From Nitrospinota bacterium (GTDB taxonomy: Bacteria; Nitrospinota_A; UBA7883; JACRGQ01), in contig JACQBU010000031.1 in the NCBI GenBank assembly GCA_016194375.1, positions 1 to 36,840 of the forward strand: DNA of 36,840 nt, in the 5' to 3' direction. This document shows positions 1-36,840 of the stretch, one piece after another. Position 1 is the first letter of the stretch; every line of letters starts with the position of its first letter. The position numbers were made by a program, and so were the translations under genes. Under the pieces are notes generated by a model. The model worked only from the letters and a program-made list of their open reading frames with translations, did no database searches and was not told the DNA's origin.

Positions 1-23
1 GGTTTAGTGAATTGACACAACAA

Positions 24-171
24 TCCACTATAAGGGGGCGCGCTTTCATATAATCATTCCCGCGAAAGCGGGTGTCATCCCGTCCGCAACTTGGCGGCCT
101 CGGGGAATCCAGTCCCCTTGTTTTCAATGAATCTGGCTTCCGGGTCAAGCCCGGAATGACGAGATAGTGGA
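24..171. repeat. Palindromic dispersed repeat bounded by 8-nt inverted ends
   Basis: The ends TCCACTAT (24-31) and ATAGTGGA (164-171) are exact inverted complements. Inside are two hairpins: CCCGC/GCGGG around GAAA at 59-72, and CCGGG/CCCGG around 140-154. It resembles the intergenic 'cattcccgcgaaagcggg' repeats of many bacterial genomes. It is unrelated to the GGTAGG/CCTACC repeats found further along. No gene lies inside it. Confidence 0.6.
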
Positions 172-210
172 CATTTTTTCAAACTCAGGCACTACCAAAA
201 CGCGGTTAAA

Positions 211-240
211 TTGTAAAATCGGCGCGTTTAGTGCTATCAT
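211..240 (+). promoter_or_regulatory. Candidate sigma70-type promoter ahead of the helicase
   Basis: TTGTAA (211-216), an 18-nt spacer and TATCAT (235-240). The same TATCAT -10 recurs before the TPR gene at 21.9 kb and the ABC-F gene at 33.5 kb. It would give a leader of about 210 nt to the helicase start. That leader holds a hairpin with arms GAATACAG/CTGTATTC at 375-394. Confidence 0.35.
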
Positions 241-311
241 GACACGCCAGACACCTGAAAAATATTGATGATGACCCAAAACTACCAAACCAAACCGACC
301 TTACGCGCCGA

Positions 312-446
312 ATGACCCGGACGACTCAAGATGAAATCCGGCGGCGCAAAGCCTCAATAAATGCGGCCAAAACGGAATACAGGGGACTGTATTCTTCCCT
401 CAAACCCCGTTTCTGGGACTTGGCCGACACACACACCTTTTTTTGA
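312..446 (+). other. Weak 44-codon ORF in the helicase leader
   Basis: An ATG at 312 opens 44 codons ending at TGA 444-446, 11 nt before the helicase start. The product would be basic, with an N-terminal DEIRRRKAS stretch. It has no good ribosome binding site and no family I recognise. The hairpin at 375-394 lies within it. It may be a chance ORF; otherwise the 172-457 stretch holds nothing I can name. Confidence 0.15.
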
Positions 447-457
447 AGAACGGAATA

Positions 458-2094
458 ATGAAATTTGAATCTTTGAACCTAGACCCCAAGATACTAAGCG
501 CGATAACCGAAATGGGCTACGAAAAATGCACCCCCGTGCAGGAACAGGCCCTCCCCGAAAGCCTCGCTGGAAACGACGTCGCCGTGCAGGCGCAGACCGG
601 AACGGGAAAAACCGCCGTGTTCCTGGTCACCGCCCTTCGCAGGTGGAACAGCAGGCGGTCCAGCTTTGCAAAAACCTCCACTACCGCTCCATCGCCATAT
701 TCGGCGGCGTGGGGTACGACGAGCAGGAAAGGGCGCTTTCAAGCGGCGCGGAGATAATCGTCGCCACCCCCGGACGCCTCATTGACTTCATAAAAAGCCG
801 GAAGGTCAACCTTTCCACGCTCGGCTTCTTCGTAATCGACGAGGCGGACAGGATGTTCGACATGGGCTTCATGGAGGACGTGAAGTACATTCTGAAGTTC
901 GCCCCCCCGAAGGAAAAAAGGCAGACGATTCTCACGTCCGCCACGTTGGACGACAGGGTGCGACATCTGGCTTACCAGTACATGCGGCAGGCCACCGAGA
1001 TAGAGATAGAGCCGGACCAGATTACGGTTGACAAGGTCGTCCAGAAGCTCTTCCACGTCTCAAGGGAGGAAAAATTCCCCCTGCTACTGACGCTCCTAAA
1101 ACGCGAGCAACTCCACAGGGTGATCATATTCACCAACATGAAGCGAACCGCGGAGGAGCTGGGCCACAGGCTTGCCGGCAACGGCGTCGCCGCCGAGGTG
1201 CTCACCGGCGACATAGACCAGAAAAAACGGCTGAGGATAATAGACAAGATGAAGGCGGGACAGCTGGGCGTCCTCGTGGCGACCGACGTTGCGGCCCGGG
1301 GACTGCACATTGACGACGTGTCCCACGTGGTCAACTACGACCTTCCGGCGGACGCGGCCAACTACGTCCACCGGATAGGCAGGACGGCCCGCGCGGGCGC
1401 CAGCGGAACGGCCTACACGCTCGCCTGCGAGGACCTCGTAGCCAACCTCCCGCCGATAGAAAGGTACATCGAACAGAAGATAGCCGTCGAGGGGATCGCC
1501 TTCGAACTTGAGAAGGACGTCGTCGGCCCCTTGAAGCGGGGAAGGCGAAGGCCGACTCCGGCGCCGGCGGGAAGGCGGGGTGAGGGAAGGCCCGGCTTCC
1601 CGCGACGCAGTCCGACGGGGGCGGGGGGTTTTAGGGGCGAGCGAGCCGAAGAGGGGCGCCCTGCCAGGCCGCGTCCGCCCGAGAAGGGGTTTAGGGGAAA
1701 ACCGCGGCCCGCTTCGGGCGGCCGTCCGTCTCATTCACCCAAACCATCCAAACAGATGAGCCAGGAGGAGAGGACGGAACTGTACCGCAGGAAATACGGG
1801 GACTCGTTCGGAAAGAAAGAGGGGGCCGCGCCCGCGCCCGGCCGGGAACGCGAAAGAACGCATCACGAAGCCCCCAAAAAGCACGGCCATGCGGGGCAAC
1901 ATTCGTCCCATGCTTCCAAGCACCCGTCCCGCGAAGCCGTGCGTACGCACGGGCATGGCCACTCCGGCCACGGCCGTTCCGCCGCCCCGGCCAAAAGGCA
2001 CGAAACGCACGAACCCGCGCCCAAAAAAAAGGGCGGGTTATTGACGAGGATTTTCGGGGCCTTCAAAGGGAAGGAGAAAACAAAGCATCCTTAA
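458..2094 (+). pseudogene. DEAD-box ATP-dependent RNA helicase, frameshifted with motif Ia missing
   Basis: DEAD-box helicases unwind or remodel RNA using ATP in ribosome assembly and RNA decay. Translation from ATG 458 gives the Q motif (GYEKCTPVQEQ) and Walker A (AQTGTGKT), then runs out of frame near 630-640. Homology resumes in another frame with the sequence just after motif Ia, then the GG motif, TPGRL, DEAD (VIDEADRMFDMGF), SAT, and the C-terminal lobe with HRIGRTARAG. The PTRELA segment, about 30 residues, is absent, so a deletion that is not a multiple of three explains both defects. The C-terminal tail is long, rich in Arg, Gly and His, and low in complexity, as in RhlE-like proteins. 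ATG 458 was chosen over TTG 443 because it begins the conserved N-terminus. It is either a real pseudogene or an assembly error. The family call is sure; the exact subfamily (RhlB or RhlE) is not. Confidence 0.85.
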
Positions 2095-2183
2095 GTTGCG
2101 GCCCGCGCGCGACAGAACCGTGCGACAATCGCGGTTTCGGACGACGGACGAAACCGCGGGCATCTGCCGGACAACGGGGGTGA

Positions 2184-2357
2184 CTACCAATCCCCTACGG
2201 CCAAAACAAACCCGATAAGAAACACCGGCGGAAGGATTATCCACGACCATCCGACCCAGGTTAGGTCGCCGGCTTGGATCCCCGTTTTCGCGGGGTCGCT
2301 TATTCTCGCCCCCCGCAGAACGGACTCCTTGTCGGCCTGCTCGAATAATCTGTCCAT
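2184..2357 (-). CDS. Small single-pass membrane protein (hypothetical, 57 aa)
   Basis: On the minus strand an ATG at 2357 opens 57 codons ending in TAG at 2184. An AAGGA Shine-Dalgarno lies a few bases upstream. The N-terminal half is polar (MDRLFEQADKESVLRGARIS). The C-terminal 20 or so residues form one hydrophobic segment containing WIILPPVFLIGFVLAV, flanked by Trp. This amphipathic-plus-TM layout, the RBS and coding-like codon use suggest a real small protein. I recognise no family. It fills the gap between the helicase and the thioredoxin-fold gene and is divergent from the latter. It could also be a chance ORF. Confidence 0.45.
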   Translation of the reverse strand: MDRLFEQADKESVLRGARISDPAKTGIQAGDLTWVGWSWIILPPVFLIGFVLAVGDW

Positions 2358-2447
2358 TTCATCCTTATCGGACGGTGCGGGGTGGTTTCTTTAGCCTTTT
2401 GTGAAAATATGGGGGGACTCGACTTAAAATTTCTAAAAACCGGGGGC

Positions 2448-2453
2448 TATAAT
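2448..2453 (+). promoter_or_regulatory. TATAAT -10 box 5 nt before the start codon
   Basis: A perfect TATAAT ends 5 nt before ATG 2459, which would put the transcription start on or beside the A of ATG. No clear -35 or Shine-Dalgarno is visible. This fits a leaderless mRNA if 2459 is the start. An alternative start at 2483 (ATG) would leave a short leader. Confidence 0.45.
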
Positions 2454-2458
2454 AAGTC

Positions 2459-2956
2459 ATGAGCTCGATTAAAACCCGCGTCATGCCCGGCGGAACCAAG
2501 GTCATTTTCTTAATTATGGCCCTGGCTTTCCTGCTCCGGCCCCCGGTGTCGGCGGCCTACGAGGCGGTGTTGAAGACCCAAAGGGTTAGGGTCGGGGAAA
2601 AGGCGCCATTGGCCGAACCGCTGAGAACCCCCTTGGAGGAGGGGAGGCCGATTGTCTTGGTCTTGTTTCCCAATACGGCCGGGTGCGAAGGATGCGACGG
2701 GATAACGGCCGCCCTTGACGAGGCGGAAAAAAAACATCCCGACGTGGCGTTCGTCAGGTTGGGCGGGGAGGACTCGACGGGCGCCATGGACGAGGAGGCC
2801 GCCGTTGTCAAACGGCTCTACGGTTTTGTGACCAAGGCGGAGGCGATGGCTTTCTACATAGACCGCGAGGGAATACTCCGCAAAATCACCGTCGGGCGGT
2901 TTAACGGACCGGCGATCGAGGGGATATTCGAGGAGCTTAAATGGGCGGGCCGGTGA
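2459..2956 (+). CDS. Secreted or membrane-anchored thioredoxin-fold protein (CXXC)
   Basis: A 165-residue protein with an N-terminal signal or anchor segment (residues about 12-33, hydrophobic IFLIMALAFLL, then VSAA). A redoxin/TlpA-like domain follows: a beta strand PIVLVLFPNTAG leads into C76-E-G-C79, the expected place for a thioredoxin-family active site. It is likely a periplasmic thiol-disulfide or redox protein. The usual WCGPC context is lost, the cis-Pro loop is not obvious and the domain is short, so the partner and reaction are unknown. It stands alone between divergent and co-directional genes. A TATAAT lies immediately upstream. The start could be 2459 or 2483; the signal segment is kept either way. 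Confidence 0.6.
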   Translation: MSSIKTRVMPGGTKVIFLIMALAFLLRPPVSAAYEAVLKTQRVRVGEKAPLAEPLRTPLEEGRPIVLVLFPNTAGCEGCDGITAALDEAEKKHPDVAFVRLGGEDSTGAMDEEAAVVKRLYGFVTKAEAMAFYIDREGILRKITVGRFNGPAIEGIFEELKWAGR

Positions 2957-3001
2957 CGGCCGACACGACCGTTTGGCGTATGCCAGCCGTCGAAACTTGG
3001 T

Positions 3002-3007
3002 TATAAT
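3002..3007 (+). promoter_or_regulatory. TATAAT -10 box 6 nt before rsmI
   Basis: A perfect TATAAT ends 6 nt before ATG 3014. There is no Shine-Dalgarno between them and no convincing -35. This suggests a leaderless rsmI transcript. Confidence 0.45.
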
Positions 3008-3013
3008 TCCACG

Positions 3014-3730
3014 ATGTCCGACAAGCGCACTTTGTACCTCGTTGCCACGCCCATCGGGAACCTAAAGGACGTCACCTACAGGGCGATTGAGACGCTCGGG
3101 CAGGTTCAGGTGCTCGCCTGCGAGGACACCCGCGTGACACGAAAGATTTTCGAGCGGTACGGACTGCCCAAGCCCAGGGTCATGTTCTCCTGCAACGAAC
3201 ACAACGAGCGGCACGCCGTCAACCTGATCGTCCGTCATTTGGACGAGGGGTCGGACGTTGCCTTTTGCTCCGACGCCGGAACGCCTGGGATAAGCGACCC
3301 CGGCTACCTCCTCGTCCAGGCCGCGCGCAAGGCCGGACACAGGGTCGAGGTGATTCCCGGCCCTAGCGCGGTCGTTTCCGCGCTCGTCGTGTCGGGCCTT
3401 CCTTCCCACAGCTTCGTCTTTCTGGGGTTTCCGCCGCGAAAGGACGGCCAGCGAAAACGCTTTCTCGAGAGGGTCGCCGCGCTCGAGGACACGCTGGTGC
3501 TGTACGAATCCCCCCATCGCATAGGCGCCTTTTTGAAAAACGCGCTCGAGGTTTTGGGGGATAGAAGGGCCGCCGTGGTCGTGGAACAGACGAAAAAATT
3601 CGAGGACACGGCCGAGGGGTGGCTGTCGGAGCTTTCCGCCAGGTTTGAGAAGGAAAAGGTGCGCGGGGAAATCACCGTCGTCATCGCTGGCAACGTGGAG
3701 AAGCTCGTCCGCCCCAAGTACCAACCGTGA
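3014..3730 (+). CDS. rsmI: 16S rRNA (cytidine1402-2'-O)-methyltransferase
   Basis: RsmI 2'-O-methylates C1402 in the 16S rRNA decoding centre using S-adenosylmethionine. This 238-residue protein has the full tetrapyrrole-methylase fold. It opens with LYLVATPIGNLKD (the family signature), then ACEDTRVTRK, the Gly-rich SAM loop CSDAGTPGISDPGY, EVIPGPSAVVSAL, FVFLGFPPRK, a YESPHR motif and RGEITVVIAG at the C-terminus. Length matches the common short form without a C-terminal extension. ATG 3014 starts directly before the conserved N-terminus and lies 6 nt after a TATAAT. It is not obviously in an operon; the cytochrome gene starts 143 nt later. Confidence 0.93.
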   Translation: MSDKRTLYLVATPIGNLKDVTYRAIETLGQVQVLACEDTRVTRKIFERYGLPKPRVMFSCNEHNERHAVNLIVRHLDEGSDVAFCSDAGTPGISDPGYLLVQAARKAGHRVEVIPGPSAVVSALVVSGLPSHSFVFLGFPPRKDGQRKRFLERVAALEDTLVLYESPHRIGAFLKNALEVLGDRRAAVVVEQTKKFEDTAEGWLSELSARFEKEKVRGEITVVIAGNVEKLVRPKYQP

Positions 3731-3795
3731 CTACGCCGACGACGCGGCCGGTTATGCCAAAAATCATGGCCGACGGGCGCGGCGCGAGTTTAAAT

Positions 3796-3820
3796 GCGGC
3801 CGGCCGCCTCATTTTGTTTT
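3796..3820 (+). terminator. Possible weak terminator after rsmI
   Basis: The perfect palindrome GCGGCCGGCCGC (3796-3807) is followed by a T-rich stretch with ATTTTGTTTT. The palindrome has no loop, so only a shortened stem could form. Weak evidence. Confidence 0.25.
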
Positions 3821-3873
3821 AGATGGAGCGAGCCGTCGGCGCACACAACCTTAACTTTGCGGGGATTTTTACC

Positions 3874-4341
3874 ATGAAAAAATTGGGACTAATTGCGGTC
3901 GTCATCCTCGTGGCGACCGGCGCGGCAACGGCGAACGAAAAGGAGACGGGGACCGAACCGGAGCTTAGCGAACACATGGCCCATGTGATGGACGAAGGGG
4001 CGAAATCCGACTACAACCTGGTCCAGATCATGCACGACCTCTCCTTCCAGCTGAACAGGATAGAGTTCGGAATCCTCACCAACAACCGCTATATGATCGA
4101 GGCCGGCGCCCGCGCGATAACGTCGCACCCCGTCCCGAAAGGGGGGCTAAAGCCGTATTTAAAGAAAAACGCGGCGGACATTAAGGCCGCGGCTCCGTCC
4201 ATCGACGAGGACATCCACAAGGCGGCCTTGGAGATTGCGAAAAACGCGAAAACGGCCTCCATGGCGGAGCTTCAGGACAAGGCGAACGGCATCACCAAGT
4301 CCTGCATCGGGTGCCACGAGATGTTCAGGAACGTCCAGTGA
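3874..4341 (+). CDS. Periplasmic monoheme c-type cytochrome (cytochrome c'-like)
   Basis: A 155-residue exported protein. The N-terminus MKKLGLIAVVILVATGAATA is a classic Sec signal peptide, cleaved near residue 20. The only heme motif is CIGCH (C144, C147, H148), twelve residues from the C-terminus. A single C-terminal CXXCH after a helical domain resembles cytochrome c' and related four-helix heme proteins. It would carry electrons or bind small gas ligands in the periplasm. ATG 3874 was chosen over 3823 because it begins the signal peptide. It stands alone, so its redox partners cannot be read from context. Confidence 0.75.
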   Translation: MKKLGLIAVVILVATGAATANEKETGTEPELSEHMAHVMDEGAKSDYNLVQIMHDLSFQLNRIEFGILTNNRYMIEAGARAITSHPVPKGGLKPYLKKNAADIKAAAPSIDEDIHKAALEIAKNAKTASMAELQDKANGITKSCIGCHEMFRNVQ

Positions 4342-4386
4342 CCAAGGCCTTCGCACGGTAGGGACGCGACCCCCGGGGTAACGTGA

Positions 4387-4392
4387 TATAAA
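4387..4392 (+). promoter_or_regulatory. Extended -10 (TGA-TATAAA) 6 nt before a GTG start
   Basis: TATAAA preceded by TGA (extended -10 form) ends 6 nt before GTG 4399. No Shine-Dalgarno lies between. Same arrangement as the starts at 3014 and 35317. Confidence 0.45.
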
Positions 4393-4398
4393 TGTCCC

Positions 4399-5163
4399 GT
4401 GGACGTAAAGGAGGCGTTGTCGAAGGGCGGTGGCGGCCGCCATCCGTGGGAGGCCGCGCGCCTTAGGGTGGTGCGCGACCTGTTGCGCCGCCGCATGCCC
4501 GATTTTGGGGCGGAGGGGGACGCGCTTCTCGACCTCGGTTGCGGCGACGGCTACGTGCTGGGAGAGCTCGCGCGGTCGCACCCGCTGGCGAGGTTCGTCG
4601 GCGTGGACTCCGCGCTGTCCCCGGATATGGTGGAAAAAATCAACGCGCAAAACCGGAACGTCCGGGCCTTCGCCCGTTTGGAGACGCTTCCGAAAAAAAT
4701 CAGGACGGTGTTGTTGCTGGACGTTCTGGAGCACGTCGAGGACGACTCCGGCTTCCTGCGGGAAATCGCGGCGAAGCCTGAACTGGCGGAGGCCGAATTT
4801 TTCATAACCGTGCCGGCGTTCACGCGCCTTTTTTCCCACCACGACCGCCTCCTGGGGCATTTTCGCCGCTACTCCCTGGCGCAGTTGAGGGAAACCGCGT
4901 CAAAGGCCGGCCTTGCGGTCCTGCACGGGGGTTATTTCTTTTTTTCGCTCCTGCCGTTTAGGATGTGGCGCGCGTTTTTGGACTCCAAAGCGCCTTTCGA
5001 CCCGTCTAAAACTACGGGTGTGGCCGGCTGGAAAGGGGGGGGGCTGTTTGACGCGGTCGTCGCCTCCCTTTTGTACGCCGACTACAAGGCGGGGGTGTTA
5101 CTGAACAAACTGGGGCTTACGCCGCCCGGGCTTTCATGTTTTGTAATATGCAAAAGACCGTAA
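4399..5163 (+). CDS. Class I SAM-dependent methyltransferase
   Basis: A 254-residue Rossmann-fold methyltransferase. Motif I is LLDLGCGDGYVLGEL (residues about 42-57), an acidic FVGVDSA strand end follows, and a LLLDVLEHVEDD segment is typical of methyltransf_11/12 proteins. The C-terminal part has an aromatic patch (GGYFFFSLLPF) and may touch the membrane or a lipid substrate. Start is GTG 4399. The stop overlaps the next gene by 28 nt (5136-5163), so the two are translationally coupled. A methyltransferase beside a polyprenyl-phosphate-type glycosyltransferase suggests a glycolipid or cell-surface glycan step. The substrate cannot be read from sequence. Confidence 0.8.
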   Translation: MDVKEALSKGGGGRHPWEAARLRVVRDLLRRRMPDFGAEGDALLDLGCGDGYVLGELARSHPLARFVGVDSALSPDMVEKINAQNRNVRAFARLETLPKKIRTVLLLDVLEHVEDDSGFLREIAAKPELAEAEFFITVPAFTRLFSHHDRLLGHFRRYSLAQLRETASKAGLAVLHGGYFFFSLLPFRMWRAFLDSKAPFDPSKTTGVAGWKGGGLFDAVVASLLYADYKAGVLLNKLGLTPPGLSCFVICKRP

Positions 5164-5885
5164 TAGTAGTCCCTTGCTACAACGAGGAAAAAAGGTTCGA
5201 CGCCTCGGCCTTCGACCTGTTTTTGGACCAAAACCGCGACGTGGACCTTTGCTTCGTGAACGACGGAAGCACCGACGGCACGTCGGCGGTTCTGGGCGGC
5301 TTTGCGGGCCGCCACCCCGGCCGGGTCGAACTGCTGGACCAACGTCAAAACCGGGGGAAGGCGGAGGCGGTGCGTCTGGGCGTGCTTCACGTCCTCGCGC
5401 GCGATTCCCGCCCATACGTGGGTTACTGGGACGCCGACCTGGCGACCCCGCTGGATTTCATCCCCGAATTTTTGAGGGTCGCCGAGGAGCGGCCCGGTCT
5501 GGGGATAATAATGGGCTCGCGAATAAGAAGGATGGGGGCCGACGTCCGCCGCAGTTGGTACCGGCACTACCTCGGGCGGTTGTTCGGCACCGCGGCCTCA
5601 ATTCTGCTGAAAATTCCTGTGTACGACACGCAGTGCGGCGCAAAAATAATCAGGGCCGGCCTGGCCCGCAAAATATTCGCCGAGCCGTTCGTGGCAGGAT
5701 GGATTTTTGACGTGGAACTGCTCGCACGGGCGCTCGGCGACACGGCGGCCGGGGCGGACCTAATATACGAACTGCCCTTGGGGCGCTGGATCGACGTCTC
5801 CGGCTCCAAGTTGAAGCCACGTCATTTTCTGCTGGCGGTGGTTGACTTCGCCAAAATCTGGCTCAGGTACAAAAACAAACGGTAA
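5136..5885 (+). CDS. Family 2 glycosyltransferase, dolichyl/polyprenyl-phosphate sugar synthase-like
   Basis: A 249-residue GT2 enzyme. It has the N-terminal VIVVPCYNEEKR motif, NDGSTDGT (nucleotide-sugar binding), WDADLATPLDF (DXD metal site), the membrane-facing QCGAKIIRA region and a FDVELLARA segment typical of DPG/DPM synthases. It probably transfers a sugar from a nucleotide donor to polyprenyl phosphate at the inner membrane face. There is no C-terminal TM pair, so it is the short form. It starts inside the upstream methyltransferase gene (ATG 5136, or ATG 5148 just before KTVIVVPCYN). The donor sugar is unknown. Confidence 0.85.
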   Translation: MFCNMQKTVIVVPCYNEEKRFDASAFDLFLDQNRDVDLCFVNDGSTDGTSAVLGGFAGRHPGRVELLDQRQNRGKAEAVRLGVLHVLARDSRPYVGYWDADLATPLDFIPEFLRVAEERPGLGIIMGSRIRRMGADVRRSWYRHYLGRLFGTAASILLKIPVYDTQCGAKIIRAGLARKIFAEPFVAGWIFDVELLARALGDTAAGADLIYELPLGRWIDVSGSKLKPRHFLLAVVDFAKIWLRYKNKR

Positions 5886-5894
5886 AGCTAATTT

Positions 5895-6224
5895 ATGAAA
5901 ATTCCCGGTTTCAATCGTGCGTCGGTTGAAAAGAACAAAGTCGCCGGATATTTACTTTCTGTTGCTCATCCAATAGGGAAGCACAAGGCGCGCTTTTTCC
6001 AACAATTTGGCTTTTCCCTGGAAAGGGTGGAATTATTGAAAGAAGCACTAGAAAAACACGCAACCTACGATTTCATAAAAGCGGAAAAAACGGACTTCGG
6101 CGTGCGTTATATAATTGATGCTCCTTTGGAGTCCCCTGATGGAAGGAACCCCGAGGTTCGCTCAGTCTGGTTCGTTGAAAAAGGCGATAAAGCGCCGAGA
6201 TTTGTCACCGCATATCCTGTATAA
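5895..6224 (+). CDS. DUF6883-type protein, possible toxin partner
   Basis: A 109-residue protein beginning MKIPGFNRASVEKNKVAGYL. It has the features of the DUF6883 group: an N-terminal KI.G...A....KV.GYLLS pattern, a helical FFQQFGFS segment and a C-terminal VRYIIDAPLESPDG...VWFVE stretch. That family often sits directly upstream of DUF4926 genes, as here, and is thought to be toxin-antitoxin-like. It starts 9 nt after the glycosyltransferase stop with only a weak RBS. Its base composition is clearly more A+T-rich than its neighbours, which suggests recent acquisition. Function unproven. Confidence 0.65.
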   Translation: MKIPGFNRASVEKNKVAGYLLSVAHPIGKHKARFFQQFGFSLERVELLKEALEKHATYDFIKAEKTDFGVRYIIDAPLESPDGRNPEVRSVWFVEKGDKAPRFVTAYPV

Positions 6225-6460
6225 TGTGCAAAATTATGATACATGAACTTGACAACGTGGTTTTAGAGACCGACCTTCCTAAAAACGGCCTTAAACGCGG
6301 CGACATCGGCACGGTTGTCATGCTTCACAACGCCGGCAAAGGAGCCGAGGTGGAGTTTGTCGCGCTGGATGGCGAGACTGTCGCCGTCGTCACGCTTCCA
6401 ACGGAACAGTTTCGCCCCATTCGACGCCGCGAGATAGCCCACGTTCGCCACGTAGCGTGA
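6224..6460 (+). CDS. DUF4926-type small protein, partner of the upstream gene
   Basis: A 78-residue protein (66 if translated from ATG 6236). HELDNVVLETDLP..GLKRGDIGTVV..H..GKGAEVEFVALDGETVAVVTL matches the DUF4926 pattern: a small beta-barrel resembling SH3-like domains. ATG 6224 overlaps the upstream TAA by one base, so the two genes are co-translated. ATG 6236 (MIHELD) fits the usual family start better. The pairing suggests an immunity or antitoxin role toward the DUF6883 protein, but that is inference from family context. Confidence 0.65.
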   Translation: MCKIMIHELDNVVLETDLPKNGLKRGDIGTVVMLHNAGKGAEVEFVALDGETVAVVTLPTEQFRPIRRREIAHVRHVA

Positions 6461-6519
6461 CCCCTTTACGTTCGAAGCCAAATTAACCGGCTTTGTCCGC
6501 GGGAATAAAGGGGGCTAGA

Positions 6520-7581
6520 ATGAGCGGCGTGATTCAAAGAAAAATGACGAAACGCGTTAACATAGGCGGCGTGCCGATAGGGGGCGGGGCCTCCATCGTG
6601 GTCCAGTCAATGGGCAACATGCCGCCGCACGACGCCGAAAAGATTCTGGCCCAGATAAACGGGCTCAAGGAGGCGGACTGCGAAATCGTCCGCCTTACCG
6701 TGCCAGACGAGAAGGCCGCCGAGACCTTCGGCGAGGTGAAAAAGAGGAGCCCCCTGCCGCTGATAGCGGACATTCATTTCGACCACCACCTGGCGCTCAA
6801 GGCGCTCGAGGCGGGGGCGGACGGACTGCGCATCAACCCCGGCAACATCGGCTCGCGCGAGGGGGTGGAGCGGGTCGTCAAATCCGCCGCCGAGCGGAAG
6901 GTACCGATTCGCATAGGCGTCAACGCCGGCTCCATCTCGAAGGAAAAACTGCGGAAATTCGGCGGCCCCACCGCGGAGGCGATGGTGGAGAGCGCGCTGG
7001 AGCACGTCACCATACTGGAGGCGCTGAACTTCGACCTGATAAAGATATCCATCAAGGCCTCCGACGTCCCGAAAACCCTCGAGGTGTACAGGGTGATGAG
7101 CAAAAGGGTGGACTACCCGCTCCACGTCGGGGTGTCGGAGGCGGGAACGGCGTTCGGCGGCACCGTCAAGTCAGCCGTCGGAATCGGGATACTGCTGAAC
7201 GAGGGGATAGGGGACACAATCCGCGTCTCCCTCACGGCCGACCCGGTGCTCGAGGTCAGGACGGCATACGAGATATTGAAGGCGCTCCGACTTCGGCAGA
7301 TTACGCCGGAGATAATCTCCTGCCCCACCTGCGGCAGGTGCGAGATAGACCTTCTGGGGATGGCGGAGCGCGCCGAGGCGGAGATGCAAAAGGTGAAAAA
7401 ACCGCTCAAGATAGCCATCATGGGTTGCGTGGTGAACGGCCCCGGCGAGGCGCGCGAGGCGGACATCGGAATAGCGGGGGGGCACGACTGCGGGGTGATT
7501 TTCAGGGGCGGAAAGATAGTGAGAAAAGAGGCGCCGGACAAGCTGTACGCCGCGCTTATGGAGGAGATAGCAAAGATATGA
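6520..7581 (+). CDS. ispG: 4-hydroxy-3-methylbut-2-enyl-diphosphate synthase
   Basis: IspG (GcpE) converts 2-C-methyl-D-erythritol 2,4-cyclodiphosphate to HMBPP, the penultimate MEP-pathway step. It uses a 4Fe-4S cluster and an external reductant such as flavodoxin or ferredoxin. The 353-residue protein has the TIM-barrel part (PIGGGASIVVQSMGN, LPLIADIHFDHHLAL, GLRINPGNIGSREGV, RIGVNAGS) and the C-terminal cluster domain. Cluster ligands are visible: C268 and C271 in CPTCGRC and C303 in GCVVNGPGEA. It is the short bacterial form without the plant-type insert. ATG 6520 has a GGGGG-rich RBS; TTG 6493 is a longer alternative. The stop overlaps proS by 4 nt (ATGA). Confidence 0.96.
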   Translation: MSGVIQRKMTKRVNIGGVPIGGGASIVVQSMGNMPPHDAEKILAQINGLKEADCEIVRLTVPDEKAAETFGEVKKRSPLPLIADIHFDHHLALKALEAGADGLRINPGNIGSREGVERVVKSAAERKVPIRIGVNAGSISKEKLRKFGGPTAEAMVESALEHVTILEALNFDLIKISIKASDVPKTLEVYRVMSKRVDYPLHVGVSEAGTAFGGTVKSAVGIGILLNEGIGDTIRVSLTADPVLEVRTAYEILKALRLRQITPEIISCPTCGRCEIDLLGMAERAEAEMQKVKKPLKIAIMGCVVNGPGEAREADIGIAGGHDCGVIFRGGKIVRKEAPDKLYAALMEEIAKI

Positions 7582-9326
7582 GGATGACAAAATACTTCGT
7601 ACCCACCGCCAGGGAGACCCCCTCGGAGGCGGAGACCGCCAGCCACGTGCTGATGTTGCGCGCCGGGATGATTCGAAAGGTGGCGGCGGGCGTTTACGAC
7701 CTCCTGCCGCTGGGCCTGCGCGTGATACGAAGGGTGGAGAACATCGTGCGCGACGAGATGAACCGCGCCGGAGCCCTCGAGACGCTCCTGCCCTCCATGA
7801 TACCCGCCGAGCTTTGGATGGAAACCGGAAGGTGGCAAAAATACGGCAAGGAGCTTCTGAGGATAAAGGACAGGCACGGCCACGACTTCTGCTACGGCCC
7901 CACCCACGAGGAGGTCATGACCGACCTCGTCCGCGGCGAGGTGCGCTCCTACAAACAGCTTCCGCTCGTCCTTTACCAGATACAGACCAAGTTTCGCGAC
8001 GAGATCCGCCCGCGCTTCGGCATGATGCGCGCCCGCGAGTTCATGATGAAGGACGCCTACGGCTTCCACCCCGACGAGGCCTCGGCCGCCGAGGGGTACG
8101 CACGGATGTTCGCCGCGTACGAAAACATCTTCAGGCGGAGCGGGCTTAAGTTCCGCGCGGTCGAGGCGGACACGGGGAACATCGGCGGCTCGTCCTCCCA
8201 CGAGTTCATGGTGCTCGCCGACACGGGGGAGGACACGGTGGTCTCCTGCCCCGACTGCAGTTACGCCTCCAACCTCGAAAAGGCGGAGTCGAAAGATAGA
8301 GTAGCGGAGAACCCCGCCTCAATCCTCCCCTTGGAAAGGGGAGGTGCGGGAGGGGCGTCCCCCACTGACGTCGAGACGCCGAACCAAAAAACAATCGAGG
8401 AGGTCTCGGCCTTTCTAAAAATGCCCCCGGAACGGTTCATAAAGACGCTCGTTTACTGCCTCGACGAGGGGAAGGAACACCTCGCCGTCCTCGTCCGGGG
8501 CGACTGCGAGGTCAACGAGCACAAGCTAAAGACCGCTCTCGGCGCCGACTCCGTCGAGCTGGCCTCTTTTGAAAAAGTGCGCGAGCTGACCGGCGCCGGC
8601 GCCGGGTTCGTCGGCCCGCGCGGCCTTAAAATGAAAATAGTCGCCGACCACCTTCTGCGCGGAATAACGAACGCCGCTTCCGGCGCGAACAAAGACGGAT
8701 TCCACACAATTAATCTAAGCGAGGGGCGCGACTTCAAGCCGGACGTCTGGATTGACGCCAGAAACGCCCGCGCGGGCGACCTGTGCGCCCGTTGCGGCAA
8801 GGGGCGGCTGGACTTCCACAGGGGCATCGAGGTGGGGCACGTTTTCCGCCTCGGCACGAAATACAGCAAGGCCATGAACGCCTCCTATTTGGACGCCGAC
8901 GGGAAGGAGCGGACCATGGTGATGGGAACCTACGGCGTCGGCATAGGAAGAATCGCCGCCGCCGCGATAGAGCAAAGCCACGACCAGGCCGGAATCGTCT
9001 GGCCCTACTCCATCGCGCCCTTCCACGTCGTAATTTTGCCGCTCAACGTGGCGAAACCGGACCTCGCCCAAACGGCCGAACGGATTTACTCGGAGCTTTC
9101 GGGGGCCGGGTTCGACGTTCTTTTGGACGACAGGGACGAAAGGGCGGGGTTCAAGTTCAACGACGCCGACCTCGTCGGGATTCCCATTCAGGTGATAGTG
9201 GGGGAGAAGGGGCTTAAAAACGGCGAGGTCGAGATAAAAGTGCGAAAAACTGCGGCCCGTTTCAGCGTGAAATTAGAGGGCGTCGGCCCTAAAATTAGGG
9301 AAATTGCGGACGGGCTTTTGTCGTAA
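7578..9326 (+). CDS. proS: Prolyl-tRNA synthetase (bacterial type, with editing domain)
   Basis: ProS charges tRNA-Pro. The 582-residue protein has class II motif 1 (VYDLLPLGLRVIRR), motif 2 (TKFRDEIRPRFGMMRAREFMMKDAY) and motif 3 (MGTYGVGIGRIAAAAIEQ). The INS/YbaK-like editing domain lies between about residues 225 and 390, and the anticodon-binding domain at the C-terminus (LLDDRDERAGFKFNDADLVGIP). It overlaps ispG by 4 nt, so the two form an operon. Odd feature: at the entry to the editing domain, residues 248-264 (SILPLERGGAGGASPT region) are encoded by a palindromic repeat (8321-8365) whose relatives are intergenic elsewhere in this window. The frame is kept and all catalytic motifs are present, so the enzyme is probably active. 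Confidence 0.96.
   Translation: MRMTKYFVPTARETPSEAETASHVLMLRAGMIRKVAAGVYDLLPLGLRVIRRVENIVRDEMNRAGALETLLPSMIPAELWMETGRWQKYGKELLRIKDRHGHDFCYGPTHEEVMTDLVRGEVRSYKQLPLVLYQIQTKFRDEIRPRFGMMRAREFMMKDAYGFHPDEASAAEGYARMFAAYENIFRRSGLKFRAVEADTGNIGGSSSHEFMVLADTGEDTVVSCPDCSYASNLEKAESKDRVAENPASILPLERGGAGGASPTDVETPNQKTIEEVSAFLKMPPERFIKTLVYCLDEGKEHLAVLVRGDCEVNEHKLKTALGADSVELASFEKVRELTGAGAGFVGPRGLKMKIVADHLLRGITNAASGANKDGFHTINLSEGRDFKPDVWIDARNARAGDLCARCGKGRLDFHRGIEVGHVFRLGTKYSKAMNASYLDADGKERTMVMGTYGVGIGRIAAAAIEQSHDQAGIVWPYSIAPFHVVILPLNVAKPDLAQTAERIYSELSGAGFDVLLDDRDERAGFKFNDADLVGIPIQVIVGEKGLKNGEVEIKVRKTAARFSVKLEGVGPKIREIADGLLS
8321..8365. repeat. CCTCCCCTT palindrome inserted in frame within proS
   Basis: CCTCCCCTT (8324-8332) and AAGGGGAGG (8336-8344) form a 9-bp stem with a 3-nt loop, followed by a G-rich GGGAGGGG tail. 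The same palindrome with the same type of tail occurs between genes at 19426-19462 and 23040-23073. In proS it lies between the catalytic core and editing domain and adds about 16 residues. Confidence 0.75.
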
Positions 9327-9331
9327 GCCTT

Positions 9332-9379
9332 GGTAGGCACACACAATCCTGTGTGTGCTTCGGCGCGAAGCGACGAACT
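9332..9379. repeat. Family-B half unit just upstream of the CBS gene
   Basis: It begins GGTAGG, then a hairpin with arms GCACACA/TGTGTGC around the core CAATCCTG, then the CTTCGGCGCGAAG hairpin and CGACGAAC. The distal half of a family-B unit is missing. It ends about 15 nt before the Shine-Dalgarno of the CBS gene, so it lies in that gene's probable leader. Confidence 0.8.
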
Positions 9380-9406
9380 ACAACGGAAACATCGGAGGAG
9401 GAAAAA

Positions 9407-9790
9407 ATGTCGGATTTTAAGACTTTGCTGGCGGTGGGGGATTTGGCGTCGCCAAAAATGTCCACCGTGTCCGTTACGGAAACCGTCAGGGCGGGGGCGA
9501 GAAAAATGGCCGCCGAGAAGACGAGTTCGCTATTGGTGGTCGACGCCGGCGGCATACTCGTCGGCCTCGTGACCGAGCAGGACATAGTTTACCGGGCCGT
9601 CGCCGAAGATTTCGACGTCAACGCCCCGGTCAAGGGAATCATGACCCCGGCCCCGCTCCAGATCGCCCACGACGTGTCCATTTTCGAGGCGAAGAAGTTG
9701 ATGCTGGAGCACAACGTGCACCACCTCATAGTCGTCAGGGAAGGCAAGCCGATGGGAATCCTCACCTCCCAGTCGGTCATGGGCGGCTGA
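9407..9790 (+). CDS. CBS-domain pair protein
   Basis: A 127-residue protein made almost entirely of two CBS motifs (Bateman module). First: MSTVSVTETVRAGARKMAAEKTSSLLVVDAGGILVGLVTEQDIVYR. Second: IMTPAPLQIAHDVSIFEAKKLMLEHNVHHLIVVREGKPMGILTSQSVM. Such stand-alone modules bind adenosyl ligands (AMP, ATP, SAM) and act as energy sensors or regulate a partner protein. No fused effector is present. ATG 9407 has a strong GGAGGAGG Shine-Dalgarno. It is flanked on both sides by family-B repeats, so it is a single-gene unit. The partner is unknown. Confidence 0.85.
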   Translation: MSDFKTLLAVGDLASPKMSTVSVTETVRAGARKMAAEKTSSLLVVDAGGILVGLVTEQDIVYRAVAEDFDVNAPVKGIMTPAPLQIAHDVSIFEAKKLMLEHNVHHLIVVREGKPMGILTSQSVMGG

Positions 9791-9807
9791 CAACAAAGCC
9801 TTGGTTT

Positions 9808-9904
9808 GGTAGGTACAGGCAAGATTGCCTGTACATTGCCCCTTCGGGGCAACCATTGTTCGTCGCTTCGCTCCGAAGCACACACAGAATTGTGTGTGCC
9901 TACC
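9808..9904. repeat. Complete family-B palindromic unit (97 nt)
   Basis: The reference copy for family B. Outer ends are GGTAGG and CCTACC. Inside, in order: a hairpin with arms GTACAGG/CCTGTAC around CAAGATTG, the TTGCCCC/GGGGCAA hairpin, a CTTCG/CGAAG hairpin and a final hairpin with arms CACACACA and TGTGTGTG. It lies between the CBS and PHP genes and may end both messages or shield them. Confidence 0.85.
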
Positions 9905-9963
9905 AATGAAAGATTGTCTTGCCTACTGGACATTCCACCGTCGTTTAACGTAGTCTATCGCCC

Positions 9964-10614
9964 ATGATTGACCTGCACATGCACACGATTTTTAGCGACG
10001 GCGAAATGATTCCGGCCGAGCTGACCCGCAGGGCGGAGGCCGCCGGGTGCCGTTGCATCGCCATAACGGACCACGTGGACCAGTCCAACGTGGACGAGGT
10101 CGTGGCGGCCGTCGTGAAGTTCTGCTCCCAGGACCGCCACAGGGTCCGGGTGCTCCCCGGCGTGGAGATAACCCACGTGACGCCCGGGAAGATAGCCGAC
10201 GTCGCAAAGCGCGCCCGCGCGGGCGGGGCTAAGATAATAGTCGTCCACGGCGAGACCATAGTGGAGCCGGTGGAGGCGGGGACGAACGAGGCCGCCGCCG
10301 ACGCGGGCGCGACCATCCTGGCCCATCCGGGGATGATAACGCCCGAGGACGCCGCAAGGGCCGCCTCGGCCGGAACGCACTTGGAAATTTCCGGGCGGGG
10401 CGGACACAGTTTTTCAAACGGGCACGTCGCGCGGGCGGCGGCCCAGGCGGGCGCGAAGCTGGTGTTCAACAGCGACACCCACGCCCCGTCGAACATAGTC
10501 GGGCGCGAGACCGCGCTTAGGATAGTGACGGCCGCCGGCCTTTCGTTCGCGGAGGCGCTGGCGGTTTTGGCAAATTCGGAAACAATAGTGGAGGCTTGCA
10601 GTGGCTCGTTATAA
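9964..10614 (+). CDS. PHP-domain metallo-phosphoesterase
   Basis: A 216-residue PHP protein. It has the first metal motif H5-M-H7 (DLHMHTIFSDGE), ITDHVD, VLPGVEITHV (the E ligand), a histidine in VVHGETI, LAHPGMI and the final NSDTHAP motif. These match the histidinol-phosphate-phosphatase-like PHP group, which hydrolyses phosphomonoesters or phosphodiesters with a trinuclear metal site. The substrate is not predictable from sequence; a role in histidine biosynthesis has no contextual support. ATG 9964 directly precedes the first metal motif and lacks a clear Shine-Dalgarno. The 3' end overlaps the next gene by 14 nt. Confidence 0.88.
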   Translation: MIDLHMHTIFSDGEMIPAELTRRAEAAGCRCIAITDHVDQSNVDEVVAAVVKFCSQDRHRVRVLPGVEITHVTPGKIADVAKRARAGGAKIIVVHGETIVEPVEAGTNEAAADAGATILAHPGMITPEDAARAASAGTHLEISGRGGHSFSNGHVARAAAQAGAKLVFNSDTHAPSNIVGRETALRIVTAAGLSFAEALAVLANSETIVEACSGSL

Positions 10615-11281
10615 GAGGATACACGTCAAGGAAAACATAAAAGGCCCGGACGAGTTCGTCAGTTTCTGGGCGCGCGCGTATTTTTGGGCGGACGCCAACA
10701 AACGGACCGTCCTTAACTACGCCCTCGCGCTGACCGGCGTCGCGCTCCTCGCCCTCGGCTTCCTTTACCGCAGGCAGGCCGCCGAGGCGTCCGCCAGCGC
10801 GGCGCTTTCCAACATCCTGAGGGACGCGCCCCAGCCCGGGGCGGAGCCCAAGCCGGACGAGCTCGCAAAATTGGGCGAAAGCCTGGCCGATTTCGCCAAA
10901 AAATATTCCGGCACGAAGGCGGGGCGGGAGGGGGAGCTTTACCAGGCCAACTTCCTGCGCGATAAAAAGAACCTGGCCGAAGCCGAAAAGCTCTACCTAA
11001 ACGTGATGGCGGGCGGAAACGACCTCGTCTCACAGCTGGCCTGCCTCGGCCTCGCGTCGGCATACCAAAACGACGGGAAGTTCGCCGAGGCCGCGGCCCT
11101 GCTGGACAAACACCGGGCGAACTCGTTTTTCGAGGACGAAATAGACTACATGTACGCCTTAAATTTCGAGCTTTCCAACGACAAGGCCGGGGCGCTCAAA
11201 GAGTACAAGAAATATTTGGACAAGCACCCGTCCTCGCGCAACGCCGGGGCGGCCAGGGAAGCGGTCGCCCGTCTTTCGTAG
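10601..11281 (+). CDS. Membrane-anchored TPR protein (YfgM-like)
   Basis: A 226-residue protein with a short cytoplasmic N-terminus, one transmembrane segment at about residues 39-57 (LNYALALTGVALLALGFLYRR) and a periplasmic tetratricopeptide region. The layout matches the YfgM/TPR_21 family, whose members are inner-membrane chaperone partners of the SecYEG translocon. The GTG start at 10601 lies inside the PHP gene (14-nt overlap), so the pair is translationally coupled. The link to the PHP enzyme is not understood. The final repeat (KAGALKEYKKYLDKHPSSRNAGAAREAVARL) is a good TPR. Confidence 0.75.
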   Translation: MARYKRIHVKENIKGPDEFVSFWARAYFWADANKRTVLNYALALTGVALLALGFLYRRQAAEASASAALSNILRDAPQPGAEPKPDELAKLGESLADFAKKYSGTKAGREGELYQANFLRDKKNLAEAEKLYLNVMAGGNDLVSQLACLGLASAYQNDGKFAEAAALLDKHRANSFFEDEIDYMYALNFELSNDKAGALKEYKKYLDKHPSSRNAGAAREAVARLS

Positions 11282-11288
11282 CCGTATA

Positions 11289-11718
11289 GGTAGGCACACG
11301 CAATCCTGCGTGTGCTTCGGCGCGAAGCGACGAACAAGGGTTACCCCCACGGGACAATGTACGCCCAAGATTGTGCGTACATTGAAAAAGCACACGCAGG
11401 ATTGCCCTAGCCGCCAAGTTGCGGCTAGGACGAGAGCCTCGAAGCAAAGACGAATGTTGCGTGTGCCTACGGGAGCACGCGGCCGCTCAAAAGACTAAGG
11501 CCCGTTCCGGCATTTTCCTAAAGGCCGGCTTCTCCCTTTTGTGTTATTTTGTCGCCCCGCACGGCAGAACTGCCGGAGCCCGCCGATGAAAAGCAAATAA
11601 AAAAACAAACCGCCAAGTCGCCAGTAGGTACGCACATTCTTGTGTGTGCTTCGGCGCACGGCGACGAACCGGGTTGCCCCTCCGGGGCGATGTACACGCA
11701 GGATTGCGTGTACCTACC
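11289..11718. repeat. Family-B repeat cluster filling a 660-nt gene-free gap
   Basis: Two compound units lie at 11289-11470 and 11624-11718. The first holds hairpins with arms GCACACG/CGTGTGC and GTACGC/GCGTAC, and the CCTAGCCGC/GCGGCTAGG module (11406-11429, loop CAAGTT). The second holds hairpins around TTGCCCC and a final GTACACG arm pair. 11719-11809 carries two inverted copies of the GACGAGAAGCGAAAGC module. 11471-11623 shows nothing I can name. Confidence 0.8.
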
Positions 11719-11809
11719 GGCGTTCTTTGCGCCGGCATTCGTCCCCGCTCTCGCTTCTCGTCCCGGCCGCATCTGCCTTCGTCCCCGCTTTCGCTTCTCG
11801 TCCCGCGTT

Positions 11810-11911
11810 GGTAGGTGCGGCTTTCCCTCTTGCGGAGGATTTTCGGGGCGGGTGGTTTTGCCAATTCCGCCCCTCATTAGCCGCACCGGTGCGGATGAAT
11901 CCGCACCTACC
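11810..11911. repeat. 102-nt composite family-A element, copy 1
   Basis: It begins GGTAGGTGCGGC and ends CCGCACCTACC. The first hairpin stem is opened by a roughly 58-nt insert with GGGGCGG/CCGCCCC arms and a CCTC/GAGG hairpin. A normal GTGCGGAT hairpin follows. An inverted copy of the same length lies at 13341-13442 on the other side of the beta-propeller gene. Confidence 0.85.
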
Positions 11912-11945
11912 AATTTTGTTCTTGGCGGTAATTTCCCCCTACTAG

Positions 11946-13301
11946 CTATTCCTTTTTCGGTTCCGGCTCCGCTTCCTTTTTTGCGTCCTTCTTCGCGTCC
12001 TTGGCCTTCTTGCCCGCCTTTTTCGGCGGCGTCACCGGATGCAGGGGCGCGACTTCCTTTTTTTCCGCCGGCTTAAAGTTGTAATAGGTGATTACGTCCT
12101 TGTAAAGCGCGGCAACGGCGTCGCCGCCCCACGACACCCGGTAGTCCAGAACCCCGGCGCCAAGCGGCGCCCTCCAAATTATTTCCCCCTTGTCGTTGAA
12201 CGCCTCCAACTCGGGGCCGTCCTTCTCCTCCAATCCGGCGATTACCTGGCTCCCCTTGGCCAGGGCCTGCACCTTGAGAAAACTCCCGCGCGGTTTTTCG
12301 TTCAGCTTCCGGCTCCAAAGCTCCTTTCCCTCGGCGGAGAACGCGACCAGGCGCCCGCCCCCGATCACCGCGCAAAAACCGGCGTCCTGCGAGCAGTCGA
12401 GTTGTTGCCCTTCGTTCTTGAGCGACAACCTTCCCTTCAGCGTCCCGGTTCTGGCGTCCGCGAGCAGGACCCCGTCCCCCGTCCCGAAGGCAAGCAGGTC
12501 GCCCTTCATGTACGATGACGCCACGGCCTTCGCGGGCCCGCCCAGCGAGAGCGACCACAGCTTCTGTTCCCTGTTGTAATACGACGCCTCCCCATCGGCG
12601 GAGACGATGAGGACGAACTCCTCGTCCTTGAAGAAGGGGGACCAGGCGGCCGGCACGGAGGCCGGGATGGACGCCAGCGGGTAGGAGCGGAGTTTTTTCC
12701 CGTCATGTCCGTAAATTGTAGCCTCTTTTTTCGCCTTGTCCACGAATACGGCGGTCTTGAGAGTTTGCGACGGGACGGTTCCGGCGGGATAGTTCACGGC
12801 GGTCGCCTTCTTGTCCCCCCCTTTTTTCCAATCGGGCCAGGCGAAGAATTTGCCGTCCTTCGTCTCGGCCAGCAGTCGCTCGCCGGGTCCGTCGGAATAA
12901 AGGGATTTGACGAAAATGTCGCCCGCCATCTCGCCGGAGATCTTGCTGTTCGCGGAGACCGCGGCTATGACGTCCCCCTCCTTTTTGTCCGTCTTCTCGG
13001 AAGCCGGGGCGGTGATGGTGAAAAACACGTCGGCGCCGTTCCACGGAGCCGCCAGGTTCCCCAGCTCGACCCCTTTAATCTCCCTTTTCCACGACCAGTA
13101 TCTCACCTTGGGGTCCGATATTTCGGGGGAGACCAGCGTGGGTTTGCGCTCTTTTCCCTCTTTGGTAGGGGAGGCAATCTTGCCTCCCGGCACGGCAGTA
13201 TTGCCCTGCACGCCCGCCCCGGATTCCGCGCGCGCTCTCGGGCCGGTCGTCAAAAACATCGCGGCCGCCGCCACTGCCGACAGCATGAAAATCTTCTTCA
13301 T
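11946..13301 (-). CDS. Exported beta-propeller protein (PQQ-like repeats) with Lys-rich tail
   Basis: A 451-residue protein with a Sec signal peptide (MKKIFMLSAVAAAAMFLTTG, cleaved near ARA at residue 25). Several WD/PQQ-like blades follow: FFAWPDW, ASYYNREQKLWSLSLGG, GVLLADARTGTLKGRLSL, RLVAFSAEGKELWSRKL and ELEAFNDKGEIIWRAPLG. The last is the typical PQQ-like 'G..lW....' pattern. The C-terminal 40 residues are Lys/Glu/Pro-rich (KKAGKKAKDAKKDAKKEAEPEPKKE). Start ATG 13301 has an AGGAGG Shine-Dalgarno. Residues 31-47 are encoded by a family-B repeat (13164-13210) inserted just after the signal peptide. Inverted 102-nt repeats bracket the gene. Likely periplasmic; ligand unknown. Confidence 0.75.
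   Translation of the reverse strand: MKKIFMLSAVAAAAMFLTTGPRARAESGAGVQGNTAVPGGKIASPTKEGKERKPTLVSPEISDPKVRYWSWKREIKGVELGNLAAPWNGADVFFTITAPASEKTDKKEGDVIAAVSANSKISGEMAGDIFVKSLYSDGPGERLLAETKDGKFFAWPDWKKGGDKKATAVNYPAGTVPSQTLKTAVFVDKAKKEATIYGHDGKKLRSYPLASIPASVPAAWSPFFKDEEFVLIVSADGEASYYNREQKLWSLSLGGPAKAVASSYMKGDLLAFGTGDGVLLADARTGTLKGRLSLKNEGQQLDCSQDAGFCAVIGGGRLVAFSAEGKELWSRKLNEKPRGSFLKVQALAKGSQVIAGLEEKDGPELEAFNDKGEIIWRAPLGAGVLDYRVSWGGDAVAALYKDVITYYNFKPAEKKEVAPLHPVTPPKKAGKKAKDAKKDAKKEAEPEPKKE
13164..13210. repeat. Family-B unit inside the coding sequence of the beta-propeller gene
   Basis: GGTAGGGG then a hairpin with arms GGGAGG/CCTCCC around CAATCTTG, then a degenerate GCACGGCAG..TTGCCCTGC hairpin. 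The first part matches the intergenic copy at 20435-20459. Read on the minus strand in frame it encodes about VQGNTAVPGGKIASPTK (residues 31-47). Confidence 0.8.
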
Positions 13302-13340
13302 CGCTAAAAATGCCTCCTAAAAAATTCGTTAAAATTATTT

Positions 13341-13442
13341 GGTAGGTGCGGATTCATCCGCACCGGTGCGACTAATGAGGGGCGAAATTGGCAAAACCAC
13401 CCGCCCCGAAAATCCTCCGCAAGAGGGAAAGTCGCACCTACC
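13341..13442. repeat. 102-nt composite family-A element, copy 2 (inverted)
   Basis: It is the reverse complement of 11810-11911 with three substitutions. Two of them compensate: the outer stem reads GTGCGAC/GTCGCAC here but GTGCGGC/GCCGCAC in copy 1. The third is in the internal arm (TTTCGCC versus TTCCGCC). It lies in the leader region of the beta-propeller gene. Confidence 0.85.
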
Positions 13443-13532
13443 AACGCAATTGCCTCCTAAAAAATTTTCTCATTATACACAAAAAGGGCCGGAACGAAGT
13501 AGGCTCGGCTTTCCCACTTGCGGGGATTTCTT

Positions 13533-13707
13533 GGTAGGTACGCACAATCTTGTGTGTACATTGCCCCGCAGGGGCAACCCCCCGGCCTTGCTTCGAGGCT
13601 CTCGCCCTGGCCGCATCTTGGCGGGCAGGGCAACCCATTTTCGTCGCTTGGCGCCTAAGCACACGCGGTAGGTACGGGCAATCTTGCCTGTACAACGTGT
13701 GCCTACT
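13533..13707. repeat. Nested family-B repeats
   Basis: It starts with GGTAGG and a hairpin whose core is CAATCTTG, then TTGCCCC/GGGGCAA, then an inverted copy of the CCTGCCCGC..GCGGCCAGG module. At 13659-13702 the outer arms GCACACG and CGTGTGC enclose not the usual 8-nt core but a second GGTAGG-led hairpin (13667-13694). This looks like one repeat inserted into the core of another. Confidence 0.75.
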
Positions 13708-13714
13708 AATCCCC

Positions 13715-13743
13715 TTGACTATTCGAGCCGGGGCTAATAGATT
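13715..13743 (+). promoter_or_regulatory. Promoter TTGACT-17-TAGATT of the small lipoprotein gene
   Basis: TTGACT (13715-13720), 17-nt spacer, TAGATT (13738-13743). It ends 7 nt before ATG 13751. No Shine-Dalgarno is visible, so the transcript may be leaderless or nearly so. It begins 8 nt after the repeat ends. Confidence 0.55.
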
Positions 13744-13750
13744 TACCGCC

Positions 13751-14062
13751 ATGATGAAAAAAATAACCTGTTCCTTATTGGTATCATTCGCCCTTGTAGC
13801 CTGCTCGACGGGCCCGGCCACAAAGGCAAAGTTCGACGCCCTGCAACTCGGCATGACCTACGAGGAGGCGGTCAAGGTGATCGGCGCGCAGGGAGAACTC
13901 GTGTCCAACAAACGGCTGTCTCCCGGCATTCCGAAACCCGGGGAGAAGGACGAGCAAGTGTCGTACGCCAAGACTTACAAGTGGAAAAACTCGGCCGACA
14001 AATGGATAACCGCCGTCTTTGAGAACGGAAAGCTGACTCGAAAAGGGGAGTCCGGGCTTTAG
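13751..14062 (+). CDS. Small outer-membrane-type lipoprotein (SmpA/BLIP-like fold)
   Basis: A 103-residue lipoprotein. The signal sequence MMKKITCSLLVSFALVAC ends at lipobox Cys 18 (LVAC). The mature part reads KFDALQLGMTYEEAVKVIG, then a Lys/Pro loop, and YKWKNSADKWITAVFENGKLTRKGESGL. The GMTYEEA...G start and W....F.NGKL end are the pattern of SmpA/OmlA and DUF3862 (BLIP-like) domains, often small lipoproteins that help assemble or inhibit other proteins. ATG 13754 is an alternative start. It stands alone between repeat blocks. Function unknown. Confidence 0.7.
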   Translation: MMKKITCSLLVSFALVACSTGPATKAKFDALQLGMTYEEAVKVIGAQGELVSNKRLSPGIPKPGEKDEQVSYAKTYKWKNSADKWITAVFENGKLTRKGESGL

Positions 14063-14088
14063 GTTTGTTGGTTTCCTTGGTAGGTGCG

Positions 14089-14252
14089 GCTTTAGCCGCA
14101 CCGGTGCGACTAAAGTCGCACATACCGACGCACCTACCGACGCAGAACGAGGGCCTCTAAGCCGCCGGCGCGAACAGAATTGGTGGGTATTGGTAGGTGC
14201 GGATTCATCCGCGCCGATGGTGCGACATGGTGCGACTAAAGTCGCACCTACC
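14089..14252. repeat. Family-A tandem units upstream of RAYT1
   Basis: Two family-A units (14089 and 14192) are separated by a conserved spacer (CGCAGAACGAGGGCCTCTAA and on to GGTGGGTATT). Unit 1 has hairpins GTGCGGCT/AGCCGCAC and GTGCGACT/AGTCGCAC. The second unit ends 26 nt before the RAYT1 GTG start (2 nt before TTG 14255). Confidence 0.85.
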
Positions 14253-14278
14253 AATTGCGCTGTGTTATATGTGAACAA

Positions 14279-14779
14279 GTGGAAGAAAAGAAGATACGCC
14301 CCGATAAACTGCTTGCGTACAAACACCGCAAGCTTCCGCATTGGCAAGTCGGCGGGAGTTGGTACTTTGTCACGTTTCGAGCGCGCGTAAACCCACTGCC
14401 TGAACCCGCGAAAGACATGGTAAAGCGCTTTGTCGAATCCGGCCACGACAAAAGGTTCCTGTTGTCTGTCGCGGTCGTCATGCCGGACCACGCCCACCTC
14501 CTGCTTTGGCCGAAAGAAAAGTATTCCGGCGTCTTTTATTCCCTGAACGATATTTTGAGACCCATAAAAGGGGCGTCGTCGCGCGGGATTAACCTTTTTC
14601 TTGGGCGGCGCGGGCCGGTGTGGCAAAAGGAATCGTTCGACAGGATTATTCGCAACGAGCGCGAATGGCGGGAAAAATACGATTATATTTGTAACAACCC
14701 GGTAAAAAACGGTTTGGCGGAAAAGCCAAATGAATACCCCTGGCTTGTTTTTGGCGAGCAATTTATCAATCGTTATTGA
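14279..14779 (+). CDS. REP-associated tyrosine transposase (RAYT), IS200-like Y1 nuclease
   Basis: A 166-residue single-domain Y1 transposase. Early motif: KLPHWQVGGSWYFVTFR. The HUH site is VMPDHAHLLLWP (H71, H73), and WQKESFDRIIRNEREW leads to the catalytic-tyrosine helix REKYDYICNNPVKNGL (Tyr 134-136). RAYTs are single-copy HUH nucleases that cut and move REP palindromes; they lack the terminal ends of full IS200/IS605 elements. This gene sits inside a tandem array of family-A units with the same spacer on both sides (14089-14252 and 14801-15125), so family A is probably its substrate. Start is uncertain: GTG 14279 or TTG 14255, neither with a good RBS. It is less GC-rich than the neighbouring housekeeping genes. 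Confidence 0.88.
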   Translation: MEEKKIRPDKLLAYKHRKLPHWQVGGSWYFVTFRARVNPLPEPAKDMVKRFVESGHDKRFLLSVAVVMPDHAHLLLWPKEKYSGVFYSLNDILRPIKGASSRGINLFLGRRGPVWQKESFDRIIRNEREWREKYDYICNNPVKNGLAEKPNEYPWLVFGEQFINRY

Positions 14780-14800
14780 TGCATTGATTTGAATTGTATT

Positions 14801-15160
14801 GGTAGGTGCGGATTCATCCGCACCGATGGCGCGACATGGTGCGACTAAAGTCGCACCTACCGACGCACCTACCGACGCGGGACGAGGGCCTCTAAGCCGC
14901 CGGCGCGAACAGAATTGGTGGGTATTGGTAGGTGCGGATTCATCCGCGCCGATGGCGCGACATGGTGCGACTAAAGTCGCACCTACCGACGCACCTACCG
15001 ACGCACCTACCGACGCGGGACGAGGGCCTCTAAGCCGCCGGCGCGAACAGAATTGGTGGGTATTGGTAGGTGCGGATTCATCCGCGCCGATGGTGCGACA
15101 TGGTGCGACTAAAGTCGCACCTACCGACGCACGAGAAGACGAATGTTGCCGCGCCCACCA
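14801..15160. repeat. Family-A tandem array downstream of RAYT1
   Basis: Units start at 14801, 14927 and 15065, giving periods of 126 and 138 nt. The 12-nt difference is one extra copy of the small repeat CTACCGACGCAC. Between units lies the same spacer as upstream of RAYT1, containing AGGGCCTCTAAGCCGCCGG. The last unit runs into CGAGAAGACGAATGTTGC, a family-B module remnant. 15161-15299 has a CCCCCTTTAAGGGGG palindrome (about 15220) and nothing else I can name. Confidence 0.88.
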
Positions 15161-15299
15161 AAGCCGGGGGTTGCGTTGCGGCGCCGGTTTGCGGTAGAAT
15201 TTCTTGCCCGGTCGAAAACCCCCTTTAAGGGGGGCGTCCGGAACCGGTCGTCCGGCCCCGTTGGGGTGCGGGCGGCGCCCTTCAATGTAAGTGCGAATT

Positions 15300-15347
15300 G
15301 GTAGGTGCGGCTTTAGCCGCACCGGTGCGACTAAAGTCGCACCTACC
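15300..15347. repeat. Canonical 48-nt family-A unit
   Basis: It starts GGTAGG and ends CCTACC. It contains hairpin GTGCGGCT/AGCCGCAC (loop TT) and hairpin GTGCGACT/AGTCGCAC (loop AA), separated by CG at the CCGG junction. It lies 40 nt upstream of the -35 of the large lipoprotein gene. Confidence 0.88.
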
Positions 15348-15387
15348 GACCCGGGACGAGGAGGCTTTATAAATCGCAATTTTTTAG

Positions 15388-15415
15388 TTGACTTTACGGA
15401 CGAGGGTGGTATAAA
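15388..15415 (+). promoter_or_regulatory. Strong promoter TTGACT-16-TATAAA of the large lipoprotein
   Basis: TTGACT (15388-15393), 16-nt spacer, TATAAA (15410-15415) preceded by TGG (extended -10). It would give a leader of about 290 nt before ATG 15713. That leader includes the hairpin module at 15589-15612. Confidence 0.6.
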
Positions 15416-15574
15416 TCTACCCGTATTGCTATTTATAGGGAAGTAATTGGGAAATATGTTTAGTTTGCTTTGTTACCTTTCATTGTAAAAGGAGGTGCGA
15501 GAAGGGGAGAGGATCAAAGGCCGACGGACGCAATCCTTAGCGTGCCGTGCTTTGCCGGACTAGAACAGCGAAGC

Positions 15575-15660
15575 CGGGACAAAATTGCCCTACCCGCCAA
15601 GATGCGGGTAGGACGAGAAGCGAAGTGCAAGGACGGATGTTGCAAACGACAGAGAAAAAG
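15575..15660. repeat. Solitary family-B module in the lipoprotein leader
   Basis: TTGCCCTACCCGC (15585-15597), loop CAAGAT, GCGGGTAGG (15604-15612), then GACGAGAAGCGAAG and GGATGTTGC. The stem is a perfect 9 bp. The copy at 11406-11429 has CCTAGCCGC/GCGGCTAGG, also perfect, so the arms covary. The terminal GGTAGG/CCTACC boundaries are missing here. Confidence 0.7.
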
Positions 15661-15712
15661 TTAAACATAGGCTTTAAAGTTTTTTTTATTAATCTAATAG
15701 GAGGTACTAAAG

Positions 15713-18700
15713 ATGATATTTCGTGGAAAAAAACCCGTCACGGCGTTCTTGGCCGTGGCCGCCCTCGTTACGGCGTTCATCGCCTCGGGGTGTAGCGGTA
15801 ACAACAACACCAGCACCACCGGCTGGACGCTAGTCGGAAAGGTCATCGACGCCAACTCAAGGGCCGGCGTCCCCGGCGCGCGGGTCTGCGTAAAAATCAA
15901 CGGCGACTGGAACGGCCACTGCGCCAAGTCCTCGACCGGCGCTTCCGGCAACCTAACCGCCAACACGAAGCCGAAATATGACGCGACCACCACGGTCGGC
16001 TCCACGGTCGGCGACTTCTCCATAACCGGCCTCCCGTATCTTTCCATGCCCACCCCGGTTTCCGTCCAGGCGCCGGTTGGTAGCACCTATTCCGACACGA
16101 CAGTCAACGTCACCTTCGACCTCAACACCGGTTCCGGCGCCTCTGCCGGCAACGCCAACGGTCAGTTTGACATGGGCGTGGTCGCGATAGACAAAGGCGT
16201 CACCGTCAACATCTTCGTCGTAAGCACCAACGGTGCGGGCGGCGCGGCCTCGCCGGTCAACACCAACGGCGCGCCGGTTTGGTTCGCCACCAGCGGCAAC
16301 GGCGACGTGCTCGACGTCCCGGCCACCTACGTGTCGGGCAACCAATACACCATCACCCTGCCCAGGACCGGAGCCGGCGCCGTCGGCCTTCCCGTCGCCA
16401 ACTTCCTGGTCATCTCGCCCTTTAAGTCGGCGAGCGGCGCGTATTTCCAGGGCGCCACGACCAACGTCGTATGGCAGGATTTGACGGTCGAGGTTAACCC
16501 GACCATCAACCTCACGGTCGTCGCGACCAGCATGGTCACGCCTCTTACCACCGTGGCCACCAACTTCATAACAATGACGGACAACTCGGTTGTCACCAGC
16601 GCGGGCGTCCCCGGCGCCGGCGTTCCGATCGTCACGAACGGTCTTGCGAAAAACGGCGTCATAAAGCTCTACTTGAACGAGCCGATAACGCTTCCGACCA
16701 TGACCTCGGTTCCGGCTTGTCCCACGGGCGAGATCTGCCCGGTCAGCAACCCGTACGTGATCGCGCTTTCCTACGTGGATTACTTCAAGAAGCTCACCGC
16801 AACGGCCGCGACCGTCACGCAGGCGGTTACCGCGGCGGTTGACGCGACCGACCTGGCGTTGTTGACCATCACGCCGGCTAACGACCTTATCGAAAACCAG
16901 ACCTACGCCTTCGCGGGCAGGGTTCAGGCGGCCTCCGACTGGGCCAGCCAGCCCGGCACCAACGCCGACACGTCGGTCAACCTGGACACCGTCGTCAACG
17001 GCAGGGTCTTCTACATATACCCGGCATCAGCGACGGTCGCGGGCGCCATCGGGCCGATTCAGGTTGACAACGGCAACGGCTGGACCGCCTTCGCGGCCGG
17101 CGTCGTGGGAGCCTCCTCGGTCGCCTTGCCGAACGAGACCACCATGACCGTCACCTCGGCCACCGCGCCGTTCTTGCTCTTCCCGGAAATGGTCTGGGGT
17201 ACGGTCCGCCTGATTGACTACCCCGGCACGGCGTTGGAGTTTAACCCCCACGCCCTCACCGGCACCGTCATGTACAACACGTACAACCTCGTCAACACCA
17301 GGGCGGGCGTGCAGGTTACCGGTAACGGCACCAAGTTCGACGTCGAATTGCAGATTGGCGACGAGATAACCGACGCCAACGGCATAATTTGGAAGGTCAT
17401 CTCGATTGACAGCGCGACCTCGATGGTCGCGACCTCCACCAACAACAGCTCGGTGCCCAACCAAGGTCTGCCCGGCGCCACGGCGACCGTGACGCTTAGG
17501 GAAGGTTTCTACACCAGCGGCATGACCAACGCGCTCAACGACACCCTTCTCGGCTCACAGCGCGTTGCCTCCACCTACGTCCAAGACGCGAAGGCGGGCG
17601 ATGTTCTTAGCGTCGGCGCCAACCAGGTGACCGTGCTATCGGTCGCCAACCCGTCTGCCGGCTCCGGCTTGGGCAGGGAGCTCGTCGTTTCGATGGGACC
17701 CGTCAGCTCCACCGGCTCCGCGCTCATTGTTGAGAACAGCGGAAAAGGCTGGCTTGCCGGCGGCGTCGTTAGCGCCATCGCCCCGGCCGTCCTGGCCACG
17801 GGCACGCCCGGCTTCTTTGACGACGTAACGATATACGGCGCGTGGGGTAGCCCGGTTTCCGGCCTAGGCCCGTATGCCTCCGTTCTGGCCCTTAACGCGC
17901 TTGTGGCGTCCGGTGACGTCACGACGCAAAACAACGTCCCGCCGGTTCCGAACCTTTACGCCAGCCCGGTTACCAACATCATCAGCGCGCTTCCGTTGGT
18001 TGCAGGCGTCGGCGCAGGTTACACGACCGGCGCGCTCAGCTTGGCGACGGGCCACCAAGCCGGAGCCTGCAGTGGCGTTACCTTTACGACCGTCGGCGCC
18101 ACCCTTGTCGGCGGAGCCATCACCGCCACCGGCTCGAACTGTAAGAGCGGCGACATCCTGGCCGTTTACACCACCGGCGGGGCAACCCCCACGACCGGCG
18201 TTGGCTTGATACAGCTGACGGTGACGAACGGAACCGGAACCGCCACGGCCGCCGGCTACCAGATTCTTCTTGATAACGTCAGCTACATCGCGGGCGCGTA
18301 CAACACCTCGTACGTCGGCACCTACCTCAACAACAACGTCTCCCCGGCCGCAAGCGTTGCCGGCGGCGACGGCACCCTCACCGCGCCCGGCACCGGCATA
18401 GTGGCCGCCAGCACGACGAACGGCGGCATTGACATCGGTCTGGCCGTTCAGTCGGGCGGGGTAAACATCGGTAACAATCGCCAGAACCTCGGCCCGGCGG
18501 GTAGCGCAATAAACACCAGCTGTACCCCCACCCAGTCCGTCGCTTGCTTTGCCTCGTTCGGCTCGGCCGGCGCGATCGCGGGGGACGTCATCACGGTGTT
18601 CAACCCGTACGTCGGACTTTCCTCGGCCAACTTGGGTGTAATTCCCGTTACCGCTCCCGCGGGGTTCGTCACGTCCCCCTCGAACGGAACCATCAGGATT

Positions 18701-19411
18701 ACGGCGGTTGACTCGGCCTCGGGCCGCGTCTCGGCGGGCGTCGTGACAAGCTCGGGCGCGTTCTACCCGAGCGCGGCGGCCGGCACCCTCTATTACTTCG
18801 AGGGTGGCGTGACGACGCACTTCACCTCGATCGTCCTCAGCGGCGGCGTTACGGCGGTCAACACCGTCCCCAACGTTGCGTACGCCACCAACGGCGCCAC
18901 GGTTACCCTGGGTTCCAACACCGCAAGGGGCATAACCAACGACCTCAAGAAATTTGGCGGACCGCAGGTTAGGGCGCTTGAGGACTACGTTTTGGCGAAC
19001 GCAGGGTCGCCCGCCGACATCGCGGGCTTGACGTATTCAATCGAATACACCGCCGCTTGCGGCCTCAACCAGATCAACGGCGGCGGCCCCAAAGCCCTGC
19101 CGGGAAACCTTGCCGCGGTCTATGGCCAAATAGCATGGCTCGACAGGACGGTTGACAGCGGCAACCTCTTCAACATCGGCGGGTTCGACTGGACGGCCGG
19201 TCCTGCTCTTGTCTGCAACATGAAAAATCCGTCCATGTTCGGATGGGCCCTGGGCGGCGGCCACACCATCCCGGCCGGCGGACCGTTGGCCGGCTACGCG
19301 GTGTCCGACAGCACGTCCGGCACTCCGTTGCAGATACGGTTGGACATCAACGTGGTTGACATGGCCGGCAACAGCTTGAAGGCCACGGATCAATCGTACG
19401 ACGTCCACTAA
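15713..19411 (+). CDS. Very large secreted lipoprotein (1232 aa) with Ig-like domains
   Basis: The signal sequence MIFRGKKPVTAFLAVAALVT leads to lipobox ASGC (Cys 27). A carboxypeptidase-regulatory-like or Ig-like domain follows (WTLVGKVIDANSRAGVPGARV, residues about 38-130). Near residues 310-345 a segment IKLYLNEPITLP resembles an SbsA-type Big_5 Ig-like strand. The rest is Gly/Ala/Thr/Val/Asn-rich beta sequence with few charges, typical of surface adhesins or matrix proteins. The C-terminus ends LDINVVDMAGNSLKATDQSYDVH, another Ig-like edge. It has a strong AGGAGG RBS, a good promoter and a good terminator (19503), so it is a single-gene transcription unit. No anchoring or autotransporter domain is visible beyond the lipid. 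Ligand unknown. Confidence 0.75.
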   Translation: MIFRGKKPVTAFLAVAALVTAFIASGCSGNNNTSTTGWTLVGKVIDANSRAGVPGARVCVKINGDWNGHCAKSSTGASGNLTANTKPKYDATTTVGSTVGDFSITGLPYLSMPTPVSVQAPVGSTYSDTTVNVTFDLNTGSGASAGNANGQFDMGVVAIDKGVTVNIFVVSTNGAGGAASPVNTNGAPVWFATSGNGDVLDVPATYVSGNQYTITLPRTGAGAVGLPVANFLVISPFKSASGAYFQGATTNVVWQDLTVEVNPTINLTVVATSMVTPLTTVATNFITMTDNSVVTSAGVPGAGVPIVTNGLAKNGVIKLYLNEPITLPTMTSVPACPTGEICPVSNPYVIALSYVDYFKKLTATAATVTQAVTAAVDATDLALLTITPANDLIENQTYAFAGRVQAASDWASQPGTNADTSVNLDTVVNGRVFYIYPASATVAGAIGPIQVDNGNGWTAFAAGVVGASSVALPNETTMTVTSATAPFLLFPEMVWGTVRLIDYPGTALEFNPHALTGTVMYNTYNLVNTRAGVQVTGNGTKFDVELQIGDEITDANGIIWKVISIDSATSMVATSTNNSSVPNQGLPGATATVTLREGFYTSGMTNALNDTLLGSQRVASTYVQDAKAGDVLSVGANQVTVLSVANPSAGSGLGRELVVSMGPVSSTGSALIVENSGKGWLAGGVVSAIAPAVLATGTPGFFDDVTIYGAWGSPVSGLGPYASVLALNALVASGDVTTQNNVPPVPNLYASPVTNIISALPLVAGVGAGYTTGALSLATGHQAGACSGVTFTTVGATLVGGAITATGSNCKSGDILAVYTTGGATPTTGVGLIQLTVTNGTGTATAAGYQILLDNVSYIAGAYNTSYVGTYLNNNVSPAASVAGGDGTLTAPGTGIVAASTTNGGIDIGLAVQSGGVNIGNNRQNLGPAGSAINTSCTPTQSVACFASFGSAGAIAGDVITVFNPYVGLSSANLGVIPVTAPAGFVTSPSNGTIRITAVDSASGRVSAGVVTSSGAFYPSAAAGTLYYFEGGVTTHFTSIVLSGGVTAVNTVPNVAYATNGATVTLGSNTARGITNDLKKFGGPQVRALEDYVLANAGSPADIAGLTYSIEYTAACGLNQINGGGPKALPGNLAAVYGQIAWLDRTVDSGNLFNIGGFDWTAGPALVCNMKNPSMFGWALGGGHTIPAGGPLAGYAVSDSTSGTPLQIRLDINVVDMAGNSLKATDQSYDVH

Positions 19412-19425
19412 GTCCTAGCCTCTTT

Positions 19426-19485
19426 CTCCTCCCCTGAAAAGGGGAGGACGAAGGAGGGGGTGGGTACACACAATCTTGTGTGTAC
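19426..19485. repeat. CCTCCCCT palindrome plus family-B hairpin
   Basis: CCTCCCCT/AGGGGAGG (19428-19447) with tail GACGAAGGAGGGGGTGGG, then a hairpin with arms GTACACA/TGTGTAC around CAATCTTG. The palindrome is of the same family as the one embedded in proS. Confidence 0.75.
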
Positions 19486-19502
19486 TTGCTGATTCGAATC
19501 TC

Positions 19503-19536
19503 AAAGCCCCGTGGAACTCCACGGGGCTTTTTTTTT
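19503..19536 (+). terminator. Rho-independent terminator of the large lipoprotein gene
   Basis: The stem AAAGCCCCGTGGA (19503-19515) pairs with TCCACGGGGCTTT (19518-19530) across a 2-nt loop and is followed by a T run. A 67-nt stretch from inside this terminator through the following repeat start (19507-19573) is repeated exactly at 23127-23193. Confidence 0.9.
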
Positions 19537-19548
19537 GCCCTGAATTTC

Positions 19549-19777
19549 GGTAGGTACACGCAATCCTGCGTGTACGTTGCCCCGTCAGGGGCAACCCATG
19601 TTCGCCGCTTCGCGCCGAAGCACACACAAGATTGTGTGTGCCTACCGGTTCGCCGCTTCGCGCCGAAGCACACGCAATCTTGCGTGTACATTTTTCGGTA
19701 GGTACACGCAATCCTGCGTGTACGTTGCCCCGTCAGGGGCAACCCATGTTCGCCGCTTCGCGCCGAAGCACACACAC
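19549..19777. repeat. Family-B array upstream of RAYT2
   Basis: A complete 98-nt unit (19549-19646), a partial one (19647-19690) and a third unit (19698-19777) identical to the first 80 nt of unit one. In the third unit the last hairpin is cut off where the RAYT2 coding similarity begins. Arms include GTACACG/CGTGTAC around CAATCCTG. Confidence 0.88.
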
Positions 19778-19785
19778 CAAAAAAC

Positions 19786-20250
19786 CTCGTCATCACCAAA
19801 CGGAAACTGCCCCATTGGCAAATCGGAGGTTCATGGTATTTCGTCACCTTTCGGGCAAAGAACCCGCTTTCTCCCAAGGCGCGAACCATCGTCGCCGAAT
19901 GTGTCATATACAACCATAAAAAGAAATATGACCTTGGCGTTGCAGTGGTGATGCCGGATCACGTTCATATCCTTCTGCATCCCATTGAGAAGGACGATAA
20001 ATCATATTTCACGCTTACTGAGATTATGAGGGCCATAAAAGGCATAGCCGGTCGAAAAATCAACTTTTTAGACAAACGGACGGGTTCCATTTGGCAAAAG
20101 GAATCGTTTGACCGCATCGTCCGCAATGAAAACGAGTGGTCGGAAAAATATCAATACATCCGCAATAATGCGATAAAAGCGGGCCTTGCCGACACGGCCG
20201 AGGGTTATGAGTGGCTATTAGAACGCGATGATTTTAATAAGCGTTTTTGA
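19786..20250 (+). CDS. Second RAYT transposase, 5' end fused into a repeat, no normal start codon
   Basis: Protein similarity starts at about 19786 (LVITKRKLPHWQIGGSWYFV), includes the HUH motif VMPDHVHILLHP and the tyrosine helix EWSEKYQYIRNNAIKAGL, and ends at TGA 20250: about 154 residues. It is clearly paralogous to the gene at 14279 (LPHWQ.GGSWYFVTFRA, WQKESFDRI.RNE.EW). The reading frame is open upstream to a TAG at 19699-19701 but contains no ATG, GTG or TTG before ATG 19945, which would be too late to make the N-terminal strand. So either it starts at a rare codon within the repeat, or its 5' end was replaced by repeat sequence and it is decaying. Family-B arrays flank it on both sides. 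Confidence 0.8.
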   Translation, partial: LVITKRKLPHWQIGGSWYFVTFRAKNPLSPKARTIVAECVIYNHKKKYDLGVAVVMPDHVHILLHPIEKDDKSYFTLTEIMRAIKGIAGRKINFLDKRTGSIWQKESFDRIVRNENEWSEKYQYIRNNAIKAGLADTAEGYEWLLERDDFNKRF

Positions 20251-20252
20251 TT

Positions 20253-20537
20253 GGTAGGTACACGCATTCCTGCGTGTACATTTTCCGGTAGGTACGGGCA
20301 ATCTTGCGTGTACTTCGGCGCGAAGCGGCGAACAGGGGTTGGGTTGCCCCTTCGGGGCAACGTACACACAGGATTGTGTGTACCTACCGAAAAATGCACA
20401 CGCAGGATTGCCGCGCCTACCAGACGATCGCATTGGTAGGGGAGGCAATCTTGCCTCCCGTTGCCCCTTCGGGGCAACGTACACACAAGATTGTGTGTAC
20501 CCACCGAAAAATGCACGGCAGGATTGCCGCGCCTACC
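20253..20537. repeat. Family-B array downstream of RAYT2
   Basis: At least five hairpin units: GTACACG arms (20258), GTACGGG-type, TTGCCCC/GGGGCAA at 20343 and 20460, GTACACA/TGTGTAC near 20363 and 20482, and GGGAGG/CCTCCC around CAATCTTG at 20437-20459. Two near-identical segments (about 20343-20420 and 20460-20537) form a direct repeat. 20538-20582 holds nothing further. Confidence 0.85.
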
Positions 20538-20582
20538 AAACTCACGCGGGCCAATGCCCGTGCCGCCAAATGGGGAAAACAA

Positions 20583-20611
20583 TTGACAGCGTTGTCGGCG
20601 GGGGCTAACAT
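20583..20611 (+). promoter_or_regulatory. Promoter TTGACA-17-TAACAT
   Basis: A perfect TTGACA (20583-20588), 17-nt spacer and TAACAT (20606-20611), giving a leader of about 42 nt to ATG 20660. The paralogous lipoprotein gene on the other strand has a very similar promoter (24658-24687). Confidence 0.7.
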
Positions 20612-20659
20612 GAACACCAGGCTATCGCGCATCGAAATAAGCATGAATCGGGGGAAATA

Positions 20660-21769
20660 ATGAGCCTGTCGGGGAATAAAAAAGCACGTTTTTCGTTCAA
20701 CCTTACCCTGATGATTATATTGACCGCGTTTTCCTTAACAAAATGCGGCGGCGGCGGGGGGGGCGTACCCTCGACGTCCGGCGGCTCCACAAAAGTTGTT
20801 TTGGCGGGAAATGTCGACAGCCGGGCCGTGACGCTTGCGGGAGGGACTTCCGCGCCTGTCGTTGGCGCGACCGTTCATATAGTGGATTCCGCGGGCAACG
20901 AGGTTGCCACAGCAATGACCAACGCGCAGGGGAGTTACGCGGCCAACGTGACGAAACTGACGACCTACGGAGTTTCCATTGACATTCCGTCGGCAAAACC
21001 GTCGGCGAGGGCCGTGGGTTCCAACGTTCACCTGAAGTCGGTTGTGCAAACCGGTTCCACGGATTCAGTTGCGAACGTTGACCCCGGGACCACGGCCGCC
21101 GTCTTGGTTTTGGAGATGAAGCTGGGCATAACGCTCGGGCAGGCGGGCTTTGGCTTTGGCTCGGCGCTCGACAACGTCAACATCGCCGCGACATTGGCCG
21201 TTATCTTCAATGCATCCGGGTTTGGCGCGCTCGTCTCCGCCGTGTTGGCGGACGTCGGGAACAACGTTGACCCCAACACCGACCAGGCGGTTCTCGCCCT
21301 TGCTTTGGACGTCGCCAATTCCATCACGCTCGTTACGACTACGAACACCAATACATCAACAAGCACCGGCACAGGCACCGGCACAGGCACCGGCACAGGC
21401 ACCGGCACTGGAACCGGCACGGGTACCGGCACCGGAACGGGAACGTCCACCGGCACATCTCAAGGCGTGGCGATTCTACCGGCTCCGACGGGGGTTATTG
21501 CGTACTCGGATTGTGCGCCTAATGTTGTTGACGTGTCTTGGAACCCCGTGAGCGGGGCGAGCGACTATTACGTTTATTACGGCCTGACGCCGGTTTTTTT
21601 GCCGCTCACCAGTCCGAAGATTGTCGTCCCGGGCGGAACCTATTTCGCCCAAGTCGGGGTCCTCGCGCCCGACTTGTATTATTTTGCCGTGTCGGCGGCG
21701 AACTCCGTCGGGCACTACGGCACTTTGTCGGCCGTGGTCAGCGCCACCCCCAGCGGCACCGGATGTTGA
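20660..21769 (+). CDS. Lipoprotein with carboxypeptidase-regulatory-like and FnIII domains
   Basis: A 369-residue protein. A signal sequence ends at Cys 29 (SLTKC; Lys at -1 is unusual for a lipobox) followed by a Gly6 run. Residues about 43-115 (STKVVLAGNVD...VVGATVHIVDSAGNEVATAMTNAQGSYAANVTKLTTYGVSIDIPSAKP) form a carboxypeptidase-regulatory-like beta sandwich. A helical middle region follows, then a Ser/Thr-Gly linker of about 30 residues encoded by a tandem repeat (21360-21455), and a C-terminal FnIII-like domain (VVDVSWNPVSGASDYYVYYG...YYFAVSAANSVGHYGTLS). It is paralogous to the product of 23515-24609, with the same N-terminal domain and layout. Likely cell-surface; ligand unknown. A gggggaaat RBS precedes ATG 20660. 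Confidence 0.75.
   Translation: MSLSGNKKARFSFNLTLMIILTAFSLTKCGGGGGGVPSTSGGSTKVVLAGNVDSRAVTLAGGTSAPVVGATVHIVDSAGNEVATAMTNAQGSYAANVTKLTTYGVSIDIPSAKPSARAVGSNVHLKSVVQTGSTDSVANVDPGTTAAVLVLEMKLGITLGQAGFGFGSALDNVNIAATLAVIFNASGFGALVSAVLADVGNNVDPNTDQAVLALALDVANSITLVTTTNTNTSTSTGTGTGTGTGTGTGTGTGTGTGTGTGTSTGTSQGVAILPAPTGVIAYSDCAPNVVDVSWNPVSGASDYYVYYGLTPVFLPLTSPKIVVPGGTYFAQVGVLAPDLYYFAVSAANSVGHYGTLSAVVSATPSGTGC
21360..21455. repeat. Coding tandem repeat (6/12-nt, Thr-Gly)
   Basis: Alternating ACCGGC and ACAGGC hexamers (with ACTGGA and ACGGGT variants) encode a Thr-Gly repeat. Copy number could change by slippage in steps that keep the frame, altering the length of the linker before the FnIII domain. Confidence 0.85.
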
Positions 21770-21835
21770 CAAACTCCGTGCAACTTAAGTAGAGCCGGAC
21801 GGGTTTCCGGCGGTTCCCCGCGTAACGCGCCGTTA

Positions 21836-21864
21836 TTGGAAAACCGGGCGGTTTCTGCTATCAT
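21836..21864 (+). promoter_or_regulatory. Promoter TTGGAA-17-TATCAT of the TPR gene
   Basis: TTGGAA (21836-21841), 17-nt spacer, TATCAT (21859-21864). Transcription would start near 21871, so the family-A unit at 21888-21938 would lie in the mRNA leader. Confidence 0.55.
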
Positions 21865-21887
21865 CCCCCGATTGACCTGCGTTGAAT

Positions 21888-21938
21888 GGTAGGTGCGGCT
21901 TTAGCCGCACCAATGGTGCGAATAAATTCGCACCTACC
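21888..21938. repeat. Family-A unit in the TPR gene leader (51 nt)
   Basis: Hairpins GTGCGGCT/AGCCGCAC (loop TT) and GTGCGAAT/ATTCGCAC (loop AA). The second stem has AAT/ATT where others have ACT/AGT or GAT/ATC, yet pairs fully. It ends 12 nt before the GGAGGA Shine-Dalgarno. Confidence 0.85.
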
Positions 21939-21960
21939 AAAATAATTATGGAGGAATGGA

Positions 21961-22893
21961 ATGTACCGGTTTTTTGCCGTCGTCCTTTTAAGTTTGTCGC
22001 TCTCCCTTCCCTTCGCGCCGTCCGCGTTCGCGAAGGACGCGGCGACTGAGCAATCCGACACGCCCGAGGTGAAGGCGTACAAGGAGGCCGTCCGGTACTG
22101 GACCGACGAGATGAAGAAAAACCCGCGGGACGTCGAGCCGTATTACCGCAGGGGGAACGCCCACGCCAACCTGCGGGCGTACAAAACGGCGTTGGAGGAC
22201 TATGGCAACGCCCTTAAAATCAACCCCAAGGAATCGAGGGTTCTCATAAACCGCGCCAACGTCTACGGGAAACTTGGCGAGCACAAACTGGCGCTCGAGG
22301 ACCTCGACCGTTCGATTGAGATCAACCCGAAGGACGTGGTGGCGCGGTTCAGCCGATGCATCGCCCACGGCCTTTTGGGCGATTACAAGGAGGCGGTAGA
22401 GGACTGCACCAAGGTCTTGGAATTGGAACCAAGATATACCTCCGCGTACGTCAATCGCGGCGGGGCGTACGAAGGGATGGGGAAGCACAAGGAGGCCCTC
22501 CAGGACTACGACGCGGCCATAAAGATGGATCCGAAGTCGGGCGTGGCCTACTTTAACCGAAGCACCGTATACGGCGCTATGGGGGACTACAAAAGCGCGA
22601 TAAAGGACGCCACCAAGGCGCTGAAGCTCGACCCCTTAAACACGGGGGCCATGATGAACCGAGGGAAGGCGCTCGTCCTGCAGGGGAAAATCAAGGAGGG
22701 GATAAAGGATTACGACCGGGCCATAGAGCTGGATTTCAACAACGCGGAGGCCCATGCCGGCAGGGGGTCGGCCTACGGCAAGCTGGGGGACCGGCAAAAG
22801 GCGCTGGAGGATTACAAAATGGCGGCCCGGCTTGGTCTGCCGTCGGCGCAAGAATTTCTTAAATCCAACAAAATTGACTGGAAGTCCGATTAG
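21961..22893 (+). CDS. Exported TPR protein (about seven tetratricopeptide repeats)
   Basis: A 310-residue protein. The signal peptide MYRFFAVVLLSLSLSLPFAPSAFA is cleaved near residue 24. About seven 34-residue TPRs follow, starting at roughly residue 55: VEPYYRRGNAHANLRAYKTALEDYGNALKINPK, then VLINRANVYGKLGEHKLALEDL, FSRCIAHGLLGDYKEAVEDC and so on to AEAHAGRGSAYGKLGDRQKALEDYKMA. TPRs make protein-protein contacts; as a secreted periplasmic scaffold it could serve envelope protein complexes. It stands between two paralogous lipoprotein genes but has its own promoter and terminator (22988). ATG 21961 has a GGAGGA RBS. Confidence 0.85.
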   Translation: MYRFFAVVLLSLSLSLPFAPSAFAKDAATEQSDTPEVKAYKEAVRYWTDEMKKNPRDVEPYYRRGNAHANLRAYKTALEDYGNALKINPKESRVLINRANVYGKLGEHKLALEDLDRSIEINPKDVVARFSRCIAHGLLGDYKEAVEDCTKVLELEPRYTSAYVNRGGAYEGMGKHKEALQDYDAAIKMDPKSGVAYFNRSTVYGAMGDYKSAIKDATKALKLDPLNTGAMMNRGKALVLQGKIKEGIKDYDRAIELDFNNAEAHAGRGSAYGKLGDRQKALEDYKMAARLGLPSAQEFLKSNKIDWKSD

Positions 22894-22912
22894 GTAATTG
22901 ACCGCCGGACTT

Positions 22913-22970
22913 GGGAGGGGCGACAATCCTGCCTCCCGTCGCCCGTATTGGTAGGCGCGGCAATCCTACC
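22913..22970. repeat. Chimeric family-B unit with interleaved arms
   Basis: GGGAGG (22913), GGCGAC (22919), core CAATCCTG, then CCTCCC (22932) and GTCGCC (22938). Each left arm has its complement, but in interleaved order, so two alternative hairpins or a pseudoknot could form. A shorter GGTAGG..CAATCCTACC unit follows. Confidence 0.65.
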
Positions 22971-22987
22971 GTGCTGATTCGAATCCT

Positions 22988-23020
22988 AAAGGGCGAGGCC
23001 GAAAGGCCCCGCCCTTTTTA
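22988..23020 (+). terminator. Rho-independent terminator of the TPR gene
   Basis: AAAGGGCG and GGCC on the left pair with GGCC and CGCCCTTT on the right, with one mismatch, a GAAA loop, and a TTTTT tail. It is preceded by GCTGATTCGAATC, as is the terminator at 19503. Confidence 0.88.
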
Positions 23021-23039
23021 TTTGCCCGTAATCCTTCGT

Positions 23040-23122
23040 CCTCCCCTTTCAAAGGGGAGGACGAAGGAGGGGTTGGTAGGTGCGGCTTTAGCCGCACCGG
23101 TGCGGATGAATCCGCACCTACC
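23040..23122. repeat. CCTCCCC palindrome followed by a 48-nt family-A unit
   Basis: CCTCCCCTTT/AAAGGGGAGG (23040-23060) with the GACGAAGGAGGGG tail, then a family-A unit (23075-23122) with hairpins GTGCGGCT/AGCCGCAC and GTGCGGAT/ATCCGCAC. Confidence 0.85.
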
Positions 23123-23126
23123 AAAA

Positions 23127-23160
23127 CCCCGTGGAACTCCACGGGGCTTTTTTTTTGCCC
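23127..23160 (+). terminator. Duplicated terminator hairpin
   Basis: CCCCGTGGA/TCCACGGGG with a CTTTTTTTTT tail. It is part of a 67-nt exact copy of 19507-19573. There is already a terminator 110 nt upstream, so this one looks like cargo carried with the repeat rather than a functional need. Confidence 0.75.
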
Positions 23161-23168
23161 TGAATTTC

Positions 23169-23400
23169 GGTAGGTACACGCAATCCTGCGTGTGCATTTT
23201 TCGGTAGGTACATGCAATCCTGCCTCCCGTTGCCCCGACAGGGGCAAGAACGTGTTGGCGCGTTGCGCCAATGCACGGCAGGATTGCCCTGCCCGCCAAG
23301 TTGCGGCCAGGACGAGAAGCGAAAGCGGAGACGAATGTTGCCGCGCCTACCGGTTCGTCGCTTTGCGCCGAAGGTACAGGCAAGATTGCCCGTACCCACC
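23169..23400. repeat. Family-B array
   Basis: It includes the GTACACG-arm unit (23169), a GGTAGGTACATGCAATCCTG partial, the TTGCCCC/GGGGCAA hairpin, and the long module from GCACGGCAGGATTGCCC through GCGGCCAGGACGAGAAGCG to the GTTGCCGCGCCTACC end (23273-23350). The same long module recurs at 24775-24851. Confidence 0.85.
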
Positions 23401-23442
23401 GATTATTTCCGGCACGTGCCTACCGGACGACTGCCTCCTGCA

Positions 23443-23490
23443 GGTAGGTGCGGATTCATCCGCACCGGTGCGACTAAAGTCGCACCTACC
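23443..23490. repeat. 48-nt family-A unit
   Basis: Hairpins GTGCGGAT/ATCCGCAC and GTGCGACT/AGTCGCAC between GGTAGG and CCTACC. It lies just past the 3' end of the leftward lipoprotein gene. Confidence 0.88.
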
Positions 23491-23514
23491 AACGCCTAAC
23501 GACGCGGGGCGGCG

Positions 23515-24609
23515 TTAAGGAATAAACGTCCCGCTGATACAGCCGTATGTGCCGTCATCCGTCGTAAACATTCCGGTGGTGGTGTTGAATTTCATGACTT
23601 CCGACCACGGGCCGACGATTGGGGGGCAGGATCCGTCGCAGATGGCGTTGTGGAAAGTCCTTACCGCAAAGTAATTCGTGTCGTGCGTCAGAAATCCGGA
23701 CGGAGGGAGCAAGCCGGAGACGAACGTGCCGGAATCAAAGGTCAGAATCGTGCTGGGGGAGGGCGTGGGCGAAGTGCCGAAATAAAGCTCATAGCCGTCC
23801 ACTCCTGAAATCATGGTCCACCCCACCTCCACTTGACCAAAGTAGGACGGAGACTTGTTGCACCACAACCCCTCGATGTCGAGCACCTCGGAAATGACGG
23901 GAACGACGCTTCCGCCGCCGCCGGTCGTTGTCGGCGTGGTGTAGATGTTCACAATCGCCTGCGCCAGGGCGTCAATCGCCGGGTCGGTGAAGGGGTCTAT
24001 GTGGTTGGCGATGTCGGCCCTTACCGCTTCCGCGAACGCGAGAAATCCGGCTTGTTTGTAGTAGATGTTATTAAGCACTCCGTCAAGGTTCCCCGTTGGC
24101 AGGGGGGTGCCGGGGGTGCCGGGCATGCCGTTGGTCGCGCCAAAAAGTTTCAGTAGGATGATGAAGGCGGCCGTACTGCCGGGGTTTACATTCAACGAAG
24201 AGTCGGAGCCGCCGACGAACAGTACGCCGCGCATGGTGACCGAGTCCGAGACCGCTTTTGTCCCCGGCTTGGCGGAGGGTATCGTGACTGAAACGCCATA
24301 GTTAGTAAGCTTTGTGACCTGCGCCGAGTACTGGCCGGAGGAGTTGGTGGTGGTGGTGGCGACCACGTTGCCGTTGGAGTCAACCACGTTCACGCTGGCG
24401 TTTGGAAGGGGGTTGGACGAGAGTCCGTTTTTGGTCGTCACCTGGGTGTCCACCGTTCCGGTTAAAACCACCTTTGTGGAGGCCCCGCCGCCGCCCCCGC
24501 CTCCGCCGCCCCCTCCGCCGCTACAGGCGAGCGGGGAAAATGCCGCAAATATGGCGACGACGGACAGACAAAGGGAGCTACGAAACTTTTTTACGGCCCT
24601 CAAACCCAA
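23515..24609 (-). CDS. Lipoprotein paralogous to the one at 20660, with Gly12 linker
   Basis: A 364-residue protein. The signal sequence ends at Cys 29 (SPLAC), then Ser and twelve consecutive Gly. The N-terminal domain STKVVLTGTVD...PNASVNVVDSNGNVVATTTTNSSGQYSAQVTKLTNYGVSVTIPSAKP is close to that of the 20660 protein. The helical middle part has FLAFAEAVRADIANHIDPFTDPAIDALAQAI (paralogue: GFGALVSAVLADVGNNVDPNTDQAVLALAL). The C-terminal FnIII-like domain reads VEVGWTMISGVDGYELYFGTSP and carries four or more Cys. Start is TTG 24609, with GGGAGGA 4 nt upstream; TTG 24603 is possible. The Gly tract is a run of GGN codons and could vary by slippage. Likely cell-surface; ligand unknown. Confidence 0.75.
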   Translation of the reverse strand: MGLRAVKKFRSSLCLSVVAIFAAFSPLACSGGGGGGGGGGGGASTKVVLTGTVDTQVTTKNGLSSNPLPNASVNVVDSNGNVVATTTTNSSGQYSAQVTKLTNYGVSVTIPSAKPGTKAVSDSVTMRGVLFVGGSDSSLNVNPGSTAAFIILLKLFGATNGMPGTPGTPLPTGNLDGVLNNIYYKQAGFLAFAEAVRADIANHIDPFTDPAIDALAQAIVNIYTTPTTTGGGGSVVPVISEVLDIEGLWCNKSPSYFGQVEVGWTMISGVDGYELYFGTSPTPSPSTILTFDSGTFVSGLLPPSGFLTHDTNYFAVRTFHNAICDGSCPPIVGPWSEVMKFNTTTGMFTTDDGTYGCISGTFIP

Positions 24610-24657
24610 GATTCCTCCCGCTCATTAGTCGTTTTCAACAAGGAACGTACGGGTTTA

Positions 24658-24687
24658 ATAATAGCCAATTTACGCCGACGTTGTCAA
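24658..24687 (-). promoter_or_regulatory. Promoter TTGACA-18-TATTAT (leftward)
   Basis: On the minus strand TTGACA (24687-24682), an 18-nt spacer and TATTAT (24663-24658). It gives a leader of about 42 nt to TTG 24609, similar to the paralogous gene's promoter at 20583. Confidence 0.65.
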
Positions 24688-24709
24688 TAAAAGGTTTCGG
24701 GGGGGAGGT

Positions 24710-24998
24710 GGTAGGGGAGGCAATCTCGCCTCCCTATGATTGCGTTGGTAGGGGCGACAATCCTGTCGCCCTGCACGGCAGGATTGCCCTGCCCGCCAAG
24801 TTGCGGCCAGGACGAGAAGCGAAAGCGGAGACGAATGTTGCCGCGCCTACCGGTTCGTCGCTTTGCGCCGAAGCACACGCAATCCTGTGTGTACATTTTT
24901 CGGTAGGTACACGCAATCCTGCGTGTACATTGCCCCCCAGGGGCAATCCTTGTTCGCCGCTTCGCGCCGAAGCACACACAAGAATGTGTGTACCTACC
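24710..24998. repeat. Family-B array downstream of ndk
   Basis: Units with arms GGGAGG/CCTCCC (core CAATCTCG), GGCGA/TCGCC (core CAATCCTG, 24757), the long module 24775-24851, GTACACG/CGTGTAC (24905), TTGCCCC/GGGGCAA, the CTTCGCGCCGAAG hairpin and a last ACACACA/TGTGTGT hairpin. It ends one base from the ndk stop, so it may protect or end the ndk mRNA. It fills the gap between the two genes. Confidence 0.85.
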
Positions 24999-24999
24999 G

Positions 25000-25416
25000 C
25001 TAAAACTCAAGGTTGTTGAAGAAAAACGGCACCTCGCGCGCCGCCGACTGCGGCGAATCGGAGCCGTGAACCGTGTTTTTCTCCATGTCCACCGCGAGGT
25101 CCCTGCGTATCGTGCCGGGGTCCGCCTTTTCCGGGTTCGTCGCGCCCATCATTTTGCGCCAGTCCGCCACCCCGTTTTCCTTCTCCAGCGTCATGGCGAT
25201 TATCGGCCCCGACGTCATGTAGGAGCAGAGCGGGCCGAAGAACGGCCGCGCCGAATGCTCGGCGTAGAACGCCTCCGCCTGCGCCCTCGTGAGGCGCAGT
25301 TGTTTCATGGCGGTTATCTTAAACCCGCTTTTCAGGAGGCGGTCTATGACGACGCCCTGTTTGCCGCGCTCCAGGCCGTCCGGCTTTATCAACCCCAAAG
25401 TCTTTTCAATCGTCAT
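25000..25416 (-). CDS. ndk: Nucleoside diphosphate kinase
   Basis: Ndk transfers the gamma-phosphate of ATP to other nucleoside diphosphates through a phospho-histidine. The 138-residue protein starts TIEKTLGLIKPDGLERG, has the ITAMKQLRLT strand, GPLCSYMTSGPIIAMTLE, RKMMGATNPEKADPGTIRRDLA and the active-site NTVHGSDS with His 117. Length is that of the usual bacterial enzyme. ATG 25416 has an AAGGA RBS; TTG 25422 is possible. It follows korB in the same direction but is separated by 154 nt and an inverted repeat. In several bacteria ndk clusters with sucCD and kor genes, linking SucCD nucleotide output to the nucleotide pool. Confidence 0.97.
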   Translation of the reverse strand: MTIEKTLGLIKPDGLERGKQGVVIDRLLKSGFKITAMKQLRLTRAQAEAFYAEHSARPFFGPLCSYMTSGPIIAMTLEKENGVADWRKMMGATNPEKADPGTIRRDLAVDMEKNTVHGSDSPQSAAREVPFFFNNLEF

Positions 25417-25477
25417 TTTCAATCCTTAAAATAATGTTGTAAATGCGGCGTCTAATTCATGGAAGGGGTGGGAATAC

Positions 25478-25562
25478 AAAAGTCAGAAGGCAGGATTCAG
25501 AAGGAATGAGTCCTTCGGACTTTTTTCTTCCGTGTTCTGTATTCCGCCTCCCGACTTCTCCT
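25478..25562. repeat. Imperfect long inverted repeat between korB and ndk
   Basis: The left arm (AAAAGTCAGAAGGCAGGATT onward) and the right arm (ending CCGCCTCCCGACTTCT) are imperfect complements around a short hairpin AGTCC/GGACT followed by TTTTTT. It resembles the 'agaagtcagaaggcagaattc' intergenic repeats of other genomes. It is unrelated to families A and B. Confidence 0.55.
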
Positions 25563-25570
25563 CGACTCCC

Positions 25571-26443
25571 TTAAATCGCGAACTCCTCGACGAACTCGTT
25601 GAGGTCGCGGTTTTTGTCCGCCTTCGCCTTTTGGTTGACCTTCTTTAAATTCTCCACGAGGGTGGGGCGTTGCGTCTCGTAAAAAACGCCGTTGTAAACC
25701 TTCCCTGCGGGCGGGTTGAACGCCTTGTCCAGCGCCGCCACGAGGTTCGACTTGTCGTGGTCGGCGGGGAGGTCCACGAAGGCGTCCTTGTAGAAGTCGA
25801 AGGTGTCGATCTTGTTGAACGTGAGGCACGGGGAGATGACGTTGACGTACGAGAACCCCTCGTGCATTATCGCCTGCTGGACGATTTCCGAGAGCGCCTT
25901 TGGGTTGCCCGAGAACGACTGGGCCACGAAGGACGCCCCGTAGGTGAGCGCGTAGGCCAGCGGGTTGACGGAGCCGGTGTCGGGCGCGCCGAAGGGGGTG
26001 GTGGTCGCCACCATCCCCGGGGTGGATGTGGGGGACACCTGCCCCTTGGTGAGGCCGTATATGTGGTTGTCCATCATGATGCAGGTGACGTCGGAGTTCT
26101 TCCTGGCGACGTGCGGGAAGTGGCCGCCGCCGATCGAGAAGAGGTCTCCGTCGCCGCCGAACACCACCACCTCAAGCTCCGGCCTGGCCAGCTTTATCCC
26201 GACCGCGACCGGCAGGGACCTTCCGTGCAGGGAGTGGAATCCGTACGTCTTTAGGAAGTACGGCAGTCTGCTGGAACAGCCGATGCCGGAGACGCACACG
26301 GTGTCGTAAAGGGAGAGCTTCAGCGCGGCGAACGCGTTTTGCACGGCGTTTAGCACTCCGTAGTCGCCGCATCCGGCGCACCAGACGGGCCGGATGTCGC
26401 TTTTGTAGTCCTTCGGCTTTAGAACCTCTGCTGTGGCGGTCAT
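25571..26443 (-). CDS. korB: 2-oxoglutarate:ferredoxin oxidoreductase, beta subunit
   Basis: With KorA it converts 2-oxoglutarate and CoA to succinyl-CoA, CO2 and reduced ferredoxin (reversible). The 290-residue protein has PVWCAGCGDYGVLNA at the N-terminus (cluster/TPP region), GIGCSSRLPYF, the thiamine-diphosphate motif FGGDGDLFSIGGGH ending in DNHIYGLTKGQ, and the TPGMVATTTPFG segment. It overlaps korA by 4 nt (ATGA at 26440-26443). The neighbours sucC and sucD make or use succinyl-CoA, which supports 2-oxoglutarate rather than pyruvate or a branched 2-oxoacid as substrate. Confidence 0.93.
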   Translation of the reverse strand: MTATAEVLKPKDYKSDIRPVWCAGCGDYGVLNAVQNAFAALKLSLYDTVCVSGIGCSSRLPYFLKTYGFHSLHGRSLPVAVGIKLARPELEVVVFGGDGDLFSIGGGHFPHVARKNSDVTCIMMDNHIYGLTKGQVSPTSTPGMVATTTPFGAPDTGSVNPLAYALTYGASFVAQSFSGNPKALSEIVQQAIMHEGFSYVNVISPCLTFNKIDTFDFYKDAFVDLPADHDKSNLVAALDKAFNPPAGKVYNGVFYETQRPTLVENLKKVNQKAKADKNRDLNEFVEEFAI

Positions 26444-28179
26444 TTCAACACCTCCTTAATCTTTTCCAGTATCTGCTTCGGGGAGAACGGCAGGCCGCCG
26501 TATATCGGGTAGCTGATGGCGTCGACGCCGGTCTTTCCCCGCAGTATTTCCGCGAACTGCCCCTGTTTGTTCACCTCGGGGACGAGTATTTTTTTGCAGG
26601 TCGAGGCGAAGGCCTTTATCTGCTTTTCCTGCAACGGCCAGACCAGCTTGGGGTGGAGGGCCTTCACCTTCAGCCCCTGGGCGCGGGCCTGGTTGACGGC
26701 CTCGCGCACCGTCCCGAGCGTGGAGCCCCAGCTTATGACGCCGAGGTCCGCCGGGCCGTCCCCCTGCACCTCCGGCGGCGGGACGAAGTCCACGACCGAC
26801 GCGAGCTTGTTGAACCGCTTGTCGGACATCCTTGCGTGGTCCTCCGGCGTGAAGGAGGGGGCGGAGCTTTCGGAATGCTCGAGGCCCGTGGAGATGTACG
26901 CGCCGCCAGCGTCGCCGGGCAGGGACATGGCCGATACGCCGGAGGCGGTCAGTTTGTAGCGCAGGTATTTCGACGGGGCGTCGCCGTTGCCGCCCGCCTT
27001 GAACCGGTCGCGGTTGACCACCGAGTATTTCCTCGGGTCGGGCCTTTTTATGGACTCCGTCCTGAAGCCGAGCGAGCCGTCCGTGAGGAGGAGGACCGGC
27101 GTCTGGTATTTTTCCGCTATGTTGAACGCAATCACGGTGAGCTCTATGGCGTCCGACACGTTCTCGGCGGAGAGCACCACGCGGGAGGCGTCGCCGTGCC
27201 CGCCGTGGCAGGCCATGAAGAGGTCGCTCTGCTCGTGCTTCGTTGGCAGGCCGGTGGAGGGGCCGCCGCGCTGGACGTCCACTATCACGCAGGGTATTTC
27301 CGCCATCGAGGCCAGCCCCAACAGCTCCTGCATGAGCGAGAGGCCCGGGCCGGAAGTGGAGGTCATCGCCTTAGCGCCGGCGTACGACGCGCCCAGCACG
27401 TTCGCAAGCGAGGCTATTTCGTCCTCGGCCTGCACGAGCGTTCCGTCCATCTTGGGCAGTCGGACCGCGAGGTAGTTGGCGACCTCCGTGGCCGGCGTGA
27501 TGGGGTAGCAGGAGAGGAAGTTGCACCCGGCGATTAGCGCGCCGAGCCCCACCGCCTCGTTGCCGGAAATTATGATGACGTCCTTGCCTGTCTTGGCGAC
27601 GCTCCCCATCTTGTACGGGTCGGTTTTTTTGTGGTTGTCCCGCATGAAGTGGGCGCCGGCGTCGATCGCCTTCAGGTTCACGTCCACGACCGCCTGCCCC
27701 TTCCTGCCGAATTTTTCCTTGACCAGCTCCTTGAGCGACTCGAGGGCGATGTCGAACGTGAAGGACAGGGCGCCGAGCGCCACCATGTTCTTCGCGCGGT
27801 ACATGTCGAGGTCCTTCTTGGCTATCTTCGACATCGGAAGCGCGTAGCAGGTCACGCCCTCGATCTTGACCTCCTCCGCAATGTCGCCGCCGGGATAGTC
27901 GTAAACCAGCACCGTGCCCGGGACGAGCTGGCTCCTGTTCTTGTCAAGCGCCTCCTGGTTGAACGCGCAGAACACCTGGAAGCCGGTCCCCTCGGACAAT
28001 ATCTCGTCCTTGGAGAAGCGCACCTGGTACATCGCGTATCCGCCGCGTATCTCGGCAGGGAAGCTCTTGAACGTCAAAATCTCCAGCCCCGAGCGCGCGG
28101 CGGCCTCGGCCACCATGTCGCCGGCGCTTATTATTCCCTCGCCGCCCTCGCCGCCTATCCGTATTATCAAGTCACTCAT
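26440..28179 (-). CDS. korA: 2-oxoglutarate:ferredoxin oxidoreductase, fused gamma-alpha subunit
   Basis: A 579-residue fused protein. The gamma domain (residues about 1-185) begins LIIRIGGEGGEGIISAGDMVAEAAARSG. The alpha domain starts near 195 with GNEAVGLGALIAGCNFLSCYPITPATEVANYL and includes AEDEIASLANVLGASYAGAKAMTSTSGPGLSLM, VIVDVQRGGPSTGLPTKHEQSD and the C-terminal transketolase-C-like part. This gamma-alpha fusion is the usual form in many bacteria with oxidative or reductive TCA use of KorAB. ATG 28179 has a GGAGG RBS; the longer TTG 28182 is less likely. It is in operon with sucCD and korB. Confidence 0.94.
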   Translation of the reverse strand: MSDLIIRIGGEGGEGIISAGDMVAEAAARSGLEILTFKSFPAEIRGGYAMYQVRFSKDEILSEGTGFQVFCAFNQEALDKNRSQLVPGTVLVYDYPGGDIAEEVKIEGVTCYALPMSKIAKKDLDMYRAKNMVALGALSFTFDIALESLKELVKEKFGRKGQAVVDVNLKAIDAGAHFMRDNHKKTDPYKMGSVAKTGKDVIIISGNEAVGLGALIAGCNFLSCYPITPATEVANYLAVRLPKMDGTLVQAEDEIASLANVLGASYAGAKAMTSTSGPGLSLMQELLGLASMAEIPCVIVDVQRGGPSTGLPTKHEQSDLFMACHGGHGDASRVVLSAENVSDAIELTVIAFNIAEKYQTPVLLLTDGSLGFRTESIKRPDPRKYSVVNRDRFKAGGNGDAPSKYLRYKLTASGVSAMSLPGDAGGAYISTGLEHSESSAPSFTPEDHARMSDKRFNKLASVVDFVPPPEVQGDGPADLGVISWGSTLGTVREAVNQARAQGLKVKALHPKLVWPLQEKQIKAFASTCKKILVPEVNKQGQFAEILRGKTGVDAISYPIYGGLPFSPKQILEKIKEVLK

Positions 28180-28202
28180 CAAAGATTTCCTCCGTCAATC
28201 AT

Positions 28203-29081
28203 TTAACCCCGTTTTTTCAGGACTTTTAGCGCGGTTTCGCCGATGTCGGCGGGGCTGACGCAAACGGTTATGCCCGCCTTCTCCATCGCCGTCATTTTTT
28301 CCTTCGCCGTCCCCTTGCCGCCGGCGATTATCGCGCCGGCGTGCCCCATGCGCCTGCCGGGGGGCGCCGTCTGCCCCGCTATGAAGCCCACGACGGGCTT
28401 CTTGACGCTGGATTTGACGTATTCCGCGGCCTCCTCCTCGGCCGAGCCGCCTATCTCGCCTATCATCACTATCGCGTCGGTGTCCGCGTCCTCGTTGAAC
28501 AGTTTAAGCGCGTCCTTGTGCGTGGTCCCTATCACCGGGTCGCCACCTATGCCGATGCAGGTGGACTGCCCGACGCCCAGCGCGGTGAGCTGGCCCACCG
28601 CCTCGTAGGTGAGCGTGCCGGAGCGCGAAACGACCCCGACTCGCCCCTTTTTGTGGATGTGGCCGGGCATGATGCCTATCTTGGCCTCGCCGGGGGTTAT
28701 GATCCCGGGGCAGTTGGGGCCGATGAGGGTGGAGCCGCCCCCCTTGACGGCGTCGTACGCCCTCACCATGTCCTGCGCGGGTATCCCCTCCGTTATGCAG
28801 ACGATGAGCGCTATCCCGGCGTCGAACGCCTCCAATATCGCGTCCGCCGCGAAAGGGGGCGGGACGAATATCATCGTGGCGTTCGCCCCCGTGGCCGCGA
28901 CGGCGTCGCGCACCGTGTTGAAGACCGGAATCCCCTCGACATCCTGCCCCGCCTTGCCCGGCGTCACGCCGGCGACGACCTTAGTGCCGTAATTTTTACA
29001 GCCGAGCGCGTGGAACGTCCCCTCCTTGCCGGTTATCCCCTGCACGACGAGCTTCGTGTGGTTGCCGACCAAAACCGCCAT
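28203..29081 (-). CDS. sucD: Succinyl-CoA ligase (ADP/GDP-forming), alpha subunit
   Basis: The alpha subunit binds CoA and carries the phospho-histidine. The 292-residue protein shows [16 protein letters not shown] (CoA loop), [46 protein letters not shown], the [11 protein letters not shown] helix and the active His 247 in [13 protein letters not shown]. It lies 4 nt from sucC, 23 nt from the korA ATG, and is in the same operon. Confidence 0.97.
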
Positions 29082-29085
29082 AATC

Positions 29086-30249
29086 CTATCCCTTCAAGGC
29101 CGCGACGGCCTTCTGCGCCCCGTCCTTCATGCCGGAGGCGATTATGAACTTAAGGCCGCTCTCGGCCAGTATCTTCTTCCCCTCGTCCACGTTGGTCCCC
29201 TCCATTCGGATGACCATCGGGATTTTGATCATTATCTTCCTCGCCGCCGACACGACCCCGCCGGCCAGCCTGTCGCACCTCAAGATGCCGCCGAAGATGT
29301 TGATGAAGATGGCCCTCACCGAGCTGTCGGCGACTATGATCTTCAGGGCCTCCTCTATCTGCTCCGCGCTCGCGCCGCCGCCGACGTCGAGGAAGTTCGC
29401 CGGCTCGCCGCCGGAGTGCTTTATGATGTCCATCGTCGCCATCGCCAGCCCCGCGCCGTTCACCATGCACCCGATGTTGCCGCTCAGCTTTATGTAGTTC
29501 AGGCTGAACTTCGAGGCCTCCACCTCGAGCGGGTCCTCCTCGTTGAGGTCGCGGTAGTCCACTATCTCCTTGTGGCGGAACATCGCGTTGTCGTCGTACG
29601 CCAGCTTTGCGTCGAGCGCCAGCAGTTTGCCGTCCTTCGTCCGCACCAGCGGGTTTATCTCCGCCATGGAGAGGTCCTCGGCCACGTACATGTTGTAAAA
29701 CTTGGAAATAAACGAGGCGGCGGCCCCTATCGTCTCCTGCGGGAGGTTCAACCCGTAGGCTATCTGCCTGCACTGGTACGGCATGACGCCAAGGGCCGGA
29801 TCCACCGTCACCTTTATTATTTTTTCCGGAGTCTTTTCCGCGACCTCCTCTATCTCCATCCCCCCTTCGGTGGAGGCCAAGATTATGTTTTTTGAGGAGG
29901 CGCGGTCTAGCACGACGCTTATGTATAGCTCGCGTTCTATTTTGCACCCGGCCTCAATGAGCAGTTTTTGCACCAGCTTCCCCTCGGGGCCGGTCTGGTG
30001 GGTCACCAGGGTCATGCCGAGAATGGACTTCGCCTGTTGCTCGGCCTCGTCGGCGGAAAAGGCGAGCTTTACGCCCCCCCCTTTTCCGCGCCCTCCGGCG
30101 TGGATTTGCGCCTTTACGACGACCGGATACCCGTCCAGCCTTCCGGCGATTTCGCGGGCGTTGTAGGCGGAGTCCGTGACGAATCCGTCCGGCACGGGGA
30201 TGCCGTGCTTGCGCAAAATTTCCTTCGCCTGATATTCGTGTAGTTTCAA
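29086..30249 (-). CDS. sucC: Succinyl-CoA ligase, beta subunit
   Basis: The beta subunit binds the nucleotide through an ATP-grasp domain and, with SucD, interconverts succinyl-CoA and succinate. The 387-residue protein begins [22 protein letters not shown] and includes [18 protein letters not shown] (nucleotide binding), [53 protein letters not shown] and [19 protein letters not shown]. It starts at TTG 30249 with a perfect AGGAGG RBS 6 nt upstream. It is the first gene of the leftward sucC-sucD-korA-korB operon. Confidence 0.97.
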
Positions 30250-30320
30250 CTAATACCCCTCCTTAAAGCGGCCCCGCACCGCTGTTTGGCGTAAATATTG
30301 CGGGCCGAATTGGACGGATA

Positions 30321-30350
30321 ACCATACCATATATTTCGAGTTCTTTGCAA
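30321..30350 (-). promoter_or_regulatory. Candidate promoter of the sucCD-korAB operon
   Basis: On the minus strand TTGCAA (30350-30345), an 18-nt spacer and TATGGT (30326-30321). The leader would be about 65 nt. Moderate match only. Confidence 0.35.
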
Positions 30351-30428
30351 AAAAAGCTCGGCGTGGTTTCTGTCGCAAACAGGCGGAATAATTGGCCGGT
30401 ATAGGGCGTTTTAACCTTCCATTTCCTC

Positions 30429-30525
30429 GGTGGGCACACGCAATCCTGCGTCTGCTTCGGCGCGAAGCGATGAACAGGGGTTGCCCCTTCGGGGCAATGT
30501 CCAGGCAGGATTGCCCGTACCTACC
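30429..30525. repeat. Complete family-B unit between divergent operons
   Basis: It begins GGTGGG (GGTAGG variant) and ends CCTACC, 97 nt. Hairpins: GCACACG/CGTCTGC (one mismatch), CTTCGGCGCGAAG, TTGCCCC/GGGGCAA and a final CAGGATTG-core hairpin. It lies between the sucC and stress-protein promoters and could insulate them. It is the only GGTAGG-type unit in the 25-36.8 kb half. Confidence 0.85.
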
Positions 30526-30561
30526 AATAAAACCGACATGGCACGGGAATCGCCTTGACGG

Positions 30562-30590
30562 TTGCAAAACTAGCGAGGCTTGGGGATAAT
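30562..30590 (+). promoter_or_regulatory. Promoter TTGCAA-17-GATAAT of the stress-protein operon
   Basis: TTGCAA (30562-30567), 17-nt spacer, GATAAT (30585-30590). The leader of about 98 nt to ATG 30696 shows no further gene. Confidence 0.5.
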
Positions 30591-30695
30591 GGCACCACCC
30601 AATAGAAAAACGGAGTCCTTATGTAAAAGGCGGATTTTGGTGTGCAACCGCCCATGCCGGCGCATCCTTACAATTCTTTGGCGCAAGGAGAAGAA

Positions 30696-31181
30696 ATGAA
30701 GAATTCCTACAAGAATGTTCTCGTGGCCGTTCCGCCCCCGTCGCATGAATGGTACAAAAATTCCGTCGATGTTCTCAGAAAGGCGGCGTCCATGATATCG
30801 CTCGTGCCCGACGCGCGGATTACCTTCATTTCAATCGTGTCCGTGATCGATATGGTCGGCCGGTCCGTCAACATGGTGGAACCCGACCTCCGAAGGGACC
30901 TCTCAAAAGAATTAAGGGAAGAACGCAAGAAGGATGTTGAAGGATATATAAGGTGGTTCACCGACAACGGCGTTTCATGCTCCATACGCATTGAGCAGGG
31001 GGACGGCACGGTCGACACCCTTTTGAAGGTCGTGAGGGAGATGAAACCCGACCTGTTGCTTCTCGGATTCCATCACAAAGAAGGGATCTTCGACCTATTT
31101 ATGCCCGACATCGCAAAAAAGGTGGCGAGACACGCCCCTTGTGACGTGATGCTTGTAGCACCGGCAAATTTGGAAGGGTGA
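30696..31181 (+). CDS. Universal stress protein-like (degenerate ATP motif)
   Basis: A 161-residue UspA-fold protein. The first strand is YKNVLVAVPPPS, a helical segment follows, then ITFISIVSVIDM, a long charged helix and the C-terminal VVREMKPDLLLLGFHHKEGIFDLFMPDIAKKVARHAPCDVMLVAP. The usual Usp ATP loop is G-x2-G-x9-G-S/T; here the position is GFHHKEGIFDLFMPD without the final GS, so it may not bind ATP. ATG 30696 has an AAGGAGA RBS. Its stop overlaps the ATPase start (GTGA at 31178), so the two are co-translated. It may regulate or protect the pump. Confidence 0.75.
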   Translation: MKNSYKNVLVAVPPPSHEWYKNSVDVLRKAASMISLVPDARITFISIVSVIDMVGRSVNMVEPDLRRDLSKELREERKKDVEGYIRWFTDNGVSCSIRIEQGDGTVDTLLKVVREMKPDLLLLGFHHKEGIFDLFMPDIAKKVARHAPCDVMLVAPANLEG

Positions 31182-33397
31182 GTAGGATAGAACCCGCGAC
31201 GATAAGGAGCCTTCCGACGCCACGGCTCCTGGAACTGCTCGGGGTGAATCAGGAGTTCGGCCTTTCCTCGGAGACAGCCAAGGCCAAGTTGTCCGAAATC
31301 GGGTGGAACGAGATTCCAGAAAAACGGAAAAACCCCTTTTGGTCGTTTCTCAAAAGATTTTGGGGCCCCTCCGCCTGGATGCTGGAGGCGATCGGGGCAA
31401 TCTCCCTTATTTTAAGGAAACCGGCCGATTTTTATCTGGCCTCGGGTTTGTTGTTGACCAACGCCCTGATAGGATTTTTTCAGGAAAGGCGCTCAAGCCA
31501 GGTCGTCAAAATGCTCCAATCCAAACTCCGTGTGCAAACGCGCGTCCTTCGAGACGGCAGTTGGGGGGACGTCCCGGCAAGGGAACTGGCGCCGGGGGAC
31601 GTCGTTCGGCTGAGAATGGGGGACTTGGTGCCGGCCGACCTTAGGATAATAAACGGCGACGTCCTGGTGGACCAATCCTCCCTCACCGGAGAAAGTCTGG
31701 AACAGCCCAAAACGGCGGGGGACGAGCTTTTTTCCTCCTCCATAGTGCGCCAGGGGGAGGTCCTCGGCGTCGTGACGTTCACCGGCCCCGCCACTTATTT
31801 CGGAAGGACGGTCGAACTCGTTCAGGGCTCGCAACCCAAACTGCACGTGGAAGAGGTCGTTTCCAAGATGGTCGGATGGCTTTTGGTCATCGTCGGTTCC
31901 GTGGTCGCGCTTCTTTTGGCGCTGGCCGCCTTTCGCGGGACCCCCATGGCGGACGTCCTCCCCCTTAGCCTGGTTCTTTTGATGGGCGCCGTGCCCGTGG
32001 CGTTGCCCGTGATGTTTACGGTGAGCACCGCGCTCGGCGCCCGCGATTTGGGGAAGAAGGGGGTATTGGTCACCAGATTGAGCGCGACGGAGGACGCGGC
32101 GACCATGCAGGTCTTGTTCGCGGACAAGACGGGCACCATGACCCTAAACCAACTCGTCGTGGCCGGGCTTTACCCGGAGGAGGGGACGAGCCCGGAGGAG
32201 CTTTTGCTTTGCGCCGCGCTCGCCTCCAACGAGTCGAATCGGGATTCCATCGACGCCGCCGTTTTGGCCGACGCCCGCCGGAAGAGTTTGTCCTTCGAGC
32301 GGTTTCGCCAGACAAGCTTCGTCCCTTTTTCCCCCCGGACGCGCAAAACCGAGGCGTGGGTAGAGGGGAGCGAAGGCTCGTTTAAGGCCGTCAAAGGCGC
32401 GCTCCAGGCCGTCGCCTCTGCCGCCAATCTCGGGGCCGACGACGTGCGACGGCTCGAGACGCGCGCGGACCTATTGGCGGAAAAAGGATGCCGCACTCTT
32501 GGCGTCGCCAGAATCGCCGGGGATAAGCCCTCGTTTCTTGGTTTGGTCGCCCTTTACGACCCCGACAAATACAAGGCCGCCAAGGCCCTGCAAGACGCCG
32601 GGGTGGTGGTCGGGATGACCGGCGACGGGGTCAACGACGCCCCCGCGCTCAACGCGGCCGAGGTCGGCATAGCGGTCAAGGGGGCGACCGACGCGGCCCG
32701 CGGCGCGGCAAGCGTGGTGTTAACGGACGCGGGTCTTTCGGAGATAGTGGACCTGGTGGAAAACGGGCGCTCGGTCTATCAAAGAATCCTCACGTGGATA
32801 ATCAACAAGGTGAGCCGCACCGTCCTCAAGACCGGCTTCGTGGGGCTGGCGTTTATTTTTACGGGCCACCTTCTAATCTCGGCGTCGGGAATGTTGGTGC
32901 TGGTTTTCATGACCGACTTCGTAAAGATTACGCTGGCCTCCGACCGCGTCAGGCCCTCCCGAACGCCGGACACGTGGGAGATACGCCCCCTCGTCGCCAT
33001 CGCCGTGGTTCTCGGGATGTTCATGGTTTTCGAGTCGCTGGGGATTCTCTGGGTCGGCTGGCGGTTCGCCGGCGTTCCCCTTGATTCCCGCGAGCTTCAC
33101 ACCTTTTCTTTTTTGATTCTGCTTTTCATGGCCATTTTCTCCATCCTTTGCATCCGGGAACGCGGTCCGTTTTGGAAGTCGCCGCCGAGCGTTCCCCTCG
33201 GGCTCGCCATGCTATTGGACGGCGCCGCGGGGTTGCTCATAGGTTGGAAAGGGGTCGGCGTTCTTCCGCCCCTTCGTCCTTCGGCCGCGGCGGTCGCGTT
33301 AGTCGGTTCACTGTCGCTATCGCTCGTTTTTAACGACCTGATAAAGCTGGCCCTTTTTAGGTTTGCGGGGACGGTCTCCCCCGACAAGGGGCGTTGA
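31178..33397 (+). CDS. P-type ATPase (P3A proton-pump-like) missing the TGD-loop segment
   Basis: A 739-residue ATPase. The actuator TGES is at residues 170-173, membrane helix 4 has MGAVPVALPVM (PVALP, typical of P3A H+-ATPases), the phosphorylation site DKTGTMT starts at D316, KGAL is in place of KGAP, and the hinge TGDGVNDAPA is at 481-490. Between LGLVALYDP (to about residue 462) and DKYKAAKALQ (from 463) the roughly 85 residues of the family that carry VKMVTGDQLAIA are missing, joined in frame. Without that TGD motif phosphate transfer may fail. The C-terminal membrane helices seem complete. The GTG start 31178 overlaps the Usp gene. If real, it is an inactive or divergent pump; if an assembly fault, it is an ordinary H+-ATPase. 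The ion is inferred only from the PVALP motif. Confidence 0.85.
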   Translation: MSRIEPATIRSLPTPRLLELLGVNQEFGLSSETAKAKLSEIGWNEIPEKRKNPFWSFLKRFWGPSAWMLEAIGAISLILRKPADFYLASGLLLTNALIGFFQERRSSQVVKMLQSKLRVQTRVLRDGSWGDVPARELAPGDVVRLRMGDLVPADLRIINGDVLVDQSSLTGESLEQPKTAGDELFSSSIVRQGEVLGVVTFTGPATYFGRTVELVQGSQPKLHVEEVVSKMVGWLLVIVGSVVALLLALAAFRGTPMADVLPLSLVLLMGAVPVALPVMFTVSTALGARDLGKKGVLVTRLSATEDAATMQVLFADKTGTMTLNQLVVAGLYPEEGTSPEELLLCAALASNESNRDSIDAAVLADARRKSLSFERFRQTSFVPFSPRTRKTEAWVEGSEGSFKAVKGALQAVASAANLGADDVRRLETRADLLAEKGCRTLGVARIAGDKPSFLGLVALYDPDKYKAAKALQDAGVVVGMTGDGVNDAPALNAAEVGIAVKGATDAARGAASVVLTDAGLSEIVDLVENGRSVYQRILTWIINKVSRTVLKTGFVGLAFIFTGHLLISASGMLVLVFMTDFVKITLASDRVRPSRTPDTWEIRPLVAIAVVLGMFMVFESLGILWVGWRFAGVPLDSRELHTFSFLILLFMAIFSILCIRERGPFWKSPPSVPLGLAMLLDGAAGLLIGWKGVGVLPPLRPSAAAVALVGSLSLSLVFNDLIKLALFRFAGTVSPDKGR

Positions 33398-33437
33398 CGG
33401 GGCTTATTTCCACCCCGCGAACGCTCCGGGGCGGCCG

Positions 33438-33464
33438 CGCCGTCATAGGGCGGCGTTTTATTTT
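33438..33464 (+). terminator. Weak terminator after the ATPase
   Basis: CGCCG (33438-33442) pairs with CGGCG (33451-33455) across an 8-nt loop, followed by TTTTATTTT. The stem is short. Confidence 0.4.
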
Positions 33465-33469
33465 CAACT

Positions 33470-33497
33470 TTGCCAAACGCCGCAGTGCTGATATCAT
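33470..33497 (+). promoter_or_regulatory. Promoter TTGCCA-16-TATCAT of the ABC-F gene
   Basis: TTGCCA (33470-33475), 16-nt spacer, TATCAT (33492-33497). The leader would be about 10 nt to ATG 33515 with no Shine-Dalgarno. Confidence 0.5.
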
Positions 33498-33514
33498 CAC
33501 CCGCTTACACACAA

Positions 33515-34858
33515 ATGATACAAATAAGCGGTTTGCGGAAAAGTTACGGCAGGCAGGTTCTTTACGAGGACCTTTCGCTCACGGTCGGGCCGCGCGAGCG
33601 GATAGGGTTCGTCGGGCGAAACGGCTCCGGCAAGTCCACCCTATTTAGGCTGATTCTGGGCGCGGAGCATCAGGACGAGGGGCAGATAGCGATACCCAAG
33701 GGATACCGTATAGGTTCGCTGGAACAGCACCTCAAGTTCTCCAAGCCGACCGTCCTCGAGGAGTGTTGCCAGGCGCTTTCGGAGGACGAGCAGTACGACC
33801 ACTACAAGGTGGAGAAGGTGCTATTCGGCCTAGGTTTTAACGACGAGGACATGGCGCGGAGCCCCCTGAGCTTCTCCGGCGGATACCAGATACGGATGAA
33901 CCTGGCGAAACTGCTGGTGCAAAGGCCGAACATGCTCCTGCTGGACGAGCCGACGAACTACCTCGACATAGTGAGCGTGCGCTGGCTCAAGCAGTTTTTG
34001 CGCTCGTTCCAGGGGGAGATAATCCTCATCACGCACGACAGGGGGTTCATGGACGAAGTCACCACCCACACGATGGGGCTCATGAGGCGCCAGTTGAAGA
34101 AGCTTGCGGGGGACACGGAGACGTTCTTCGAGACGATGTCCCACGAGGACGAGATACACGAAAAGACGCGCCTAAACCAGGAGAAGCGCATAAAGGAGAT
34201 GGAGGAGTTCGTGGCCCGCAACAAGGCGCGGGCAACCACCGCCTCGCGCGCCCAGTCGCGCCTTAAGCTGTTGGACGGCATGGAAAGGCTCGAGAAGCTC
34301 GACCACGAAAAGACCCTCGCCTTCCGCTTCAATTACGAGAACTGCCCCGGCAAGGTTGTCATGGAGGCGCGCGGGATTTCGTTCTCGTACGACGGGAGGG
34401 CGGAGAACGCGCTGTTCGGGGACTTGAGCTTCGCCATCGGCGCGAGGGACAGGATAGCCATCATAGGGAAGAACGGCAAGGGTAAGAGCACGCTACTAAA
34501 CGTCCTCGCCGGGGAGTTGAAGCCGACGGCCGGGGAGGTGGCCCACCATCCGTCCATGAAGAAGGGGCATTTCGGGCAGACCAACATCCAGCGGCTGGAC
34601 GAGCGGCTCAACGTGCTCGAGGAGCTTTCGCTTTCCAACGGAAACCTGAACAACCAGTCCCTCCGCACGCTGGCCGGCGCGATGATGTTCGAGGGGGACG
34701 CGGCGGAGAAAAAGGTGGGGGTGCTCTCCGGCGGCGAGCGTAGCCGCGTCCTTTTGGGCAAGATTCTGGCCAACCGCACCAACCTGCTCCTTCTAGACGA
34801 GCCGACCAACCACCTCGACATGGAGTCCATCGAGGCGCTAACCGAGCAGATGTACTAG
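33515..34858 (+). CDS. ABC-F family ATPase, main part up to an in-frame amber codon
   Basis: ABC-F proteins are soluble twin-ATPase factors that act on the ribosome. ABC1: GFVGRNGSGKST, LSFSGGYQIRMNLAKLL, LLLDEPTNYLD and the ILITHDR switch. The linker (KLAGDTETFFETMSHEDEIHEKTRLNQEKRIKEMEEFV) is coiled and charged. ABC2: AIIGKNGKGKST, GVLSGGERSRVLLGK, LLLDEPTNHLD. The frame stops at TAG 34856-34858, but the same frame continues with the conserved PGAVVIVTHSE (switch His) to 35065. The protein would lack the last 68 residues, including the ABC2 H-loop. TAG is a normal stop elsewhere here. ATG 33515 (MIQISGLRKSYG) was chosen over GTG/TTG-type starts upstream because it begins the conserved region. 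Confidence 0.88.
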   Translation: MIQISGLRKSYGRQVLYEDLSLTVGPRERIGFVGRNGSGKSTLFRLILGAEHQDEGQIAIPKGYRIGSLEQHLKFSKPTVLEECCQALSEDEQYDHYKVEKVLFGLGFNDEDMARSPLSFSGGYQIRMNLAKLLVQRPNMLLLDEPTNYLDIVSVRWLKQFLRSFQGEIILITHDRGFMDEVTTHTMGLMRRQLKKLAGDTETFFETMSHEDEIHEKTRLNQEKRIKEMEEFVARNKARATTASRAQSRLKLLDGMERLEKLDHEKTLAFRFNYENCPGKVVMEARGISFSYDGRAENALFGDLSFAIGARDRIAIIGKNGKGKSTLLNVLAGELKPTAGEVAHHPSMKKGHFGQTNIQRLDERLNVLEELSLSNGNLNNQSLRTLAGAMMFEGDAAEKKVGVLSGGERSRVLLGKILANRTNLLLLDEPTNHLDMESIEALTEQMY

Positions 34859-35065
34859 TACCCGGGGGCCGTCGTGATCGTCACCCACAGCGAGATGATA
34901 CTGCGCGACATCGCCACCAAGCTGATAGTGTTCAACGAGGGGGGCGCGAAACTGTTCCTCGGCTCTTACGACGACTTCCTTGAGAAGATAGGCTGGAGCG
35001 ACGAGCCGAGGCCCAAGCCAAAGTCCCCGCCCCCGGCAAAGTCCAAGGCCGGCAAGGCGAAATAA
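34859..35065 (+). pseudogene. 3' part of the ABC-F gene beyond the amber codon
   Basis: In frame with the upstream ABC-F gene, it encodes YPGAVVIVTHSEMILRDIATKLIVFNEGGAKLFLGSYDDFLEKIGW and a Lys/Pro-rich tail. It holds the ABC2 switch histidine and the typical C-terminal 'YDDFL' segment. Codon use stays coding-like, so the stop is recent, an error, or read through. Internal starts at GTG 34874 exist but would give no working ATPase alone. Confidence 0.8.
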
Positions 35066-35149
35066 TTCCGGCGATTCCCCCGACTTCTTCTCAGGTTTGT
35101 TTCGGGTGAAACGCGCCTAATCGCGGTAGTGGATCAGTTTGAAAAATAC

Positions 35150-35245
35150 AGAGATCGCCACGACCGCCAAGGGCGGTCTCGCGATGACAACTAATTGTCA
35201 TTGCGAGCGTAGCGAAGCAATCCGGGGGTTGCCAAGGTTCCCAAA
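35150..35245. repeat. Dispersed palindromic repeat (attgcgagc type)
   Basis: GAGATCGCCACGACC and GGTCTCGCGATGACA flank a GCCAAGGGC loop; then TTGTCATTGCGAGCG and GAAGCAATCC follow. This is the widespread 'gtcattgcgagcgaagcgaagcaatc' repeat of bacterial genomes. It is unlike families A and B. The rest of the gap 35066-35304 shows nothing else. Confidence 0.6.
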
Positions 35246-35304
35246 TTTCATACTGACCCGCCACACTAATTGCCTACGGTTGGATTTTGGCGGACGGCGG
35301 GTGG

Positions 35305-35310
35305 TATAAA
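35305..35310 (+). promoter_or_regulatory. Extended -10 (TGG-TATAAA) 6 nt before a start
   Basis: TATAAA preceded by TGG ends 6 nt before ATG 35317. No Shine-Dalgarno lies between. Same spacing as at 3002 and 4387. Confidence 0.45.
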
Positions 35311-35316
35311 CGCCGT

Positions 35317-35973
35317 ATGGACCATGATTTCTGGCTCAGGAGGTGGGAGGAAAACCTGATAGGCTTCCACCAGTCCGAGGTAAACGCGCACCTTAAGGAG
35401 CTTTGGGACAAGTTCGAGGTTCCCGGGGAATCCGTCGCGTTCGTTCCCATGTGCGGAAAAAGCCTCGACATGCTCTGGCTACGCTCGAGGGGTCTGCGCG
35501 TCATGGGGGTGGAGTTGAGCGAACTGGCGGTGGCTTCCTTCTTCGCCGGGAACGGTTTGAAGCCCGAGACGAGGGTCGAGGGTTCCTTTAAAATTTACAA
35601 GACGGAGGGGGTCGAGATTTTTTGCGGCGATTTCTTCAGTCTGGAGAAGGGGAGTCTCTCGTCGGTCCGGTTCGTTTACGACCGCGCCGCCCTCGTTGCC
35701 CTGCCGCCCGACATGCGCAAAAGATACGCCGACGACATGGCGGAAAAACTTCCCAAAAACGCCGTGATGGCCCTTCTGGCGTTGGAGTACGAGCAGGGGG
35801 AAATGGAAGGCCCGCCTTTCTCCGTTCCTGAAAAAGAGGTGGTCTCGCTTTTTTCGGAGAATTTTAAGATAGAAAAGCTTCGCGAGCGCGACGTCTCGGG
35901 GGCCGACATGGAAACGTTTAGGAAAAGGGGGTTGGGAAGTCTTCTGGAAAAAGTGTACAAATTGAAAAATTAG
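35317..35973 (+). CDS. Thiopurine S-methyltransferase-like enzyme (TPMT family)
   Basis: A 218-residue class I methyltransferase. The N-terminal MDHDFWLRRWEENLIGFHQSEVNAHL is the TPMT family signature. FVPMCGKSLDMLWLRSRGLRVMGVELSELAV is the SAM-binding region, and VRFVYDRAALVALPPDMRKRYA and a MALLALEYEQGEMEGPPFSV block follow. In bacteria such enzymes methylate selenium, tellurium or sulphur compounds; the actual substrate here is unknown. ATG 35317 was chosen over TTG 35287. It ends in TAG, and its last 4 nt overlap the convergent Memo gene (35970-35973). Confidence 0.85.
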   Translation: MDHDFWLRRWEENLIGFHQSEVNAHLKELWDKFEVPGESVAFVPMCGKSLDMLWLRSRGLRVMGVELSELAVASFFAGNGLKPETRVEGSFKIYKTEGVEIFCGDFFSLEKGSLSSVRFVYDRAALVALPPDMRKRYADDMAEKLPKNAVMALLALEYEQGEMEGPPFSVPEKEVVSLFSENFKIEKLRERDVSGADMETFRKRGLGSLLEKVYKLKN

Positions 35974-36785
35974 ACTATTAGAAACCCGCCGTACCCGACC
36001 ACGGAGTCCCTCTTGCCCTCTATGTCACCGGAGGTGGCGTAGCGGACCAGCCTCGCCCTGTCCGCCCCGTTTTTTTCGCAGGCGAGCATGGCAGAGGCCA
36101 CGGACGACCCGCCGCAGAGCGCCCCCTCGCGCTCGACCCTTTCCATGACCCCCTCGACGTCCATCCTTTCCATCGTCTCTATGGTGAGGCCGTCCAGCCT
36201 TCTGGCCACCGCGTCCGGCATGTAGTGGGTCATGTCCGTGCTGGCCACCACGAGCGCGCCGGTCTCCCGCGCCGCCACGGATACCGCCGAGGCGACGTCC
36301 GCGATCTTTTCCATGTCCTGCGTCCCCATGCAAATCGCCGTTATGGATACTTTGTGGTTTCTGACGAAGAGAAACGGGACTATGACCTCGAGGGAATGCT
36401 CCCACGCGTGGGCCTCCATGTCTGGCTCGATCGTCGCGGAGTTGTCCAATATGAGCGAAAAGGCCTCCTTGTCCACGGGCACGGAACCGAAGGGGAAAAG
36501 CCACTCGTCCGAATCGTCCAGCGCGACCGGGGCGCCCAACCCCCTGTGGTTGGGCCCTATTATTATCACCCTCTCGGGAACGGCTATGGAGCCGAAAACC
36601 GCGCCCGCCACGTGGCCGGAATAGTAATACCCCGCGTGGGGCGAGACGGCGCCCCTGACTTTTTCCGGCTTCCCCTCCCCGGGGGCGGCGAAGAGGTATT
36701 TGTGGACGTCGTTGAGCAGGGTGTCCCTGTCGGCTGAATAGAACACGCCGGCCACCGCCGGGGGACGAATCGTCTTTTTCCTCAT
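35970..36785 (-). CDS. AmmeMemoRadiSam system protein B (Memo family)
   Basis: A 271-residue Memo-fold protein. Conserved blocks: RPPAVAGVFYSAD, VSPHAGYYYSGHVAG (His-Ala-Gly), IIIGPNHRG, WLFPFGSVPVD, EAHAWEHSLEVIVPFL, VVASTDMTHY and CGGSSVASAMLAC near the C-terminus. Members bind metal (copper in human MEMO1) through His/Cys. In bacteria it is usually part of a set with an AMMECR1 domain and a radical-SAM protein, neither of which is in this window. Start ATG 36785, with a weak AGGTG-like RBS. It is convergent with the TPMT-like gene. The 55 nt to the window end show nothing. Confidence 0.88.
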   Translation of the reverse strand: MRKKTIRPPAVAGVFYSADRDTLLNDVHKYLFAAPGEGKPEKVRGAVSPHAGYYYSGHVAGAVFGSIAVPERVIIIGPNHRGLGAPVALDDSDEWLFPFGSVPVDKEAFSLILDNSATIEPDMEAHAWEHSLEVIVPFLFVRNHKVSITAICMGTQDMEKIADVASAVSVAARETGALVVASTDMTHYMPDAVARRLDGLTIETMERMDVEGVMERVEREGALCGGSSVASAMLACEKNGADRARLVRYATSGDIEGKRDSVVGYGGFLIV

Positions 36786-36840
36786 GACACACCTGTTTGG
36801 AGCAACAGCTCTCGATGTTATTTTAAACCCTTACGATGCG

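Follow-up and report, generated by a model that had tools for sequence, protein, structure and literature searches.

Two RAYT genes, each within its own REP repeat family, on one contig of a Nitrospinota bacterium

The window analyzed here is a stretch of 36,840 nucleotides that makes up one entire contig (C31) of a Nitrospinota assembly of 1.91 Mb, 135 contigs and 94% completeness. It carries two genes for REP-associated tyrosine transposases (RAYT/TnpA_REP), referred to as RAYT1 and RAYT2, which lie about 5 kb apart. Each gene sits among palindromic REP repeats of a separate family (A and B, respectively), which occur singly or as inverted pairs (REPINs). This bears out a sequence-only reading of the window, which had placed two RAYT genes each inside a repeat family of its own. 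An Rfam search of the window gave no match. The features are as follows.

14079..14126, unstranded, family-A REPIN with right end CATACC
14127..14191, unstranded, array spacer, matching 14862-14926 beyond RAYT1 at 63/65 positions
14192..14252, unstranded, family-A REPIN immediately upstream of RAYT1
14279..14779, + strand, RAYT1, REP-associated tyrosine transposase (RAYT/TnpA_REP), 166 aa, GTG start (NF047646, 4er8 fold match)
14801..14861, unstranded, family-A REPIN, 21 nt past the RAYT1 stop
14927..14987, unstranded, family-A REPIN, array member
15065..15125, unstranded, family-A REPIN, array member
15300..15347, unstranded, compact 48-nt family-A REPIN
19459..19485, + strand, single family-B REP with a GTGG foot
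19549..19646, unstranded, complete family-B REPIN, fold z -7.8
19697..19776, unstranded, cut-off family-B REPIN, joined directly to the RAYT2 coding frame
19777..20250, + strand, RAYT2, second RAYT, body open and intact, lacking the start codon, the -10 box and the initial residues (NF047646)
20253..20279, + strand, family-B REP, 2 nt past the RAYT2 stop
20287..20388, unstranded, family-B REPIN with the inner modules in reversed order
20435..20537, unstranded, composite B-type REPIN (GGGAGGCA stem at left) and another B-type REP

Both genes match the NCBIfam model NF047646 (REP_Tyr_transpos), RAYT1 with 87.6 bits and RAYT2 with 80.4 bits, above its curated cut-off of 80. The RAYT score with an IS200 model falls far under that model's cut-off, and Pfam Y1_Tnp, which is weak by itself, gives RAYT1 17.8 bits, also under cut-off. 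The HUH motif (H71, H73) and the catalytic tyrosine (Y136) are invariant across 15 aligned sequences that include RAYT1 and RAYT2. A profile comparison returned 4er8, the E. coli TnpA_REP-REP complex, as the best match, and the same entry is the best fold match of the predicted RAYT1 structure (pLDDT 83, E 1.9e-9), followed by 2xma (E 2.8e-6). As modeled, the Y1 HUH fold of RAYT1 is closer to TnpA_REP than to IS608/ISDra2. An IS200/IS605 insertion sequence, that is, a multi-copy element with its own transposase, was rejected because each RAYT is single-copy and the repeats alone are multi-copy. RAYT1 and RAYT2, with one copy each, are the only close RAYTs of this genome, which has two weaker Y1 matches on contigs C44 and C14. 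The two proteins are 53-54% identical, which is typical of pairs in this bacterial family. Between the genes, positions 15713-19411 hold a 1232-aa ORF that appears secreted or lipoprotein-like and has no Pfam match.

RAYT1 is embedded in a tandem array of family-A REPINs, in which the REP reads GTAG followed by GTGCGRM-TTYA-KYCGCAC and the inverted partners stand 2-15 nt apart. The claim of matching spacers on both sides of RAYT1 stands, given their identity at 63 of 65 positions. The window contains 59 occurrences of GGTAGG where 13 would be expected, and 20 of the A REP pattern where 1.1 would be expected; 12 A REPs fall within 1.3 kb around RAYT1 (Poisson p < 1e-15). Family-A and family-B units fold far better than their shuffles (z -4.4 to -8.1). 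Across 14126-15011, A units carry one to three copies of the 12-mer CCTACCGACGCA at their right ends, as though part of the CTAC end had been copied again. The minus strand of 13784-15379 holds a 531-aa open frame antisense to the array and RAYT1, which the periodicity of the repeats probably explains. Elsewhere in the window, a 102-nt stretch is duplicated exactly at 23272-23373 and 24772-24873, with diverged copies at 11396 and 15579. It contains TTGCCGCGCCTACC and a CCGCCAAGTTGCGG hairpin and looks like a further repeat type beside REPs.

The family-B REP consists of GTAG followed by GTACACGCA-NTCY-TGCGTGTAC, and its stem variants compensate. Its REPINs are inverted REP pairs of 95-98 nt with two extra hairpins between the REPs; the complete unit at 19549..19646 runs in the order REP, TTGCCCC hairpin, TTCGCCGC..GCGCCGAA hairpin, inverted REP. 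Within 1.1 kb around RAYT2 lie 7 of the 30 B REPs found with a wide pattern (Poisson p < 1e-15). Genome-wide pattern searches, whose counts are lower bounds, gave 58 matches for the A REP against 0 for a reversed control and 26 for the B REP against 0 in its control. A REPs sit within 50-400 nt of the ends of contigs C34, C38, C20 and C88; the assembly is thus probably interrupted by REP arrays, and the counts are to be read as minima.

The sequence-only reading had also given RAYT2 a start at 19786 with B units on both sides; the flanking units are present, but the gene has no start codon and its left unit is cut off at 80 nt. Positions 19697-19776 are identical to the first 80 nt of the complete REPIN (19549-19628), and the last 18 nt, with the closing CCTACC end, are missing. 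No ATG, GTG or TTG lies in frame ahead of 19945, which is just upstream of the HUH codons. RAYT2 has neither a -10 box nor a start, its 5' end being replaced by the cut-off REPIN, and is the sole locus without an in-frame start among the 20 RAYT loci of the family that were scanned. An in-frame start preceded by a TATAAT-like box, usually at a distance of 6 nt, is present at 18 of these 20 loci, compared to 15/69 RAYT loci outside the family, 13/73 long ORFs and 2.6% of random ATG/GTG. RAYT1, one of the two family loci without the standard box, has a weaker TATATG 7 nt ahead of its GTG. Among the 17 family RAYT loci inspected, a Shine-Dalgarno-like core was found at none where scored, compared to 27 of 73 long ORFs. 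Judged from these sequence signals, the RAYT genes of the family look leaderless; loci with this appearance include L006, L007, L008, L009 and L021. At another locus, L019, the RAYT stop codon seems to be supplied by the GTAG foot of the downstream REP, through its TAG (TGG TAG GTC, ~1479-1501).

The family comparison covered 11 genomes, namely the window's genome (G000) and ten others, including G005 and G008. RAYT matches, some of them broken, occur in nine of the ten others, and few matches lie outside the family; the named relatives of the window's RAYTs come from Nitrospinota/Nitrospinales assemblies, some with a groundwater source. RAYT and REP distances are correlated within the family (Mantel rho 0.32, p 0.0004), among RAYTs under 70% identity only (rho 0.27, p 0.0036) and over 67 RAYT/REP pairs (rho 0.36, p 0.001). 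When six REP classes were counted across the 11 genomes, 195 of 254 REPs fell in the 10 of 66 cells with a matching RAYT (permutation p 5e-5), where matching was assigned via the repeats flanking each RAYT and class A was set as matched in G000 only. The expectation that repeat and enzyme diverge together is therefore upheld (Mantel p<=0.004 and the permutation result). L006/L007, the closest relatives of RAYT1, carry the REPs nearest to A, and L014/L019/L030, the closest relatives of RAYT2, are among the loci with the REPs nearest to B. Nearly all RAYTs of the family are flanked by GT[AG]G hairpins of their own.

The co-occurrence of each repeat family with its matching RAYT holds for B and only in part for A. 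Strict-form B REPs number 22 in the window's genome and 0 in the ten others; the wide form gives 30 in G000, 11 in G005 and 0 in the remaining nine, and G005 has a separate, frameshifted RAYT flanked by B-type REPs. In the same 11-genome count, A REPs number 52 in the window's genome, 17 in G005 and 16 in G008, yet neither of the latter two has a RAYT1 relative closer than 56%. No RAYT remnants were found beside their A-like REPs in the stretches examined. REP and RAYT are thus not strictly coupled. Possible explanations are RAYT gene loss, MAG gaps or cross-use; loss of the RAYT or repeat switching is the explanation that Nunvar et al. gave for such exceptions (PMC3686654). Apart from the A-like REPs of G005 and G008, each repeat is specific to its RAYT lineage.

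A different division of labor emerges between the outer and inner hairpins of the REPINs than the one first proposed, in which the internal hairpins set the substrate range. The inner stems TTGCCCC, TTGGCGC and TCGGCCC are found in various genomes next to REPs of various classes, usually at a distance of 1 nt, and are common to REPINs of different RAYTs, while the outer stem-loop follows the RAYT. Because the inner stems recur across REP classes, we assign the address to the outer stem-loop and regard the inner part as a shared module. All 41 inner-stem copies lie <=60 nt from a REP-like hairpin, compared to 15% of the window, a descriptive figure, as the relatives' loci were chosen for their RAYTs. 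The outer REPs of two G008 REPINs separated by 1.4 kb differ (GTACACAA-TTTA in one, GTGCGAC-TTCA in the other), yet both enclose the same two inner stems. The spacer of the A-type REP is 2-15 nt in the window's genome, short in most G005 copies and of the two-hairpin form in G008. Such sharing would fit an exchange of modules as well as descent from a common ancestor in which the outer stems turned over quickly. A tentative extension, which we consider possible though doubtful, is that the REPINs are modular, with a RAYT-specific outer stem-loop and freely combined inner hairpins that are kept by selection or exchange and have a separate function, either in moving REPINs or as RNA/DNA elements of the host. 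It further holds that RAYT genes yield leaderless transcripts from a promoter located after the upstream REP and ahead of the start codon, an arrangement through which REP binding could regulate the enzyme.

Both genes carry GTAG-type repeats and lie 5 kb apart on one contig, as would be expected if one RAYT had been copied recently in this genome and the second copy had changed its repeat, giving A and B. A RAYT1+RAYT2 clade also survives the AU test (p 0.42), and the RAYT tree, a deep comb, does not show it. Against such a duplication, their 53-54% identity is no higher than that to RAYTs of other genera, and either protein resembles RAYTs of other genomes roughly as much as it does its neighbor; the nearest relatives are L006/L007 for RAYT1 and L019/L014 for RAYT2; and B-type REPs also occur in G005, beside its separate frameshifted RAYT. 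We therefore consider a recent duplication improbable, and the two pairs are better described as coming from two old RAYT lineages of the bacterial family than from a visible local split, contrary to the earlier proposal that one local enzyme family had divided. Nor do the shared GGTAGG/CCTACC ends mark a recent split: repeated GT[AG]G hairpins flank 49 of 69 RAYT loci of other phyla, so the ends correspond to the general REP foot. The loops at these loci are nearly all pyrimidine (TTCY, CTCY, TCY, CCCY), and TTYA, the family-A loop, turned up in this bacterial family only. As a clade marker, TTYA versus NTCY was rejected (RAYT1, L009 and L027 group only weakly, 57/83); L012 (TTYA) and L023 (NTCY) are probable sisters, so loop switches look repeated. 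A sister relationship of RAYT2 and L014 was not borne out by the tree. Host-maintained hairpins, such as terminators or gyrase or RNA-stability sites, among which RAYT genes merely landed, would suit repeats that are intergenic, can fold as single strands and share inner hairpins between several families. We give this explanation very little credence, as the REP type tracks the RAYT across 67 loci and 11 genomes and such repeats flank most RAYTs examined.

The state of RAYT2 allows a further alternative, in which the living genome has an intact gene and the start was lost only in the assembly, through a chimaera formed where 80-84 nt of REPIN sequence are duplicated. The junction falls exactly at the end of the exact repeat of 19545-19628, and the coding frame is undamaged elsewhere. 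However, the same upstream composite (92 nt, 95%) was assembled a second time at 24845-24936, and assemblers usually break, and seldom mis-join, at such repeats. A chimaera is rather unlikely in our view. The RAYT2/B pair is probably orphaned, since a deletion or REPIN rearrangement appears to have removed the start codon and the promoter -10 box; the undamaged body implies that the loss, if real, was recent. The RAYT1/A pair is probably still working.

Taken together, the window holds a pair of REPtrons of old lineages, in which each RAYT has its own REPs, RAYT1/A probably working and RAYT2/B probably orphaned; we put the probability of this reading at about 85%. Gene identity, flanking repeats, genome-wide dispersal and matched RAYT/REP divergence across the family were observed. 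By analogy with work in E. coli and S. maltophilia, from which REP binding, cleavage and mobilization are carried over, each RAYT would be an HUH/Tyr single-strand endonuclease that recognizes its own REP on one strand. The guide would be the GTAG foot, in line with the description of GT[AG]G as the equivalent of a guide with a role in selecting the cleavage site (PMC8266576), and the address would be the stem-loop next to it (GTGCGRM-TTYA for A, GTACACGCA-NTCY for B). The enzyme would cut and rejoin single-stranded REPIN DNA, copying REPINs around the genome, and copies would pile up next to the RAYT gene.

This is a published kind of system in a well-formed example, and the pairing itself is expected. 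The REPtrons of Pseudomonas and Stenotrophomonas (Nunvar et al. 2013, PMC3686654; Di Nocera et al. 2013, PMC3733652) likewise comprise several RAYTs per genome with private GT[AG]G REPs, often in inverted pairs, REP abundance that mostly tracks the cognate RAYT with exceptions, pseudogenized RAYTs and REP switching at orthologous RAYTs. The suggestion of a new, branching system is not supported, as several repeat-specific REPtrons per genome are already on record (PMC3733652, PMC6006769, PMC3686654). What differs here is the hosts, the NTCY/TTYA loops and the four-hairpin REPINs of 90-98 nt with inner hairpins common to families. By motif only, the window's RAYTs resemble TnpA_REP group 3 / subclass 2.5-2.7 (Corneloup et al. 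2021, PMC8266576; Quentin et al. 2018, PMC6006769), with which they share WQxxxxDRxxR (D and R being E. coli positions 100 and 101), extra N-terminal residues, the lack of a long C-terminal tail, and perfect palindromes with a short conserved loop. As in the REPINs of Bertels and Rainey (2011, PMC3116915), two inverted REPs form the unit thought to be mobile, but family B and most relatives add two hairpins between the REPs, and family A is nearly spacer-free here. The CGTC-3 REP dimers of A. tumefaciens (PMC3733652) also have two stem-loops at the spacer ends, whereas in the present family the REP next to a given inner stem, mostly 1 nt off, varies between genomes.

The details that we report as new are a RAYT2 without a start and the leaderless-looking RAYT genes of the family; in the paper collection searched, no relevant work on leaderless RAYT genes or Nitrospinota REPs was found. 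RAYT-REP co-evolution has been studied mainly in gammaproteobacteria. Leads for follow-up are the shared inner modules, the RAYT genes that look leaderless, and the apparent capture of a RAYT in the course of being lost. With many RAYT lineages and readable cognate repeats, the specificity code (loop versus stem) is testable in this family, and the same genomes make the fate of repeats after RAYT loss testable as well.
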